Source: Rhodobium orientis
GTDB lineage: Bacteria > Pseudomonadota > Alphaproteobacteria > Rhizobiales > Rhodobiaceae
Length of the DNA stretch: 64,000 nt
NCBI RefSeq assembly: GCF_003258835.1
Contig: NZ_NPEV01000013.1
Location: 1 to 64,000, forward strand
Direction: 5' to 3'
The position numbers were made by a program, and so were the translations under genes. This document shows, piece after piece, positions 1-64,000 of the stretch (positions within the stretch are counted from its first letter, which is position 1; the number at the start of each line of letters is the position of its first letter). The notes under the pieces were generated by a model. It saw only the letters and a program-made list of their open reading frames with translations, made no database searches and was not told where the DNA came from.

Positions 1-2
1 TC

Positions 3-113
3 GAGATCGATGGGACGGTCCGTCACGGCATCACTCCTCCCACGGCACCTTTTCGCACCGCGACGAAGAAGGGCGGCCGCGGCCGCAATACCCAATGGCG
101 CTTGCCAGCATGA
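3..113 (+). CDS. Possible 3' end of an upstream gene (mltG candidate), partial
   Basis: An open frame enters from the window edge and stops with TGA at 111-113, overlapping the yicC start by 19 nt. It has the strongest G/C bias at third codon positions of the three forward frames here, as expected for coding DNA in this genome. The readable tail is basic and low in complexity (it ends NTQWRLPA). In many Hyphomicrobiales the gene before yicC is mltG, an endolytic murein transglycosylase, so that is the obvious candidate. The 36 visible residues contain no diagnostic motif, so the name rests only on expected gene order. Confidence 0.35.
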   Translation, partial: EIDGTVRHGITPPTAPFRTATKKGGRGRNTQWRLPA

Positions 114-982
114 CCGGGTTCTCCCGGGTCGACGGAACCCATGCCGATGCCCGCTGGACGTGGGAGCTGCGCTCGGTCAACGGCAAGGGCCTCGATGTGC
201 GCCTGCGCGTTCCGCATGGCCGGGAGAGCGTCGATCCCGCGGTCCGGGCCCTTGCGCGTGAGCACCTGACCCGCGGCAATCTCAATGCCACCCTGTCGAT
301 CACCCACGACACGCCGCGCACCACCATCCAGCTCAACGAAGAGGTGCTGGAGGACGTGCTGAAGATTGCGACAGCGGTTGCCGGGCGCATCGACGCGACG
401 GCGCCGAGTGTCGACGGCCTGCTTGGCCTGCGCGGCGTGCTGGAATTCACCGAAAACGAGGAAACCGAGGAGCAAAGGGCGGCCTTCGATGCCGCGCTTG
501 TCGCCGGTTTCGAACGGGCGCTGACGGATCTGGTCGCGGCCCGTGCCGACGAGGGCCGGGCGCTTGCCGAGATCGCCGGACGCCAGATCGACGAGATCGA
601 ACGGCTGACGGCGGCGGCCGAAGCCTGCCCGGAACGCAGCCTGGAGGCGATCCGCAAGCGCATCGCCGAACAGGTCGCAACGCTCACCGAGGCCTCCGGC
701 GAACTCGATCCCCAGCGCCTGCACCAGGAAGCGGTGTTCATCGCCAACAAGGCCGACATCCGCGAGGAGCTCGACCGGCTGACCGCCCATGTGGCGGCGG
801 CCCGCGCGCTTCTCGCCGACGGCAAGGTGGTCGGCCGCAAGCTCGACTTCCTGGCCCAGGAATTCAACCGCGAGGTCAACACGCTCTGCTCCAAGTCGAA
901 CTCGGTGGAGCTGACCACCATCGGCCTCGACCTGAAGGCGGTCGTCGACCAGTTGCGCGAGCAGATCCAGAACATCGAATAG
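95..982 (+). CDS. yicC: YicC family endoribonuclease
   Basis: A 295-residue protein of the YicC/YloC family. The N-terminus carries the family hallmark (SMTGFSR, then [12 protein letters not shown]). The C-terminus contains the conserved stretch [18 protein letters not shown] followed by KSN-S-V-E. Length matches the family, about 290 residues. E. coli YicC is a cytoplasmic endoribonuclease that takes part in small-RNA decay. The ATG at 95 is the natural start because SMTGF follows at once. The gene sits 23 bp before gmk on the same strand, a common arrangement in alphaproteobacteria, and the two are probably cotranscribed. Confidence 0.93.
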
Positions 983-1005
983 GCGGCAAGGCGGCGGGGG
1001 CATCC

Positions 1006-1656
1006 ATGGGAACGACGACCACTATCGAGCGCCGCGGGGTCATGCTGGTGCTCTCTTCGCCGTCGGGCGCCGGGAAGTCGTCGATCGCCCGCTCGCTGTT
1101 GTCGCCCGGAAAGGACGCCGGGGCACCCGAGGTGACTCTCTCGGTCTCGGTGACGACGCGCCCGCGCCGCGGCAGCGAGGTCGACGGCGTCCACTACCGG
1201 TTCCTGTCGGAGCGCGACTTCGCGGTCATGCGCGAGCGCGACGAGTTGCTGGAATGGGCGGAGGTGCACGGCAATTTCTACGGCACGCCGCGCGGTCCGG
1301 TGGAGGAGGCGCTGGCCGCCGGCCGCGATGTCCTCTTCGACATCGACTGGCAGGGCACCCTGCAACTTTACGAGAAGGCGCGCGAAGACATCGTCAGCGT
1401 CTTCATCCTGCCGCCGTCGATGGCCGAGCTGAAATCGCGGCTGGAGCGGCGGGCCGAGGACAGCCCGGACGTCATCGAGCGGCGCCTCGCCAATGCCCGC
1501 ACCGAGATCGCCCACTGGCAGGAATACGACTACGTCATCGTCAACGACGACCTGAACCGTGCGCTCGCCGACGTCCGCGCGATCCTCGCCGCCGGCCGCC
1601 TGAAGCGCGAGCGCCGGCCGGGGTTAGAGGCTTTTGTAAGGACGCTGGTGGAGTAG
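1006..1656 (+). CDS. gmk: Guanylate kinase
   Basis: Phosphorylates GMP to GDP with ATP in purine nucleotide synthesis, in the cytoplasm. The Walker A loop S-P-S-G-A-G-K-S-S lies at residues 18-26. The GMP-binding region follows with [10 protein letters not shown]-like residues and V-D-G-V-H-Y-R-F. The lid region and C-terminal V-I-V-N-D-D-L motif are present. At 216 residues it is of normal bacterial length; the first 12 or so residues are a short extension, and starting at Met13 would leave a minimal enzyme. It lies 23 bp downstream of yicC and converges on the alcohol dehydrogenase gene across a repeat element. Confidence 0.96.
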
Positions 1657-1692
1657 GTTTTTCGCTCGCTGACCGTGTTGTCATCGTTTGCC

Positions 1693-1794
1693 GTCATTGC
1701 GAGCGGGCGAAGCGAGCGCGGCAATCCAGGGCGGCACGCTCTGAGCAAGTCGCTCTGGATCGCCGCGTCGGCCTAACGGTCTCCTCGCGATGAC
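1693..1794. repeat. Bipartite inverted repeat element, copy 1
   Basis: Two arms, 1693-1729 and 1755-1794, form an imperfect dyad. The outer ends pair as GTCATTGCGAG with CTCGCGATGAC, and the inner ends as CAATCCAG with CTGGATCG. The 40-bp right arm is repeated almost identically (I count 38 of 40) at 13824-13863. The element fills the junction between convergent gmk and adh. Its arm ends look like dispersed palindromic repeats I know from Bradyrhizobium-type genomes. A role as a bidirectional terminator or mRNA end stabiliser is inference. Confidence 0.75.
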
Positions 1795-1818
1795 AACATG
1801 ATCTTCGGAGACTGACCG

Positions 1819-2871
1819 CTACTCTCCGACCGTCAACACCAGCCGCCCCGATACCTGTCCGGCCCGCAACTCGTCCAGACACGCGTTCGCATCGGATAGA
1901 TCGCGCAAGGTCACCGGAATTCCCGCCACCTGGCCGCCGCGCACCAGGTCGAGCATGCGCCGTGCCTGGTCGAGGGTGCCGGCATAGGAGCCGGCGATGG
2001 TGATGGCGCGCAAGGGGAACATCGGGATCGGCAGCGAGAACGAGCCGCCGATGAGCCCGGCAACCACCACCGTGCCGCCCTTCTGGACGACGCTCTGGGC
2101 GAAATTGAGCGAGCCTTCCGCGCCGGCGAAATCGACCGCGCCATAGACACCGCCGGTCGCCTTGAGGAACGCCTTGCGGGCATCGGGCGCGGCCGGATCG
2201 AAGGCCGCTGCGGCCCCGGCGTCCATCGCCGCGGCGCGTTTGGCCGGATCGATGTCGGCGACATAGGGCGCCGTGCCGTAGAGTGCGCGGGCGAAGGAAA
2301 GCCCCATCATGCCGACGCCACCAAGGCCGACGATGAGGAGGGGACCCCGCGCGGCCTCGCGGCCGAGCCGCTCCATTGCGGAAAATGCGGTCAATCCGGA
2401 GCACATATAGGTGCCGGCGATTTCTGGCGGGATGCCGTCGGCGTCGAGCAGGTAGCGCGGATGCGGCACGACCACATGGGTGGCGTAGCCGCCGTCGACC
2501 TGGATGCCGATCTGCTGCGGGCGGTCGCAGATGTGTTCTTCGCCGGCGCGGCAGGCCGGACAGTCGTTGCAGCCGATGAAGGGATAGATGACGTAATGGT
2601 CGCCGATCGAAACGCCCTCCACCTCCGGTCCGATAGCAGCAACCGATCCCTCGATTTCGTGGCCGAGGGTGAAGGGCAGGGCGCGCCCGCCCTTGACGTC
2701 GAGCGTCCGGCCGTTGCCGAGCTCGAAATGGCCTTCATGCAGGTGCAGGTCGGAGTGGCAGACGCCGCAATGGCGGACCGCGACGACGACCTCCGTGCCC
2801 TGCGGCTCGGGCATCGCCGCGTCGGTCTCTTCCAGCGGCCGGCCGTAGTCGATCATGGATTGGCGTTTCAT
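1819..2871 (-). CDS. Zinc-dependent alcohol dehydrogenase (MDR family)
   Basis: A 350-residue medium-chain dehydrogenase that should interconvert an alcohol and an aldehyde or ketone with NAD(P). The catalytic zinc region G-V-C-H-S-D-L-H starts near residue 36, followed by L-G-H-E. The structural zinc loop has the four-cysteine pattern C-x2-C-x2-C-x7-C (GCNDCPACRAGEEHIC). The Rossmann glycines are G-L-G-G-V-G. The start is the ATG at 2871 (MKRQSMID), preceded by an AGAGGG ribosome site; longer versions would run into the region before rsmA. It lies 28 bp downstream of rsmA on the same strand. The substrate cannot be told. Confidence 0.9.
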   Translation of the reverse strand: MKRQSMIDYGRPLEETDAAMPEPQGTEVVVAVRHCGVCHSDLHLHEGHFELGNGRTLDVKGGRALPFTLGHEIEGSVAAIGPEVEGVSIGDHYVIYPFIGCNDCPACRAGEEHICDRPQQIGIQVDGGYATHVVVPHPRYLLDADGIPPEIAGTYMCSGLTAFSAMERLGREAARGPLLIVGLGGVGMMGLSFARALYGTAPYVADIDPAKRAAAMDAGAAAAFDPAAPDARKAFLKATGGVYGAVDFAGAEGSLNFAQSVVQKGGTVVVAGLIGGSFSLPIPMFPLRAITIAGSYAGTLDQARRMLDLVRGGQVAGIPVTLRDLSDANACLDELRAGQVSGRLVLTVGE

Positions 2872-2899
2872 TCCCTCTGAGCCCCGTTGTTTTTTCCGG

Positions 2900-3769
2900 T
2901 TATGGACTTGGCGTATTGAGCGCGACCGATCCCTTCTTTTCAAGGGTCCTTGCAAGGTCGATGAAGCCGGCAACGGAAATGTCCTCCGCCCGCGCGGTCG
3001 GATCGAGTCCGGCAGCGGCGATCAGGTCTGCGGCGTCGGGCGCCAGGGACTTGAGGCTGGAGCGCAGCATCTTGCGGCGTTGGCCGAAGGCGGCGGCCGT
3101 CACCCGTTCCAGGAGCTTCGGCGAGATGTTCGCGGCGTCAGTTCGCGGCACCAGATGGACGACGGAGGAGACGACCTTCGGCGGCGGGGTGAAGGCGCGG
3201 GCCGGGATGTCGAAGAGGAGCCGCGCCTCCGTGCGCCAGCCGGCCATGACGGAAAGCCGGCCAAAGGTCCTGCTGCCGGGGGGAGCGACGATGCGCTCGG
3301 CGACCTCGCGCTGGAACATCAGCGTCGCGCACCGCCAGAAGGGCGGCCAGGTCTCGTCCTGCAGCCAGCCGATGAGGAGCGGCGTTGCGATATTGTAGGG
3401 AAGGTTGGCGACCAGCACCGCCGGCCCGCCCAGATGTGCCTGCCAGTCGACCTTCAGCGCATCCTCGGCGAGCACCTGAAGCCGTCCGGGATAGGCAGAA
3501 GCGATGTCGGCGAGCGCCGGCAGGCAGCGCTCGTCGCGCTCCACCGCCAGCACCCGTTTCGCGCCGGCAGCCAGCAGCGCGCGGGTCAGCCCGCCGGGGC
3601 CGGGGCCGACTTCCACGGCGGTGACGTCCTCAAGCGGTCCCGCCGCGCGGGCGATCCGCGCCGTCAGGTTGAGATCGAGGAGGAAGTTCTGGCCGAGCGA
3701 TTTTTTGGCGCCGAGGTCGTGGGTGCGGATGACCTCGCGCAGCGGCGGCAGGTCGTCGATCTGCCCCAT
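2900..3769 (-). CDS. rsmA: 16S rRNA (A1518/A1519-N6) dimethyltransferase
   Basis: KsgA/RsmA dimethylates two adjacent adenosines in the 3'-terminal hairpin of 16S rRNA late in 30S assembly. Visible features are [11 protein letters not shown] near residues 23-33, the SAM-binding [10 protein letters not shown], and the catalytic N-L-P-Y-N motif ([11 protein letters not shown]). Length (289 residues) fits the family. Its ATG shares one base with the pdxA TGA stop (TGATG), so translation is probably coupled. The pdxA-rsmA pairing behind surA and lptD is a well-known proteobacterial order. Confidence 0.95.
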
Positions 3770-4806
3770 CAGGCAGGCGCGCGCGCATCGGCCCGGGCAA
3801 GGCGCCCGGCAAGCCTGAGCGACCGCGTCAGGCTGAGGGCACGGGCCTTGCCGGTTCCGGCAATGTCGAAGGCGGTGCCGTGGTCCGGCGAGGTGCGCAC
3901 GAAGGGCAGCCCGAGAGTGACGTTGACGGTCTCGTCGAAGGCGATGGTCTTGACCGGGATCAGCGCCTGGTCGTGGTACATCGCCAGCACGGCGTCATAG
4001 CTGCGCCGGGCTTCCGGATGGAACAGGGTGTCGGCGGACAGCGGCCCGACGGCATTGATGCGCTTCCTGATCAGGTTGGCGATCGCCGGGGCGATGATAT
4101 CCGCCTCCTCGGTGCCGATCGAGCCGGATTCGCCCGCATGGGGGTTGAGGCCGGCGACAGCGATCCGCGGCGCGGCGATGGAAAAGCGGCGGATCAGCTC
4201 GTTGGCGACCTTTTCGCCGATATCGGTGATCAGCTTCGTCGTCAGAACCTCCGGCACCCTGGCGAGCGGAACGTGGACGGTGATCGGCACGGTCCGCAGC
4301 TCCGGCCCGGCCAGCATCATCACCGGGCTCCACGGCCCGCCGTCCCAGATATCGGCGAGCACGCCGAGGAACTCGGTATGTCCGGGATGGATGAAGCCGG
4401 CGTCGTAAAGGGTCTTCTTGTGGATCGGGTTGGTGACGACGGCGCTGGCAAGCCCGGCCCGGCAATCCTTGACCGCCCGTTCGATGCCCTCGATGACGGC
4501 GGGCGCATCGGCCGGATCGGGCGCGCCCGGTTCCGCCTTCACCGGTGCCTCCAGCGGCACCACGGGCAGGGCCTCGTTGAACACCATGGCGGCGTCCTCG
4601 GGCCTGGTTTCGCGCACCGGGACGTCGAGGCCGAGCCTGTCGGCGCGGCGGCGGATCGCGTCGAAGCCGGCCAGCAGGTAGAACGGCGGCACGGCGCGCT
4701 GGCGGCGGGCGGCCCAGGCCATCAGCGTGATGTCGAGGCCGACGCCGGCCGGCTCGCCCATGGTCAGGGCAAGCGGTGGCATGGCGGCGTCAAAGGTCGT
4801 GGTCAT
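3769..4806 (-). CDS. pdxA: 4-hydroxythreonine-4-phosphate dehydrogenase
   Basis: PdxA oxidises 4-hydroxy-threonine phosphate with NAD in the DXP-dependent route to pyridoxal 5'-phosphate. Typical motifs are [10 protein letters not shown] near the N-terminus, the metal-site histidines in G-H-T-E-F-L-G and [11 protein letters not shown], and the C-terminal [14 protein letters not shown]. Length (345 residues) is normal. It starts 3 bp after the surA stop and overlaps rsmA by one base, so it sits inside the lptF-to-rsmA transcription unit. Confidence 0.95.
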
Positions 4807-4809
4807 GGC

Positions 4810-5766
4810 CTATTTTTCGATAATGACGGCGTTGTTGCGCAATTCGCGAATATATCGCCGGGCAAGTAGGTCGCTTTCCTCGTCCTTGAGCTTGTCCTCG
4901 ATCAGGCTGCGCTCGGCGGCATTGCTCTTCAGTTCCTTGCGGTCGCACACGGCGATCATTTCGTAGCCCGAGCCGATCTCCTGGGGCTTGCTGAGCCGGC
5001 CGACATCGGTTTCGTTCAGCCGCTCGCGCTGTTCGCCGCGGATGTCGCTTTCGAGCCGGATGCCGATGCGCTTGACGACGATGTCCTTCTTGCCGCGCAA
5101 CCCGGCGAGATCGCTGGAGCAGGAGCGGAAGCTCGCCCGCGTGCTGTTGGCGGCGCGCTGCTGCTGGGCCTTGAACCCGTTGGAGGCGTTCGACGGCACC
5201 ACGTAGATGACCTGATAGAGGTCGTACTCGTAGGTGATCTCGCGAACCTCGTCCGGCTTCTTTTCTTTCAGGGCGCTGATGATTTCCTGCTCGGGGATGT
5301 TGACGGCGGAGCGGGCGCGGCCCTGCACGAGCTGGCCCCAGCCGATCTGGGCCTTGAGGCGCGTCTTCAGCGTCTTCGGCGTGATGCCGGAGCGGCGCAG
5401 TGCGGCGGTGAGCTGCTTCGGCGACAGCTTGACGCCCCGGCCGATCGAGGCATAGGCCGCCTCGACCCGCTCGTCGTCGACGTCGTAGCCGCGGCGCTTG
5501 GCTTCCTGAAGCTGCAGGGCCTCGTCGATCAGCTCTTCCCTGGCGAGGGCTCGCGCGGTGCCGAGGCTCTTGCGGGTGATGAGCCTGAGCAGGCGGGCAC
5601 GCTGCTCGATCTGGTGGCTGGTGATGACGGTGTCGTTGACGATCACGCGGATCGTCGACTGCGCAACCGCGGCGATGGGGCCGGCGAAAACGGCGACGGA
5701 TGCCAGAACCATTGCGGCGATCGTCACGGTTCCGAGCGAACGAATGCCCGGAAAACGGGTCGTCAT
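4810..5766 (-). CDS. surA: SurA-type periplasmic chaperone / peptidylprolyl isomerase
   Basis: A 318-residue periplasmic protein that, by family, escorts unfolded outer-membrane proteins such as LptD. It has a signal peptide (hydrophobic stretch ending A-V-A-Q-S), then the SurA N-terminal fold (V-N-D-T-V-I-T-S-H-Q-I-E-Q-R), then one C-terminal parvulin-like region ending in G-S-G-Y-E-M-I-A-V-C. It is shorter than E. coli SurA, as usual in alphaproteobacteria, and its parvulin domain is degenerate to the eye, so isomerase activity is uncertain. I chose the ATG at 5766 because GGAGG precedes it; an upstream ATG at 5793 has a weaker site. Downstream of lptD, whose product needs SurA. Confidence 0.85.
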   Translation of the reverse strand: MTTRFPGIRSLGTVTIAAMVLASVAVFAGPIAAVAQSTIRVIVNDTVITSHQIEQRARLLRLITRKSLGTARALAREELIDEALQLQEAKRRGYDVDDERVEAAYASIGRGVKLSPKQLTAALRRSGITPKTLKTRLKAQIGWGQLVQGRARSAVNIPEQEIISALKEKKPDEVREITYEYDLYQVIYVVPSNASNGFKAQQQRAANSTRASFRSCSSDLAGLRGKKDIVVKRIGIRLESDIRGEQRERLNETDVGRLSKPQEIGSGYEMIAVCDRKELKSNAAERSLIEDKLKDEESDLLARRYIRELRNNAVIIEK

Positions 5767-5886
5767 GGGTTCGGTTCCTCCGAAAATGCTCATTCTCGTT
5801 CTTTTCCTAGTAGGTCTTTTAGGCAGGACAAGGGCGAAAAAGCCCTGGAATCCGGCCCGACGCCACCGCCTGGCGCCGTGCGGCGG

Positions 5887-8349
5887 TCAGTCCAGCTTGT
5901 CGGTGCTGACCTGGCCGTCGCCGATGGTCCGCAGCCCGAACCGGAAGAAGATCGTCCGGTCGACCGAATCCCCGTCGAAGCGGCTGCGGTCCTGGGCGTA
6001 GGCAAGCGACATGGAAAAGCCCTCGTCGTCATAGGCAATGCCGGCGCCGTCGCTGACCACGTCCCTGTCGTTCAGATCATAGCGCACCGCACCGAACAGG
6101 CGCCAGTTTTCGGCGATCCTGAGGTTGGTCGCGTTTTGTATTTCCTCGCGGTCGTCGAGGATGCCCGACTCGGGCTGCTGGCGCAGATAGGCATAGGTGA
6201 CCGTGCTGACCACCGGACCGGCAAAGGCCGTCGCCTGCAGTTCCGTGCGGGCCGGATCGAAATCGTCCTTGTCGAAACGGCCACGGGCACCGAGGAGCAG
6301 GCCGCGCGACGTGTCGAGATAGATGCGGCCCACATAGTCCGACTGGTCGCCCTGCAGACCCGATTCGATGCCGGTGTTGAGGATGTCCGGCGCGGCGTAG
6401 GAATTGCGGCCGGCGAGATGGAACGACTGGCCGGCCAGCATGGAGATATAGCCGCCGCCCTTGGCGTGGATGTTGTACTCCAGCCCGACATTGGCCCGGG
6501 TACCGCCCTCGGTCCGGTCAAAGCCGGAGAACTTGTCGCGGTCGAACAGGGTGGTGTCGTCGAAGACGAGGCTCTGGGCGTCCTCGTTCGGCAGTTTGCC
6601 GATGCTGGTCTCATCCGGCCGGGAGACGACCTGGGCCCGCGGGCTGATCACCTGGTTGCCCCAGTCGCTGCTGATCAGGAACGGCCAGCGATAGTCGAGG
6701 CCGACTGCCGGCATGGCGCGGAACACGGCGTCGTCGTTGCTGAACGGCTCGACCGCCGGATTGGTCAACGCCGTCGCCCTGGTCTGCCGGCGCACGTTGT
6801 GGTCGGCATTCGACAGGTTGAACATGTCGCCCTGGAAGGCGATGAACGGGGTCACCACGTGGCCCATGGTCGGCTCAATGATCTCGCGCCGCCATTCGGC
6901 CTCCACCGTCGTGCGGGTGAAGGTGCCGGAAACGCCGCGGAACCGGGTGAGACGCCCGCCCGACTTCCTTAGCACCGTATAGGCGTCCGTGGTGTCGCGG
7001 GTCAGGCTCGTCAGGTTGGCGCCGAGCTTCAACTCGCCGCCGGCCACCGGCTTGCCGAACACGGTCGAATAGTCGAGCACCGGATGGACCACCGGCTGCT
7101 TGTCCTGCAGGTCGCGCCAGGGCGGCGAGAAGGCCGGCGGATTTAGCCTGAGGCGGCCGTCGCGGCCTGTGCCTTCCTCCTGGAAGACCTGGAATTTGTA
7201 GGTGCTGAGGTCGAAATAGGAACGCCCGCCGATACCGCGCAGATAGAGCGAGGAAACCGCCTCGTCATCGTTCTTGTTGTCCCGGCTGTAGTCTTTGATG
7301 AAGCCGCGGTCGGTGACGGCGGTGACGTCCCAGCCCCATTTCCAGCGCGGATTGATATGGAATTCGCCCAAGGTGCGCACCGAGCCGCGGAAGTCCCGGT
7401 CGCCGCTGGTGCCGGAAAAGGCGCCCGGATCGCGCTGGCGGATGCCCGCCGCATTGACGGAATACTGGCCGTTGAGGGTGCGGTGCCGCCATTCGCCCTG
7501 GACGAACAGGCCCTGGCGCCACAGCGGGGTGGCGGCAAAGGTCACGTCCATATTGGGCGCGATCACATAATGGTACGGGATGGTGACGCCGAAGCCGAGT
7601 TCGTCGGAATGGACGTAGCTCGGCACCAGGAGGCCGCTCTTTTGCTTCACCGACGGATCGGGATGCGACAGGAACGGCAGATAGGCGATCGGGGTGCCCC
7701 AGAATTCCAGCCGGGCCCCCTCGTAGTAGACCATCTGCTCCGACTGCTTGTGGACGATCTTCTTGGCCTTGATCCGCCACAGCGGCGGCTTGCCGTCCTT
7801 GCCGACGCATTCCGGATAGGCAGTGTAGATGCCGTCCTCGAAGACCGTCGTCTCGCCTTCGCTGCGGGTCGCCTTTTCGGCGGCAAAGCAGGTGCGCTCG
7901 ATGGTGCGCACGCGCAGCGAACTGATGAAGCCGTCGCGGAAATTGTCGCTGAGGTTGATGGTCTCAGCCTCGATGATGTTGCCGGTCGGCTCGACGAGAC
8001 GGGCGCCTTCTTCGGCGATCAGCCGGTTGGTCTTGCGGTCGAGGGTGACGCGACCGGCTTCCAGCGTGAAGCCGCGATAGTAGATCTGGACGTTGCCGAC
8101 GGCGCTGACCCGGTCGTTGTCGAAGTCGTAGACCAGTTGATCGGCCTCCACCAGCATGTCGCTGGCGACCTCGGCATCGGACGGCTTGTCGATGAACTCC
8201 TGGATCGTCGAGACCTGGGCAAGGGTCGCCGAGACGGTGAGGGCGGCGGCGGAGAAGAGGGCCACGGAGGCGAGCAAAAGGGTTCGCAGGCGCGTGATGC
8301 GCGCTCCCGCGGTGCCCGTTGCGCCGTGTCCGGATGCCCTAGTGATCAA
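5887..8349 (-). CDS. lptD: LPS assembly outer-membrane protein LptD
   Basis: LptD forms the outer-membrane translocon that places lipopolysaccharide in the outer leaflet. The protein (820 residues) has a signal sequence ending T-L-A-Q, a periplasmic OstA/LptA-like beta-jellyroll (A-D-Q-L-V-Y-D-F-D-N-D-R-V-S-A-V-G-N-V-Q-I-Y-Y), and a long beta-barrel with LptD features such as P-Y-H-Y-V-I-A-P-N-M-D and L-D-Y-R-W-P-F. There is no ATG or GTG before the signal peptide. The best start is TTG at 8347-8349, which overlaps the lptG TGA stop (TTGA) with GGAGG four bases upstream. The open frame continues further upstream, but that part overlaps lptG. Confidence 0.92.
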   Translation of the reverse strand: MITRASGHGATGTAGARITRLRTLLLASVALFSAAALTVSATLAQVSTIQEFIDKPSDAEVASDMLVEADQLVYDFDNDRVSAVGNVQIYYRGFTLEAGRVTLDRKTNRLIAEEGARLVEPTGNIIEAETINLSDNFRDGFISSLRVRTIERTCFAAEKATRSEGETTVFEDGIYTAYPECVGKDGKPPLWRIKAKKIVHKQSEQMVYYEGARLEFWGTPIAYLPFLSHPDPSVKQKSGLLVPSYVHSDELGFGVTIPYHYVIAPNMDVTFAATPLWRQGLFVQGEWRHRTLNGQYSVNAAGIRQRDPGAFSGTSGDRDFRGSVRTLGEFHINPRWKWGWDVTAVTDRGFIKDYSRDNKNDDEAVSSLYLRGIGGRSYFDLSTYKFQVFQEEGTGRDGRLRLNPPAFSPPWRDLQDKQPVVHPVLDYSTVFGKPVAGGELKLGANLTSLTRDTTDAYTVLRKSGGRLTRFRGVSGTFTRTTVEAEWRREIIEPTMGHVVTPFIAFQGDMFNLSNADHNVRRQTRATALTNPAVEPFSNDDAVFRAMPAVGLDYRWPFLISSDWGNQVISPRAQVVSRPDETSIGKLPNEDAQSLVFDDTTLFDRDKFSGFDRTEGGTRANVGLEYNIHAKGGGYISMLAGQSFHLAGRNSYAAPDILNTGIESGLQGDQSDYVGRIYLDTSRGLLLGARGRFDKDDFDPARTELQATAFAGPVVSTVTYAYLRQQPESGILDDREEIQNATNLRIAENWRLFGAVRYDLNDRDVVSDGAGIAYDDEGFSMSLAYAQDRSRFDGDSVDRTIFFRFGLRTIGDGQVSTDKLD

Positions 8350-9443
8350 CCGTCCTCCCGATACAGCAACACAGTAAAACCCAACAAGGTGGCGATCATT
8401 CCCGGCGTCCACGCGGCAACGCTCGGCGGCACGATTCCCGCACCGCCGAGGCCCTTGGCGAATTCCGTCACCACATAAAGCACGAAGCCCGCAACGATTC
8501 CACCCAGAATCAGGCGTCCAACTCCCCCCGCCCGGGTGAAGCCAAGGGACACCGTGGCGGCCACCAGAACCATTGCGACAAGAAGCAGCGGCCTGGCGAG
8601 AAGCATTTGATATTGCAACCGATATTGATATGCGGGCAGGCCCGCATTCTGGGCGAGGCGGATGAAGGCGGGCAGTTCCCAAACGGAGATCGTGTCAGGC
8701 TTGGTGAGGCTCTGGCGGACCTGCGCCGGGTCGAGATAGGTCGACAGGATGTAGGACTCGAAGCTGACCGGGTCGGCATCGAGCCGGTGGACGGTCGCAT
8801 CCTTCATTTCCCAGCGGCCTTCGCCCAGAAAGGCGTCCTTGGCGTCGATGCGCTGCAGATAGTGGCCCTGGTCGTTGAAGGTGTAGACCGTGACGCCGAC
8901 CAGATGGGCGCCCTGGTCGAGGGCGTATTCGGCGTGCAGCACCGATTCGCCGTCGGTCCCGCTCTGGCGCAGCCAGACCGCGCCAGTGGTCTGCAGCACC
9001 ACCCGCTGCTCGTTGCCGAACAGGAGGATGCCGATCTCGTCGGAGCGTTCCTTCAGCATCGCCGAGATCGGGTTGAAGACGGCGACGCTGAAAAGGCCGA
9101 TGACCAGCACGGTGATCAGCGCCGGTGCGATGAACTGCCACACGGAGATGCCGGCGGCCCGCGAGATCACCAGTTCCAGGCGGCGCGACAGCCCGACGAA
9201 GGCGGCGATCGCGCCGAACAGCGTCGCAAACGGGATCGCCTGTTCGACGAGGGAGGGCACACGGAAGGCCGACATGGCGAGGGCCCGCCACAGGGTGAAG
9301 GCCTCCTTGTCGGCGGTCCGGCGCACGACCTCCAGGAAGTCGGCCATGAAGATCAACAGCGTGACCAACAGGAACAGGCCGAGGATCCACTTGGCGAACC
9401 GCAGGGAAAAGTAGCGCAGCAGCGTCGGGCCGACCATCATCAT
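8346..9443 (-). CDS. lptG: LPS export ABC transporter permease LptG
   Basis: One of two inner-membrane permease subunits that, with LptB ATPase, pull LPS from the inner membrane into the Lpt bridge. The protein has three transmembrane helices near the N-terminus (R-Y-F-S-L-R-F-A-K-W-I-L onward), a large periplasmic jellyroll, and three C-terminal helices. The region M-L-K-E-R-S-D-E-I-G-I-L-L-F-G is typical. The start is one of three consecutive ATG codons at 9437-9443, just after the lptF stop, with a G-rich site upstream. Length is 365 residues from 9443. The stop overlaps the lptD TTG start. Confidence 0.93.
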   Translation of the reverse strand: MMMVGPTLLRYFSLRFAKWILGLFLLVTLLIFMADFLEVVRRTADKEAFTLWRALAMSAFRVPSLVEQAIPFATLFGAIAAFVGLSRRLELVISRAAGISVWQFIAPALITVLVIGLFSVAVFNPISAMLKERSDEIGILLFGNEQRVVLQTTGAVWLRQSGTDGESVLHAEYALDQGAHLVGVTVYTFNDQGHYLQRIDAKDAFLGEGRWEMKDATVHRLDADPVSFESYILSTYLDPAQVRQSLTKPDTISVWELPAFIRLAQNAGLPAYQYRLQYQMLLARPLLLVAMVLVAATVSLGFTRAGGVGRLILGGIVAGFVLYVVTEFAKGLGGAGIVPPSVAAWTPGMIATLLGFTVLLYREDG

Positions 9444-9448
9444 CGCCG

Positions 9449-10630
9449 TCACCCCCGCGCCGATGTGCTGGGGGAGAAGCGCCGCGCGGCACGGCTCGCG
9501 AGATCGTAGAGGCGATCGCCGAGCCGGGTCACCGCACGCGGCATGGACGGGCGGGTCTCCGTGGCGATGAAGACATAGGCGATGGCGGCCGCAGTGATCG
9601 GCACCAGATAGGGGAACGGAACCGCCAGCGGTGAGCGCACCGCGAGATTGGTGCAGAAGAAACCGAGCAGGCGAATGACGAGGCAGACGGTCAGGACGAT
9701 AGCGATGCCGACGCCGCGGCTTTGGCGCGTGGTCCGGGCCTCGCCGAGGAACAGGAAGGCGACCAGGGCGAAGGCGATCGGATAGAACGGCTGGGAGAGG
9801 CGGTCGTGCAGGTCGCTGCGCATCCGGCCGATATTCTTGGCCACATAGGCATCGCTCTCGTCGGGCGCAATCAGTTCCGACAGCGGCCGCTCGCTCGCCT
9901 TGTAGACCGGGTCCCGGTCCTGCGCCGTCAGGTTGGTGAGGTCGAAACCGTAGGCCTCGAACTCGACGACGGACAGGTCGCCGTCGGCGGTGCGGCGCTG
10001 GATGGTGCCGTCGTTCATGACGATCACCGTGCGCCCGAACGCTTCCAGGATCTGGCCGCGCTCCGCCAGATAGGTGAAGGCCTCGTTGGCCTCGCGCCGG
10101 TCGTCGAGCAACAGGCCCTTCAGGGAGCCGTCGCCGAGCCGGTCGCGGATGTGGAAGGTGAGGCCGTCCTCGATCTCGATGAATCGGCCCGGCTTGATGA
10201 TGTTGGCGACGAGATCTGCCCGCACCAGCGTCAGTTCGGTGCGCAGCAATCTCATCCCGGCCGGCGCGATCACTGTGGACAGCGCCGCGGCGGTCAGGCT
10301 GACGACGATGGCGAGAATCACGAAGGGCCGCAGCAAGGCGGAGGGCGGCGCGCCGGTGGCGTTGATGACGACCAGTTCGCTGTCGCCGTTCATCTGGTTG
10401 AGGACGACGACCATGGCGATGGCGAGCGCGAACGGCATGATCAGCAGCAGCAGCAGGGGCAGGGCGAGCAGGGTGATTTCCAGGAACACCCAAAGGGTCT
10501 GTCCCTTGACGGTGACGAGGTTGAACTGGCGCAGCGCCTGAGTCGTCCACACGACGCCGGCGAGCGAGACCGTCGTTCCGATGAAGGCGATCGCCAGCCG
10601 CCACAAGACGTAACGCTCAAGTACCCTCAT
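9449..10630 (-). CDS. lptF: LPS export ABC transporter permease LptF
   Basis: Partner of LptG in the LptB2FG exporter. The 393-residue protein starts R-V-L-E-R-Y-V-L-W-R-L, has the typical first-helix region, the cytoplasmic M-N-G-D-S-E-L-V-V-I-N-A-T-G-A-P-P-S-A-L-L loop, a periplasmic beta domain, and C-terminal helices containing Y-P-I-A-F-A-L-V-A-F-L-F-L-G. It is the first gene of the minus-strand envelope unit. It diverges from pepA, the widespread proteobacterial arrangement. Confidence 0.94.
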   Translation of the reverse strand: MRVLERYVLWRLAIAFIGTTVSLAGVVWTTQALRQFNLVTVKGQTLWVFLEITLLALPLLLLLIMPFALAIAMVVVLNQMNGDSELVVINATGAPPSALLRPFVILAIVVSLTAAALSTVIAPAGMRLLRTELTLVRADLVANIIKPGRFIEIEDGLTFHIRDRLGDGSLKGLLLDDRREANEAFTYLAERGQILEAFGRTVIVMNDGTIQRRTADGDLSVVEFEAYGFDLTNLTAQDRDPVYKASERPLSELIAPDESDAYVAKNIGRMRSDLHDRLSQPFYPIAFALVAFLFLGEARTTRQSRGVGIAIVLTVCLVIRLLGFFCTNLAVRSPLAVPFPYLVPITAAAIAYVFIATETRPSMPRAVTRLGDRLYDLASRAARRFSPSTSARG

Positions 10631-11021
10631 GCACCGTATCCGGATGCCGGCCGTCGCCGGTCCGGAAGCCTTCCCCTTGTTGCCGCATCGCAGCCGGTCT
10701 CACCGTCCGCCAGGAATGTTGCCCAAGAATGGCTAATAGGATGCGAAAATGTAAGGTTAATCAGGTCTTTCTGCCGCCGGCCCGGCCGCTTCGGCGCCCC
10801 CTGTGGCGTTCCCGCATCGTTTTCGTGGCAAATGCCCGCCGGCGGTGTCCGAAAGCTGCGGGGCAAAAGCCTGCTATTCCCTGTATTCATGCAGCCGGGT
10901 TAGGACGGCACCAAGGCCGATTCGTGTCCGCGACTTGCCGTTGGCGCCGCGGCGCGCCATCTTTGCCTCTTCGGGCCGGCGCTCCGCCGTCCACCAACAT
11001 CCCTCCTTTTTGAGCGATACC
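10631..11021. other. Divergent intergenic region lptF / pepA
   Basis: A stretch of 391 bp between divergent lptF and pepA. It must hold promoters for both, but I cannot point to a convincing -35/-10 pair on either strand. Its most AT-rich part (about 10735-10765) lies nearer lptF and is the likeliest promoter area. The pepA frame stays open upstream to 10803, but that segment does not resemble aminopeptidase sequence and its third-position bias is weak, so I do not count it as coding. Confidence 0.5.
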
Positions 11022-12521
11022 ATGGCAAAACTCCCCAGCTTCTCCTTTTCCAAAGTGGCCACGCCGAAGGCGGGCGTCACAGTCCTTTTCACCGACGATG
11101 CGCTTTCTCTCGGGCCGATCGGCGCCGAACTCGATTCGGCAAGCGGCGGCCAGATCGCCCGCGCCTTCAAGGCGGCGGACTTCAAGGGCAAGGCCCGCAG
11201 CAGCCTCGATCTGGTTGCGCCGTCCGGACTTTCCCTCGACCGCATCGTCGTCGTCGGGCTCGGGAAACTGGACGAAGTGCCGGACGAGCAGGACTGGATG
11301 AAGCTCGGCGGCGTCATTCTCGCTAAGCTCGCCTCGCTCGGGGCGGAGGCCGTGGATATCCTGGTCGAGGCGCCGGCAGGCAAGGAAATCGCCGCCGATG
11401 CGGGTGCCGCCATCGCCGCCGGCATGAAGCTGCGGGCCTACAAGTTCGATGCCTACATGACCAAGAAGGACGACGACGGCGCCAAGCCGCTCTCCAAGGT
11501 GTCGGTGCTGGTCGAGGACACCCGCAAGGCCAGGAAGCTCTGGACGGTGCTCGATGCCGTCACCGACGGTACGATCCTCGCCCGCGACCTCGTCAACGAG
11601 CCGGCCAATGCGCTCGGTCCGGAGGAATTCGCCAAGCGCGCCAAGAAGCTGGAAAAGCTCGGCGTCGAGGTCGAGATCCTCACCGACAAGGACATGAAGA
11701 AGCTGAAGATGGGCGCGCTGCTCGGCGTCGCCCAGGGCTCGGCCCGCCCGGCGCGCATGGCGATCATGCGCTGGAACGGCGGCAAGGCCAAGGACGCGCC
11801 GGTCGCCTTCGTCGGCAAGGGCGTCGTCTTCGACACCGGCGGCATTTCCATCAAGCCGGCCGGCGGCATGGAGGACATGAAGGGCGATATGGGCGGCGCT
11901 GCCGCCGTTACCGGCCTGATGCACGCCGTTGCCGCGCGCAAGGCCAAGGTCAACGTCGTCGGCATCATCGGCCTCGTCGAGAACATGCCCGACGGCCTTG
12001 CCCAGCGGCCGGGCGACATCGTCACCTCCATGTCCGGCCAGACCATCGAGGTCATCAACACCGACGCGGAAGGCCGGCTCGTGCTCGCCGATGCGCTCTG
12101 GTACTGCCAGGACCGCTTCAAGCCGCGCTTCATGGTCAACCTGGCAACGCTGACCGGCGCCTGCATTGTCGCCCTCGGTCACGAGCGCGCGGGTCTTTTC
12201 TCGAACGACGACGACCTCGCCGCGGCGCTGTCGTCGGCCGGCGAGACCACCGGCGAGAAGCTCTGGCGGATGCCGCTCGGCAAGGAATACGACAAGCTGA
12301 TCGACACCAAGAACGCCGACATGAAGAACACCGGCGGCCGCTGGGCCGGCTCCATCACGGCGGCGCAGTTCCTGCAGCGCTTCGTCAACGATGTGCCCTG
12401 GGCCCATCTCGACGTCGCCGGCACGGCGATGGGTTCGCCCAAGAGCGACATCAGCCAGGGCTGGGCGTCGGGCTTCGGCGTGCGCCTGCTCGACCGCCTG
12501 ATCGCCGAGAACTACGAATAG
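11022..12521 (+). CDS. pepA: Leucyl aminopeptidase (M17)
   Basis: A cytosolic two-metal exopeptidase that removes N-terminal residues from peptides; E. coli PepA also binds DNA. The M17 signature N-T-D-A-E-G-R-L is present, as are the metal-binding stretch [14 protein letters not shown] and the [12 protein letters not shown] loop. Length from the ATG at 11022 is 499 residues, normal for the family. It precedes holC by 19 bp; pepA-holC is a conserved neighbour pair. Confidence 0.95.
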
Positions 12522-12540
12522 GGCAGGGCGCCGGTGGGCC

Positions 12541-12990
12541 ATGACCGAGGTGCTGTTCTACCATCTGGAGCGCCGGGGCCTCGACGAGGTGCTGCCCGGC
12601 CTCCTGGAGAAGTGCCTCGAGCGCGGCTGGCGCACCGTGGTGCAGACCGGCTCGCGCGAGCGCTGCGAGGCGCTGAACCAGCGGCTCTGGGACTATCGCG
12701 ACGACAGTTTCCTGCCGCACGGCACCTCCGGTGACGGCTTCGACGCCGACCAGCCGGTGTTTCTCACGGACCAGGCCGACAATCCGAACGGCGCCACGGT
12801 CCGCTTCCTCGTCGACCGGGCCGACCCGCCGGATCTCGGCACCTATGAGCGTGCCGTCTTCGTCTTCGACGGCCGCGATGCGGACGAGCTGGCCGATGCA
12901 CGCGAACACTGGAAGGCGGCAAAGGCCGCCGGCCTGGACATCACCTACTGGCAACAGTCCGAAAGCGGGCGCTGGGAGAAAAAGGCATGA
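12541..12990 (+). CDS. holC: DNA polymerase III subunit chi
   Basis: Chi is an accessory clamp-loader subunit that links the polymerase III holoenzyme to single-strand binding protein. The protein (149 residues) opens with V-L-F-Y-H-L-E, has the helical L-E-K-C-L-E-R-G-W-R-T-V-V-Q-T segment, then L-N-Q-R-L-W-D-Y-R-D-D-S-F-L-P-H-G and E-R-A-V-F-V-F-D-G, all typical of HolC. Length is normal. It lies between pepA and a methyltransferase gene whose ATG overlaps its TGA (ATGA). Confidence 0.92.
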   Translation: MTEVLFYHLERRGLDEVLPGLLEKCLERGWRTVVQTGSRERCEALNQRLWDYRDDSFLPHGTSGDGFDADQPVFLTDQADNPNGATVRFLVDRADPPDLGTYERAVFVFDGRDADELADAREHWKAAKAAGLDITYWQQSESGRWEKKA

Positions 12991-13679
12991 GCGACGATTT
13001 CGAGGCCCGCCGTTCTGCTGCCCGGGACCGGCTGTCCCATGAGGCCCAGGACGGCAGGACGATCGACGAGCGTCACGCATTCTTCGAGGCGGTCTATGAG
13101 GGCGCCCACCACGATCCGGCCGCCGTGCCATGGGCCGAATTGCAGCCCAAGCCGGCGCTTGCCGACTGGCTTTCCCGCCTGCCGGAAGGCGAGCGGCAGG
13201 GCCGCGCCGTCGACGTCGCCTGCGGCCTCGGCGACAATGCCGTGGCGCTCGCCGATGCCGGCTTTACGACCGTCGGCTTCGATTTCGCCGAGCACGCGAT
13301 CTCCTGGGCGCGGGAGCGGTTTCCGAAGGCCGGCGTCCACTTCCGGCTCGCCGACCTGTTCAATCCGCCGGCGGAATGGGTCGGCGCCTTCGATCTCGTC
13401 CACGAGTGCTACACCATCCAGTCCTTCCAGGACGATTTGCGCCAGGCGGCCTTTTCCGCCGTCGCCGATCTCATCGCCCCCGGCGGCCGGCTGCTGGTGA
13501 TCGCCCGCACGCGGCCCGAGGACGCGCCACCGGCCGGCCCGCCGGTGCCGCTGACGCCATCGGAACTCGCCCGCTTCGAGGACCTTGGATTGACGCGCGT
13601 CTGGTCCGAGGACTATGTCGTCACACGGCCCGACAAGACCATTCCGCACACGATTTCGGAGTATCAAAAAGAGAAATAG
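12987..13679 (+). CDS. Class I SAM-dependent methyltransferase
   Basis: A 230-residue methyltransferase of unknown substrate. Motif I is V-D-V-A-C-G-L-G-D-N-A near residue 73, followed by motif II F-D-F-A-E-H-A-I-S-W-A and a post-motif E-C-Y-T-I-Q-S-F. It resembles the broad Methyltransf_25 / thiopurine-methyltransferase-like group. The ATG overlaps the holC stop by four bases, so it is probably translated with holC. Downstream lies unusually AT-rich DNA and two repeat elements, then the convergent ABC-F gene. Confidence 0.82.
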   Translation: MSDDFEARRSAARDRLSHEAQDGRTIDERHAFFEAVYEGAHHDPAAVPWAELQPKPALADWLSRLPEGERQGRAVDVACGLGDNAVALADAGFTTVGFDFAEHAISWARERFPKAGVHFRLADLFNPPAEWVGAFDLVHECYTIQSFQDDLRQAAFSAVADLIAPGGRLLVIARTRPEDAPPAGPPVPLTPSELARFEDLGLTRVWSEDYVVTRPDKTIPHTISEYQKEK

Positions 13680-13724
13680 AAACAGAATAATAAATTATTT
13701 TTCTAATGTGCTAGATTAGTACTC

Positions 13725-13773
13725 GATGCCGGATGCCGGATGCCGGATGCCGGATGCGGGATGCCGGATGCCG
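13725..13773. repeat. Tandem repeat of 7 bp, seven copies
   Basis: Seven consecutive copies of GATGCCG occupy 49 bp; the fifth copy has one change (GATGCGG). The array directly follows about 45 bp of AT-rich sequence (13679-13723), rare in this genome, which contains a small dyad CTAAT/ATTAG at 13703-13719. It lies between convergent genes and outside any supported coding region. Seven-base units make it a possible slipped-strand (VNTR) locus. Confidence 0.9.
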
Positions 13774-13823
13774 TTAGCGTCCGGGAGTGCCCAGAGGAAT
13801 GCGGAGTCCGCTGCCGACGCTCG

Positions 13824-13926
13824 CTGGATCGCCGCGTCGGCCTGACGGCCTCCTCGCGATGACGATGAGTGTCCGAGCGAAGAGGTCACCTCAATCGTCA
13901 TCGCGAGCGAAAGCGAAGCGATCCAG
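13824..13926. repeat. Bipartite inverted repeat element, copy 2
   Basis: Arms at 13824-13863 and 13897-13926 are mutually inverted (CTGGATCG ... GATGAC, then GTCATCGCGAG ... GATCCAG). The left arm matches 1755-1794 almost base for base and in the same orientation, but arm order is swapped relative to copy 1. Like copy 1 it sits between two convergent genes, here the methyltransferase and the ABC-F ATPase. Confidence 0.75.
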
Positions 13927-13978
13927 GGGCAGCCCGCCCGGCGTCGGCGAATGCGGACATGGTACGCGGCAGCAGCCT

Positions 13979-15880
13979 CTAAACCTCAGCCATCGCCTCT
14001 TCGTAGTCCGCCGATTTTTCCAGCCAGGTTTCCTCCGTCGCGGCAAGGCGGGCCGCGGTATCGGAGCGCTCCTTGGCGAGCCGCGCGCCGGCGTCCGGAT
14101 CGCTGGCGAAAAGGTCGGGGTCGGCGAGGCGGCCGTCCAGGTCGGCGATCTTGGCGTTGAGCTTCTCGATGTCCTTTTCCAGCCGGTCGATGTCCCGCTT
14201 CAGGGGCGCCATCTCGGCCCGGCGGGCGGCGGCCGCTTTGCGCTTTTCCTGGCCGGTCAGCCTGTCGCCGTTCGCCTCGGCGCTGCCGTTGGCCTTTGAA
14301 CTGTCGCCCTTTTCCGGCTTTTTCAGCACCTGGCGGCGATAGTCGGCCATGTCGCCGTCGAAGGCCTTCACCGTCCCGTCGGCGACCAGCCAGAGCCGGT
14401 CGGAGGAGGCCTCGATCAGATGCCGGTCGTGGCTGATGATCAGCACGGCGCCGGAATATTCGGCGAGCGCCTGGACAAGGGCCTCGCGGGCATCGACGTC
14501 CAGATGGTTGGTCGGCTCGTCGAGCACCAGGAGATGCGGGCCGGAAAAGGTGACGAGCCCGAGCAGGAGCCGCGCCTTCTCGCCGCCGGAAAGGTCACCC
14601 GCCGGCGTCTCCATCCGGTCGGTCGGCAGGCCGAAGCGGGCGACCCTTGCGCGCACCTTCGGCTCCGTCGCATCCGGCATCAGCGCGCGCACATGGTCGA
14701 CGGCCGATTGGCTCGGCACCAGTTCGTCGAGCTGGTGCTGGGCGAAATAGGCAACGTCCAGCTTCGACGCCGTGGTGATGGTGCCGGACTGCTCCTTGAG
14801 GCGCCCGGAGATCAGCTTGGCGAAGGTCGACTTGCCGTTGCCGTTGGGGCCCAGCAGCGCGATGCGATCATCGTCGTCGACCCTCAGCGACAGCCCCTTC
14901 AGGATCGCCTTGCCCGGCTCGTAGCCGACGGCGACATTCTCCATCGCAATGATCGGCGGCGAAAGCTGCCTGTCCGGGTTCGGAAACTCGAACGGGCGCA
15001 GGCTGTCGTCGACCATCGCCGCGATCGGCTCCAGCTTGGCGATCATCTTCAGCCGCGACTGGGCCTGGCGCGCCTTGGAGGCCTTGTAGCGGAAGCGCTC
15101 CACGAACGCTTCCATGTGCTTCTTCTGTGCCTCGGCCTTTTCCCGCGCCTTTTCGTTGAGGAGCATCTTTTCCCGGCGCTGGCGCTCGAACTGGTCGTAG
15201 CCGCCGCGATAGGAAAAGAGCTTCAGGGTCTCCAGGTGCAGGATGCCGTCGACGGCAGAATTGAGGAGATCCCGGTCGTGGCTGATGAGGAGCACCGTGT
15301 GCGGATAGCGCGCGATATAGGCTTCAAGCCAGAGCGTGCCTTCCAGGTCGAGATAGTTGGTCGGCTCGTCGAGGAGCAACAGGTCGGGCGCGGAAAAGAG
15401 CGCCGCGGCGAGCGCCACGCGCATGCGCCAGCCGCCGGAGAAATCCGAGCAGGGTCGCTGCTGCGCCGGCTCGTCGAAGCCGAGGCCGGCAAGGATGGTC
15501 GCGGTCCGCGCCTCCGCACCGTGGGCGTCGATATCGGCAAGGCGCGTGTGGATGTCGGCGATGCGGTGCGGATCGGTGGCGGTCTCGGCCTCCGCCATCA
15601 GCGCCGCGCGCTCGGTGTCGGCGGCGAGCACGAAGTCTATCAGCCGCTGCGGGCCGCCCGGCGCCTCCTGGGCAACGCCGCCGATCCGCGCGCCCTTGCG
15701 CAGGACGATCTCGCCGCTCTCCGGCGCGGCGTCGCCGGCAACGAGCCGGAACAGCGTCGTCTTGCCGGTGCCGTTCTTGCCGACGAGGCCGATCTTGGCG
15801 CCGTCCGGAATGCGCGCCGAGGCGGCGTCCAGAAGCATCCGGCCGGCGATCCGGTAGGTGAGGTCGGTGATGCGTAACAT
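13979..15880 (-). CDS. ABC-F family ATP-binding protein (YheS/Uup-like)
   Basis: A soluble ATPase with two nucleotide-binding domains and no membrane segments; ABC-F proteins act on ribosomes. Walker A sequences are G-K-N-G-T-G-K-T-T in the first domain and G-P-N-G-N-G-K-S-T in the second; the signatures are F-S-G-G-W and L-S-G-G-E-K-A-R-L-L-L; Walker B is followed by D-E-P-T-N-Y/H-L-D in both. The P-site tRNA-interaction linker lies between the domains (K-A-R-E-K-A-E-A-Q-K-K-H). A charged C-terminal extension of about 110 residues is predicted to form a coiled coil. At 633 residues it best fits YheS-like members. Its exact role is unknown. Confidence 0.9.
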   Translation of the reverse strand: MLRITDLTYRIAGRMLLDAASARIPDGAKIGLVGKNGTGKTTLFRLVAGDAAPESGEIVLRKGARIGGVAQEAPGGPQRLIDFVLAADTERAALMAEAETATDPHRIADIHTRLADIDAHGAEARTATILAGLGFDEPAQQRPCSDFSGGWRMRVALAAALFSAPDLLLLDEPTNYLDLEGTLWLEAYIARYPHTVLLISHDRDLLNSAVDGILHLETLKLFSYRGGYDQFERQRREKMLLNEKAREKAEAQKKHMEAFVERFRYKASKARQAQSRLKMIAKLEPIAAMVDDSLRPFEFPNPDRQLSPPIIAMENVAVGYEPGKAILKGLSLRVDDDDRIALLGPNGNGKSTFAKLISGRLKEQSGTITTASKLDVAYFAQHQLDELVPSQSAVDHVRALMPDATEPKVRARVARFGLPTDRMETPAGDLSGGEKARLLLGLVTFSGPHLLVLDEPTNHLDVDAREALVQALAEYSGAVLIISHDRHLIEASSDRLWLVADGTVKAFDGDMADYRRQVLKKPEKGDSSKANGSAEANGDRLTGQEKRKAAAARRAEMAPLKRDIDRLEKDIEKLNAKIADLDGRLADPDLFASDPDAGARLAKERSDTAARLAATEETWLEKSADYEEAMAEV

Positions 15881-15950
15881 GGCGAGCTTGGTGACCTATT
15901 TCAGGTCCCAAGGCAAGGGCATGGCGGTGGGCAGAAGCGGCAAGGGGCGA

Positions 15951-16460
15951 TCAGCCTTCCTCGGTCGCGGGCGCCTTGTGGAAATGGATGATGTCGATCG
16001 GCCGCGGGCTCTTGCCGAACTGGCGCAGGCACAGATGGATCTGCGAGCGGTGGTGCGTCTGGTGGGTGAAGAAATGGGCAACGGCGACCGGGAACGGGCG
16101 CGAGGTCACCGACGGCCGGCGCGCGGTGCGGAACAGCAGTTCGCGGTGGATGTCCTCCGGGTCGAGGAGCTGGAAGAAGGCAATGATGCGCTCGTCCAGA
16201 ACGGCCCGCGCCTCGCGAAGGTCATTGAGGTCCTCGAACAGGATGTCCTCATAGGTCTCCAGCGGCTCGCCCTCGCCGGTGAAGCGGTGCAGCCAGATCG
16301 TGTCCGTCGCATAGAGGTGGTTGAGCGTTGCGTGGACCGAGCCGAACACGGCGTTCATGTCGCGGTGGTATTCGTGGTCGGTCAGCGTCGCGCAGTCGTC
16401 GAGGAGGCGGGCGTTGGCCCAGCGGCCATATTCCGCGTTCATGAGGAAATAGTCTTTCAT
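15951..16460 (-). CDS. DinB family protein
   Basis: A 169-residue protein of the DinB/YfiT four-helix-bundle superfamily, which usually carries a three-histidine metal site. Seen here are H-A-T-L-N-H-L-Y near residue 43 and H-F-F-T-H-Q-T-H-H-R-S-Q-I-H near residue 130; together they give the expected histidine triad. Many relatives are DNA-damage-induced or act as thiol-dependent transferases, but the substrate cannot be read from the sequence. It lies 70 bp upstream of the ABC-F gene on the same strand. Confidence 0.85.
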   Translation of the reverse strand: MKDYFLMNAEYGRWANARLLDDCATLTDHEYHRDMNAVFGSVHATLNHLYATDTIWLHRFTGEGEPLETYEDILFEDLNDLREARAVLDERIIAFFQLLDPEDIHRELLFRTARRPSVTSRPFPVAVAHFFTHQTHHRSQIHLCLRQFGKSPRPIDIIHFHKAPATEEG

Positions 16461-16622
16461 CGAGGTCTCTCCGCTGCACGGGCGTTGCGCGTCGCTGATC
16501 GTCGGGGAGACAATAGGGGATTGCTCCCGCCGAGGGGAAGGAAAAGGGATAGCGGCTTTACCGGATTGCGTCGATCCGCCGCTCGGTCCCGGCCTCCCGC
16601 AAACGGCGTTTCAGCTGCGGGC

Positions 16623-16651
16623 TTGCGGGAAGCTGGCGCCGTCGCTATACG
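16623..16651 (+). promoter_or_regulatory. Candidate sigma-70 promoter for ndk
   Basis: TTGCGG at 16623-16628 and TATACG at 16646-16651 are separated by 17 bp, about 67 bp before the ndk ATG. The -10 has a strong TATA core and the -35 only the TTG. The rest of the 257-bp region before ndk shows nothing else recognisable. Confidence 0.35.
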
Positions 16652-16717
16652 TCCGGCGACCTTTTTGAAGGCTGACGCCACATTTCCCCATCGAGATTTC
16701 AAGGAAAGGATCCGGAG

Positions 16718-17140
16718 ATGGCGATCGAACGCACCTTCTCCATGATCAAGCCGGATGCCACCAAGCGCAACCTCACCGGCAAGATCGTCGACCGTCTGGA
16801 GAGCGCGGGCCTGCGCGTCGTCGCGCAGAAGCGCATCTGGATGTCCCGCCGCGAGGCCGAGGGCTTCTATGCGGTCCACAAGGAACGGCCGTTCTTCGAC
16901 GAGCTGTGCGAGTTCATGAGCTCCGGCCCGACCGTCGTGCAGGTGCTGGAAGGCGAGAACGCCATCGCCAAGAACCGCGAAGTGATGGGCGCCACCAACC
17001 CGGCCGAGGCCGCGGAGGGCACCATCCGCAAGGATTTCGCGGAATCGATCGGCGAGAACTCCGTGCACGGCTCCGACGGACCGGATACGGCAAAGGAAGA
17101 GATCGCCTACTTCTTCGCCGCGACGGAAGTGGTCGGCTGA
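16718..17140 (+). CDS. ndk: Nucleoside diphosphate kinase
   Basis: Transfers the gamma-phosphate of NTPs to NDPs through a phosphohistidine, balancing nucleotide pools. The active-site motif N-S-V-H-G-S-D with the catalytic histidine near residue 117 is present, as are the N-terminal [11 protein letters not shown] and the R-x-V-M-G-A-T-N-P loop. Length is 140 residues, standard for the bacterial enzyme. GGA-rich sequence before the ATG serves as ribosome site. It is followed by a strong terminator and converges on the TerC gene. Confidence 0.97.
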
Positions 17141-17168
17141 AGCAGCGTCTCGCTGTCAGGAATATCGG

Positions 17169-17203
17169 AACGGGCCGGCCTTTGCGCCGGCCCGTTTTCG
17201 TTT
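17169..17203 (+). terminator. Rho-independent terminator after ndk
   Basis: An 11-bp GC-rich stem (AACGGGCCGGC with GCCGGCCCGTT, 17169-17196) with a 6-base loop is followed by TTCGTTT. It lies 28 bp beyond the ndk stop. Confidence 0.8.
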
Positions 17204-17219
17204 GGGCCGGGAGAGGGGA

Positions 17220-18236
17220 CTACTCGTCGCGGACAGGTTGGGTCTTCGGCGCCGGGATTTCACCGCGCTCGCACGCGGCCCTGCCGCGGATGGCCGACAG
17301 CGTGAAGGCGCCGCCGAGGATCGCCACGGTGACGATGAGGCAGAGCACCGGGTCGACCTTGCCGATCATATGATCCCAGACGATCTTGCCGCCGATCAGC
17401 ACCAGGATGGCCGAGAGCGCCGGCTTCAGGTAGCGGCACTTGGCGATCAGCGCATCGACGACGAAGAAGAGGGCGCGCAAGCCCAGGATCGCGAAGATGT
17501 TGCTGGTGTAGACGATGAAGACGTCCTGGGAGAGGGCGAGCACGGCCGGGATGGAGTCCACCGCAAAGGCGATATCGGCGCCCTCGATGATGACCAGGGC
17601 GAGGAACAGCGGCGTCGCCTTCAGCGCCGTTCCGGAAGCTGATTTCGGATCGGGCTCGCGGGCAAAGAACTTCTTGCCGTGGATGGTTTTGGTCACCGGC
17701 AGGTGGCGGATGACGAAGCGCACGACCCGGTTGCGCTCCAGGTCCGGCTCGTCCTCCTCCTGCATGAACAGGAGCTTGATGCCGGTAAAGACGAGGATGG
17801 CGGCAAAGATCAGCAGCAGCCAGTCAAAGGAGGCGACCGCCGCCGTGCCGGCAAAGATCATGATCGCCCGGAAGACGATGGCCCCCAGAATGCCCCAGAA
17901 CAGCACCCGGTGCCGGTGTTCCTGGGGGATCGCGAAATAGGTGAAGATCACCGACATCACGAACACGTTGTCGATGGAAAGGCTCTGCTCGATGATCAAC
18001 GCGGTGAAGAACAGCGCGCCCGCATCGGTGCCGAATTCCAGCCAGACCCAGATGCCGAAGGCGAAAGCTATGCTACCGTAGAGCCCGACGAGGAGGAGGC
18101 TGTCCTTCAGCTTGATGGCGCGGGCCTGGCGGTGCAAATAGCCGAGGTCGAAGATGAGGATCGCCGACACGACCGCAATGAACACCGCCCATTCTCCGGC
18201 GGTGACGTTGGCTGCGATCGAGTTGGAGAAATTCAT
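17220..18236 (-). CDS. TerC family integral membrane protein (Alx-like)
   Basis: A polytopic inner-membrane protein of about 338 residues. Typical TerC/Alx motifs are I-L-I-F-D-L-G-Y-L-H-R near the N-terminus, I-I-E-Q-S-L-S-I-D-N-V-F-V-M, and I-I-E-G-A-D-I-A-F-A-V-D-S-I-P-A-V-L-A, with acidic residues inside membrane helices as expected for a metal-ion site. Some relatives are linked to manganese efflux or tellurite resistance; the substrate is not evident. I start it at ATG 18236 (MNFSNSIAANV); the frame extends 40 codons further upstream, with no TerC-like sequence there. Confidence 0.88.
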   Translation of the reverse strand: MNFSNSIAANVTAGEWAVFIAVVSAILIFDLGYLHRQARAIKLKDSLLLVGLYGSIAFAFGIWVWLEFGTDAGALFFTALIIEQSLSIDNVFVMSVIFTYFAIPQEHRHRVLFWGILGAIVFRAIMIFAGTAAVASFDWLLLIFAAILVFTGIKLLFMQEEDEPDLERNRVVRFVIRHLPVTKTIHGKKFFAREPDPKSASGTALKATPLFLALVIIEGADIAFAVDSIPAVLALSQDVFIVYTSNIFAILGLRALFFVVDALIAKCRYLKPALSAILVLIGGKIVWDHMIGKVDPVLCLIVTVAILGGAFTLSAIRGRAACERGEIPAPKTQPVRDE

Positions 18237-18496
18237 TGCGTCCCGTCGGTTTGGGGTGGCGATTGCCCGGGGCGCGCCAGGAAGGCAGGGCAGCGCGGCG
18301 GCGGACACAGGTTCTAGGTTGTTGCGCCGACCCTCCGTTTCAAGCGCATTTGCCATCCATTTTCAATAAATCGCCGTTTCGAAAGACCCTTTGACGCGAT
18401 ATCACTTGTGCGATCCCGCATGTGTCGGTGCCCTTTGAACAGGGACCCACCGACGGCTCCGGCCATCGCGGGGCCGCATGCCAATCGGAGGCCGAG

Positions 18497-20602
18497 ATGC
18501 CGAGCGAGACCTTTCCCCGGACGGTGCCGTCCGCCTGTCCCCACGACTGTCCGTCGACCTGCGCGCTGGAGGTGGAGGTGCTGGCGCCGGACAGGATCGG
18601 CCGGGTGCGGGGCGCGCCCGACAATCCCTATACGGCCGGTGTCATCTGCGCCAAGGTCGCGCGCTATGCGGAACGGCTGCACCACCCGGACCGATTGACA
18701 AGGCCCCTGCGCCGGATTGGCGCCAAGGGCGAGGGCCGGTTCGAGGAGATCTCCTTCGAGGCCGCCCTCGACATCACCGCCGAGGCGCTTCTGAAGGCAG
18801 AAAGCCGACACGGCCCGGAGGCCGTCTGGCCGTACTACTATGCCGGCACCATGGGCCTGGTGCAGCGCGACAGCATCTTCCGGCTGCGCTTTGAGAAACG
18901 CTATTCGCGGCAATACGACACGGTCTGCTCCATGGCCGCCCAGACCGGCTATGCCGCCGGCACCGGGCGCGTCGCCGGTCCCGATCCGCGCGAGATGGCG
19001 AAATCCGACTGCGTCGTCATCTGGGGCACCAATCCGGTCGCCACCCAGGTCAACGTCATGACCCATGCGGTGACGGCCAGAAAGACCCGCGGGGCCAAGA
19101 TCGCCGCCGTCGACATCTACCGGACCGAGACGGCGAAACAGGCCGATCTTGCCCTGATCATCCGGCCGGGGACCGATGCGGCGCTCGCCTGCGCCATCAT
19201 GCATATCCTCTTTCGCGACGGCCACGCCGACCGGGAGTATCTTTCCCGCTACGCCGATGCGCCGGAGCCCTTCGAGGCGCATCTGGCCGACAAGACGCCG
19301 GAATGGGCGGCGGATATCTGCGGCGTCACCATCGAGGAGATCGAAGCGCTTGCAGCGCTCATCGGGAATAACAAAAAAACCTATTTCCGCACCGGCTATG
19401 GTTTCACCCGAGGGCGCACCGGCTCCGTCTCCATGCATGCGGTGATTTCCATCCCGACGGTGACGGGAGCCTGGGCCCATGAAGGGGGTGGCGCGTTCCT
19501 CTCCAACAGCGCCATCTTCAAGCTAGACAAGTCGATGATCATGGGAACCGAGCTTCTCGACACCTCGGTGCGCAATCTCGACCAGTCGCAGATCGGCCGG
19601 GTGCTGACGGGCGATGCCGAGGCCCTGCGCGGCGGCCCGCCGGTCGAGGCGCTCTTCATCCAGAACACCAACCCGGTCTGCATCGCGCCGGAATCGGCGA
19701 AGGTCCGGGATGGTTTCCTGCGCGAGGATCTGTTCACCTGTGTCCACGAACAGTTCCTGACCGATACGGCGAAGATGGCCGATATCGTGCTGCCGGCAAC
19801 CATGTTCCTGGAGCACGACGACGTCTACCAGGCCGGTGGCCAGCAGCATCTCCTGTTCGGGGGAGCGCAGGTCGAGGCGCCGGGCGAATGCCGCTCGAAT
19901 GTCGAGGTCCTCGCCGGCCTTGCCGAGCGGCTCGGCCTGGAACATCCCGGCTTTGCCATGAGCGCGCGCGAGCACGTCGACTGGCTGCTGCAGCACTCCG
20001 GCCTCGGCACGCTTGACGAGCTGGAAGAAACGCGCTGGATCGATTGCCAGCCGGCCTTCGAGCGTGCGCACTTCACCGAAGGCTTCGCCCATCCGGACGG
20101 CAAATTCCGGTTCAAGCCCGGCTGGGACAACGTCCATTTCGGCCCGGCCGAAGGGCTGCACGGCGCTTGGGACGCCCTGCCGGAATTTCCCGATTTCGTT
20201 CCGGTGATCGAGACGACGGACGCCGACCATCCGTTCCGGCTGGCGACATCGCCGGCGCGCTCCTTCCTCAACACTTCCTTCACCGAGACGCCGTCGTCGA
20301 CAAAACGCGAGGGCCGGCCCGAGGTGATGGTCCATGAGGACGACGCCAAGGGCGCCGGCATTGCGGACGGCGACCTCGTCACCCTCGGCAACACCCGAGG
20401 CGCGGTGCGGCTCCACGCGCGGATCGCCGATGCGGTGAGGCCGGGTGTCCTCATCGTGGAGAGCATCTGGCCGAACGGCGCCTTCGTCGACGGCATCGGC
20501 ATCAACGTCCTCATCGGCGCCGATCCGATCGCGCCCCATGGCGGCGCGGCGTTCCACGATGCCAAGGTGTGGCTGAAAAAAGTCGTCGAAAAAGCGGCGT
20601 GA
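18497..20602 (+). CDS. Molybdopterin-dependent oxidoreductase (MopB superfamily)
   Basis: A 701-residue bis-MGD-type enzyme related to formate dehydrogenase and DMSO reductase catalytic subunits. A [4Fe-4S] site is visible: Cys14, Cys18 and Cys22 (A-C-P-H-D-C-P-S-T-C), then Cys51. The MopB core and the C-terminal cofactor-binding domain (R-L-A-T-S-P-A-R-S-F-L-N-T and V-M-V-H-E-D-D-A) follow. No Tat signal is present, so it is probably cytoplasmic. Start ATG 18497 has GGAGG five bases upstream. No electron-transfer or cofactor gene lies beside it, and the substrate is unknown. Confidence 0.88.
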   Translation: MPSETFPRTVPSACPHDCPSTCALEVEVLAPDRIGRVRGAPDNPYTAGVICAKVARYAERLHHPDRLTRPLRRIGAKGEGRFEEISFEAALDITAEALLKAESRHGPEAVWPYYYAGTMGLVQRDSIFRLRFEKRYSRQYDTVCSMAAQTGYAAGTGRVAGPDPREMAKSDCVVIWGTNPVATQVNVMTHAVTARKTRGAKIAAVDIYRTETAKQADLALIIRPGTDAALACAIMHILFRDGHADREYLSRYADAPEPFEAHLADKTPEWAADICGVTIEEIEALAALIGNNKKTYFRTGYGFTRGRTGSVSMHAVISIPTVTGAWAHEGGGAFLSNSAIFKLDKSMIMGTELLDTSVRNLDQSQIGRVLTGDAEALRGGPPVEALFIQNTNPVCIAPESAKVRDGFLREDLFTCVHEQFLTDTAKMADIVLPATMFLEHDDVYQAGGQQHLLFGGAQVEAPGECRSNVEVLAGLAERLGLEHPGFAMSAREHVDWLLQHSGLGTLDELEETRWIDCQPAFERAHFTEGFAHPDGKFRFKPGWDNVHFGPAEGLHGAWDALPEFPDFVPVIETTDADHPFRLATSPARSFLNTSFTETPSSTKREGRPEVMVHEDDAKGAGIADGDLVTLGNTRGAVRLHARIADAVRPGVLIVESIWPNGAFVDGIGINVLIGADPIAPHGGAAFHDAKVWLKKVVEKAA

Positions 20603-20713
20603 GGCGTTTGCGAACCGGTAACCGGTGCCTACCTTAGGGAAGCCGGAGGCGCCGCACAGTTGCGCGTTTCCGGCGGTGAGTTTCAGGCATGCAAGCGGAA
20701 TAAGGAGCGGTGG

Positions 20714-21019
20714 ATGCGGCTTTCCCTGTTGGCACTAGGCGGCGCGGCTGTTGTCGGGCTCGCCATCTTCGGCGGCCCTGACGAGGCCCGGGCTGCCGGA
20801 CGCGAGGACCTTCGCGTGAAGATGGTCGACGAATGTGTGTTCGATCTCTGGAAACGGCCGGACCAGCGGGAGTCGGCGGCAACGCGCTGCAAATGCGCGG
20901 CGAGTTCTGCCGTTAAGAAGCTCTCCGCGGCCGACATCGCCGACGAGCCGTTCTTCGGCGACGGGCTGACCTCGACCCAGAGCGATGCCCTGAAGGCCTC
21001 TCTGAAGTCCTGCAACTAA
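20714..21019 (+). CDS. Small secreted protein of unknown function
   Basis: A 101-residue protein with a clear signal peptide (M-R-L-S-L-L-A-L-G-G-A-A-V-V-G-L-A-I-F onward, probable cut near E-A-R-A-A). The mature part has cysteines in V-D-E-C-V-F-D-L-W, C-K-C and a C-terminal S-C-N, so disulphides are likely. I chose ATG 20714 because AAGGAG lies six bases upstream; an earlier ATG at 20660 has no such site and would spoil the signal peptide. It follows the molybdopterin enzyme by 111 bp and converges on purN. I do not recognise the family. Confidence 0.72.
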   Translation: MRLSLLALGGAAVVGLAIFGGPDEARAAGREDLRVKMVDECVFDLWKRPDQRESAATRCKCAASSAVKKLSAADIADEPFFGDGLTSTQSDALKASLKSCN

Positions 21020-21049
21020 CGATCCCGCACATGGCGACGGTCGCCGCGG

Positions 21050-21730
21050 TCAATGCCCGTCGGGAGAGAATTTTCCCCTCGGCCAGATCAGCGCCGGCGG
21101 CAACGCTCCGTCCTCTTCCGGCTCGACGATGACCCGGTGCTCGACGACGCGCGTGCGGCCGCTGGCAACCAGCGCCAGCGCCGCCGGATAGAGCTCGTGC
21201 TCGGCCGCGAGCACCCGGGCGGCCAGCGTCTCCTCGGTGTCGCTGGAAAGCACCGGCACGGCGCCTTGCGCGATCAGCGGTCCGGCATCCATCTCCGGCC
21301 GCACGAAATGGACGCTGCAGCCGTGCAGCTTGACACCGGCCGCAAGGGCCCTGAGGTGGGTGTCGAGGCCCTTGAAGGAGGGCAGCAGCGAGGGGTGGAT
21401 GTTGATCAGCCGGTCGCGCCACTTCTCCGCAAACCCTGCCGTCAGCAGCCGCATGAAGCCGGCAAGGCAGACGACGTCCGGCCGGAACGCGTCGATGGCC
21501 GCGTTGAGCTTTTCTTCGAACGCCTCGCGGCTGTCGAAATCCTTGTGGTCGACCACGTCCGTCGCAATCCCGGCGCTGCGCGCGGTCTCAAGCCCCCCCG
21601 CATTCGGCCGGTTGGAGATCACGGCGACGATCTCGGCCGGGTAGGCGGGGTCCTTGGCGGCCCCGATGAGCGCGGCCATGTTGGAGCCGCGCCCGGAAAT
21701 CAGCACGACGACGCGGGCGCGATCGCTCAT
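21050..21730 (-). CDS. purN: Phosphoribosylglycinamide formyltransferase
   Basis: Transfers a formyl group from 10-formyl-THF to GAR, the third step of purine synthesis. Motifs seen are [10 protein letters not shown] at the N-terminus, the catalytic-region [12 protein letters not shown], and C-S-V-H-F-V-x-x-E-M-D-A-G-P with the conserved Asp. Length (226 residues) is normal. The ATG overlaps the purM stop by four bases (ATGA), so the two are a coupled purMN operon. Confidence 0.96.
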
Positions 21731-22836
21731 TGTGCCGAACCGGTTTCCGGAAAGGAGAGGGCGCCGTCATAGACGACCGGGACGCCTGCTTGCGCGTCCG
21801 GCCCGCCGAGGCAGCGGCCGATCACCTCGGCCCGCTCGCCGGCAATGGTCAGTGCGTCGAGGACGGCATCGGCGGCGCCCGGCGAGACCACCATGACCAT
21901 GCCGACGCCGCAATTGAAGGTCGTCAGCATTTCGGCGTCGGCGATGGTGCCGAGGTCGCGCAGCCAGGAAAAGACGGGAAGGACGGCGACGCGGTCGAGG
22001 TCGATCCGCGCCGTGGTTCCCTCCGGCAGCACCCGCGGCAGGTTCTCCGTCAGGCCGCCGCCGGTGATGTGGGCGAGCGCCTTGACCCCGCCGGAGGCGG
22101 CATGGATCGCGGCAAGGGCGGAGCGCACATAGATACGTGTCGGCTCAAGCAGTGCCTCGCCGAGGCTGCGCGAGCTATCGAACGGGGCGGGATCGTCGAA
22201 GGAGAGGCCGTTGTCGGTGACGATCTTGCGGACCAGCGAAAAGCCGTTGGAGTGGATGCCGCTGGAGGCAATGCCGATGAGGACGTCGCCCGAGTCGATA
22301 TCGGTGCGCGGCAGGAGCGCCTCGCGCTCCGCGGCGCCGACGGCAAAGCCGGCAAGGTCGAAGTCCTTGGCCGCGTACATGCCCGGCATTTCCGCCGTCT
22401 CACCGCCGATCAACGCGCAGCCGGCCTGGCGGCAGCCCTCCGCGATTCCCTCGACCACCGTTGCCGCCTCATCCGTGGCGAGCTTGCCGCAGGCGTAATA
22501 GTCGAGGAAGAACAGTGGCTCGGCGCCCTGGACGACGAGGTCGTTGACGCACATGGCGACGAGATCGACGCCGACGGTCTGGAGCCGTCCGGTCTCGATC
22601 GCGATCTTCAGCTTGGTGCCGACGCCGTCGGTGGCGGCGATCAGTACCGGGTCCTTGAGGCCCGTCGCTGCCAGGTCGAAGGCGCCGCCGAAACCGCCGA
22701 TGGAGCCGTCGGCGCCAGGGCGCGCCGTTGAGCGCACGGCCGGCCCTATCGCCTTGACGAAGGCGTTGCCGGCCCCGATATCGACCCCTGCGCCGGCATA
22801 GGTGTAGGGGCTCTTGCCCTCGCTGGTCTCGCTCAT
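21727..22836 (-). CDS. purM: Phosphoribosylformylglycinamidine cyclo-ligase (AIR synthetase)
   Basis: Closes the imidazole ring to form AIR with ATP, the fifth purine step. The N-terminal [12 protein letters not shown], the G-G-F-G-G-A-F motif, [10 protein letters not shown], and [11 protein letters not shown] are all diagnostic. The start is ATG 22836 ([15 protein letters not shown]), giving 369 residues; longer frames add unrelated sequence. First gene of purMN, divergent from the CDP-alcohol phosphatidyltransferase gene across about 210 bp. Confidence 0.96.
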
Positions 22837-23046
22837 GGCGTCTGGCCGATCCTTTTCTTGCGCGATATCGTCGCCGGCCCAAAACAATTGACGCGGCGCC
22901 GGGCATCCAAACATATGCTGCCTGGAAAGCAAGCCGCAGATGCACTTTCCCCAAGGCCGCCGTCAAGGGCATGGCGCCGGGAAAGCTGGGGGAGAAAAGC
23001 GGCACGGGAGGGAGCGGCGTGGGGGCGCGGCAAGGCAGTTGCAATA

Positions 23047-23631
23047 ATGGACACTGAACACAGCGGATTGACGGTTCCGAACCTGATAACCGTGGCGAGG
23101 CTTTTCCTGGTGCCGGTGATCGTCTGGCTGATCGGGACCGAGGCCTATGCCGCGGCTTTCTGGCTGTTCGTCATCGCCGGTGTTTCGGACGGGGTCGACG
23201 GCTTCATCGCCCGCCATTTCGCCTCGCGCTCGGACCTCGGCGCGTATCTGGACCCGATCGCCGACAAGGCGCTGCTGGTCTCCATCTACATCGCGCTGGC
23301 GATGGTCAACGAGATTCCGTTCTGGCTGGTGATCGCCGTCGTCAGCCGCGACGTCCTCATCGTCGGCGGCGTCATGCTGTCCTGGATGATGGACCGGCCG
23401 GTGCCGATGCAGCCGCTTCTGGTCAGCAAGGCCAACACGCTGGCGCAGATCGTGCTGGCCTCCGTGGTGCTCGCCGATCTGGGCCTTTCCTCCGAGCTGA
23501 CGCCGATCCGCCACCTGATGGTCATCGTGACCGCGTTCTTGACACTTCTTTCGGCAGTGGCATATCTCGTTGAGTGGCTGCGGCACATGACCGACGGCGA
23601 CGATCACGGGCAAGGGGAGCAGACATCTTGA
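23047..23631 (+). CDS. CDP-alcohol phosphatidyltransferase family protein
   Basis: A 194-residue inner-membrane enzyme that swaps CMP on CDP-diacylglycerol for an alcohol, such as glycerol 3-phosphate or phosphatidylglycerol. The family signature is intact: D-G-V-D-G-F-I-A-R, then G-A-Y-L-D-P-I-A-D-K. The N-terminus V-P-N-L-I-T-V-A-R is typical of PgsA and bacterial cardiolipin-synthase-like members; the substrate cannot be settled. ATG 23047 was chosen because similarity starts there. It heads a run with the AI-2E permease and hdaA; the next gene starts inside its stop (TTGA). Confidence 0.87.
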   Translation: MDTEHSGLTVPNLITVARLFLVPVIVWLIGTEAYAAAFWLFVIAGVSDGVDGFIARHFASRSDLGAYLDPIADKALLVSIYIALAMVNEIPFWLVIAVVSRDVLIVGGVMLSWMMDRPVPMQPLLVSKANTLAQIVLASVVLADLGLSSELTPIRHLMVIVTAFLTLLSAVAYLVEWLRHMTDGDDHGQGEQTS

Positions 23632-24713
23632 GCCTCGGTCGCCAGGTCAGTTTCTGGGTCATCGCGCTCGCTGTCACTGTCCTCATTCTCTGGGTGCTTC
23701 GCGGGATCCTGCTGCCGTTCGTGGCCGGCATGGTGCTCGCCTATCTGCTCGATCCGGTTGCCGACTGGCTGGAAAACCACGGCATCGGACGGCTCTTCTC
23801 CACTGTCATCATCCTCGTCTTCTTCATCATCGGCTTCGTCCTGGCACTGGTCATCTTCGTGCCGCTGCTCGGCCACCAGCTCTCCGGCTTCGTCGCCAAC
23901 CTGCCGACCTATGCGGAAAAACTGCAGGCGCTGGCCGCCAATTTCCTCGACGGCCGGGCGGCGGAAACCCTCGGCATCACCACCGGCGACCTGCAAGGGC
24001 AGCTCGGCGACTTCGTCAAGCAGGGCGCAAGCTGGCTCGCCAGCCTCGCCAAGTCCCTGTGGAGCGGCGGCCAGTCGCTGCTGTCGGTCCTGGCACTGCT
24101 GGTGGTCACTCCCGTCGTCGCCTTCTACATGCTGAACGACTGGGACCGCATGGTCGCCACAGTCGATTCCTGGCTGCCGCGCCAGCACCGCGACACCATC
24201 CACCGGCTGGCCCGCGACATGGACGCCAGCATTTCCGGGTTCATGCGCGGCCAGATGATGGTCTGCGTCATCCTCGGCACCTATTACAGCGTCTCGCTCA
24301 GCGTCGTCGGGCTCAATTTCGGCTTCCTGATCGGCATTATCGCCGGCCTCATCAGCTTCATCCCCTATGTCGGCGCCTCGGTCGGCTTCGTGCTGTCGGT
24401 CGGTGTCGCCCTGATGCAGTTCTGGCCCGACTACACGATGATCGCCATCGTCGTCGGCGTCTTCGTCGTCGGCCAGTTCCTGGAAGGCAACATCCTGCAG
24501 CCGAAGATGATCGGCGAGAGCGTCGGCCTGCATCCGGTCTGGCTGATGTTCGCGCTGTTTGCCTTCGGCTCCCTGTTCGGCTTCGTCGGCATGCTTCTTG
24601 CCGTTCCGATCGCGGCCATGGTCGGCGTGCTCGCCCGCTTCGCCATCGAGCAGTATCTGCAGAGCTCCCTTTACCGCGGACCGCCGGGAACCGGCGGCGG
24701 GGAAGGGGAGTGA
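23628..24713 (+). CDS. AI-2E family transporter (PerM-like permease)
   Basis: A 361-residue polytopic membrane protein with about eight hydrophobic helices, of the UPF0118/AI-2E exporter family. Typical stretches are L-L-P-F-V-A-G-M-V-L-A-Y-L-L-D-P, the central soluble domain, and G-I-I-A-G-L-I-S-F-I-P-Y-V-G, with G-N-I-L-Q-P-K-M-I-G-x-x-V-G-L-H-P near the end. The best start is TTG at 23628 overlapping the previous stop, with AGGGGAG upstream; the earlier frame is basic, non-membrane sequence. Substrate unknown. It precedes hdaA, a pairing common in alphaproteobacteria. Confidence 0.87.
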   Translation: MSLGRQVSFWVIALAVTVLILWVLRGILLPFVAGMVLAYLLDPVADWLENHGIGRLFSTVIILVFFIIGFVLALVIFVPLLGHQLSGFVANLPTYAEKLQALAANFLDGRAAETLGITTGDLQGQLGDFVKQGASWLASLAKSLWSGGQSLLSVLALLVVTPVVAFYMLNDWDRMVATVDSWLPRQHRDTIHRLARDMDASISGFMRGQMMVCVILGTYYSVSLSVVGLNFGFLIGIIAGLISFIPYVGASVGFVLSVGVALMQFWPDYTMIAIVVGVFVVGQFLEGNILQPKMIGESVGLHPVWLMFALFAFGSLFGFVGMLLAVPIAAMVGVLARFAIEQYLQSSLYRGPPGTGGGEGE

Positions 24714-24715
24714 GC

Positions 24716-25438
24716 GTGGTCAAACGCCGTCCCGACGAGGCCGCGCAACTGCCTCTCCATCTGCCCCACGAAGCGTCCTTTGCCCGCGACGACTTCCTCG
24801 TTGCCGACTGCAACCGGGCCGCCTTCGAGCTTGTCGAGCGCTGGCCGGACTGGCCCTCCAAGCTGGTGGTGCTGGCCGGCCCGACCGGTTCCGGCAAATC
24901 CCATCTGGCCGATATCTGGCGCGAGCGGACCGGCGGCACGATCATTCCCGCCGATGCCCTGTCGCGCGCCGATCCGCTGCGCCTCGTCGAGGCCCGTGCG
25001 ATCGCGGTTGAGGATGCGGACGGCGCGACGGGTGCGGCCGGCCGCTGCGACGACACCGCGCTGTTCCATCTCCTCAACGCCGCCCGGGCCGCCGGCGCCT
25101 TCGTGCTGATCACCTGCCGGCACTGGCCCGAGGCCTGGGGCATCAGGCTTGCCGACCTGAAATCGCGGCTGCGGGCGGCAACGCCTGTGGAAATCGGCGA
25201 GCCGGACGACGACCTCATCCGCCGCGTGCTTGTCAAACTGTTCGCCGACCGTCAGATTTCCATCGATGCCGCGGTCGTCAACTACCTCCTCGTGCGCATG
25301 GAGCGGTCGCTGGCGACCGCCAGCCGCCTGGTCGCGGAACTCGACCGCGAGGCGCTGGCGCGAGGGCGCGCCGTCACCCGGCCGATCGCGGCCGATGTCC
25401 TTGCCCGCCTGTCGCACGGCAATGGCGCGGAGCCCTGA
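24716..25438 (+). CDS. hdaA: DnaA regulatory inactivator HdaA
   Basis: A truncated DnaA-like AAA+ protein (240 residues) lacking the DNA-binding domain. By family it works with the sliding clamp to stimulate ATP hydrolysis by DnaA after initiation (RIDA). It starts with a short clamp-binding-like segment (A-A-Q-L-P-L-H-L-P), then D-D-F-L-V-A-D-C-N, Walker A A-G-P-T-G-S-G-K-S-H, and a C-terminal lid region (Y-L-L-V-R-M-E-R-S). I chose GTG 24716, five bases after GGGGAG; a GTG at 24710 would overlap the previous stop. Followed by ppk after 85 bp. Confidence 0.85.
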   Translation: MVKRRPDEAAQLPLHLPHEASFARDDFLVADCNRAAFELVERWPDWPSKLVVLAGPTGSGKSHLADIWRERTGGTIIPADALSRADPLRLVEARAIAVEDADGATGAAGRCDDTALFHLLNAARAAGAFVLITCRHWPEAWGIRLADLKSRLRAATPVEIGEPDDDLIRRVLVKLFADRQISIDAAVVNYLLVRMERSLATASRLVAELDREALARGRAVTRPIAADVLARLSHGNGAEP

Positions 25439-25523
25439 CGCCGCTGCGACGAAACGGTCACATTAACCGGGTAACCGACGGGGACCGGGTAACGGACAGG
25501 GATTGCGCGCAAAGGAGAGATCG

Positions 25524-27728
25524 ATGGCCCTAGACCAGACAGCACCGCCGGCGTCCGTTGACGAGGAACAGCCCCGCGAAGACGCCGAGGCGCTGAAGAC
25601 CTCGCCAAAGCGGTTCGTCAACCGCGAGCTCTCCTGGCTGCACTTCAACCGCCGTGTCCTGGAAGAGTCCGACAACGCCAACCACCCGCTGCTGGAGCGG
25701 CTGCGGTTCCTGTCGATCTCGGCCAACAACCTCGACGAATTCTTCATGGTCCGCTTCGCCGGCCTCAAGGGCCAGCAGCGCGAGAAGATCGAGACCCTCA
25801 GCGCCGACGGCCTGACGCCGACCGAGCAGCTGAACCTGATCACCCAGGAGGTGATGCGCCTGCAGACCGAGCAGCAGGAGCGCTGGGCGGTGCTGCGCCA
25901 CGAGATCGGCGAGGCCGGGATCGACATCGTCGACGAGGCCGACCTCAGCGATGCCGACATCGACTGGCTCGACGAGTGCTTCCTGACCAGCATCTTCCCG
26001 GTGCTGACGCCGCTCGCCATCGATCCGGCGCACCCGTTTCCGTTCATCCCCAATCTCGGCTTTTCGCTGATCCTGGAGCTGTCGCCGACCGGCGGCGGCG
26101 AAGGGATGATCGCGCTGCTGCGCATCCCCCACAAGCTCGACCGGTTCATCTCCCTGCCACAGAACGACGACAGCGGCCCGATCCGGTTCGTGTCGCGCGA
26201 GACCGCGATCAGCCTCTTCACCGCCCGCCTGTTCCCCGGCTACGAGGTCCGCGGCAAGGGCTCGTTCCGGGTCATCCGCGATTCGGAAATGGAAATCGAC
26301 GAAGAGGCCGAGGATCTGGTGCGGCTGTTCGAGACGGCGCTGAAGCGCCGTCGACGCGGCTCCGTGATCCGGCTTGAGATCGACCAGGCAACGCCGGAGG
26401 GGCTTCGCGGTTTCGTCGCCCAGGCGCTCCACGTGACGGCGGAAGACATCTTCGACGTCAATGGCGTGCTGGCCCTCAACGAGATCTCCCAACTGATCGA
26501 CGTCGACCGCCCGGACCTGAAATTCACGCCCTTCGCGGCGCGCTTCCCGGAGCGCATTCGCGAGCATGGCGGCGACTGCTTCGCGGCCATCCGCCAGAAG
26601 GACATCGTCGTCCATCACCCCTACGAATCCTTCGACGTGGTCGTCCAGTTCCTGAAGCAGGCGGCCGAAGACCCCGACGTCATGGCGATCAAGCAGACGC
26701 TCTACCGCACGTCGAACGACTCGCCGATCGTCAAGGCGCTGGCCGAGGCGGCCGAGGCCGGCAAGTCGGTGACGGCGGTGGTCGAGCTGAAGGCGCGGTT
26801 CGACGAGGAGGCCAACATCAAATGGGCCCGCGACCTGGAACGGGCGGGCGCCCAGGTCGTTTACGGCTTCCTGGAGTACAAGACCCACTCCAAGCTTTCC
26901 ATGGTGGTGCGCCGGGAAAGCGGCCGGCTCGCCACCTACTGCCACATCGGCACCGGCAACTACCATCCGATCACTGCCAAGATCTACACCGACCTGTCGT
27001 TCTTCACCGCCGACGCGGTGACCGCCCGCGACGTCGCCCGGGTCTTCAACTTCATCACCGGCTACGCCATGCCGGACCGGCTCGACCGCCTGACCGCCTC
27101 GCCGGTGCTGATGCGCAAGACGCTGACCGAATGCATCGACGCGGAGATCGCCCACGCCAAGGCCGGCCGCCCGGCCAGGATCTGGGGCAAAACCAACTCG
27201 CTGGTCGATCCGAAGATCATCGACAAGCTCTATGAGGCGAGTTCGGCCGGCGTCGAGATCGACCTCGTCGTGCGCGGCATCTGCTGCCTCAGGCCCGGCG
27301 TTCCCGGCATGTCGGACAACATCCGCGTCAAGTCCATCGTCGGCCGCTTCCTGGAGCACAGCCGCATTTACTGCTTCGGCGCCGGCTACGGCCTGCCGTC
27401 GAAGGAGTCGCTGGTCTATATCGGCTCGGCCGACCTGATGCCGCGCAACCTCGACCGGCGTGTGGAGGTTCTGGTCTCCATCACCAATCCGACGGTGCAC
27501 GAGCAGGTGCTCGACCAGATCATGGGCGCCAATCTGCGCGACAACGAGCAGAGCTGGTGGCTGCTGCCGGACGGCGGCCACCAGCGCATCGAGCGCGCCG
27601 AGGGTGTGGAACCGTTCAACGCCCACAAGTATTTCATGACCAACCCCTCCCTGTCGGGCCGCGGCAGTGCGATCACCCTGCATTCGCCGAAACCGTTCGC
27701 CCGACGCAAGAAGCGGACATCCAGTTGA
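25524..27728 (+). CDS. ppk: Polyphosphate kinase 1
   Basis: PPK1 reversibly makes long-chain polyphosphate from ATP. The protein (734 residues) shows the N-terminal helical domain ([15 protein letters not shown]), then [15 protein letters not shown], and two phospholipase-D-like catalytic domains. The phospho-acceptor His474 lies in [11 protein letters not shown] 25524 follows AAAGGAG and gives the normal length. It is directly coupled to ppx through a TTGA overlap, so synthesis and breakdown of polyphosphate are expressed together. Confidence 0.96.
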
Positions 27729-29242
27729 GTCCAGACCACGCCCAGGCCCAGGGCCGGCTCCACGATACCGAGCCGGTGGGCATCATCGATATCGGCTCCA
27801 ATTCCGTCCGGTTGGTGGTCTATGAGCGCCTGACCCGCTCGCCGACGGTGCTGTTCAACGAAAAGGTGCTGGCCGGCCTCGGCCGCGGCGTCGGCGTCAC
27901 CAACCGGCTGGCGGGCGAGAGCGTCGAGCGGGCGCTGTTCGCGCTGAAGCGCTTTCGGTTCCTGGCCACCCAGGCCGGCGCCGAAACGCTCTACGTGCTC
28001 GCCACGGCGGCCGCGCGGGAGGCCGAGAACGGCCCGGACTTCATCCGCGAGGTGGAAAAGATCACCGGCGCCAAGGTCGAGGTGCTCTCCGGCCGCGACG
28101 AGGCGGAGCGGTCGGCCTGCGGCATCATCTCCGGCATCTGGCGGGCCAACGGCATTGCCGGCGATCTCGGCGGCGGCAGCCTGGAACTCGTCGACATCCG
28201 CGGCGAGGAGATCGGCGACGGCCGCACCTATCCGCTTGGCGGCTTGCGCCTGCAGGACGCGGCTGAGGATTCCGTCCGCAAGGCGGAAAAGATCGCCGCC
28301 GACACGCTGGACGGCTGCTCGCTGCTCGACGGCGGTGCCGGCCGCGCCTTCTACGCCATCGGCGGCACCTGGCGCTCGCTCGCCCGGCTGTTCATGTTCG
28401 AGACCGGCTATCCGCTGAAGGTGATGCACCATTTCGCCATCCCCGCCGGCGAGGCCCTCGACTTCTGCCGCAAGGTGGCGCGCGAGGACCTCTCCGGTTT
28501 CGAGCACATCGACGTCATCTCGCGCTCGCGCCGGGCGCTGCTGCCCTATGGCGCGGCGGTGATGGAGCAGATCATCCGCCGCGCCCAGCCGACGGAAGTC
28601 GTCCTGTCCGCGCTCGGCGTGCGCGAGGGCCATCTCTACAAGCTGCTTTCGAAGAAGGAGCGGGCGCGCGACCCGCTGATCGCGGCGAGCGAAGAACTGG
28701 CGATCCTGCGCGCCCGTTCGCCGAAACACGCCCGCGAACTCGGCGAGTGGACGGGCCGGCTGTTCGAGGTGCTGGAGGTGGAGGAGAGCGCCGACGAACG
28801 CCGGCTGCGGACCGCCGCCTGCCTGCTGGCCGACATCGGCTGGCGCGCCCATCCCGACTATCGCGGCGAGCAGAGCCTCAACATCATCGCCCACGCCGCC
28901 TTCATCGGCATCGACCATCCGGGCCGGGCCTATCTGGCGCTCGCCAATTTCTACCGCCATGTCGGGCTGATCGAGGAAGAATTGTCGCCCTGGATCCGTA
29001 AGCTGGCGACGACGCGGCTGATGGAGCGGGCGCGCATCCTCGGCTCGGCGTTCCGCGTCGCCTATCTGATTTCCGCCGCCATGCCCGGCGTCATGCCGAA
29101 GACGACGGTGCGCCGCCGCAACGGCGATCTGGTGCTGGAACTGCCGAAGGAATTCGCCGACCTCGACGGCGAACGGCTGCGCAAGCGCTTCAGCCAGCTC
29201 GGCCGGCTGATGGATCTTTCGACCGAGGTCGAGATCGTCTGA
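27725..29242 (+). CDS. ppx: Exopolyphosphatase (Ppx/GppA family)
   Basis: Removes terminal phosphate from polyphosphate or hydrolyses pppGpp. Actin-like ATPase-fold motifs are [14 protein letters not shown] near the start and [11 protein letters not shown]. The C-terminal half has an HD-type helical region ([11 protein letters not shown], then [14 protein letters not shown]). The frame has no ATG at the right place; TTG 27725, overlapping the ppk stop as TTGA, gives 505 residues. A GTG closer to the first motif is a less likely alternative. Converges on rnd with 16 bp between stops. Confidence 0.93.
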
Positions 29243-29258
29243 GCGCGCGGCCCGGGCG

Positions 29259-30449
29259 CTATTTCCCCGCCCGGAGCTTTTCCCGCGGAATGCGCTTGCC
29301 GTTGCGCTCGGTCGCGATCACCCGCTTGCCGTCGAAGGCAAGCGCCATCTGGCCCTGCTTCAGCGCCAGCGCCGTCTCGCCGAAGAGCTCGCGCCGCCAG
29401 CCCTTGAGGGCGGCAACGTCGGCGTCGTCGTCGGCGGCGATCTTTTCCAGGTCGTCGACCGTGGCGATGATCTTGGCGGCAACGCCGTTCGCCTCGCTGA
29501 CCAGCTTCAGGAGCACCTTCAGGAGATCGACGGCGGCGCTTGAGCCGTTCGGCGTCGCCTTGCCCTTGGGGATCGCCGGCAGGTCCTTGTCCGGGATCGC
29601 GTGCGCCGCCTTCACCGCCTCCAGGATGCCGCCGGCCGCGCGCGAGCGCTCAAAGCCGTTCGGCGTCGTCCGGAGTTGCCCGAGCGCCTGCGGCGTCGTC
29701 GGGTGCTGGGCGGCGATCTCGTAGATCGCATCGTCCTTGATGATGCGGTTGCGCGGCACGTCGCGCTTTTGAGCCTCAAGCTCGCGCCAGGCCGCGACCG
29801 CCTGCATGACGGCCAGGTCGCGCGGCTTGCGCACGCGCATCTTCAGCCGCTTCCAGGCGTCCTCCGGATGCACGTTGTATGTACCGACCGAGGTCAGCAC
29901 CTGCATTTCCTCGCGCACCCAGTCGGCCCGGTTCTGCTCTTCCAGATTGGCCTTCAGGAACTGGTAGACGTCGCGCAGATGGGTGACGTCGGCAAGCGCG
30001 TAGGTGAGCTGCTTTTCGCTGAGCGGGCGCCGGCTCCAGTCGGTGAAGCGGTGCGACTTGTCGATCCTGGCGCCGGTGATCTTGTTGACGAGCTGGTCGT
30101 AGCTGATCGAGTCGCCGAAGCCGCACACCATCGCCGCGACCTGGGTATCGAACACCGGATCCGGCAGGAAGCCGCCGAGATGGTGGATGATCTCGATGTC
30201 CTGGCGGGCGGCATGAAAGACCTTCATCACCGCATCGTTGCGCATCAGCTCGAAGAACGGTTCCAGGTCGAGATCGGGGGCAAGTGCGTCGACGAGGACG
30301 GCATGATCCGGACTCGCCATCTGGATGACGCACAGCTTGGGCCAGAAAGTGGTTTCGCGAAGGAATTCCGTGTCGACGGTGACGAAGTCGGATCGGGCGA
30401 GTTCGCGGCAGCTTTCCGCCAGTTTTTTTGTTGTAACGACGATGTCCAT
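29259..30449 (-). CDS. rnd: Ribonuclease D
   Basis: A DEDD-type 3'-5' exoribonuclease that trims tRNA precursors and other structured RNAs. Exo motifs are V-T-V-D-T-E-F-L-R-E near the N-terminus, F-H-A-A-R-Q-D-I-E, and Y-A-L-A-D-V-T-H-L. One HRDC domain follows (R-D-L-A-V-M-Q-A-V-A-A-W-R-E). From ATG 30449 it is 396 residues, normal for the family. No ribosome-binding site precedes this ATG, which lies next to a promoter-like sequence and may therefore be read from a leaderless mRNA. Confidence 0.93.
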   Translation of the reverse strand: MDIVVTTKKLAESCRELARSDFVTVDTEFLRETTFWPKLCVIQMASPDHAVLVDALAPDLDLEPFFELMRNDAVMKVFHAARQDIEIIHHLGGFLPDPVFDTQVAAMVCGFGDSISYDQLVNKITGARIDKSHRFTDWSRRPLSEKQLTYALADVTHLRDVYQFLKANLEEQNRADWVREEMQVLTSVGTYNVHPEDAWKRLKMRVRKPRDLAVMQAVAAWRELEAQKRDVPRNRIIKDDAIYEIAAQHPTTPQALGQLRTTPNGFERSRAAGGILEAVKAAHAIPDKDLPAIPKGKATPNGSSAAVDLLKVLLKLVSEANGVAAKIIATVDDLEKIAADDDADVAALKGWRRELFGETALALKQGQMALAFDGKRVIATERNGKRIPREKLRAGK

Positions 30450-30455
30450 AAGGTT

Positions 30456-30484
30456 GCTATAGCCCAGCCTGCGGCGCTTGTCTG
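30456..30484 (-). promoter_or_regulatory. Candidate promoter giving a leaderless rnd transcript
   Basis: On the minus strand CAGACA (30479-30484) and TATAGC (30456-30461) are 17 bp apart. The expected transcription start, six to seven bases after the -10, falls on or next to the A of the rnd ATG at 30449. No Shine-Dalgarno sequence is present. Leaderless mRNAs are common in alphaproteobacteria, but this assignment is by eye only. Confidence 0.35.
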
Positions 30485-30560
30485 CCACTCTGATTGAGTC
30501 ACGCAGCTATACGCCGCAGTTTTTGTCCGAATCGGCGCGCCCGCCGCGCCTGCAACCCGG

Positions 30561-31793
30561 TTAGTGGCGCCTGCGGGCGGCCCGGCGGGCAAGCCGGACC
30601 ATCGACGGCGATGTCCTGAGCAGCGAAACGAATCGCACGCGCCGCGATGCCGGCGAAGGCGGGGTCGATATCATCCGCATCAGGCCGACGGCGATCAGCG
30701 AGCCGTGCAGCACGCTGGTGTAGGTGAAGAACGCCGGTCCGCCGAAGCGCTCGATGATCGCGGACGCTGCCGCCGGGCCGACCGAAGCGCCGATCGAATA
30801 GAAGAAGGTGAGGCCGGCGGAGACGAGGATATAGTCGTCGAACGAGGCCCGGTCGTTGGCGTGGGCGACGGCCAGCGAATAGAGCGGCATGGCAAAGGCG
30901 CCGAAGAAGAAGGCGCCGGTATAGACGCGCAGCGGCGTATCGCCATCGACGACGGTCAAATATAGGCCGGCAACGGTAGCGCCGGCCGTGGCGACGAGGA
31001 TGGCCCAGCGCCGGTCGAAACGGTCCGAGGCCCAGCCGAACGGGTATTGCAGGACGCTGCCGCCGAAGATGCCGGCGGCCATGAAGAAGGCTATGCCGGA
31101 AAGGTCGAGGCCGATGTCGCGGGCATAGAGCGGGCCGACCAGGCGGAACGCGCCGTTGGTGAGCCCGATGGTGACGCAGACGCTGCAGGCGAGCGGCGAC
31201 AGCCGCCAGATCAGCGGCAGGTCGAAGCGAAAGGATTCCGGCGGCTTCGGCTGCGAGCGGTCGCCGAGCGAGACCGGCACCAGCGACAGCGCAAAGAGGA
31301 TCGCGGTGATGGCGAAGATCGCGAAGCCGGAAACGCCGGTGGCGCCGATCAGGAACTGGCTGCCGGTGACGACGAGCATGTCGATGATGCGGTAGACGGC
31401 CAAGAGCCTTGCCCGGCTGGCGTCGTCCGCGCGCTGGCTGAGCCAGCTCTCGATGACGGTGAAGAGCCCGGAAAAGCAGAACCCCATGATGAAGCGCACG
31501 ACCAGCCAGACCACCGGGTCCGGCGCCAGCACCAGCACCAGCGTGCCGGCGGCGGCGACTGCGGCAAGGGCGGAAAAGACGCGGATATGGCCGACGGCCT
31601 GGACCAAGCGTGGCGCGTAGATGCAGGCGGTGATGAAGCCGACGAAATAGGCCGTGCCGATGAGGCCGACGGAGGTCGTGCGGAACCCTTCCTCCACCGC
31701 GCGAAGGGCGATCAGCGTGCCCTGGATGCCGTTGCCCGCGAGCAGGATGGCGGCAGCGGTCAAGAGTGGGACGAGGGCGGAAAGGTTCTTCAT
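30561..31793 (-). CDS. MFS transporter (YcaD-like)
   Basis: A 410-residue major facilitator superfamily permease with about twelve hydrophobic helices. The hallmark loop between helices 2 and 3 is G-F-I-T-A-C-I-Y-A-P-R-L-V-Q-A-V-G; helix 5 carries the acidic R-F-I-M-G-F-C-F-S-G-L-F-T-V-I-E-S-W-L, typical of YcaD-type members. The C-terminus is very basic (ending R-R-A-A-R-R-R-H). Start ATG 31793; longer frames add non-membrane sequence. Substrate unknown. It is divergent from aspS across 285 bp in which I see no clear signal. Confidence 0.86.
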   Translation of the reverse strand: MKNLSALVPLLTAAAILLAGNGIQGTLIALRAVEEGFRTTSVGLIGTAYFVGFITACIYAPRLVQAVGHIRVFSALAAVAAAGTLVLVLAPDPVVWLVVRFIMGFCFSGLFTVIESWLSQRADDASRARLLAVYRIIDMLVVTGSQFLIGATGVSGFAIFAITAILFALSLVPVSLGDRSQPKPPESFRFDLPLIWRLSPLACSVCVTIGLTNGAFRLVGPLYARDIGLDLSGIAFFMAAGIFGGSVLQYPFGWASDRFDRRWAILVATAGATVAGLYLTVVDGDTPLRVYTGAFFFGAFAMPLYSLAVAHANDRASFDDYILVSAGLTFFYSIGASVGPAAASAIIERFGGPAFFTYTSVLHGSLIAVGLMRMISTPPSPASRRVRFVSLLRTSPSMVRLARRAARRRH

Positions 31794-32078
31794 CGAACGG
31801 GCCAGTGGACAGGAGTGCCGCGCCGATAACCTTCGCGGCGGCGCAAAGGGATAGCAAGCGACAACGGTGCTGCTCGGCAAAAGGCGACATATTTTCGTTA
31901 AAAGCATGGCCATGCCCGGCAATGCCGGCGCCCGGGCGCGCGACTTGACAAATCACATGGCCCATGCGCTTTTCGGCGCCGGTTTGCGGCCCTGTCGGCG
32001 CGCCTTGCCGGCCGGCCGTTTCGGCCAGTCGCGGCAACTGCGGCCTGGCCGCCTCAACAGCTGTTCCCGGGAAGACCC

Positions 32079-33869
32079 ATGCATCCCTATCGAAGCCATC
32101 ACTGTGGCCAATTGCGCCAGTCCGACGTCGGCGCCGCCGTCCGCCTTTCCGGCTGGGTCCATCGCGTGCGCGACCATGGCGGCCTGCTGTTCATCGACCT
32201 GCGCGACCATTACGGCCTGACCCAGGTCGTCGCCGATCCGGATTCGCCGGCCTTTTCGACGGCGGAAAAGGTCCGCTCCGAATGGGTCATCCGCATCGAC
32301 GGCAAGGTCAAGGCGCGCACCGACGAGACCATCAACGAAAAGCTGCCGACCGGCCATGTCGAGGTCTTCGCGAGCGACATCGAAGTACTGTCCGCCTCGC
32401 GCGAGCTGCCGCTGCCGGTCTTTGCCGAGCCGGAATATCCGGAAGACATCCGCCTGCGCTACCGGTTCCTGGACCTGCGCCGGGAAACGCTCCACGCCAA
32501 CATCATGAAGCGCAGCGCGATCATCTCCTCGATCCGCCGGCGCATGGTGGAGGACGGGTTCTTCGAGTTCCAGACGCCGATCCTGACGGCCTCCAGCCCG
32601 GAAGGCGCGCGCGACTTCCTGGTGCCCTCGCGCATCCATCCGGGCAAGTTCTACGCCCTGCCGCAGGCGCCGCAGCAGTTCAAGCAGCTCACCATGGTCG
32701 CCGGCTTCGACCGCTATTTCCAGATCGCGCCGTGCTTTCGCGACGAGGACGCCCGCGCCGACCGCTCGCCGGGCGAGTTCTACCAGCTCGACGTGGAGAT
32801 GAGCTTCGTCACCCAGGACGACGTCTTCAATGCCGTCGAGCCCGTGCTGCGCGGCGTCTTCGAGGAGTTCGCCGACGGCAAGAAGGTGACCCAGAATTTC
32901 CCGCGCATCCCCTATGCGGAGTCCATGCGCAAATACGGCGTCGACAAGCCGGACCTGCGCAACCCCATCGTCATGGAATCGGTGACGGAGCATTTCCGCG
33001 GCTCCGGCTTCAAGATCTTCGCCAAGATGATCGAGGCCGACGAGAAGGTCGAGGTCTGGGCGATCCCGGCGCCGGGCGGCGGCAGCCGCGCCTTCTGCGA
33101 CCGCATGAATTCGTGGGCGCAGGGCGAGGGCCAGCCGGGCCTTGGCTACATCTTCTTCCGCGACGGCGAGGGCGCCGGACCGATCGCCAAGAACATCGGG
33201 CCTGAGCGCACCGAGGCGGTCCGTACCCAGCTCGGCCTGAAGGACGGCGATGCCGTCTTCTTCGTCGCCGGCGTGCCGGCCAAGTTCGCGTCGTTCGCCG
33301 GTGCCGCCCGCCAGAAGGCCGGCTTCGACCTGAAGCTGATCGACGAGGACCGCTTCGAATTCTGCTGGATCGTCGACTTCCCGATGTTCGAGTGGAACGA
33401 GGAGGAGAAGAAGATCGACTTCTCGCACAACCCCTTCTCCATGCCCCAGGGCGGCGAGGAGGTGCTGGACGCGGTGATCGCCGGCACCACCAATGCCGAG
33501 GACGTGCTCGCCTACCAGTACGACATCGTCTGCAACGGCATCGAGCTGTCGTCCGGTGCGATCCGGAACCATCTGCCGGCGATCATGAAGAAGGCGTTCT
33601 CCATTGCCGGCTACGACGAGGCGGTGCTGGAGGAAAAGTTCGGCGGCATGATGCGGGCGCTGGAATACGGCGCCCCGCCGCATGGCGGCATCGCGCCGGG
33701 CATCGACCGCATCGTCATGCTTTTGTGCGGCGAGGAGAACCTGCGCGAAGTCGTCATGTTCCCGATGAACCAGCAGGCCGAGGACCTGATGATGGGCGCA
33801 CCGTCGTCGGTCTCGCCGCGCCAGCTTCGCGAGCTGCACATCCGGCTCAACCTGCCGGACGAGAAATAG
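32079..33869 (+). CDS. aspS: Aspartyl-tRNA synthetase, probably non-discriminating
   Basis: Class II synthetase charging tRNA(Asp). The anticodon-binding OB fold is followed by motif 2 ([10 protein letters not shown]) with the bacterial GAD insertion domain, then motif 3 ([13 protein letters not shown]). Length is 596 residues, typical of bacterial type. In the anticodon domain the sequence [11 protein letters not shown] has His at position 33, where tRNA(Asp)-specific enzymes usually have Leu. In characterised AspRS that His marks non-discriminating enzymes that also charge tRNA(Asn) for later amidation by GatCAB. Confidence 0.95.
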
Positions 33870-33880
33870 CCGAAGAAACG

Positions 33881-33915
33881 AAAACCCGGCGCCGACTGGC
33901 GCCGGGTTTTTGTTG
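33881..33915 (+). terminator. Bidirectional-looking terminator after aspS
   Basis: A 13-bp stem (AAAACCCGGCGCC with GGCGCCGGGTTTT, 33881-33910), a GACT loop, then a further TGTTG. The A and T tracts in the stem allow termination in both directions. It lies between convergent aspS and the secreted-protein gene. Confidence 0.85.
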
Positions 33916-33921
33916 CTTCCC

Positions 33922-35976
33922 CTAGTTGCCCGTCGAAACGCCGACGCCGAGGAGCTTGACCAGCGCTCCCGGGGCCATCGCCGCCATGCCGAGGATCTGG
34001 CTCGCCGGCACCGGCTGGTCCGGCTTTGCGACGACGGTGAGCGTGCGCGGATCGTTGAGGAAGTCGGTCGCGGCCGCAATCACCTCTTCCGAAAACGCCG
34101 GGTTCTGAAGCATCGCAAGCTTCTGGCCCAGTTCGGCGATGATCCTGTCGCGGGCCTCGACCGGGCTGATGCCCTGTTCCTCGGCGAAGTTGGCAAGGGC
34201 GGTCTGCACCATCCGCTCGTTCTGCAATTCGAAGCGGATCGCGCTAACCGAAAGGGTCGCCATCGCCGCCTGGGCTTTTTCGGGGTCCTCGAAGACGAAG
34301 CGCGGCACGCCGCCGATGGTGGCGTCGATGCGCACGCTGGCGATACCGTCCATGTCCAGGATGATCGGCCCGACGATGAGGTCCTTGCTCGCCTCGTCCC
34401 AGCGCAGGCGGAAGTCGCCGTTGCTGCGGATGTGGTCGAGCCCCATGGAGCGCAGCAGCTCCTGCGTTTGCGGCTCGTCGCGGAAGGCGGCAACCGGCAG
34501 CACGAAATTGACGATCTGCTCGCGCCAGTCCGTCGGGATCGGCGCGATATGGTCGCGCATTTCCGTCTTGTAGCGCTCAAGCGACACCGACATGCCGTCG
34601 GGACCGTCCAAGGAAAAGTCCTCGATTCCGGCGGTGCTCAGCATCGGGATCACATCGAGGATGGCGCGGGCCGGCGGGTTGCCCTTGTCGCCGATTGCGA
34701 CCAGGTGCTGGATTGCGGCGGCGCGCGGGAAGACGAGGCCCTCCAGATAGCTCTTCTTCATGGCCATCCGGCCTTGGGCACCGGCGTCCAGTTCTGCCCG
34801 TTCGACGGCGAATTCTTCGAGCCCGTCGGGCGTCAGGCCGCGCAGCGCGATGCGCTCCACGCCCCCCGACACCTGGCCGGGGGCATTGAGGCGGATGTCG
34901 TCGATCGACATGCGGTCGATGCCGATCGAGCCGAGCACCGCAAAGCCGAAGGCCGCCGCTTCCTCCTCGTTCGGCTCCTCGCCGCGCACGGCGCGGTCGA
35001 AAAAGGCGAACGGCGATTCCGCCGGCTGGCGCATCTTGATGCCGTAGAAGGCCTGACGCGAGATGCGGAAGGTCACGTCGTCGCCGACCGTGACGACCGT
35101 GTCGGCGACGGTGGACTCGTCGAGAACGGTCTTCAGGTCCGGATCGGTCTCGCCGAAGAGGTAGTTCTCCGGATCGAGCAGGTCGATCGGCGTCTTGAGG
35201 TTCTGACCACGATAGGTGATTGCGCCGGTCTCGATGCGCATCTCCTTCGGCGGCTCAAGGTCGAAGCCGGGCGTGTCGTGGGGTTGCGCACTGGTGGGCC
35301 TGGGCAGGGTGGTCACGGACACCATGCGTCCGATGCGGGCATAGGCGATCCGGCCGTCCTTCATGCCGGAGCTCTCGATATCCTCGTAGGTCGTCACCTG
35401 CGGAGCCATATCGGGCTGTTGCTGGGTGACCGTCAGCTTGGCGGCGACGGACCGGCCGTATTCGAACCGGCTGACCCAGCGCAGATACGGGAAATAGCTG
35501 GAAACGGGCCGGTTGCTGTCGACCTGCACGCTCGGCATGTAGGGCCAGAAAAGGTCCTCGGCATCGGCGCCGGTCAGCGTACTGGTGGCGTGCGCCAGCT
35601 TGTCGCCGACGCCGAAACGGAAGCTCATCCGGGTGCCGTCGGCATAGTGCCAGGCGTCCATCCTGAACCCGTCCTCGACCTCGCGCAGGTTCCGGATCTC
35701 CACCGACGGCGCCTCGATGTCGATATCGAAGGTCGCTCCGCCCTTGCCGAACGGCAGCGACACCGGCCAGGAAATGACGATGTCCGGAACGGTGACGAGA
35801 CCGCTGCCCGGATCGTAGTCGATGGGCCCGTGATCGGCGGTCTTGGCCCCGGCGATGCGCGCCTCGGAGAAGAAATCCTCGACGATGCCGATCGGATCGG
35901 CTGCGGCGGCAATCGGCCAGGAAAGCGCGGCGACGGCGACAAGGCCGGTCGACAAACGGCGCGCGGTGCGGGTCAT
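33922..35976 (-). CDS. Large secreted protein of unknown function, paralogue A
   Basis: A 684-residue exported protein. The signal peptide ends near A-A-A-D-P. The rest alternates short beta-strand-like segments, reminiscent of repetitive beta proteins (DUF945- or AsmA-like), but I cannot assign a family. No catalytic motif, lipobox or membrane anchor is visible. The C-terminal region of about 150 residues (from I-R-F-E-L-Q-N-E-R) aligns by eye with the C-terminus of the upstream gene at 36109-37275: both have R-F with acidic residues, a helix ending L-Q-N, then E-E/Q-V-A, A-K-P-x-Q-P-V and Q-I-F/L-G. ATG 35976 follows GGGGAGG. Transcribed after paralogue B, with 132 bp between. Confidence 0.8.
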   Translation of the reverse strand: MTRTARRLSTGLVAVAALSWPIAAAADPIGIVEDFFSEARIAGAKTADHGPIDYDPGSGLVTVPDIVISWPVSLPFGKGGATFDIDIEAPSVEIRNLREVEDGFRMDAWHYADGTRMSFRFGVGDKLAHATSTLTGADAEDLFWPYMPSVQVDSNRPVSSYFPYLRWVSRFEYGRSVAAKLTVTQQQPDMAPQVTTYEDIESSGMKDGRIAYARIGRMVSVTTLPRPTSAQPHDTPGFDLEPPKEMRIETGAITYRGQNLKTPIDLLDPENYLFGETDPDLKTVLDESTVADTVVTVGDDVTFRISRQAFYGIKMRQPAESPFAFFDRAVRGEEPNEEEAAAFGFAVLGSIGIDRMSIDDIRLNAPGQVSGGVERIALRGLTPDGLEEFAVERAELDAGAQGRMAMKKSYLEGLVFPRAAAIQHLVAIGDKGNPPARAILDVIPMLSTAGIEDFSLDGPDGMSVSLERYKTEMRDHIAPIPTDWREQIVNFVLPVAAFRDEPQTQELLRSMGLDHIRSNGDFRLRWDEASKDLIVGPIILDMDGIASVRIDATIGGVPRFVFEDPEKAQAAMATLSVSAIRFELQNERMVQTALANFAEEQGISPVEARDRIIAELGQKLAMLQNPAFSEEVIAAATDFLNDPRTLTVVAKPDQPVPASQILGMAAMAPGALVKLLGVGVSTGN

Positions 35977-36059
35977 TGAACAATCCTCCCCAGGAAGAGG
36001 TCAAGGAGGCGCCGGCTCGATCTTCGGGTTGCCGCGTCCTCCGGGTCGTGGCGGCGGGC

Positions 36060-36089
36060 GGAGGCGCCGGGGTCGTGACCGGCGCCTCC
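36060..36089. repeat. Perfect GC-rich hairpin between the secreted paralogues
   Basis: GGAGGCGCCGG at 36060-36070 and CCGGCGCCTCC at 36079-36089 form an 11-bp perfect stem with an 8-base loop. The only T-rich flank lies on the plus-strand side, whereas both neighbours are on the minus strand, so it does not look like an ordinary terminator for them. It could attenuate or stabilise the mRNA between paralogues B and A. Confidence 0.6.
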
Positions 36090-36108
36090 GTCTCTGTTCG
36101 TTTTGGCC

Positions 36109-37275
36109 TTACGGGTTGCTGACCTCAACGGCGAGCACCGACGGCAGCGCCTGCGGCGCCATCATCAGCCCGAAGATCTGCGCAAAGGTGACCGGCTGGG
36201 GCGGCTTTGCCTCGATCAGGATCGAGCCCTGCTGGCGCAGGAAGGTGCCGGCCGCCGAAGCGACCTGTTCCTCGAATTGCTTGTTCTGCAGGAAGCGCAG
36301 CATCATCGGCAGGCCGGCGGCCAGTTGCTCGGCCACCTCGTCGGCGCTGGCGCCGCCCATTTCCTTGCCCTGTGCCGCAAGCGCCCGCTTGGTGACGCTG
36401 TCGTCGTCGAAGCGGATCGCGAGGTTCTGCACCGAGACGGCCTGCAGGGCACCCATCTGCTGCTGGGCGTTGCCGCCGGAATTGAGCTGCGCCAGGACCG
36501 CCGGTGTCAGGCCGCCGAAGCCGCCGGTGATCGTCAGCGTGCCGACATCCGTGCCGGAAACCTTGATCTCCTTGATCGTCGCTTCGCCGGAACCAGGGTC
36601 ATAGGCGCCGGCGGAACTGAACGAGAAGGTGACGGTATCGTAGCCGAAGCGGTCGAAGGCCTTCTTGCCTTCCTCGTCGAGGGCATCCTTGGAAACGACG
36701 ATGTCGCTAACCTTCATGGAGCCGGAGGACGGGACGCCGTCGATCTCCTCGCCGACCTCGACCTCGATCGCCCCGACCGGGATGGTGACGCCGTTCTCGG
36801 TCGTGAACTTGGCATCCGCCAGGAGGACGCGATCGAAGCTCGGGTTCGGTTCTTCGTCACCGGCGGCCTTCACCGCCTCGGCGCTGGGTATGACGGCGCC
36901 TTCGGTAATTCCGTTGGCAATCGTCAGCTTGGAGCCGTCGTCCTTGCTGAGGGCGACGTCGTCCATGGCGATCGACTCGGCCTTGACGCTGCCGTCCTCG
37001 ACGGTCGCGTCCTTGATGACCAGGCTGCCTATGCTCACCTCTTGCTTGCTGCCGGCCTTGTTGCTGGTGACCTTCAGATCGCTGATCTCGGTCTGGCTCT
37101 CGTCGCCGGAAACGCTGCCGGCTTCGATGCTCTTGGCGCCGCCGGCTTCAAGCGACGCGAACAGCGCGTCCGCGACGGGATTGCCGGTGGGCTCGAAGCC
37201 ATAGCTCGCCGGGGCGCCGACCACCAGGGCGACGAAGGCGAGGGCCGCTACGCCCGGTGATTTGAAAAACGTCAT
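36109..37275 (-). CDS. Secreted protein of unknown function, paralogue B
   Basis: A 388-residue exported protein with a signal peptide (F-K-S-P-G-V-A-A-L-A-F-V-A-L-V-V onward, ending S-Y-G-F). The mature part is rich in Gly, Ser, Asp and Val and looks all-beta (K-V-S-D-I-V-V, G-S-L-V-I-K-D-A-T-V), with a helical C-terminal module shared with paralogue A (N-L-A-I-R-F-D-D-D-S, F-L-Q-N-K-Q-F-E-E-Q-V-A, A-K-P-P-Q-P-V-T-F-A-Q-I-F-G). Start ATG 37275 has GGAGA seven bases upstream. It is the first gene of a two-gene unit, divergent from speD. Function unknown. Confidence 0.8.
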   Translation of the reverse strand: MTFFKSPGVAALAFVALVVGAPASYGFEPTGNPVADALFASLEAGGAKSIEAGSVSGDESQTEISDLKVTSNKAGSKQEVSIGSLVIKDATVEDGSVKAESIAMDDVALSKDDGSKLTIANGITEGAVIPSAEAVKAAGDEEPNPSFDRVLLADAKFTTENGVTIPVGAIEVEVGEEIDGVPSSGSMKVSDIVVSKDALDEEGKKAFDRFGYDTVTFSFSSAGAYDPGSGEATIKEIKVSGTDVGTLTITGGFGGLTPAVLAQLNSGGNAQQQMGALQAVSVQNLAIRFDDDSVTKRALAAQGKEMGGASADEVAEQLAAGLPMMLRFLQNKQFEEQVASAAGTFLRQQGSILIEAKPPQPVTFAQIFGLMMAPQALPSVLAVEVSNP

Positions 37276-37494
37276 GTGGTTTCTCCGATAAAGGCGACCC
37301 CCGTGCCCCTTTTCCGGTCGCGCGCGATCTCCAAACGGTGCGTCGTCGGCCGGCGGCGGACAGTGTGCGTGACCGGGCCGGGCACGGCAACCCGTTCCGC
37401 CCAACTTCGTAAGTATTTTTCTTTAGAAGGCTTCACGGCTTTGCGAGCGGCGAAAAATACTTGACGAATCCGCACGTTTTGCAGGGTTCACATG

Positions 37495-37523
37495 TTGAAT
37501 GTGACGGCCAATCAGCCTATATC
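37495..37523 (+). promoter_or_regulatory. Candidate promoter for speD-speE
   Basis: TTGAAT (37495-37500) and TATATC (37518-37523) with an exact 17-bp spacer, about 55 bp before the speD ATG. Both hexamers match consensus at four of six positions. The intervening leader ends in AGGAGGA, a near-perfect ribosome site. Confidence 0.45.
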
Positions 37524-37578
37524 CGCGGCTCTCCGGAAAACATCCCGGGTACATCTACTGGCAGGTCAGGAGGACGCG

Positions 37579-38085
37579 ATGTCAAACGCCGCCCTCTTCC
37601 CGCTGGGGATGGACTTGGACGCTCCAAGCATCGCCCAAAAGGAAGATCACGACACCCACCCCAAAGGCGTTGCGCCCGAGGAGCAATTCAATCCGCACGG
37701 GCAAGGGCTCGACCGGAAAGACCACTTCATCGAGAAGAACGGCATTCGCTGCGCCGGCTCGCACCTGATCATCGACGTTCACGGTGCCGAGCACCTCGAC
37801 GATTGCGGGCATATCGAAAAGACCCTGGTCGAGTGCGTCGAGGCCGCCGGCGCGACGCTGCTGCACATCCATCTGCATCGCTTCGAGCCGAACGGCGTCT
37901 CCGGCGTTGCCGTCCTCGCCGAAAGCCATATCTCGGTCCATTCCTGGCCGGAGAATGGCTATGCGGCGTTCGACGTCTTCATGTGCGGCGATGCCATGCC
38001 GGAGCGCTGCGTGGAGGTCATCCGGTCCGCCTTCAAGCCGGACCGTATCGTCGTCAGCGAAATCCTGAGGGGGCGGGGGGCTTGA
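37579..38085 (+). CDS. speD: S-adenosylmethionine decarboxylase proenzyme
   Basis: Makes decarboxylated SAM, the aminopropyl donor for spermidine. It is made as a proenzyme that cuts itself at Glu115-Ser116 in L-A-E-S-H-I-S-V-H-S-W-P-E, producing a pyruvoyl group on the Ser. The later F-M-C-G carries the conserved catalytic Cys. At 168 residues it is longer than typical class 1B enzymes (120-130) because of an N-terminal extension of about 45 polar, His/Asp/Gln-rich residues. ATG 37579 follows AGGAGGA. Coupled to speE by a TTGA overlap. Confidence 0.94.
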   Translation: MSNAALFPLGMDLDAPSIAQKEDHDTHPKGVAPEEQFNPHGQGLDRKDHFIEKNGIRCAGSHLIIDVHGAEHLDDCGHIEKTLVECVEAAGATLLHIHLHRFEPNGVSGVAVLAESHISVHSWPENGYAAFDVFMCGDAMPERCVEVIRSAFKPDRIVVSEILRGRGA

Positions 38086-38957
38086 CCGGGCGGCGCTGGT
38101 TTTCCGAAACGCTGCACAACGGCCTCCGGTTCTCGCTCGAAGCGTCCGACGTCCTCTACGAGGAAAAGACCGAGCACCAGCACCTGGCGCTGATCGAGAA
38201 CGCCGCCTACGGCCGCGTGTTGATGCTCGACGAGGTGGTGCAGGTCACCGCCCGCGACGAGTTCGTCTACCACGAGATGATGGCCCACGTGCCGATCCTC
38301 GCCCATGGCGCGGCGCGCGAGGTCCTGATCGTCGGCGGCGGCGACTGCGGCATGGCCGAGGAGGCGTTGAAGCACAAGGGCGTGGAGCGGCTCACCCAGG
38401 TCGAGATCGACGCCTCGGTGGTGGAGTTCTCGCGCGAGCATTTTTCAAGCTTCAACGCGCCCGTCTTCGACGATCCGCGCTTTGACCTGGTGATCGCCGA
38501 CGGCATGAAGTTCGTTGCCGAGACCGACCGGCTCTTCGATGCCATCCTGATCGACTCCACCGACCCGATCGGGCCGGGCGAGGTGCTTTTCAGTGCCGAA
38601 TTCTATGCCGGCTGCAAGCGCTGCCTGAAGCCGGGCGGCGTGCTCGTCACCCAGAACGGCGTGCCGTTCCTGCAGGGCGGCGAACTGGTCTCCAGCATCG
38701 GGCATTTCTCAAAGCTCTTTGCCGATGCCAGCGCCTATGTGGTGGCGGTGCCGACCTATATCGGCGGCCACATGGCGCTCGGCTGGGCGAGCGACGACAA
38801 GGCATTGCGGACCGTTCCGCTGGAGACCCTCCAGGAGCGCTTCCAGGCTGCCGCGATCGAGACCCGTTACTATACGCCGGAGGTGCACCGGGCGGCCTTC
38901 GCCCTGCCGCGCTATATCGGCGACCTCGTTGAAAAGGGCCGCAGCGGGAACGCCTGA
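38082..38957 (+). CDS. speE: Spermidine synthase (polyamine aminopropyltransferase)
   Basis: Transfers the aminopropyl group from decarboxylated SAM to putrescine. Motifs present are the N-terminal W-F-S-E-T-L-H-N-G-L-R, G-R-V-L-M-L-D-E-V-V-Q, the cofactor site I-V-G-G-G-D-C-G, and the catalytic-loop D-S-T-D-P-I-G-P-G. There is no ATG; TTG 38082 overlaps the speD stop and has a G-rich upstream run. Length is 291 residues. The speD-speE pair gives a two-step spermidine module. Confidence 0.94.
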   Translation: MTGRRWFSETLHNGLRFSLEASDVLYEEKTEHQHLALIENAAYGRVLMLDEVVQVTARDEFVYHEMMAHVPILAHGAAREVLIVGGGDCGMAEEALKHKGVERLTQVEIDASVVEFSREHFSSFNAPVFDDPRFDLVIADGMKFVAETDRLFDAILIDSTDPIGPGEVLFSAEFYAGCKRCLKPGGVLVTQNGVPFLQGGELVSSIGHFSKLFADASAYVVAVPTYIGGHMALGWASDDKALRTVPLETLQERFQAAAIETRYYTPEVHRAAFALPRYIGDLVEKGRSGNA

Positions 38958-39143
38958 CGGTCCGTTGCCAGCGATGATTGCGGGAGTGCCGGGGAAACGC
39001 CCGGCGCTCCCGTTCGTTTTTGTGCGGCGTTGCGGCAATGTCACTGCGCCGCAGCGAAAGGCGGCTAAAATTACCGCCACGATCCTGTATAAGCGGGCCG
39101 GGCAAGTCCTGCTGCAATCCATTTGAAAAGGGGAAAACGGTCT

Positions 39144-40400
39144 ATGGCAAAGAACGCATTCTACGCGCAGTCGGGCGGCGTCACCTCGGTCATCAACGCC
39201 TCGGCCTGCGGCGTCATCGAGACCGCGCGCGCCAATGCCGGCAAGATCGGCACCGTCTATGCCGGCCGCAACGGCATCATCGGCGCGCTGACGGAGGACC
39301 TGATCGACACCTCCAAGGAGTCCGACGCCGACATCGCCGCCCTGCGCCACACGCCGGCCGGCGCCTTCGGCTCCTGCCGCTACAAGATGAAAAGCCTTGA
39401 GGACAACCGGCGCGAATACGAGCGCCTGATCGAGGTCTTCAAGGCCCACGACATCGGCTATTTCTTCTACAATGGCGGCGGCGATTCCGCCGACACCTGC
39501 CACAAGGTCTCGCAGATCTCCGAATCCCTCGGCTTCCCGATCCAGGCCATCCACGTCCCCAAGACCGTGGACAACGACCTGCCGATCACCGACAACTGCC
39601 CGGGCTTCGGCTCCGTCGCCAAATACATCGCCGTCTCCACCCGCGAGGCCTCGTTCGACGTCAACTCCATGGCGCTGACCTCCACCAAGGTGTTCGTGCT
39701 TGAGGTGATGGGCCGCCATGCCGGCTGGATCGCGGCCGCCGGTGGCCTTGCCGCCGATGCCGACAACGACATCCCGGTCATCATCATCTTCCCCGAAGTG
39801 CCGTTCGAGCAGGAGAAGTTCCTTGCCGCCGTCAAGGCCAAGGTGGACTCGCACGGCTACTGCACTGTCGTCGTCTCCGAGGGCGCCCACTGGCAGGACG
39901 GCACCTTCCTGGCCGACCAGGGCACCCGCGATGCCTTCGGCCATGCCCAGCTCGGCGGCGCCGCGCCGGTCGTCGCCAACATGGTCAAGGACGCCCACGG
40001 CTACAAGTTCCACTGGGCGGTCGCCGACTACCTGCAGCGCGCGGCCCGGCACCTGGCCTCCAAGACCGATGTCGACCAGGCCTATGCGCTCGGCAAGGCG
40101 GGCGTGGAAATGGCGCTCGCCGGCGAGAACGCGATCATGCCGACGGTGGTGCGCACCTCCGACGCTCCCTATGCCTGGGAGATCGGCAAGGCACCGCTCG
40201 CGGATGTGGCCAACGTTGAAAAGATGATGCCGAAGGAGTTCATCTCCGAGGACGGCTTCGGCATTACCGAGGCCTGCCGCACATACCTGCTGCCGCTGAT
40301 CGGCGGCGAGGACTATCCGCCCTACAAGGACGGCATGCCGGTCTTCGTCACGCTGAAGAACGTGGCGGTCGACAAGAAGCTGCCGGAATTCAAGATGTAG
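39144..40400 (+). CDS. 6-phosphofructokinase, predicted pyrophosphate-dependent
   Basis: Interconverts fructose 6-phosphate and fructose 1,6-bisphosphate (418 residues). The phosphoryl-donor site reads N-G-G-G-D-S (110-115), with Asp114 where ATP enzymes have Gly. The active-site loop reads P-K-T-V-D-N-D (139-145), with Lys140 in place of the Gly of ATP-type PGTIDND. Both changes are the accepted marks of PPi-dependent enzymes, which work reversibly in glycolysis and gluconeogenesis. Start ATG 39144 (MAKNAFYAQSGG) follows AAGGGGAA. A terminator follows. Confidence 0.9.
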   Translation: MAKNAFYAQSGGVTSVINASACGVIETARANAGKIGTVYAGRNGIIGALTEDLIDTSKESDADIAALRHTPAGAFGSCRYKMKSLEDNRREYERLIEVFKAHDIGYFFYNGGGDSADTCHKVSQISESLGFPIQAIHVPKTVDNDLPITDNCPGFGSVAKYIAVSTREASFDVNSMALTSTKVFVLEVMGRHAGWIAAAGGLAADADNDIPVIIIFPEVPFEQEKFLAAVKAKVDSHGYCTVVVSEGAHWQDGTFLADQGTRDAFGHAQLGGAAPVVANMVKDAHGYKFHWAVADYLQRAARHLASKTDVDQAYALGKAGVEMALAGENAIMPTVVRTSDAPYAWEIGKAPLADVANVEKMMPKEFISEDGFGITEACRTYLLPLIGGEDYPPYKDGMPVFVTLKNVAVDKKLPEFKM

Positions 40401-40426
40401 CGACAGACCCGGTGGCCTGACGGTTC

Positions 40427-40470
40427 GACGGGGCGGCGTTGCCTGGGCAGCGCCGCCCCGTCTGCGTTTT
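40427..40470 (+). terminator. Rho-independent terminator after the phosphofructokinase gene
   Basis: GACGGGGCGGCG (40427-40438) pairs with CGCCGCCCCGTC (40451-40462), a 12-bp stem with a 12-base loop, followed by TGCGTTTT. Confidence 0.8.
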
Positions 40471-40557
40471 CGGCAAGGGGGGACCGCGAGCGGTATTCGA
40501 TTAACCCTGTTCAGCAGTCATTTACCCAAAAAAGGCAAACTGTCGCCGTCGAAACCC

Positions 40558-42186
40558 GTGCACGCGGACAGTGTTCCCTTGTTAGCCCGCAGCCTCCCTT
40601 TCCTCCGTGCGTTCCTGACGGCGCTGCTGCTGGCGATCGGGCCGTTCCTGCTCGCCCGCTTCATCCTGCAGAGCCACGCCGAGCGCCGCGGCATGGAGGA
40701 GCTGCACGGCGCGGCCCTGCGCTATGTGCACCGGGCCGACCGGGTCATCTCCGAGGCGACGCAGGCGCTCCACCTGCTGCACGACAGGAAGCAGACCGAC
40801 TGTTCCCCGCAATCCCGGGAAGGATTCATCGAGGTTGCCCGCGGTTCCGGCTTCATCGATTCGGTTGGTATGGTCGACGAGAAGGGCCTTGCCATGTGCC
40901 TGGAGCCGAAAGGGCGCCTGGCGGCGGCGACGTTGCTGCCGCCCTACCGCAAGTCGGCCTCGTCGATTGCCATGGGCATTGTCGGCGACGCCAAGGGCGA
41001 GAACGCCGCCGTCATCGGCTGGGCGCTGAAGGACGGGCGCCGGCTGGTCGCCCGGCTCGCTCCCCAGGTCCTCGACATCGACCCCGGGCCGGAGAACCTT
41101 CGCGACCATATGCACGCGGTGGTTCGGCTGAAGGACGGGACGATCTGGCTGGAGGAGGGCAAGTCGCTGCGCGACGAGGGCGGCGACTGGCTGGAAGCGA
41201 CCCGGACCTCCCGCCACTTTCCCGTCAGCGTCAGTCTCTCGGCGCCCTGGAGCGCGGCCTGGGAGCCGATCCAGCCGCTCAACGTTCTGGTCACCGCCTG
41301 TTCCATCGCCTTCGGCCTCATCATCATGATCGTGTCACTGCGCATGGCGATGGTCGCCTCCCGCAACGACTCGAGCGAATTCCTGGAGGCGATCGTCAAG
41401 CAGGAGTTCGTGCCCTACTACCAGCCCGTCGTCGACATCGAGACCGGGCACCTGCGCGGCTGCGAGGTGCTGGCGCGCTGGGCCAAGCCCGACGGCACCA
41501 TCGGCTATCCGGGTTCGTTCATGCCGTTCGCCGAGACCAGCGGCCATATCATCGAGATCACCCGCCAGCTCATGCGCAAGACCCGGGACGAGCTGGGGCC
41601 GCTTTACGAGAGCCGCCCGGAACTGAAGGTCTCCATCAACCTGTCGGCCATCCACTTCAAGGACAGGCGGACCATCGAGGATATCGAGGAAATCTTCGGC
41701 GACGGCCCGATCAGCTATCGCCAGCTCGTCTTCGAGGTCACCGAGCGCCAGCCGCTGGCCGACATGGACAAGGCCCGCAAGATCATCGCCGAGATGCACG
41801 CCCTCGGCCTGCGCATCGCGCTCGACGACGTCGGCACCGGCCACAGCGGGCTCGCCTACCTGCAGATGCTCGGCGTCGATATCGTCAAGATCGACAAGAT
41901 GTTCATCGACACGCTGCTGACCGACGAAAATGCGGACGCCATCGTCGACAAGCTCGTCCAGCTCGCCGCCAACCTGCACATGGGCATTATTGCCGAGGGC
42001 GTCGAGCACGCCGAGCAGGTCGACCGCCTGCGCGAGCTCGGCGTCACGGCCGCGCAAGGGTTTCTGTTCGCCCCGGCGCTTCCCGGCAAGGTCTATATCG
42101 ATCTCGCCAAGGCGATGGCGCCGCCGCCGAAACGTCTCGCGTCCGATGATGAAGCCGAGGTGCCGGGGCTCGAGGCGAGCGCCTGA
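40558..42186 (+). CDS. CSS-motif / EAL domain c-di-GMP phosphodiesterase
   Basis: A membrane protein of about 542 residues. An N-terminal helix (L-T-A-L-L-L-A-I-G-P-F-L-L-A) and a second near residue 255 bracket a periplasmic domain with two cysteines, Cys82 in D-C-S-P and Cys114, matching the redox-sensitive CSS-motif domain. The EAL domain follows: E303-V-L (an E-x-L variant), N-L-S-A-I-H-F, D-D-V-G-T-G, K-I-D-K-M-F, E-G-V-E, Q-G-F-L-F, so catalytic residues look complete. In E. coli relatives, reduction of the disulphide activates cleavage of c-di-GMP. The start is uncertain: GTG 40558 and TTG 40576 both lack a good ribosome site. Confidence 0.88.
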   Translation: MHADSVPLLARSLPFLRAFLTALLLAIGPFLLARFILQSHAERRGMEELHGAALRYVHRADRVISEATQALHLLHDRKQTDCSPQSREGFIEVARGSGFIDSVGMVDEKGLAMCLEPKGRLAAATLLPPYRKSASSIAMGIVGDAKGENAAVIGWALKDGRRLVARLAPQVLDIDPGPENLRDHMHAVVRLKDGTIWLEEGKSLRDEGGDWLEATRTSRHFPVSVSLSAPWSAAWEPIQPLNVLVTACSIAFGLIIMIVSLRMAMVASRNDSSEFLEAIVKQEFVPYYQPVVDIETGHLRGCEVLARWAKPDGTIGYPGSFMPFAETSGHIIEITRQLMRKTRDELGPLYESRPELKVSINLSAIHFKDRRTIEDIEEIFGDGPISYRQLVFEVTERQPLADMDKARKIIAEMHALGLRIALDDVGTGHSGLAYLQMLGVDIVKIDKMFIDTLLTDENADAIVDKLVQLAANLHMGIIAEGVEHAEQVDRLRELGVTAAQGFLFAPALPGKVYIDLAKAMAPPPKRLASDDEAEVPGLEASA

Positions 42187-42583
42187 GGCGCCCCGCGCGA
42201 CAACGGGCCCCCGCTCCGCACGACGTCGCAAAAAGACAACGCCACGGCACCGGTTTTCGCACGTACGGTAAACGCTTCCGATGCCGCAAACAGAGGGCCC
42301 GCGACGCCCCGGAATAGTCTCCGGGACGCGAATGTGTCGTTGATGCAACACACAGCCTTTGATCGATCGACTATACCCGGCGGGGCGAGAATATGCCGCC
42401 GTTCGGCCACAAAGTGGGACGAGGAAGTCTCCCATGCGACGTTCCCGGAGAGGGGACCGTCTGATCGGTCCGAGCGGCGGACAAAAGGAGGCACGGCGCC
42501 TGCGCATTTCGAGGATTTTGACGCAGTAGGCCGCGCTCCCGGACCCGACAACCGCAACCGCACGACCGATAGGGATTTGAGAG
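42187..42583. other. Long intergenic region upstream of ilvD with a dyad
   Basis: A stretch of 397 bp with no convincing gene; a 90-codon open frame inside it has no coding character. It holds a near-perfect dyad at 42333-42354 (TGTGT-C-GTTG, spacer ATG, CAAC-ACACA), an AT-rich TATACC box about 20 bp further on (near 42373), and a GGACCG/CGGTCC hairpin near 42454. The dyad beside a possible -10 could be an operator for ilvD. I see no T-box or leader-peptide attenuator. Confidence 0.4.
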
Positions 42584-44308
42584 ATGGACGCCAAGGTTTT
42601 TGACAAGTCGCGACTGCCGAGCCGCCATGTGACCGAAGGGCCGCAGCGGGCGCCGCATCGCTCCTATTACTACGCCATGGGCCTTGGTCCGGACCAGATC
42701 AACCAGCCCTTCGTCGGCGTCGCCTCGTGCTGGAACGAGGCCGCGCCGTGCAACATTTCGCTGATGCGCCAGGCCCAGGCGGTCAAGAAGGGCGTCGCCG
42801 CGGCCCACGGCACGCCGCGCGAGTTCTGCACCATCACCGTCACCGACGGCATCGCCATGGGCCACCAGGGCATGAAGGCCTCGCTGACGAGCCGCGAGGT
42901 CATCGCCGACTCCGTCGAGCTGACCATTCGCGGCCACTGCTACGACGCCCTCGTCGGCATGGCCGGCTGCGATAAGTCCCTGCCGGGCATGATGATGGCC
43001 ATGTGCCGTCTCAACGTGCCCTCGATCTTCATCTATGGCGGCACCATCCTGCCGGGCACCTACCGCGGCAAGGACGTCACCGTGGTCGACGTCTTCGAGG
43101 CCGTCGGCCTGCACTCGGTCGGCCGCATGAGCGACAGCGACCTTGAGGAGCTGGAGCAGGTCGCCTGTCCGTCCGCCGGCTCTTGCGGCGGCCAGTTCAC
43201 CGCCAACACCATGGCCACCGTCTCCGAGGCGATCGGCCTGGCGCTGCCCTATTCGGCCGGCGCACCGGCGCCCTACGAGATCCGCGACCGCTTCTGCATG
43301 GCCGCCGGCGAGCAGGTGATGCAGCTCATCGCCCACAACATCCGCCCGCGCGACATCGTCACCCGCGAGGCGCTGGAGAATGCCGCAACCGTCGTCGCCG
43401 CCTCGGGCGGCTCGACCAACGCGGCCCTGCACCTGCCGGCGATCGCCCATGAATGCGGCATCGACTTCGACCTCTTCGAGGTCGCCGAGATCTTCAAGAA
43501 GACCCCCTATATCGCCGACCTGAAGCCGGGCGGCAAATACGTCGCCAAGGACATGTTCGAGGCCGGCGGCATCCCGATGCTGATGAAGACGCTGCTCGAC
43601 AATGGCTTCCTGCACGGCGACTGCCTGACCGTCACCGGCCGCTCGATCGCGGAGAACCTGGAAAAGGTCGCGTGGAACGAGCACCAGGACGTGATCTATC
43701 AGGCCAGCACCCCGATCAAGCCGACCGGCGGTGTCGTCGGCCTCAAGGGCAACCTCGCCACCGACGGCGCGATCGTGAAGGTCGCGGGCATGCAGAACCT
43801 CAAGTTCTCCGGCCCGGCGCGCTGCTTCGATTCCGAGGAAGAGTGCTTCGAGGCCGTGTCCAACCGCCAGTACGAGGAGGGCGACGTCCTCGTCATCCGC
43901 TACGAGGGGCCGCGCGGCGGTCCCGGCATGCGCGAAATGCTGTCGACCACGGCCGCGCTCTACGGCCAGGGCATGGGCGACAAGGTCGCGCTGATCACCG
44001 ACGGCCGGTTCTCCGGCGCCACCCGCGGCTTCTGCATCGGCCATGTCGGCCCGGAAGCGGCGGTCGGCGGCCCGATCGGCCTCCTGAAGGACGGCGACAT
44101 CATCGAAATCGACGCCATCGAGGGCCGGCTCGATGTCAAGCTCGACGACGCGGAACTCGAAAAGCGGCGCGCCGAATGGCAGCCGCGCGAGACCATGTAC
44201 ACCACCGGCACGTTGTGGAAATACGCCCAGACCGTGGGGCCCGCCTACAAGGGCGCGGTCACCCATCCGGGCGGAGCTGTGGAAAAAATCTGCTATGCGG
44301 ACCAGTAG
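42584..44308 (+). CDS. ilvD: Dihydroxy-acid dehydratase
   Basis: An Fe-S dehydratase of the IlvD/Edd family that converts dihydroxy acids to 2-keto acids in valine, leucine and isoleucine synthesis. Signature stretches are [12 protein letters not shown] and [16 protein letters not shown], with cluster-binding cysteines, and the C-terminal [11 protein letters not shown]. Length (574 residues) fits. ATG 42584 follows GAGAG. The next gene starts inside its last codons. Because IlvD and the sugar-acid dehydratases look alike, a side role on sugar acids cannot be excluded. Confidence 0.92.
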
Positions 44309-45128
44309 TGCGTCACGGCTCCCGGCGGCAGTCGCCGCCGGAGCCGTTGCGGCCAGTCTCCTGACGGCGGCCGTTCCGGCCCTTGCCTTCGACGGTACGA
44401 CGGCGGTGGCGCCGTCCGACCGCTCGCCGGTCGAGGCGTTCCGGACCGGCGCGCGCGCCTACTACGCCGGCGACAAGGACGCCGCCGTGGATGCGCTCAG
44501 CTTTGCCGCCGACAAGGGACATCCGCTGGCGCAATGGAAGCTCGGACGGATGTATGCCGCAGGCGACGGTGTCGCCGAGGACGACATGAAGGCGTTCGAG
44601 TATTTCCGCAGCATCGCCAACGCCCACGCAGACGAGGCGCCGTCCTCTCCGGACGCGCCGTTTGTCGCCAACGCCTTCGTGGAGCTCGGCTCCTACTATC
44701 TGAGCGGCATCAAGGATTCCGCCATCGAGCCGAATGCCCGCCGCGCCCGGGAGATCTTCTCCTATGCGGCGTCCTATTTCGGCGACGCCAACGCCCAGTT
44801 CCAGTTGGCCCGCATGTATCTGGACGGCAGCGGCGGCAAGCGCGACGGCCGCCAGGCCGCCCGCTGGCTGCAGCTCGCCGCCAAGAAGGGCCATTACCAG
44901 GCACAGGCGCTGCTCGGAAAGCTGCTGGTCGATGGCGAGGTTGTGCCCCAGCGCCCGACCGCGGGCCTCACCTGGCTGACCATCGCGCGCCACCAGGCGG
45001 TGCTGCCGAAGGACCAGTGGATCCTCGACAGCCAGGAGGCCGCCTTTGCCGCGGCCACGGAGACCCAGCGCCGCAAGGCCTCGAGCCGCGCGGAGAGCTG
45101 GATCGCGACCTACGCCTCGGCGCAGTAG
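44295..45128 (+). CDS. Sel1-repeat periplasmic protein, ExoR-like
   Basis: A 277-residue exported protein: signal peptide ending V-P-A-L-A-F, then Sel1-type helical repeats ([63 protein letters not shown]). Size, signal peptide and repeat order resemble rhizobial ExoR, which binds and restrains the sensor ChvG (ExoS) in the periplasm and so controls exopolysaccharide, motility and acid response. The resemblance is from memory. The ATG lies inside the ilvD 3' end (14-bp overlap), with a poor ribosome site. Confidence 0.78.
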
Positions 45129-45194
45129 GCGCCGGACACGGCGCACCGTCGTTGTAAGTTCCGATGAGTACGCTACGTTTCGTTAGCCGTTGTC

Positions 45195-45545
45195 CTATCC
45201 TGCCGGATCGATCCGTCGACGCGGCGGATTTCCTCCCCGTCCGCCAGGTCGGGCCAACGGCGCCTCGCTCACCTGAAGATGCCACCCGCCGGGTCGTCCG
45301 GGCGTGGCGGCAAGCGGGCAGCCTTTTTCAAGGAAGTGCCAGGACGTGTTGTTGAGCACCATCTCGCAGCGCGCCAGGCGCTCGCCCTCGGGCGTCTTCA
45401 GGCAGACGGTGCTGCCGAGTTGATAGGACTGGCCCTGGTAGCGGCAGGAGCAGGGCACCTTCGGGCCGGCGGCGAACGCCGGCGCGCCCGGAGCCGCAAC
45501 GGCAGGGGCCGCAAGGAAGGCAGCAATCGTGAGTGCGCGCGTTAT
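45195..45545 (-). CDS. Small secreted cysteine protein with no canonical start codon
   Basis: A frame of about 116 residues encodes a signal peptide-like stretch (T-R-A-L-T-I-A-A-F-L-A-A-P-A-V-A) and then P-C-S-C-R-Y-Q-G-Q-S-Y, V-C-L-K-T-P-E-G-E-R-L-A-R-C, M-V-L-N-N-T-S-W and G-C-P-L-A, five spaced cysteines like a family of short secreted proteins I associate with Hyphomicrobiales. No ATG, GTG or TTG precedes the signal peptide in frame after the xth stop; the coordinate given uses an ATA codon. An out-of-frame ATG lies at 45550 (ATG GGA TAA), so a one-base loss or sequence error is possible. Downstream of xth on the same strand. Confidence 0.5.
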   Translation of the reverse strand: MTRALTIAAFLAAPAVAAPGAPAFAAGPKVPCSCRYQGQSYQLGSTVCLKTPEGERLARCEMVLNNTSWHFLEKGCPLAATPGRPGGWHLQVSEAPLARPGGRGGNPPRRRIDPAG

Positions 45546-45621
45546 CCCATCGCGGCCAGTGTAGCACGCGGTGCGTGTTTCTGCGAATAGCCGGCGGCAG
45601 GCGCGCGGTCCGGGGCCGGAC

Positions 45622-46407
45622 TCAGGTGAGTTCGATGCGCACCGGCACATGGTCCGACGGCTTTTCCCAGCCGCGCACGTGTTTTTCGATGGTGACGCCC
45701 GAAAGCCGATCGGCCGCCTGGGGCGACAGCATCAGATGGTCGATGCGGATGCCGTTGTTCTTCTGCCAGGCGCCGGCCTGGTAATCCCAGAAGGTGTAGA
45801 GCCCGTCGGCATCGCTTGAAGCACGCAGGGCATCCGTCATGCCGAGATTGGCGAGCCGGCGAAATGCGCCCCGCGATTCGGGGCGATAGAGCGCATCGCC
45901 GACCCATTCGTCGGGATGCCTGGCGTCCTCGGGCATCGGGATGACGTTGTAGTCGCCGGCAAGGATGAGCGGTTCTTCCAGCGCCAGCCGGTCGCGGGCG
46001 AACGCCTCCAGCCGCTCCATCCAGGAGAGCTTGTAGGGGAACTTGTCCGAATCAACCGGGTTGCCGTTCGGCAGATAGAGGCAGCAGACCCGCAGCGCAC
46101 CGCCCTCGACCGAGACGACGGCCTCCAGGAACCGGGCCTGTTCGTCGCCGTCGTCGCCCGGCAGCCGCGGCGTCGCCTCGTCGATTGGCAGAAGCGACAG
46201 GATCGCGACGCCGTTGAACCCCTTCTGGCCGTGGGTGACGACGTTGTAGCCGAGATCCTCGATCCTCGCCTTCGGGAAGTTTTCGTCGACCGACTTGATC
46301 TCCTGCAGGCAGGCAATGTCGGGCTTCGATTCCTCAAGCCATGTCAGCAGGTTGTCGATGCGTGCCTTGATTCCGTTGACGTTCCAGGTCGCGACCGAGA
46401 CCGTCAT
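45622..46407 (-). CDS. xth: Exodeoxyribonuclease III
   Basis: An AP endonuclease and 3'-5' exonuclease for base-excision repair. Endonuclease/exonuclease/phosphatase motifs are A-T-W-N-V-N-G-I at the N-terminus, C-L-Q-E-I-K with the metal-binding Glu, L-Y-L-P-N-G-N, G-D-Y-N-V-I-P, and the C-terminal W-E-K-P-S-D-H-V-P-V with the catalytic His. From ATG 46407 it is 261 residues, normal length. The ATG overlaps the erpA stop by four bases, so erpA-xth form a coupled pair. Confidence 0.95.
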   Translation of the reverse strand: MTVSVATWNVNGIKARIDNLLTWLEESKPDIACLQEIKSVDENFPKARIEDLGYNVVTHGQKGFNGVAILSLLPIDEATPRLPGDDGDEQARFLEAVVSVEGGALRVCCLYLPNGNPVDSDKFPYKLSWMERLEAFARDRLALEEPLILAGDYNVIPMPEDARHPDEWVGDALYRPESRGAFRRLANLGMTDALRASSDADGLYTFWDYQAGAWQKNNGIRIDHLMLSPQAADRLSGVTIEKHVRGWEKPSDHVPVRIELT

Positions 46408-46739
46408 ATGGAAAAGCTCGTGCCGCAGCCGCAGGAGGCAGTGGCATGCGGGTTCTTGATCTGGAACGACTGGCCCATCAAATCGTCGACGAAGTCGATC
46501 TCCGAGCCTTCCAGGAACTGCAGGGAGACCGGGTCGATGACGACGGTGGCGTCGGCCTTCTCGATGACGATGTCGTCGCTGGCGCGTTCGCGCACCAGGT
46601 CGTATTTGTACTGGAAGCCGGAACAGCCGCCGCCCTCGACACTGACCCTCAGCATCGTGCCGGCGTCTTCCGCGGCAAGGATCTTGGCGATGCGCGTGGC
46701 GGCGCGCTCTGTTACGACAACGTCTGAAGTGGCGGTCAT
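46404..46739 (-). CDS. erpA: Iron-sulfur cluster insertion protein ErpA
   Basis: An A-type carrier that delivers Fe-S clusters to apo-enzymes. The three ligand cysteines are in place: Cys39 (G-G-G-C-S-G-F) and Cys103/Cys105 (S-C-G-C-G-T-S-F). Length is 111 residues. It diverges from dgt, a common order in Hyphomicrobiales. The window contains clients that would use such clusters, namely IlvD and the molybdopterin enzyme. Confidence 0.94.
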   Translation of the reverse strand: MTATSDVVVTERAATRIAKILAAEDAGTMLRVSVEGGGCSGFQYKYDLVRERASDDIVIEKADATVVIDPVSLQFLEGSEIDFVDDLMGQSFQIKNPHATASCGCGTSFSI

Positions 46740-46899
46740 GGCGATCTCGCTCGTGGCTGGGCGGTGCGGGTCCGGCGCATCGATGCCGGGGCGTCACCTT
46801 GTGTTCGTCGTTGCCAAATAGTTATGAACGACGGCGGGTGAGTCAATTGCGCGGTCGCCGCCAGGACGCGGCCATCGCCGGAATCGGGGGACAGGGAAG

Positions 46900-48108
46900 G
46901 TGCCGCGTTATTCTCCGCCACCGCGCGCGCCGATTGCCGCGGACCCCAACGCCAGCCGCGGCCGCCTCTTTCCCGAGCCGGCCAGCAGCAGCCGCACGGC
47001 CTTCCAGCGCGACCGCGACCGGGTCATCCATTCCGCCGCGTTCAGGCGCCTGAAGCACAAGACCCAGGTTTTCGTCTATCACGAGGACGATCACTTCCGC
47101 ACGCGGCTGACGCACTCCATCGAAGTCGCCCAGATCGCCCGCTCGCTGGCGAGGACCCTCGGCCTCGACGAGGACCTCGCCGAGGCGCTGGCGCTTGCCC
47201 ACGACCTCGGCCATACGCCCTTCGGCCATGAGGGAGAGGAGAGGCTCGATGACTGCATGGCCGACTATGGCGGTTTCGACCACAATGCCCAGTCGCTGAG
47301 GATCGTCACCCGGCTGGAGCAGCGCTACGCCGATTTCGACGGGTTGAACCTCACCTGGGAGACCCTGGAAGGCCTCGTCAAGCACAACGGCCCGCTGACG
47401 GACCGGGAGGGCACGCCCGTCGGCCGCTATGCCGGACGCCCGCTGCCCCACGCCATCCGCTCCTATGTGCCGCTGAACGATCTCATGCTGTGGTCCTGGC
47501 CGTCGGCGGAAGCGCAGATTGCCGCCATTGCCGACGACATCGCCTACAACGCCCACGACATCGACGACGGCCTGAGAGCCGATCTCTTCACCGCCGCGGA
47601 CCTTCTGGATGTGCCGCTGGTCGGTCCGACGCTTGCCGATCTCAACCGCGCCTATCCGGGGCTGGAGCGCTCGCGCCTCATCCACGAGACGGTACGGCGC
47701 CTGATCGGAACCTTCGTGCGCGACGTTGCCGAAGAGGTGCGCATGCGGGTGGCGCGCTCCAAGGTCGATACGCCCGAGGCGGTGCGCCTCCTCGACCATC
47801 CGCTCGTCGCCTTTTCCGAGCGCATCGCGGGCCCGGAGCGTGCGATCAAGAAATTCCTCTTTGAGTGCATGTACCGCCACCCCTCGGTGATGGAGGCGCG
47901 GGCCAAGGCCGGAAAGGTCGCGCGCGACCTCTTTGCGGCGTTCTTTGCCGATCCGGACCTGATGCCGGAGGAATGGCACCAGGGGCTGGAAGGCGCGACG
48001 CGGGACAAGGTGGCCCGCCGGGTCTGCGATTACATTGCCGGGATGACGGACCGCTACGCCTGGCGCGAGCACGAGCGGCTGTTTGACGATACCCCGGAAT
48101 TGCGATAG
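46900..48108 (+). CDS. dgt: Deoxyguanosinetriphosphate triphosphohydrolase-like protein
   Basis: An HD-domain hydrolase that splits dNTPs to nucleoside and triphosphate. Family motifs are [17 protein letters not shown], then T-R-L-T-H-S-I-E-V and [11 protein letters not shown], with metal-binding His and Asp. At 402 residues it fits the shorter type 2 enzymes. The start is GTG 46900; no ATG is available near the conserved N-terminus. It leads the argS-to-tat run and diverges from erpA. Confidence 0.92.
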
Positions 48109-48158
48109 GTGCCGGCCCCGGGCGCGCGCCGCGCCGGAAAGAAGCAGAAAAGCGGACC

Positions 48159-49919
48159 ATGGACATCTTCAAAGACTTCGCGTCGCGCATCAAGAAAATT
48201 ATTGAAGCATCTGATATCAAAACAAAAGACGGTGGCGAACTCGATCTGGCCAACGTCGTCGTCGAGCCGCCGCGCGACCCCGCCCATGGCGATCTGGCCT
48301 CCAATGCGGCCCTGGTGCTGGCAAAGCCGGCAGGTCAGAAGCCGCGCGACATCGCCGACGCGCTCGCCGCCCGGCTCGGCGAGGATGCGGACGTTGCCGC
48401 CGTCGAGATCGCCGGTCCCGGCTTCATCAATATCCGCCTGGAGCCCGGCTTCTGGGCACGCCACCTCAAGAAGGTCATCGGCGCCGGCAGCGCCTACGGC
48501 AAGGGCGCCATCGAGACCGACGAAAAGGTCAACATCGAATACGTCTCGGCCAATCCGACCGGGCCGATGCATGTCGGCCATTGCCGCGGCGCCGTCGTTG
48601 GCGACGCGCTCGCCAACCTCCTGGAATATGCTGGCTACGACGTCGGCCGCGAGTACTACATCAACGATGCCGGCGTGCAGGTCGACGTCCTCGCCCGCTC
48701 CGCCTACCTGCGCTACAAGGAGGCGATCGGCGAGGAGATCGGCGCGATCCCGGAAGGGCTTTATCCCGGCGACTACCTGATGCCGGTCGGCCAGGCCATC
48801 GCCGAGGCCCATGGCGACAGCCTTCTCGGCCTTGAGGAGGCCGAATGGCTGCCGGTAGTCCGCGAGACGACCATCTCCATGATGATGGCGATGATCCGCG
48901 AGGATCTGAAAGCGCTCAACGTCACGCACGACACCTTCTTTTCCGAACGCTCGCTGGTCTCCGGCGACCGCGACCGGGTTGCCGAGGCGATCGAGGCGCT
49001 GAAAGAGCAGGGCCTCATCTATGTCGGCACCCTGCCGCCGCCCAAGGGCCAGCTTCCCGACGACTGGGAGGACCGCGAGCAGACGCTGTTCCGCTCCACC
49101 GACTTCGGCGACGATATCGATCGTGCGCTCCTGAAGTCCGACGGCAGCTACACCTATTTCGCCTCCGACATCGCCTACCACTACGACAAGTTCCTGCGCG
49201 GCTTCACCACCCAGATCGACGTCTGGGGCGCCGACCATGGCGGCTACGTCAAGCGCATGCAGGCGGCGGTGAAGGCGGTGACCGGCGGCAAGGCGGCGCT
49301 CGACGTCAAGCTCTGCCAGCTCGTCAAGCTCTACCGGGCCGGCGAGCCGGTGCGCATGTCGAAGCGCTCTGGCGACTTCATCACCTTGCGCGACGTCGTC
49401 GAGGAAGTCGGCCGCGATGCGGTGCGCTTCATGATGCTCTACCGCAAGAACGACGCACCGCTCGATTTCGACTTCCAGAAGGTCACCGAGCAGTCGCGCG
49501 ACAACCCGGTGTTCTACGTGCAATACGCCCATGCCCGCTGCGCCTCGGTGTTCCGCCAGGCAGCGAACGAGCTGCCGGGCCTGGACCTCACGCCGGCCGC
49601 GTTGGAGGCCGCGCCGCTGGACCTCTTGACCGACGAGGGCGAAATCGCTCTCATTGCAAAGATCGCCGAATGGCCGCGCCTCGTTGAGGCGGCAGCCCTG
49701 GCACACGAGCCGCACCGGGTCGCGTTTTACCTTTACGACCTGGCGAGTGCGCTCCATGCCCAGTGGAACAGAGGCAAGGATTTGCCTCAATTACGCTTTA
49801 TTAACGTTGAAGATCGACAGTCATCCTTAGCCAGACTTGCCCTCGTTCACAGTGTTCAGGCGGTCATTCAAGCGGGCCTGGCTATTCTGGGCGCCAGCGC
49901 GCCGGATGAAATGCGTTAA
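48159..49919 (+). CDS. argS: Arginyl-tRNA synthetase
   Basis: Class I synthetase charging tRNA(Arg), 586 residues. The HIGH-like motif is H-V-G-H in [12 protein letters not shown], and the KMSKS-like loop is R-M-S-K-R-S-G. The N-terminal tRNA-binding domain and the C-terminal DALR anticodon domain (F-Y-V-Q-Y-A-H-A-R) are present. ATG 48159 follows an A/G-rich site. A short AT-rich stretch at 48195-48230, coding I-K-K-I-I-E-A-S-D, stands out locally in this GC-rich gene. Confidence 0.96.
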
Positions 49920-49982
49920 GACACGGTGGTCTGATCGGCGAGGGATCATGCGTGTCGTATTCAGCGTGGGAACTCTGCCGAA

Positions 49983-52900
49983 ATGTCCAAAGAAGCCAAG
50001 AAATTCGGGGCCGGCTACGAGCGCGACGCGCCGGATGATCGGACCTATGAGGAAGATCCGCTGGTCGAACTGGCGCGGATCGTCAGCGGCGGTCCGCTCT
50101 ATCCGCGGCGCCGGGAAACCGAGCCCGAAGAGGCCGCGCCGAGCGAGGACCTGTCGGACGGCAAGGGGCCGGAAGAGGACGCGCCGGAGGTAGAAGCGGT
50201 AACGCCCCCCGTCGGCACGCCGCAGGACCCGGGCCGCGCGCCGGAAGACGACGTCTTCGCCGGTGATCCGACCGCCGATCTGGAGCGCGAGCTTCTGGCC
50301 GAGTTCGAGGCGAGCTTTGCGCCGCCCGAGCCGGAGCCCGATTCACCTGAAGAACGTCAGGCCGCCCCGGATATCGAGGCGGCCGGGTACGAGCCGGAGC
50401 CGGATGAGGACGACGGGCCCTACGCCGATGTCGGCGCCGAGGCTTCCGTTGAATCCGGCGAAGTGCTCCCGGATACTTATGACGAACGCGACGTTGAACC
50501 GTCGCTGGAGGCCGACGAGGCCGAGGACCGGATTGCCGGCTATCCGCTCGATGCTGCCGTCTCCGATCCGGTCGCGTCGCGAGACGACATTCCCGAAGAT
50601 ACCGCACCGGAAATCGAACTCCCGGCCGAGAACGAGAGCCCGGCCGCCGCGCTCGAGGCACCCGAGGTCTTCCCCGAGCCGAATGCGGCCGAACCGGAAA
50701 CGGCCGAAACGAACGATGTCCGGGTCGCGCCGGAGCCTGCCGAGCCCGAAGCCGCCGAGCCGGAGACCACGGAGCCCGAACGCCCCGAACCGCTCGACCT
50801 CGCCAGCCAGCTCAGCGCCATTCTCGGCTCCCGCGTGACGCCGACGACGGCCCGGCCGGTGGCCAGCCGGGACGAGCCATCCGCGCCGGCGATCGAAGGC
50901 GGGTCGGCCTCGCTGCTGGCGCGCATGCGCCGCGGCTTTGAGGAGCCTGCGCCGCGCAAGGAGCCGGTCGTCCACGAAGAGCCGGCCGCCGAAGACGACG
51001 CGCCGGCCGTGGAGGCCTTCGACGAGCCGGAGATCGATGCCGCTCCGCCGGTCGAGACAACGTCCCTCGACGAGGAGCCGGCCGAGACGACAGCCCCTCC
51101 GATCGACCTCGATGACCTGGAAGGCGCACTTGCCGCCGCCGTCGGCGAGGCGATCGCCAACGATCCGGAGATATCAAAGCCGCGCTTTGAGCCGTCGTTC
51201 GAGGACGAGGCCCCGGCCGATCTCGACCTGACGCCGTTGCCGGAAATTCCGGATGCTACCGTCGAAGAGCCTGCCGTCGAAGAACCTGTTGCCGAAGACC
51301 CGGGCATAGACGAGCCCGAAGCCGACGACGCGCCCGAGGTGATCACCGAGGCCCCGTCGGCGGACGACGACGTCGCCTGGCGGGGTCCCGACCTCAGGGC
51401 CGACAGCCGTTATGCGGACGATGACGACAGCGCGGCCTATGCCGACGATGGCCGGATCGAGCCCGGCCTCGACGCCGAGGTTCCGGCCGACGAGGGCATC
51501 GGCGACGACGGCAATATCGATGCCGTGGAAGCCGCGCTCTTCCCGGAAGTCACCGCCGGCGAGCCCTACCGCATCGACGAACGTTACGCGCCGGAAGAGG
51601 ATGCGGAGGCGCCGGAAGCCCCGGACCTGACGGAAACGACGGACGAGCCTGGGGAAGGCGACGCCTATCCGGAGATTTACGCCGAAGCGCCCCGCGACGG
51701 CGCGGCCTATGAGGGCTCCTACGACGCCGACGGCTCTCCGCTTGCAGCGGAGGGTCGCGAGGGCGTTTACGAGCCTGCCATCTATGCCGAGACGGGCTCC
51801 GAAGACGAAACCGACTATCCCGCTGAGGGGTACGCCGAGGTCGAAGGCTACGAGGACGGCGAAGACGACAGCCGCGAATTCGTGCCGCGGGAATACCGGT
51901 CCGACGCCTACGATCCGGCCTTTGACGATGCCGCGCTCGAGCCGCCGCGGGTCGCGGTCGATCTCGACGAGGCCTATGGCGCGCCCGTCGCCGCCGGCTA
52001 CGAGGCCGAGCACTACGACGAGACCTATCACGCCGAGGCCGGCTACGCGCCGGACGGCGATTATGCCGATACCGACGACATCGCGCTGGCGGCCGAGGAG
52101 GCCGCGCCGCAATATTCCGGCGACGACCACCAGTTGCCGCCGCACACCGAAGAGGAGCTCGAAGCGAGCCCGGCCGACGGCGAACGCGGCCGCGGCATGA
52201 TGGTCGCTGCCGTCGTCGGCGGCATCGTCGTGCTCGGCCTTGCCGGCTTCCTCGGCTACCGCTTCCTGGCCGGCGAAGAGGCAAGCGGCCCGCCGCCGAT
52301 GATCTACGCCGATACCGGCGAGGTGAAGGTCAAGCCGGAAGAGCCGCAGGGCACGGGCGAGCCGGAACGTTCCAAGTTGATCTACGACCGTGTCGGCGGC
52401 TCCGGAGAGCCGGGTGAGGAACGCCTGATCGTGCGCACCGAGGAGCCGGTCGACCCGCTGGCCGCCGAGGGTGAGACCGGCGTGCCGGAGGCCGAGGCCC
52501 GCGGCGCGGTGCCGCGGCGTGTGCGGACCGTTGTGGTCCGTCCGGACGGCACCATCGTCGACCAGTCCGACGACGCGGCGCCCGCTGCGGCGGCGCCCGT
52601 GGAAACCGTGCGCATCCGCCCGACCACCGACGACATCGGCGCGACCGCGGATGAAGCGGCCGCCGATGCCGGGGAAGGCGCCGACACGGCCGAGGCCACG
52701 GACGCCGATCTCCTTGCCGGCAACGCCGACACGCCGGAATTCTCCGGCGAGGCCGACGTGCCGCGTCCGAAGCCCGGCACCGAGCTTGCCGCGCTCGACA
52801 CCGACGAGGCAGCGCCTGCCGAGGCGACCGACGACGCCGAGGCGAGCGGTCCTGCGGCGGATGAAGAACCCGTGGCATCCGAGGCGGAGGAAACCCCGGC

Positions 52901-53507
52901 GGCGACCGATGACACGTCCTCGGAGACTGACGTCGCAAGCCGCGAGCCGGAGCCGCGCCAGGTCCAGACCGAGGCACCGGCAAGCCGGCCGGCGACCCCC
53001 GCCGTGCCGCGCAATGCCCGGCTGCCGGAGGCCCGTCCGTCGACGGCCGATTCGCCGGTCTCGCCGACCGCCCGCCGGGTCACCACCCAGCCGGTGCGCA
53101 CGCAAGGGCGGGACATCCCGCCGACGAATCGCGGCCAGACCGGTCCGCTCGACCTGACTGCGGCCGCAAGGGGCCCGGCCGTGACGCCGCCGCCGTCGGC
53201 GCCGCCGAGCAATGCCGCCGAGGCGGCTGCGGCAACGCCCGCCACGGCAGCACCGCCGGCCGGCACCTACAGCGTCCAGGTCTCCTCGCAGCGCAGCGAG
53301 GCCCAGGCCCAGGAAGCCTACAAGTCGCTGCAGAGCCGCTATCCGCAGCTTTTCAACAACCAGAACGCCATGATCCTGCGCGCCGACCTTGGCGACAAGG
53401 GCACCTATTACCGCGTGCGGGTCGGGCCGATGGAGCGGGGCGCGGCGGACAACTTCTGTTCCAACCTGAAGAGCGCCGGAGGCGACTGTTTCATCCGGCG
53501 CAACTGA
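49983..53507 (+). CDS. Very large acidic SPOR-domain membrane protein
   Basis: An 1174-residue bitopic protein. Residues 1 to about 735 are strongly acidic, low in complexity and full of E-P, E-A and D-E runs; this part should be disordered and cytoplasmic. One transmembrane helix follows (M-M-V-A-A-V-V-G-G-I-V-V-L-G-L-A-G-F, about 739-763). A Pro/Ala/Glu/Thr-rich periplasmic spacer leads to a C-terminal SPOR domain (1094-1174; Y-S-V-Q-V-S-S-Q, then Y-Y-R-V-R-V-G-P). SPOR domains bind peptidoglycan lacking stem peptides at the division site. Next to nagZ, which works on such material; the argS-SPOR-nagZ-scpAB order is one I know from this group. Confidence 0.9.
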   Translation: MSKEAKKFGAGYERDAPDDRTYEEDPLVELARIVSGGPLYPRRRETEPEEAAPSEDLSDGKGPEEDAPEVEAVTPPVGTPQDPGRAPEDDVFAGDPTADLERELLAEFEASFAPPEPEPDSPEERQAAPDIEAAGYEPEPDEDDGPYADVGAEASVESGEVLPDTYDERDVEPSLEADEAEDRIAGYPLDAAVSDPVASRDDIPEDTAPEIELPAENESPAAALEAPEVFPEPNAAEPETAETNDVRVAPEPAEPEAAEPETTEPERPEPLDLASQLSAILGSRVTPTTARPVASRDEPSAPAIEGGSASLLARMRRGFEEPAPRKEPVVHEEPAAEDDAPAVEAFDEPEIDAAPPVETTSLDEEPAETTAPPIDLDDLEGALAAAVGEAIANDPEISKPRFEPSFEDEAPADLDLTPLPEIPDATVEEPAVEEPVAEDPGIDEPEADDAPEVITEAPSADDDVAWRGPDLRADSRYADDDDSAAYADDGRIEPGLDAEVPADEGIGDDGNIDAVEAALFPEVTAGEPYRIDERYAPEEDAEAPEAPDLTETTDEPGEGDAYPEIYAEAPRDGAAYEGSYDADGSPLAAEGREGVYEPAIYAETGSEDETDYPAEGYAEVEGYEDGEDDSREFVPREYRSDAYDPAFDDAALEPPRVAVDLDEAYGAPVAAGYEAEHYDETYHAEAGYAPDGDYADTDDIALAAEEAAPQYSGDDHQLPPHTEEELEASPADGERGRGMMVAAVVGGIVVLGLAGFLGYRFLAGEEASGPPPMIYADTGEVKVKPEEPQGTGEPERSKLIYDRVGGSGEPGEERLIVRTEEPVDPLAAEGETGVPEAEARGAVPRRVRTVVVRPDGTIVDQSDDAAPAAAAPVETVRIRPTTDDIGATADEAAADAGEGADTAEATDADLLAGNADTPEFSGEADVPRPKPGTELAALDTDEAAPAEATDDAEASGPAADEEPVASEAEETPAATDDTSSETDVASREPEPRQVQTEAPASRPATPAVPRNARLPEARPSTADSPVSPTARRVTTQPVRTQGRDIPPTNRGQTGPLDLTAAARGPAVTPPPSAPPSNAAEAAAATPATAAPPAGTYSVQVSSQRSEAQAQEAYKSLQSRYPQLFNNQNAMILRADLGDKGTYYRVRVGPMERGAADNFCSNLKSAGGDCFIRRN

Positions 53508-53566
53508 CGGATATCGCCGTAGCAAAGCGTCTTGACCCGGCCGATCCCTGCGGATAAGGCCGGGTC

Positions 53567-54592
53567 ATGACTGTTTCCCACAAGGCCTTCATCTGCGGCG
53601 TTTCCGGGCTCGTCCTCGGCGACGCCGAACGCGACTTCCTGGAAGCCGAGCGGCCCTGGGGCCTGATCCTGTTTTCCAGGAACCTTTCCGATCCCGAACA
53701 GATCCTCGGCCTCGTCGCCGCCTTCTGCGACGCCGTCGGCACGGCCGACGCGCCCGTCTTCATCGACCAGGAGGGCGGCCGGGTGCAGCGCCTGAAGCCG
53801 CCGCTCGCGCCGATCTATCCGCCGGGCCGGCGTTATGGCGAGATCTATGCGGCGGACCCGGCAAGGGGCAAGCGAGCAGCGTTCCTCGGCGCCAGGCTGA
53901 TGGCCGGCGACCTGGCCGACCTCGGCATCACCGCCGACTGCCTGCCGGTGCTCGACGTTCCCGTCGCCGGCGCCCACGACGTCATCGGCGACCGCGCCTA
54001 CGCAACCGATCCGCAAACGGTTGCGGCGCTTGGCCGGGCCGCCGCCGAAGGACTGATGTCGGAGGGCGTCCTGCCGGTCATCAAGCACATTCCCGGCCAT
54101 GGCCGCGGCACCGCCGACAGCCACCTGTCGCTGCCGACGGTCGAGACGCCGCTGGAAGATTTGGCGGCCCACGACTTCCCGCCGTTCCGGGCGCTCGCCG
54201 ACCTGCCCGTCGCCATGACCGCCCATGTGGTCTACAGCGCGCTCGATCCGGCGAACCCGGCGACGGTCTCGCCGCTTATCGTTGCCGACATCATCCGCGG
54301 CGACCTCGGCTTTTCCGGCCTCTTGATGAGCGACGACGTCTCCATGAAGGCGCTTGGCGGCACCATCGCGGAGCGCTGCGAGGGGCTGTTTGCCGCCGGT
54401 TGCGATCTTGCCCTACACTGCAACGGCGATCTGGACGAGATGCAGGCCGTCGCCGCGGCAAGCCCGCTGCTGGAAGGCGCGGCCAGGGCGCGGGCCGACC
54501 GGGCGATGGCGCTGGTCGGCAGGCGCATTGCCGGCGATCCTGTGGCCGAGCGGGCGGAGTTCATGGAATTGATGGCGGACGGGACGACCTGA
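53567..54592 (+). CDS. nagZ: Beta-N-acetylhexosaminidase (GH3)
   Basis: Removes N-acetylglucosamine from recycled muropeptides in the cytoplasm; the products can signal beta-lactamase induction. GH3 features are F-I-D-Q-E-G-G-R-V-Q-R-L, the conserved K-H-I-P-G-H-G with the catalytic-loop histidine and D-S-H, and the nucleophile region F-S-G-L-L-M-S-D-D-V-S-M. No signal peptide. Length is 341 residues. Its TGA shares a base with the scpA ATG (TGATG), so it is coupled to the chromosome-segregation pair. Confidence 0.95.
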   Translation: MTVSHKAFICGVSGLVLGDAERDFLEAERPWGLILFSRNLSDPEQILGLVAAFCDAVGTADAPVFIDQEGGRVQRLKPPLAPIYPPGRRYGEIYAADPARGKRAAFLGARLMAGDLADLGITADCLPVLDVPVAGAHDVIGDRAYATDPQTVAALGRAAAEGLMSEGVLPVIKHIPGHGRGTADSHLSLPTVETPLEDLAAHDFPPFRALADLPVAMTAHVVYSALDPANPATVSPLIVADIIRGDLGFSGLLMSDDVSMKALGGTIAERCEGLFAAGCDLALHCNGDLDEMQAVAAASPLLEGAARARADRAMALVGRRIAGDPVAERAEFMELMADGTT

Positions 54593-55431
54593 TGGGCGTC
54601 GGCGAGGAGGAAGACGCGGCCTGGGGCGCTGAGCCGGAACGCTCGGCCGCGGACCCGACCCTGCTCGTCGATGTGGACGGCTTTGAGGGCCCGCTCGGCC
54701 TTCTGCTGGAACTCGCCCGCACCCAGAAGGTGGACCTGACCAAGATCTCGATCCTGGCGCTGTCGGAGCAGTATCTGCGCTTCATCGAGGAGGCGCGCCG
54801 GCTGCGCCTGGAGATCGCCGCCGACTATCTGGTGATGGCGGCCTGGCTGGCCTATCTGAAATCGAAGCTGTTGCTGCCGGCCGGCGACGATCCGGAGGAG
54901 CCGAGCGCGGAGGAAATGGCCGCAGCGCTCGCCTTCCGGCTCAGGCGCCTGGAGGCGATGCGCGATGCCGCCGCCCGCCTGATGAACCGCGACCGGCTCG
55001 GCCGCGACGTCTTTGCCCGCGGCATGCCGGAGGCGCTCGACACGGTCCGCCGCACCGAATACGAGGCCGACCTCTACGAGCTCCTGTCGGCCTATGCGAT
55101 CCAGCGCCAGCGCACTTGCGTGCGCCGCGTCTCGGTGCGCCAGCGCGATGTCTGGTCGCTGGAGGAGGCCCGCCAGGTGCTCGCCCGCCTCGTCGGCATG
55201 GCCGACGACTGGACCTCCCTGCAGGAATACCTGGTCGCCTATCTGGCACGGCCGGAAGAACGGGCGACAGCGATCGCCAGCACCTTTTCGGCAAGTCTGG
55301 AAATGGTCCGCGAGGGCAAGGTGGAACTGCGCCAGGCGGACGCCTTCGCGCCGCTCTATGTGCGCCGGCGCCAGACGCCGCGGCAGGGCGACGAGCCGGG
55401 CGCCGACACGCCCGGAAAGGGCAAGCCATGA
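54592..55431 (+). CDS. scpA: Segregation and condensation protein A
   Basis: The kleisin subunit of the SMC-ScpAB condensin complex. The N-terminal V-D-G-F-E-G-P-L-G-L-L-L-E-L-A binds the SMC neck, followed by K-V-D-L-T-K-I-S-I-L-A-L-S-E-Q-Y and Y-L-V-M-A-A-W-L-A-Y-L-K-S-K-L-L-L-P; the C-terminal winged helix comes last. ATG 54592 overlaps the nagZ stop. Length is 279 residues. The acidic N-terminal 20 residues and Pro/Gly-rich tail are extra. Confidence 0.94.
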   Translation: MGVGEEEDAAWGAEPERSAADPTLLVDVDGFEGPLGLLLELARTQKVDLTKISILALSEQYLRFIEEARRLRLEIAADYLVMAAWLAYLKSKLLLPAGDDPEEPSAEEMAAALAFRLRRLEAMRDAAARLMNRDRLGRDVFARGMPEALDTVRRTEYEADLYELLSAYAIQRQRTCVRRVSVRQRDVWSLEEARQVLARLVGMADDWTSLQEYLVAYLARPEERATAIASTFSASLEMVREGKVELRQADAFAPLYVRRRQTPRQGDEPGADTPGKGKP

Positions 55432-55456
55432 TCGCGCGGGCGGCGAGGGGACCGGC

Positions 55457-56095
55457 ATGAACAACGTCACCAGCCTTTCTCCGGAAGACCGGCGCCAGCA
55501 TCTGCGCATGCTGGAAGCGCTGCTCTTTGCCAGCGCAGAGCCGCTGTCGGAGGCGTTCATGGCCGAACGGCTGCCCTCCGATGTCGACGTCGGCTCGCTG
55601 CTGCGCGAATTGCAGTCGGCCTATGCCGGGCGCGGCGTCAATCTCGTCCGGGTGGCGGAGAAATGGGCGTTCCGGACCGCCGAGGACCTGTCCTTCCTGC
55701 TTGCCCCGGAGGCGGTCGAGCCGCGCAGGCTCTCCCGTGCTGCGCTGGAGACCCTTGCCGTCGTCGCCTATCACCAGCCGGTGACCCGCGCCGAAATCGA
55801 AGAGATCCGCGGCGTTTCCATGTCGAAGGGCGTCCTCGACGTGCTCCTCGAGACGGGCTGGATACGCATGCGCGGCCGCCGCCGCTCGCCCGGCCGGCCG
55901 GTCACCTACGGCACGACGGAAGCCTTCCTCGACCATTTCGGCCTGGAAGCGGTCGGCGACCTTCCGGGCCTGGAGGAGTTGAAGGGCGCCGGCCTCCTCG
56001 ATATCAATGTTCCCGCCGACCTCGCCATTCCGGTGCCGTCCGACAGCGCCGACCTGCGGGGCGACGAGGATCCCCTCGACGAGGACGAAAGGTAA
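55457..56095 (+). CDS. scpB: Segregation and condensation protein B
   Basis: The second non-SMC subunit of bacterial condensin, two tandem winged-helix domains. Typical stretches are L-E-A-L-L-F-A-S-A-E-P-L-S, then A-L-E-T-L-A-V-V-A-Y-H-Q-P-V-T-R-A-E-I-E-E-I-R-G-V, and R-S-P-G-R-P-V-T-Y-G-T-T. ATG 55457 gives 212 residues with an acidic tail. It follows scpA after 25 bp. Confidence 0.95.
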   Translation: MNNVTSLSPEDRRQHLRMLEALLFASAEPLSEAFMAERLPSDVDVGSLLRELQSAYAGRGVNLVRVAEKWAFRTAEDLSFLLAPEAVEPRRLSRAALETLAVVAYHQPVTRAEIEEIRGVSMSKGVLDVLLETGWIRMRGRRRSPGRPVTYGTTEAFLDHFGLEAVGDLPGLEELKGAGLLDINVPADLAIPVPSDSADLRGDEDPLDEDER

Positions 56096-56100
56096 GCGGC

Positions 56101-57192
56101 TTGGCCCTATCCGCAGAGCGAGAAGGCGAGGACACCGGTGCCTCCGGCCGCCTCGTCTTTGAGAACATCACCCACCACTATGACAGCGTCGCCAGCGTGG
56201 AAGACGTCTCGCTGGAGGTCGAGCCGGGCGAGGTGCTGTGCCTCCTCGGCCAGTCCGGCAGCGGCAAGACGACCCTGTTGCGGATCGCCGCCGGCATCGA
56301 GCGCCAGAGCGCCGGCCGGGTCGTCGTCAACGGCGGGGAGGTCGCCGGCCCCGACGTCTTCCTGCCGCCGGAGCGCCGCGGCGTCGGGCTGATGTTCCAG
56401 GACTATGCCCTGTTCCCGCATCTGACCATTGTGAAAAACGTGATGTTCGGCCTGACCGACCTGCCGAAGGCAGAGGCCGAAAAGGTCGCCCGCGAGGCGC
56501 TGATGGCCGTCGGCCTTGCCGCCTATGCCGACGATTATCCGCACGCCCTTTCCGGCGGCGAGCAGCAGCGCGTGGCGCTTGCCCGGGCGATGGCGCCGAA
56601 CCCGAGCGTGCTTTTGATGGACGAGCCGTTCTCCGGCCTCGACCGGCGCCTGCGCGAGGACGTGCGCGAGAACGCGTTGACGGCGGTGGAGCGGACCGGG
56701 GCGACCTGCATCGTCGTCACCCACGATCCGGAAGAGGCGATGCGCATGGGCGACCGCATCGCGCTGCTGCGCCGCGGCCGCATCGTCCAGGTCGGAACGC
56801 CGGAGGATCTCTATCGGCGTCCGGCGGATCTTTTCGTTGCCCGCTTCTTCTCCGATCTCAACGAAATTCCCGGCCGCGTCACCGGCGGCGAGGTCGAAAC
56901 GCCGATCGGCGGGGCGCCCGTGCCGGGATTTTCCGAAGGCGAGGCGGTTGTCGTCGGCCTCAGGCCGCACGATATCAGGGTGACGCGGGGATCGGACCGG
57001 CTGGCGCTCGACAGGACTCCCGGCCGCGTGTTGCGGCGGCGGTTCCTCGGCGAGGTCGACCTGCTCGACATCGCGGTGCGCGGGCTGGATCGGCCGCTTT
57101 CGGTGCGCCGGCACGGATCCGACCTTGCGGCCGGAGAGCATGTGGTCGTCGGCTTCGACGCCGCCGCGGCGCTGGTTTTCGCCGCCGAATAA
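56101..57192 (+). CDS. ABC transporter ATP-binding protein (FbpC/PotA-like), orphan
   Basis: A 363-residue ABC ATPase: Walker A G-Q-S-G-S-G-K-T-T, Q-loop M-F-Q-D-Y-A-L-F-P-H, signature L-S-G-G-E-Q-Q-R-V-A-L-A-R-A, Walker B L-L-M-D-E-P-F-S-G-L-D, H-loop V-T-H-D-P-E-E-A. A C-terminal domain of about 120 residues (V-V-G-L-R-P-H-D-I) resembles the TOBE region of iron, polyamine or sugar importers. No permease or binding protein lies nearby. The start is TTG 56101, five bases after the scpB stop, with AAAGG upstream; no ATG fits. Confidence 0.87.
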   Translation: MALSAEREGEDTGASGRLVFENITHHYDSVASVEDVSLEVEPGEVLCLLGQSGSGKTTLLRIAAGIERQSAGRVVVNGGEVAGPDVFLPPERRGVGLMFQDYALFPHLTIVKNVMFGLTDLPKAEAEKVAREALMAVGLAAYADDYPHALSGGEQQRVALARAMAPNPSVLLMDEPFSGLDRRLREDVRENALTAVERTGATCIVVTHDPEEAMRMGDRIALLRRGRIVQVGTPEDLYRRPADLFVARFFSDLNEIPGRVTGGEVETPIGGAPVPGFSEGEAVVVGLRPHDIRVTRGSDRLALDRTPGRVLRRRFLGEVDLLDIAVRGLDRPLSVRRHGSDLAAGEHVVVGFDAAAALVFAAE

Positions 57193-57334
57193 CGAGGGTA
57201 ATCCGGCAACCTGGAACGGTGGGTTGCGGTCCGCCTAAGGGTGTGTTGCGGGTCGGGACCCTTTCTGCAATAGTGCCGCCGAAAAATGACGTGCAGCGCG
57301 CGATGCGCTTGAGACGTTTGAGGAGAAGTCATTC

Positions 57335-57562
57335 ATGTCCATAGGTATTTGGCAGATCGTCATCGTCGCGGTGATCGTCGTGCTCCTGTTCGGTCGCGGC
57401 AAGATTTCCGAGCTGATGGGCGACGTCGCGAAAGGCATCAAGAGCTTCAAGAAGGGGCTCGCCGAAGACGAGACCGAGGAAAAAGACAACAACAAGACGA
57501 TCGAGCACGACTCCACGACGGCGTCGATGGACAAGGCCAACGATCAGAGCAAGGCGAGCTGA
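57335..57562 (+). CDS. tatA: Sec-independent protein translocase TatA
   Basis: TatA oligomerises to form the pore-like element that moves folded proteins across the inner membrane. An N-terminal helix ([15 protein letters not shown]) is followed by the F-G-R-G-K-I-S-E-L hinge, an amphipathic helix and a charged tail; 75 residues in all. ATG 57335 follows GAGGAG. First gene of tatABC. Confidence 0.95.
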
Positions 57563-57607
57563 CGCCGGCCCCATTGAAGGCCGCGCCACCCCAGTAGGGC
57601 GGACGCC

Positions 57608-58138
57608 ATGTTCGATATCGGCTGGACCGAGATCCTTGTTGTTGCCGTGATCGCAATCCTCGTCGTTGGACCGAAGGAATTGCCGCGGATGCTGCGCACG
57701 TTCGGCCAGGTGGTCGGCAAGATGCGCCGCATGGCCGGCGAGTTCCAGACAACGTTCAACGACGCGGTGCGCGAGGCCGAGCGCCAGGCGGACCTGGACG
57801 ACGCCAAGAAAAGCCTCTCCGACATGAACAAGTCGTTCAATCCGGTCGCGGACGTCAAGAAGGCGATGAATCCGTTGAGCGCGCTGGACGGCGTCAAGGA
57901 TCCGACCAAGCCTTACAAGCCGCAGGCCGAGGGCCAGAAGTCCAAGGCGCAAGAAGAAACGCCGGCGCTCGATCCGGTCGACCGGGCCGTTTCGGAGATG
58001 AACCCGGATGACGGCCTCGGTGAGCCGCGCCCGGCGACCCAGGCCGATGCGGTGCCTGCAAGCCAGGACGCCCGCAAGGCTGCGGACGCCGACACCGATG
58101 TTCCGGCGGCTGCCGAGCCGTCCAACAAACAATCATAA
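57608..58138 (+). CDS. tatB: Sec-independent protein translocase TatB
   Basis: TatB binds twin-arginine signals together with TatC. The N-terminus M-F-D-I-G-W-T-E-I-L-V-V-A-V-I-A and the G-P-K-E-L-P hinge are typical. The amphipathic helix is followed by a long charged, Lys/Asp/Ala-rich tail. Length is 176 residues. It lies between tatA and tatC with short gaps. Confidence 0.95.
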   Translation: MFDIGWTEILVVAVIAILVVGPKELPRMLRTFGQVVGKMRRMAGEFQTTFNDAVREAERQADLDDAKKSLSDMNKSFNPVADVKKAMNPLSALDGVKDPTKPYKPQAEGQKSKAQEETPALDPVDRAVSEMNPDDGLGEPRPATQADAVPASQDARKAADADTDVPAAAEPSNKQS

Positions 58139-58162
58139 ATCCGGGGTAGGGGTGCGCTCAAA

Positions 58163-58957
58163 ATGAGCGAAGAGGACGACATCGAATCGACGAAGGCGCC
58201 GCTGATCGAGCACCTCATCGAGCTGCGCCAGCGCCTGATGTGGTCGGTGCTGGCGATCATGATCGCCTTCGTCGTCTGCTTCTATTTCGCCAGCGACATC
58301 TTCAACATCCTGATCATCCCCTATGAGCGGGCGGCCGGCGACCAGCGCGAGATCGAGCTGATCTTCACCGCGCCGCAGGAATATTTCTTCACCCAGTTGA
58401 AGCTGGCCCTGTTCGGCGCGCTGTTCCTGGCCTTTCCGGTGCTGGCAAGCCAGCTCTACATGTTCGTGGCGCCAGGCCTCTACAAGAACGAGCGCGGCGC
58501 GTTCCTGCCCTATCTGGTGGCGACGCCGGTGCTGTTCGCGATCGGCGCCTCGCTCGTCTTCTTCGTTGTCATGCCGCTCGCCATGCGCTTCTTCCTCGGC
58601 ATGGAGCAGGCCGGCGGCTTGGGCGTCGCCGAGATCAAGCACCTGCCCAAGGTCTCCGAATATCTCGGCCTCGTCATGACGTTGATTTTCGCCTTCGGCC
58701 TGGTGTTCCAGTTGCCGGTCGTTTTGACGCTGCTGGCGCGGGCCGGGCTGACCGATTCCAACGGCCTGAAGGCCAAGCGCAAATACGCCGTCGTGCTCAC
58801 CTTCATCGCCGCCGCGGTGCTCACCCCGCCCGATCCGATCAGCCAGATCGGACTTGCACTCCCAACCCTGCTCCTCTACGAGTTCTCCATTCTTTCCGTG
58901 AAGATGGTGGAACGAAAACGGGCCGAAGCCGAGGCGAAGGCGGACGAAGCCGCGTAG
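58163..58957 (+). CDS. tatC: Sec-independent protein translocase TatC
   Basis: TatC is the polytopic receptor for twin-arginine signal peptides, with six helices. Recognisable are L-I-E-H-L-I-E-L-R-Q-R-L near the N-terminus, F-F-T-Q-L-K-L-A-L-F, P-G-L-Y-K-N-E-R, and L-T-P-P-D-P-I-S-Q. Length is 264 residues. No classic twin-arginine substrate is encoded within this window. Confidence 0.96.
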   Translation: MSEEDDIESTKAPLIEHLIELRQRLMWSVLAIMIAFVVCFYFASDIFNILIIPYERAAGDQREIELIFTAPQEYFFTQLKLALFGALFLAFPVLASQLYMFVAPGLYKNERGAFLPYLVATPVLFAIGASLVFFVVMPLAMRFFLGMEQAGGLGVAEIKHLPKVSEYLGLVMTLIFAFGLVFQLPVVLTLLARAGLTDSNGLKAKRKYAVVLTFIAAAVLTPPDPISQIGLALPTLLLYEFSILSVKMVERKRAEAEAKADEAA

Positions 58958-59015
58958 TCGATCGGCGAAGGCGCTGGCCCTCGGTCCGCCGCAATGAATT
59001 CGACCCGAGGCGACG

Positions 59016-60314
59016 ATGTTCGACATCAAATGGATTCGCGACAACCCGCAGACCTTCGACCGCGGGCTGGAAAAGCGCGGGCTGCCGCCGCTGTCGGCAA
59101 AGCTCATCGAGATGGATGACGCGCGCCGCGCCCACATCACCAAGCTGCAGGATGCCCAGGAGCGCCGCAACGCCGCCTCCAAGGAGATCGGCAAGGCCAA
59201 GGGCTCCGGCGACGAGGAAAAAGCGCAGGCGCTGATCGACGAAGTCGCCAAGCTGAAGAGCTTCGTGCAGGGCGGCGAGGAGGAGGAGCGCAAGCTCACC
59301 GCGGGCCTGGAAGAGGCGCTTTCCGCGATCCCCAACCTGCCGCTCGACGACGTGCCGGTCGGGCCCGACGAGGACGCCAATGTCGAGGTGCGCCGCGTCG
59401 GCGACAAGCCGTCCTTCGATTTTGCGCCGAAGGAGCATTTCGAGCTCGGCGAGGGCCTCGGCCTGATGGATTTCGAGGCCGCCGCCAAGATGGCCGGCTC
59501 GCGCTTCGTCGTCATGCAAGGGGGGCTGGCGCGCCTGCACCGGGCGCTCGCCCAGTTCATGGTCGACCTGCAGACCCTGGAGCACGGCTACACCGAGACG
59601 ATCCCGCCGCTGCTGGTGCGTGACGAGGCGGTCTACGGTACCGCCCAGCTTCCGAAATTCGCCGAGGACCTGTTCAAGACCACTGACGGGCGCTGGCTGA
59701 TCCCGACCGCCGAGGTGCCGCTCACCAACCTGGCCCGCGAGCGCATCTTCGAGGATGCCGAGCTGCCGATGCGGGTGACGGCGCTGACCCCGTGCTTCCG
59801 CTCCGAGGCCGGTTCGGCCGGTCGCGACGTGCGCGGCATGCTGCGCCAGCACCAGTTCGACAAAGTCGAGCTCGTCTCCGTCACCCGCGCCGAGGACTCG
59901 GTCGACGAACTCGAGCGCATGGTCGGCTGCGCCGAGGAGGTGCTGAAGCGCCTCGGCCTCCACTACCGCGTCGTCACGCTCTCCACCGGCGACATGGGCT
60001 TCGGTGCCAGAAAAACCTACGACATCGAGGTCTGGCTGCCGGGACAGGACATGTTCCGGGAAATTTCCAGCTGCTCAGTCTGCGGCGACTTCCAGGCCCG
60101 GCGCATGAATGCGCGCTACCGCCCGTCCGGCGAAAAGGGCCTGAAGTTCTGCCACACCCTCAACGGCTCGGGCATCGCCGTCGGCCGCGCGCTGATCGCG
60201 GTGATGGAGAACTACCAGACCGCCGACGGCGCGATCGCCGTACCGGAGGCCTTGAAGCCCTATCTCGGCGGTCTCGACACGATCGGCGGCCCTCAAAATA
60301 CCGGCGGAAAGTGA
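59016..60314 (+). CDS. serS: Seryl-tRNA synthetase
   Basis: Class II synthetase for tRNA(Ser). The N-terminal long coiled coil (about residues 25-105) contacts the tRNA. The catalytic core has motif 2 ([21 protein letters not shown]) and motif 3 (G-S-G-I-A-V-G-R). Length is 432 residues. It is followed by surE after two bases, so the two are cotranscribed. Confidence 0.97.
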
Positions 60315-60316
60315 CC

Positions 60317-61078
60317 ATGCGTATTCTCGTCACCAATGACGACGGCATCAACGCTCCCGGGCTGAAGGTGCTGCAGAAGATCGCCGCCGAACTTTCCGAC
60401 GACGTCTGGACCGTCGCGCCGGAGACCGACCAGAGCGGGCTCTCCCATTCGCTGACGCTGAGCGACCCCTTGCGGCTGCGCCAGCTCTCCGAGCGCGAGT
60501 TCGCCCTGCGCGGCACGCCGACCGACTGCGTCATCATGGGCGTGCGCCAGGTCATGGACACCCCGCCGGATCTGCTGTTGTCGGGTGTCAATGCCGGCCA
60601 GAACATTGCCGACGACGTCACCTATTCCGGCACGGTCGCCGGTGCCATGGAAGGCGTCATGCTGGGCGTGCGCTCCATCGCCCTCAGCCAGGCCTATGAG
60701 TGGGACGGCGGCCGCGTGGTGCCGTGGGAGACGGTCGAGGCGCACGGCCCCGACGTCATCCGTCGCATCATCGATGCGGACCTGCCGCTTGACGTTATGG
60801 TCAACGTCAACTTTCCCAATTGCGGGCCGGACGAGGTTGCCGGCATGGAGATCACGTCCCAGGGCAAGCTGACCCATGGCCTCTTCGTGGAAGAGCGCAC
60901 CGACGGGCGCGGCAATCCCTATTTCTGGCTCGCCTACCGGCGCCAGCCCTTCAGCCCGCGGCCTGGCTCCGACCTGACGGCGATCCACGAGGGCAAGATC
61001 TCGCTGACGCCGCTGCGCCTCGACCTGACGGCGCCGGACATGTTCGACAAACTGTCGAGCGCCGTCGAGCGGGGCTGA
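60317..61078 (+). CDS. surE: 5'/3'-nucleotidase SurE
   Basis: A metal-dependent phosphatase acting on nucleoside monophosphates and short polyphosphate. The metal-site motif [11 protein letters not shown] opens the protein, and S-G-V-N-A-G-Q-N and [10 protein letters not shown] follow. Length is 253 residues from ATG 60317. It lies in the usual serS-surE-pcm order. Confidence 0.95.
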
Positions 61079-61083
61079 AAGAG

Positions 61084-61147
61084 GGCGCTCCTTGCGCAAC
61101 GTCGCTGGCTGGGCGCGCTCACGGGCGCGCCATTGAAGCGCCTTTTT
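61084..61147 (+). terminator. Terminator-like hairpins after surE
   Basis: An inner GCGCGC/GCGCGC hairpin (61113-61130) is enclosed by GGCGCT (61084-61089) and AGCGCC (61137-61142), directly followed by TTTTT. The fold is less regular than other terminators in this window. Confidence 0.4.
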
Positions 61148-61214
61148 GTTGATTTCTGACTGGCCGGGCGTTGACATCGGCAATTCTCCGCCGTTTGCGG
61201 ACCTCTGCACGGAT

Positions 61215-61904
61215 ATGAACGACATCACGGACGACAGTTTCGATTCCTGGGACGACAGCAATGAGGGCGACCGCATCGCGACGGCCGAACTCATCCTGTT
61301 GCTGCGCCGCCAGGGCATCCGCGATGCCCGGGTGTTGTCGGCGCTGGAGCGGGTGCCGCGGCGCCTGTTCCTGTCCGCCAACAGCCACACGCTCGCCTAT
61401 GCCGACCGCGCCCTGCCGATCGAATGCGGCCAGACCATTTCCGCGCCGTCCATCGTCGCGCTGATGACCGAGGCCCTGGAAATCGAGCCGACGCACCGGG
61501 TGCTGGAGATCGGCACCGGCTCCGGCTACCAGGCGGCGGTGCTCTCCAAGCTCGCCGAGCACGTCGACACCATGGAGCGTTACCGCACGCTGATGGAGCT
61601 GGCCGAGCAGCGCATGGCGACGCTCGGCATCACCAATGTCAACTTTCACCTCGGCGACGGCTTCGAGGGCCTGCCGGAAAAGGCACCCTTCGACCGAATC
61701 ATCGTCACCGCGGCCGCGCCCGAGCTGCCGCAGACGCTCGCCGGCCAACTCGTCGGCGGCGGCATCATGGTGGTGCCGGTGGGCCCTTCGGGCGGCATCC
61801 AGGAACTGATCAAGGTGCGCCGGCGCGGCAGCCGCCTTGAGGAAACGGCGCTGTGTTCGGTGCGTTTCGTGCCGATGGTGCCGGGCGTCGCCAGCCGGCT
61901 GTGA
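61215..61904 (+). CDS. pcm: Protein-L-isoaspartate O-methyltransferase
   Basis: Repairs damaged isoaspartyl residues in proteins using SAM. The family motifs are R-L-F-L-S near residue 45, A-L-P-I-E-C-G-Q-T-I-S-A-P, then L-E-I-G-T-G-S-G-Y-Q-A-A-V-L and V-T-A-A-A-P-E-L-P. The start ATG 61215 (MNDITDDS) gives 229 residues; an ATG-type start 23 codons upstream is possible but adds non-family sequence. It lies between surE and the DipM-like gene. Confidence 0.93.
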   Translation: MNDITDDSFDSWDDSNEGDRIATAELILLLRRQGIRDARVLSALERVPRRLFLSANSHTLAYADRALPIECGQTISAPSIVALMTEALEIEPTHRVLEIGTGSGYQAAVLSKLAEHVDTMERYRTLMELAEQRMATLGITNVNFHLGDGFEGLPEKAPFDRIIVTAAAPELPQTLAGQLVGGGIMVVPVGPSGGIQELIKVRRRGSRLEETALCSVRFVPMVPGVASRL

Positions 61905-61991
61905 GCCGGAAGGCACGCCCCCTGTAAAGCGCTTAGTTGTTCAGCTAACCCCTTATGCGGTAATCGATTGCGCAGCGCCGCAAGGCCATAA

Positions 61992-62020
61992 TTGCAACAA
62001 AAAAGCAGCTGCCGTTTAGT
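61992..62020 (+). promoter_or_regulatory. Candidate promoter for the DipM-like gene
   Basis: TTGCAA (61992-61997) and TTTAGT (62015-62020) with an exact 17-bp spacer, about 50 bp before ATG 62070. Each hexamer matches consensus at four positions. It lies in a locally AT-rich gap. Confidence 0.38.
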
Positions 62021-62069
62021 CTTTATCAACGTTACCCAGGTCTAATGATGTCGTCTTTTCAGGTACGAC

Positions 62070-63500
62070 ATGAGTAGGCCGATGCGCGTGAAATCAGTAA
62101 ATTCTCGGTCACAGACGCTCGCCAGACTGGGTGTGGTGGCCATGCTGGCCGGCGTCGCCGCCGGGTGCAGCATGGACGTTTCGCGGTTCACCGACACGAT
62201 CGTGACGGGGTCCACGAAGAACCAGAAGCAAATCGTCAACGCCGAGCGGCAGAGCCCGACCTATGACGAGCTGGTGACCGGCTCGACGGCCAAGCCCCCC
62301 GCGGCACGCGGCGGGCGGTCCGATCCGGGCATGAAGTCATCGGTCTCCATCTACAATCCGCCCGAGGCGAATGCCCCCATCTCCAAGGATGGCTGGACGA
62401 CGGCCGGCGGCACGCGGATCAGCGTGCGCCAGGGCGACAGCGTCTCCTCCATGTCGCGCCGCTACGGCGTGCCCAAGGACGCGATCCTTGCCGCCAATCC
62501 GGGCCTTGGCAATGGCGAAAGCCTGGCCGCCGGCCAGCAGGTGATCATCCCGACCTACGTCCATGGCGGCGGCTCCCGGTCCAACGTCGCCGCGGCACCC
62601 TTGCCGCCGCAGCAGACCGGCAATCGCAGCTACGACGACATCGTCACAGGGTCAGCCAACCAGAACGCGGCCCGGCCGGTCGGGGCCCAGCCCTTTCCGT
62701 CGCGGGCCTCCGCACCCCATCCGGCGCCGAAGCCGCGCCGCGCTCTGGTTGCTCAGCGCCCGGCCGCGCCGCGCGGCGGCACCCACACCGTGCAGGCCGG
62801 CGAGACCATCTCCAGCATCTCCCGCACCTACGGCATCTCCCGTGGCGAGCTGATTGCGGCCAACGGGCTCGGCGACAGCAACCTCATCAAGATCGGCCAG
62901 ACACTGACGATTCCGGCAGCCGGCGCGACGAATGTAGCGCGTGCAGCGCCGGCCCGCCCGGACGTCGTCGAGGCCCAGCCGACGCGCAAGCCGAAGGCCC
63001 GCGACCAGGTCGCGACCCACAATCCCGATCCCGACGAGGTCGTCACCGGGTCGCTGCCGGCCACCGAAGACAAGGACCAGGCCGGCGGCCAGCAGCCGGA
63101 GCCGCGCCAGACCGCGCAGATCCGCTCCTTCCGCTGGCCGGTGCGCGGCCGCATCATCTCCGAATTCGGGTCGAAGCCGAACGGCCAGCACAATGACGGC
63201 ATCAATCTCGCCGTGCCGGAGGGCACCTCCGTCAAGGCGGCCGAGAACGGCACCGTCATCTATGCCGGCAACGAGCTGAAGGGCTACGGCAACCTGGTCC
63301 TCGTCCGTCACTCGGACGGCTGGGTCACCGCCTACGCGCACAACAGCGAGCTCATGGTCAAGCGCGGCGAATCGGTCAACCGCGGCCAGATCATCGCCAA
63401 GGCCGGCGCCTCCGGCACCGTCACCCAGCCGCAGCTCCACTTCGAACTGCGCAAGGGCTCGCGGCCGGTCGATCCGATGCCCTATCTGGCAGGGGCATAA
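62070..63500 (+). CDS. DipM/NlpD-like LysM and degenerate M23 lipoprotein
   Basis: A 476-residue envelope protein with a lipobox-like site A-A-G-Cys33, two LysM peptidoglycan-binding domains (about 115-160 and 237-281) and a C-terminal LytM/M23 domain (about 360-475). In active M23 peptidases the first ligands read H-x-G-I-D and the last H-x-H. Here they read N375-D-G-I-N379 and Q455-L-H457, so zinc binding should fail and the protein probably activates other hydrolases, as reported for Caulobacter DipM and E. coli NlpD. The linkers repeat V-T-G-S four times (45-48, 69-72, 192-195, 325-328), each after one or two acidic residues. pcm upstream is the usual neighbour. Confidence 0.9.
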   Translation: MSRPMRVKSVNSRSQTLARLGVVAMLAGVAAGCSMDVSRFTDTIVTGSTKNQKQIVNAERQSPTYDELVTGSTAKPPAARGGRSDPGMKSSVSIYNPPEANAPISKDGWTTAGGTRISVRQGDSVSSMSRRYGVPKDAILAANPGLGNGESLAAGQQVIIPTYVHGGGSRSNVAAAPLPPQQTGNRSYDDIVTGSANQNAARPVGAQPFPSRASAPHPAPKPRRALVAQRPAAPRGGTHTVQAGETISSISRTYGISRGELIAANGLGDSNLIKIGQTLTIPAAGATNVARAAPARPDVVEAQPTRKPKARDQVATHNPDPDEVVTGSLPATEDKDQAGGQQPEPRQTAQIRSFRWPVRGRIISEFGSKPNGQHNDGINLAVPEGTSVKAAENGTVIYAGNELKGYGNLVLVRHSDGWVTAYAHNSELMVKRGESVNRGQIIAKAGASGTVTQPQLHFELRKGSRPVDPMPYLAGA

Positions 63501-63512
63501 GAGGAAACATCG

Positions 63513-63549
63513 GGCCTTCGGCGACTGTCGCCGGAGGCCTTTTCTTTCG
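63513..63549 (+). terminator. Rho-independent terminator after the DipM-like gene
   Basis: GGCCTTCGGCGA (63513-63524) pairs with TCGCCGGAGGCC (63528-63539) with one G-T wobble and a three-base loop, followed by TTTTCTTTCG. It closes the plus-strand run and faces the convergent ATPase gene. Confidence 0.82.
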
Positions 63550-63653
63550 CCGTCCCGGCGAAAATCCAGGCCGAAGACAAATGATGCGGCCATGGCAGGA
63601 GAAATTGGTCAGCCCTTGTCCCCGCGAGGCGCCTGATCAGGGCGGGGCGGCTC

Positions 63654-64000
63654 CTACCCAGTCAGTCGTACCTTGAGCCGTCCCGCCAAATCCTGGATGA
63701 ACTGCCAGGCAACGCGGCCCGACCGCGCCCCGCGCGAAATCGACCATTCCAGCGCCTCGGCCTTCAGCGTCTCGTCCTCCACCTCGATCCCGTAATGGGC
63801 CACATAGCCGCGGACCATCGCCAGATAGTCCTCCTGGCTGCAATTGTGGAAGCCGAGCCAGAGCCCGAAACGGTCCGACAGCGACACCTTCTCCTCAACC
63901 GCCTCGGCCGGATTGATGGCCGTCGACCGCTCGTTCTCCATCATGTCGCGCGGCAACAGATGGCGCCGGTTCGACGTGGCGTAGAAGAGGACGTTCTCGG
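63654..64000 (-). CDS. DUF815 family AAA+ ATPase, C-terminal part (cut by window edge)
   Basis: The frame runs off the right edge; about 115 C-terminal residues are visible. The segment V-L-F-Y-A-T-S-N-R-R-H-L-L-P-R is the sensor-1-like strand of this ATPase family. It is followed by M-M-E-N-E, then E-E-K-V-S-L-S-D-R-F-G-L-W-L-G-F and R-G-A-R-S-G-R-V-A-W-Q-F, all recognisable for the DUF815/COG2607 group. The function of the group is unknown. It converges on the DipM-like gene. Confidence 0.85.
   Translation of the reverse strand, partial: ENVLFYATSNRRHLLPRDMMENERSTAINPAEAVEEKVSLSDRFGLWLGFHNCSQEDYLAMVRGYVAHYGIEVEDETLKAEALEWSISRGARSGRVAWQFIQDLAGRLKVRLTG

Follow-up and report, generated by a model that had tools for sequence, protein, structure and literature searches.

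The routes by which phospholipids and other lipids traverse the periplasm are still being worked out; the candidates known to us are MCE systems, some small carriers and the anchored bridges of the AsmA superfamily. JlpA is a surface lipoprotein, and both DUF4403 (which is bacterial) and JHBP belong to the TULIP families. The bacterial TULIP families DUF4403, YceB and DUF2993 are described as elongated beta proteins that bind lipids in the envelope (PMC6791001). Here we report on two adjacent genes of Rhodobium orientis, found in a window of 64,000 nucleotides (NZ_NPEV01000013.1, positions 1 to 64,000), whose products are predicted to form beta-sheet grooves. We found no literature on this protein family among open-licence papers on related families, and the family has no name by which to search. 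Exported groove proteins of this kind, widespread and uncurated and with paired lengths at one conserved locus, would offer a concrete set of genes and proteins for work on lipid cargo, and they could connect folds that are at present filed separately: DUF945, JlpA and chorein-like.

A pair of exported paralogues

Both genes lie on the minus strand exactly where the preliminary description placed them, and the locus comprises the following parts.

33922..35976, minus strand: long paralogue, 684 aa, with signal peptide, N-terminal cap, extended predicted beta-groove and helical C-terminal cap
36109..37275, minus strand: short paralogue, 388 aa from ATG, with signal peptide, one predicted beta-groove and helical C-terminal cap
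37198..37275, minus strand: residues 1-26 of the short paralogue, a putative signal peptide, from the sequence and family A-x-A sites, with presumed cleavage before FEPTGN
35899..35976, minus strand: residues 1-26 of the long paralogue, a putative signal peptide, from the sequence and family A-x-A sites, with presumed cleavage
36112..36828, minus strand: approximately residues 150-388 of the short paralogue, its C-terminal module and the most widely recurring part
33925..34641, minus strand: approximately residues 446-684 of the long paralogue, its C-terminal module, from BLASTP and hhalign, with a JlpA match at model residues 379-682
35419..35898, minus strand: residues 27-186 of the long paralogue, its N-terminal cap, which shares homology with the N-terminal end of the short protein
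36059..36090, minus strand: perfect 12-bp hairpin with an 8-nt loop, between the short and long genes, with no T-run on the transcribed strand
33881..33910, minus strand: terminator-like hairpin with a T-rich tail, 3' of the long gene, in the gap that separates this gene from the convergent aspS
32079..33869, plus strand: syntenic neighbour that we take to be aspS from sequence features, with homologues at 18 of the 23 named loci

The long gene is also overlain by an antisense open reading frame of 689 aa (33910-35979, plus strand).

The short and long products are paralogues whose sequence similarity is far above chance, with 24% identity over 304 columns (BLASTP, E 1e-16) and a profile-profile match of their C-terminal parts over 317 columns (hhalign, probability 100, E 3e-53). 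The family alignments covered 27 of 30 short loci (A1; near-duplicates L011, L020 and L025 omitted) and 27 of 30 long loci (A2; L038, which is broken, omitted along with the near-duplicates L046 and L051), and two further alignments comprised the window sequence with 22 of 23 (A4) and 15 of 16 (A5) named sequences (L072 omitted). The shared C-terminal module noticed earlier is thus borne out by a significant profile match, but it extends over about 300 residues rather than 120-150; the motifs listed for it are present, but V-A-x-A-A belongs to a helix in the model (residues 332-347) rather than to a strand. Duplication followed by divergence of the N-terminal part had also been proposed. The paralogy stands, but the N-terminal caps are homologous as well: the long cap matches the short set at 96.8 in hhalign (reversed control 3.8), and an HMM of it, at i-E <=1e-3, picks up 31 of the 74 short forms and none of the 74 when reversed. 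Since both the C-terminal part and the N-terminal cap are homologous, the long protein is approximately the short protein plus some 300 residues of beta-sheet, and this additional stretch is the main difference between the two forms. Within the long form, the likeness of the N-terminal and C-terminal halves is suggestive only (hhalign probability 66.7 across 114 columns, against 8.3 in the reversed control). We dropped the idea of sequence repeats in the extra groove, since a profile of long residues 346-435 matched 64 of 169 family open reading frames and also 39 of 169 reversed ones. Compared with the nearest relative (G060), dN/dS estimates are 0.41 for the short and 0.31 for the long gene, as for purifying selection in both.

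Both window proteins begin with a signal-peptide-like segment, as first described, and such segments recur across the family. In a set of 168 family open reading frames, which includes some truncated at locus ends or started too far upstream, 147 had a hydrophobic N-terminal segment and 130 of these 147 an A-x-A site, according to a home-made pattern rule rather than SignalP. Neither window protein carries a lipobox, and a pattern scan gave three loose matches among the 168.

The hairpin between the genes is as exact as first reported, with arms of 12 nt (36059-36070 and 36079-36090) that are 100% complementary. Its suggested role in setting the ratio of the two products is not supported. Nor is a terminator or attenuator: the gene strand carries no T-run, and the folding gain is mild (z -1.9), with 7 of 200 shuffles folding equally well. 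In an alignment with two relatives, G060 retains the hairpin in part and G012 lacks a counterpart. Rfam gave no match at the gathering threshold, and a scan of the region for terminator-like sites found five, against a mean of 3.2 in shuffles.

Distribution and pairing of the two forms

Searches of 199 genomes of the order showed that the two forms often occur together. Among the places listed, both forms were present in 44 of 97 other carrier genomes, in line with the co-occurrence in relatives that the preliminary description had looked to for support, and in 35 carriers they lie side by side, within 3 kb on one strand. The short gene comes first in 36 of 40 such same-strand pairs. We note that these counts omit the genome of R. 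orientis itself and the second pieces of G045 and G085, that G042 and G153 matched without a listed place, and that short and long were divided by open frame at 580 aa, with five forced cases of fused frames. Named carriers include Stappia, Roseibium and Amorphus, which are free-living. Outside the order, family open reading frames range from 261 to 936 aa; a rough clustering of neighbours, which included spurious open reading frames and took some family genes as neighbours, gave no clear conserved partner there. In the scanned neighbourhoods we identified no gene known for lipid transport.

In a tree of the C-terminal module, short and long forms are largely separate, with five label changes. 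This split suggests an old duplication, but part of the clustering is built in, as the labels come mostly from the higher-scoring profile.

A predicted groove and its putative cargo

AlphaFold2 models, built from alignments of the window proteins with named relatives, had a pLDDT of 88.2 and pTM of 0.81 for the short protein and 86.4 and 0.80 for the long one; residues 1-25 fell below a pLDDT of 50 in both. Both models consist of long meandering strands with a C-terminal region that is largely a helical cap, and the predicted shape of both proteins is an open beta-sheet groove. The fold would start with an N-terminal helix and first strands, continue as a run of long antiparallel strands and end in the C-terminal helical cap.

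We propose, with a probability of roughly 0.55, that these are soluble periplasmic groove proteins in a short and a long version, whose open, curved sheet would bind an envelope lipid by its acyl chains, or else some other hydrophobic component of the envelope. Such proteins would carry or hold the bound lipid in the periplasm; a direction of transport and contact between the two proteins are both presumed. Since the short protein is one groove unit and the long one has about 300 more groove residues, the pair would supply two groove lengths, produced together from one locus. The groove surface is presumed to be apolar, and alternation of hydrophobic and polar residues along the strands bears on this in part. 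In the single window sequences, alternation was 1.23 against 1.45 in shuffles for the short protein and 1.92 against 1.47 for the long one. When averaged over the family and summed, values as high were reached by 1 of 1000 shuffles (short) and 0 of 1000 (long), with 3 of 11 short and 5 of 24 long strands individually significant at 0.05.

Among solved structures, JlpA (3uau) was the closest match to the short model. Its two chains were the only PDB entries with E <0.001 in Foldseek (8.8e-5 and 5.8e-4, probability 1.00), and VIA-align gave a Z of 11.6 over 252 residues (rmsd 5.3); the match is between a predicted model and a structure, and TM was only 0.35-0.44. The C-terminal half of the long model also matched JlpA, at rank 7 in Foldseek (E 3.0e-3, probability 1.00) and, for residues 379-682, with a Z of 8.2 over 246 residues in VIA-align (rmsd 6.3). 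The proteins could on this basis be structural or adhesive, with a JlpA-like role and no cargo, and a review table lists JlpA under cell adhesion, as an adhesin (PMC7857515). However, the near absence of lipoboxes, the conserved chromosomal neighbourhood of the locus and its free-living carriers argue against this reading, which we regard as highly unlikely.

Beta-barrels also ranked well. Porin and BamA barrels reached Z 9 to 10.1 with the short model in VIA, near the value for JlpA, and many barrels scored above JlpA with the long model, as did six other chains in Foldseek (probabilities 0.15-0.57), the upper value belonging to LptDE. An outer-membrane barrel usually carries F, W or Y as its C-terminal signal. 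None of 59 intact family products ends in one of these residues (L038, which ends at an internal stop, was not counted), the C-terminal region is predicted to be largely helical, and the barrel rows of the short model had Foldseek probabilities of 0.02-0.15, so that identity as barrels seems scarcely credible.

For the long model, apolipoprotein B stood first in the VIA list (Z 12.8, rmsd 12.4). LptC and LptA were lower VIA rows of the short model, and their Z of 6.1 to 7.1 falls under the program's caution that values <8 may reflect merely a common arrangement. OrfX, LBP and P47, which we take to be TULIP-related, appeared for the short model at Foldseek ranks 17, 22 and 25 with probabilities of only 0.02-0.04, and no TamB or VPS13 chain was among its best 50 PDB rows. 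In a viral library, the short model matched the mimivirus protein R713c with E 4.8e-4 and probability 1.00. It also matched two proteins named 'Chorein N-terminal domain-containing protein', one from a mimivirus (E 1.5e-3, probability 0.99) and one from a tupanvirus (E 2.2e-2, probability 0.80). All three matches had TM 0.20-0.24 and rmsd >=10.

Relation to known envelope systems

As first noted, neither protein belongs to a named family by sequence: searches of Pfam, NCBIfam and PDB sequences gave no match over cut-off. Below cut-off, there are weak links of some family members towards DUF945 (YdgA/YihF) and the TULIP families. DUF945 (PF06097) was the commonest sub-threshold Pfam match of short forms (3 of 23, best 2e-4; 2 of 27 in a second set). 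In L019, residues 104-270 align to profile positions 150-310 with E 2.7e-4, and at 20.6 bits this is below the curated cut-off of 26.8; the best member must score near that. These could be alphaproteobacterial DUF945 proteins of the YdgA/YihF type, whose envelope role need not involve lipids. Profile comparisons with hhalign gave 89.7 for A1 over 48 columns only, 87.5 over 43 columns, 52.4 over 204 columns and 52.9 when 65 rows were used (against 7.8 and 10.0 in reversed controls), but the better-scoring alignments span just 42-48 columns and the long form is unmatched (probability 4.8 and 2.2). The DUF945 alignment (A6) comprised 26 of 32 sequences, and 31 of 32 in the comparison giving 87.5, 52.4, 4.8 and 2.2. 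The genome of R. orientis had no DUF945 match over cut-off, its best (10.5 bits) lying elsewhere, and the DUF945 profile did not find JlpA among PDB sequences (best E 0.1). Overall, we consider membership of DUF945 unlikely.

The proposed soluble groove proteins must also be weighed against true bridges of the AsmA/RBG type, in which the long protein would form all or part of an intermembrane bridge and keep its N-terminal segment uncleaved as an anchor in the inner membrane. The chorein matches and the variable family length outside the order are consistent with this, as is an hhalign value of 29.3 (reversed 1.5) between the short profile and the AsmA N-terminus, an alignment that includes hydrophobic N-terminal segments. 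However, AsmA, TamB and chorein Pfam matches were absent at E <=1 from 27 short and 27 long members, and the long set and its parts stayed below 2 against the AsmA profile, which was built from 20 of 30 AsmA loci, several of them fragments. The A-x-A sites favour cleavable signals in the pattern scan, and four AsmA-family matches lie elsewhere in the same genome (contigs C163 and C192). Strand spacing in beta-sheets is about 0.47 nm. About 20 groove strands would then give a groove of approximately 10 nm, half of the 20-nm periplasm width given in one passage of PMC6791001. The bridge reading thus appears doubtful. Also improbable, in our view, is an extension of the groove-protein reading to a soluble two-length relay, its genes a stable pair in many Hyphomicrobiales and separate from membrane-anchored AsmA-type bridges, in which periplasmic lipid would be handed between short and long mobile grooves.

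Compared with the described systems, the family shares different traits with each. It resembles DUF945 in its similar length and hydrophobic N-terminus, and in the colinear match of L019, but differs in the points given above. It may resemble the AsmA superfamily and RBG proteins (TamB, YhdP, YdbH; VPS13) in its predicted groove-like beta meander with an N-terminal cap and in its varying length, but lacks a sequence-family match, is estimated to be too short to span the periplasm alone and has a signal that appears cleavable. Links to the bacterial TULIP families are sequence hits, weak and confined to few members: DUF4403 in 2 of 23 (best 0.013) and JHBP in 1 of 27 long forms (6.4e-4). JlpA is the nearest in predicted structure, but sequence searches with both proteins and both alignments found no JlpA chain at E <=10, structurally aligned residues are about 10% identical, and the family's export signals, by pattern, are of the signal-peptidase-I kind rather than those of a surface lipoprotein.

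Two paralogous genes and the stretch between them

Two adjacent minus-strand genes encode products of 684 and 388 amino acids, as the preliminary description had it; we call these and their relatives the long and short forms.

36109-37275, minus strand: short gene, 388-aa product
33922-35976, minus strand: long gene, 684-aa product
36059-36070 and 36079-36090: fully complementary arms of a perfect hairpin between the genes
37492-38957: speD and a speE-like gene, starting divergently from the short gene
40558-42186: neighbouring EAL-domain protein with a CSS-motif domain (Pfam)

The pair is flanked by plus-strand genes, with aspS on one side and speD/speE on the other. Neighbours named by Pfam are RNase D (a 3'-5' exonuclease with HRDC), an MFS transporter, SpeD, phosphofructokinase and the EAL protein, while AspRS and SpeE are names we presume from sequence features. 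A simple scan of 33800-37560 found no sigma-70-like promoter. Compared with the nearest relative, of the same genus (G060), dN/dS was 0.41 for the short gene and 0.31 for the long gene, and both appear to evolve as under purifying selection.

The two window proteins share 24% identity over 304 columns (BLASTP, E 1e-16), each matches only itself and the other in its own genome, and by sequence comparison they are paralogues. Profile-profile alignment of 27 short and 27 long proteins covered 317 columns (probability 100, E 3e-53), as did a second named set of 23 short and 16 long rows (E 9e-45). The C-terminal similarity noted previously is therefore real and significant at profile level, but it extends over these 317 columns rather than 120-150 residues. 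Duplication followed by N-terminal divergence had also been proposed; the paralogy holds, but the N-termini, too, are related at the profile level. When the long profile's N-terminal half was aligned with the first ~130 mature residues of the short set, the match covered 129 columns (probability 96.8, E 2.3e-10, versus 3.8 for the reversed control). At an i-E of 1e-3 or better, an HMM of long residues 27-150 picked up 31 of the 74 short proteins and none of 74 reversed ones. Because the N-termini are homologous as well as the C-terminal parts, the long form is roughly a short form with ~300 extra beta-sheet residues between the N-terminal cap and the C-terminal module, and it is mainly in this stretch that the two differ.

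The hairpin between the genes is indeed perfect, but the suggestion that it sets their ratio was not convincing: no T-run follows it on the transcribed strand, a terminator scan places it on the opposite strand only, and in an alignment of relatives the stem is partly kept in G060 and has no counterpart in G012, another genome compared.

Distribution and pairing across alphaproteobacteria

The family is uncurated and widespread in alphaproteobacteria, with a predicted groove fold and recurrent short/long pairing. Across 199 genomes of the order (E 0.001), the short query matched 83 and the long query 95. Among the matches listed, 97 genomes besides the host were carriers, with 44 having both forms, 20 only the short and 33 only the long, split by open frame; the expected co-occurrence in related genomes was thus seen in 44 of 97 carriers, and in 35 of these 44 the pair lay within 3 kb on one strand. 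The short gene came first in 36 of 40 close same-strand pairs among the matches listed. Of 289 genomes sampled across the class, 43 had a match; 39 of these 43 lay outside the order, where family open frames ranged from ~260 to 940 aa. Most of the matched stretches listed fell inside the final 340 of the profile's 686 positions.

Scanning species genomes yielded 23 named loci, in Stappia, Roseibium, Amorphus, Pseudoxanthobacter, Siculibacillus, Pinisolibacter, Pseudovibrio and several MAGs. A common gene order (EAL, pair, aspS, rnd) runs through these loci, with EAL in 21, the long form in 16, aspS in 18 and rnd in 12, some contigs ending early. The EAL association possibly reflects synteny alone. 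The short gene was first in 13 of 16 pairs, and the long gene in loci L080, L083 and L084. By tblastn, 84 plasmid records, mostly Rhizobium, carried a short-form relative. Beneath 17 of the 20 plasmid matches listed, the annotation was "hypothetical protein" or nothing, and the remainder were without annotation; in three regions inspected the family gene was a "hypothetical protein" in each.

Five genomes of one family, f40 (G040, G080, G114, G144 and G171; loci L136, L142, L144, L147 and L148), have two tandem short genes with an adjoining long gene and a second long form elsewhere, so that two of each are listed per genome. Outside the order, tandem family genes occur at L159 (genome G224; 461 and 687 aa) and L173 (G407; 641 and 632 aa), and pairing is therefore not confined to the short/long arrangement. 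The long-form gene of locus L038 (G094) has one in-frame TAA, likely a pseudogene or an assembly error; G006 and G057, which belong to the same genus, have counterparts free of stops.

On a FastTree tree of the C-terminal module, which contains several long branches, the short/long labels required 5 changes, and 15 with a third label, "other", versus 62 in shuffles; these labels derive mostly from profile scores, making the clustering test partly circular. The tree suggests a duplication older than most sampled lineages.

Predicted fold and putative lipid handling

AlphaFold2 produced confident models of both forms (pLDDT 88.2 short, 86.4 long). In each, a helix at the N-terminus is followed by a long antiparallel meander, and the C-terminus is a helical cap ending in a short strand; values below 50 fall in the signal peptides and, in the long form, in one loop (229-240). 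In Foldseek against PDB, the first matches of the short model were two JlpA chains (E 8.8e-5 and 5.8e-4, probability 1.00, TM-scores 0.35-0.44). VIA-align gave JlpA Z 11.6 (rmsd 5.3, 252 residues), followed by the porin OprO (10.1), apolipoprotein B (9.8) and further barrels. The C-terminal half of the long model matched JlpA at Foldseek rank 7 (E 3.0e-3, probability 1.00), outranked by six chains with probabilities of 0.15-0.57, and in VIA-align (Z 8.2, rmsd 6.3, 246 residues) apolipoprotein B and many barrels stood above it. A half-barrel or open beta-groove architecture is common to JlpA, Lpt proteins and chorein/RBG proteins.

In a viral library (BFVD), mimivirus supplied the short model's first two matches, R713c (probability 1.00) and a chorein protein (0.99); a tupanvirus chorein protein scored 0.80, and viral TM-scores were 0.20-0.24. 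In structure, some of this bacterial exported protein's closest viral matches are giant-virus chorein-domain proteins.

From this fold, we read the family as lipid-handling groove proteins in a wide sense, at slightly better than even odds (about 0.55). The signal peptides described previously were borne out by a pattern scan, with an A-x-A site of the signal-peptidase-I type in 130 of 147 family signals, and signals of this kind lead us to expect soluble, periplasmic mature proteins. The groove would bind acyl chains, with the helical cap closing one end. Summed over family-averaged strands, polar/apolar alternation exceeded chance, with 3 of 11 short and 5 of 24 long strands standing out singly; it was not clearly seen in the single window sequences. 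Such alternation would be required of a groove apolar on one face, and is equally expected of any sheet that buries one face. At ~0.47 nm per strand, the modelled groove would measure 5-6 nm in the short form and ~10 nm in the long form. Neither length would reach across the periplasm unaided, and for this reason a shuttle or relay would be likelier than a bridge.

Relationship to known families

The lack of a recognized named family was upheld. The window proteins had nothing over cut-off in Pfam and nothing in NCBIfam, and PDB sequence searches gave no convincing match (best E 0.033). When 27 short and 27 long members were run against Pfam, the lowest E-values were 2.7e-4 (DUF945) and 6.4e-4 (JHBP), and NCBIfam gave one chance-like match (acyl carrier protein, 0.0084, one long member).

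Two sets of short forms gave sub-threshold DUF945 matches (3 of 23 members in one, 2 of 27 in the other), colinear at locus L019 (residues 104-270 to profile 150-310). Against the short profile DUF945 reached probability 89.7 over 48 columns, and 52.9 with 65 rows (reversed controls 7.8 and 10.0). The 687-aa protein of L159 combines a sub-threshold DUF945 N-terminus (22.1 bits) with this family's C-terminal module. DUF4403 (0.013) and JHBP, both described as TULIP families (PMC6791001), also gave weak matches.

AsmA proteins are described as having hydrophobic beta-grooves (PMC12977461, PMC12436622). An AsmA assignment by sequence was without support in Pfam (27 short and 27 long members) or profile comparison. 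The host genome carries AsmA-family genes elsewhere (contigs C163 and C192), so the pair is not its only candidate groove system. The weak sequence pointers to DUF945, DUF4403 and JHBP agree with the fold searches.
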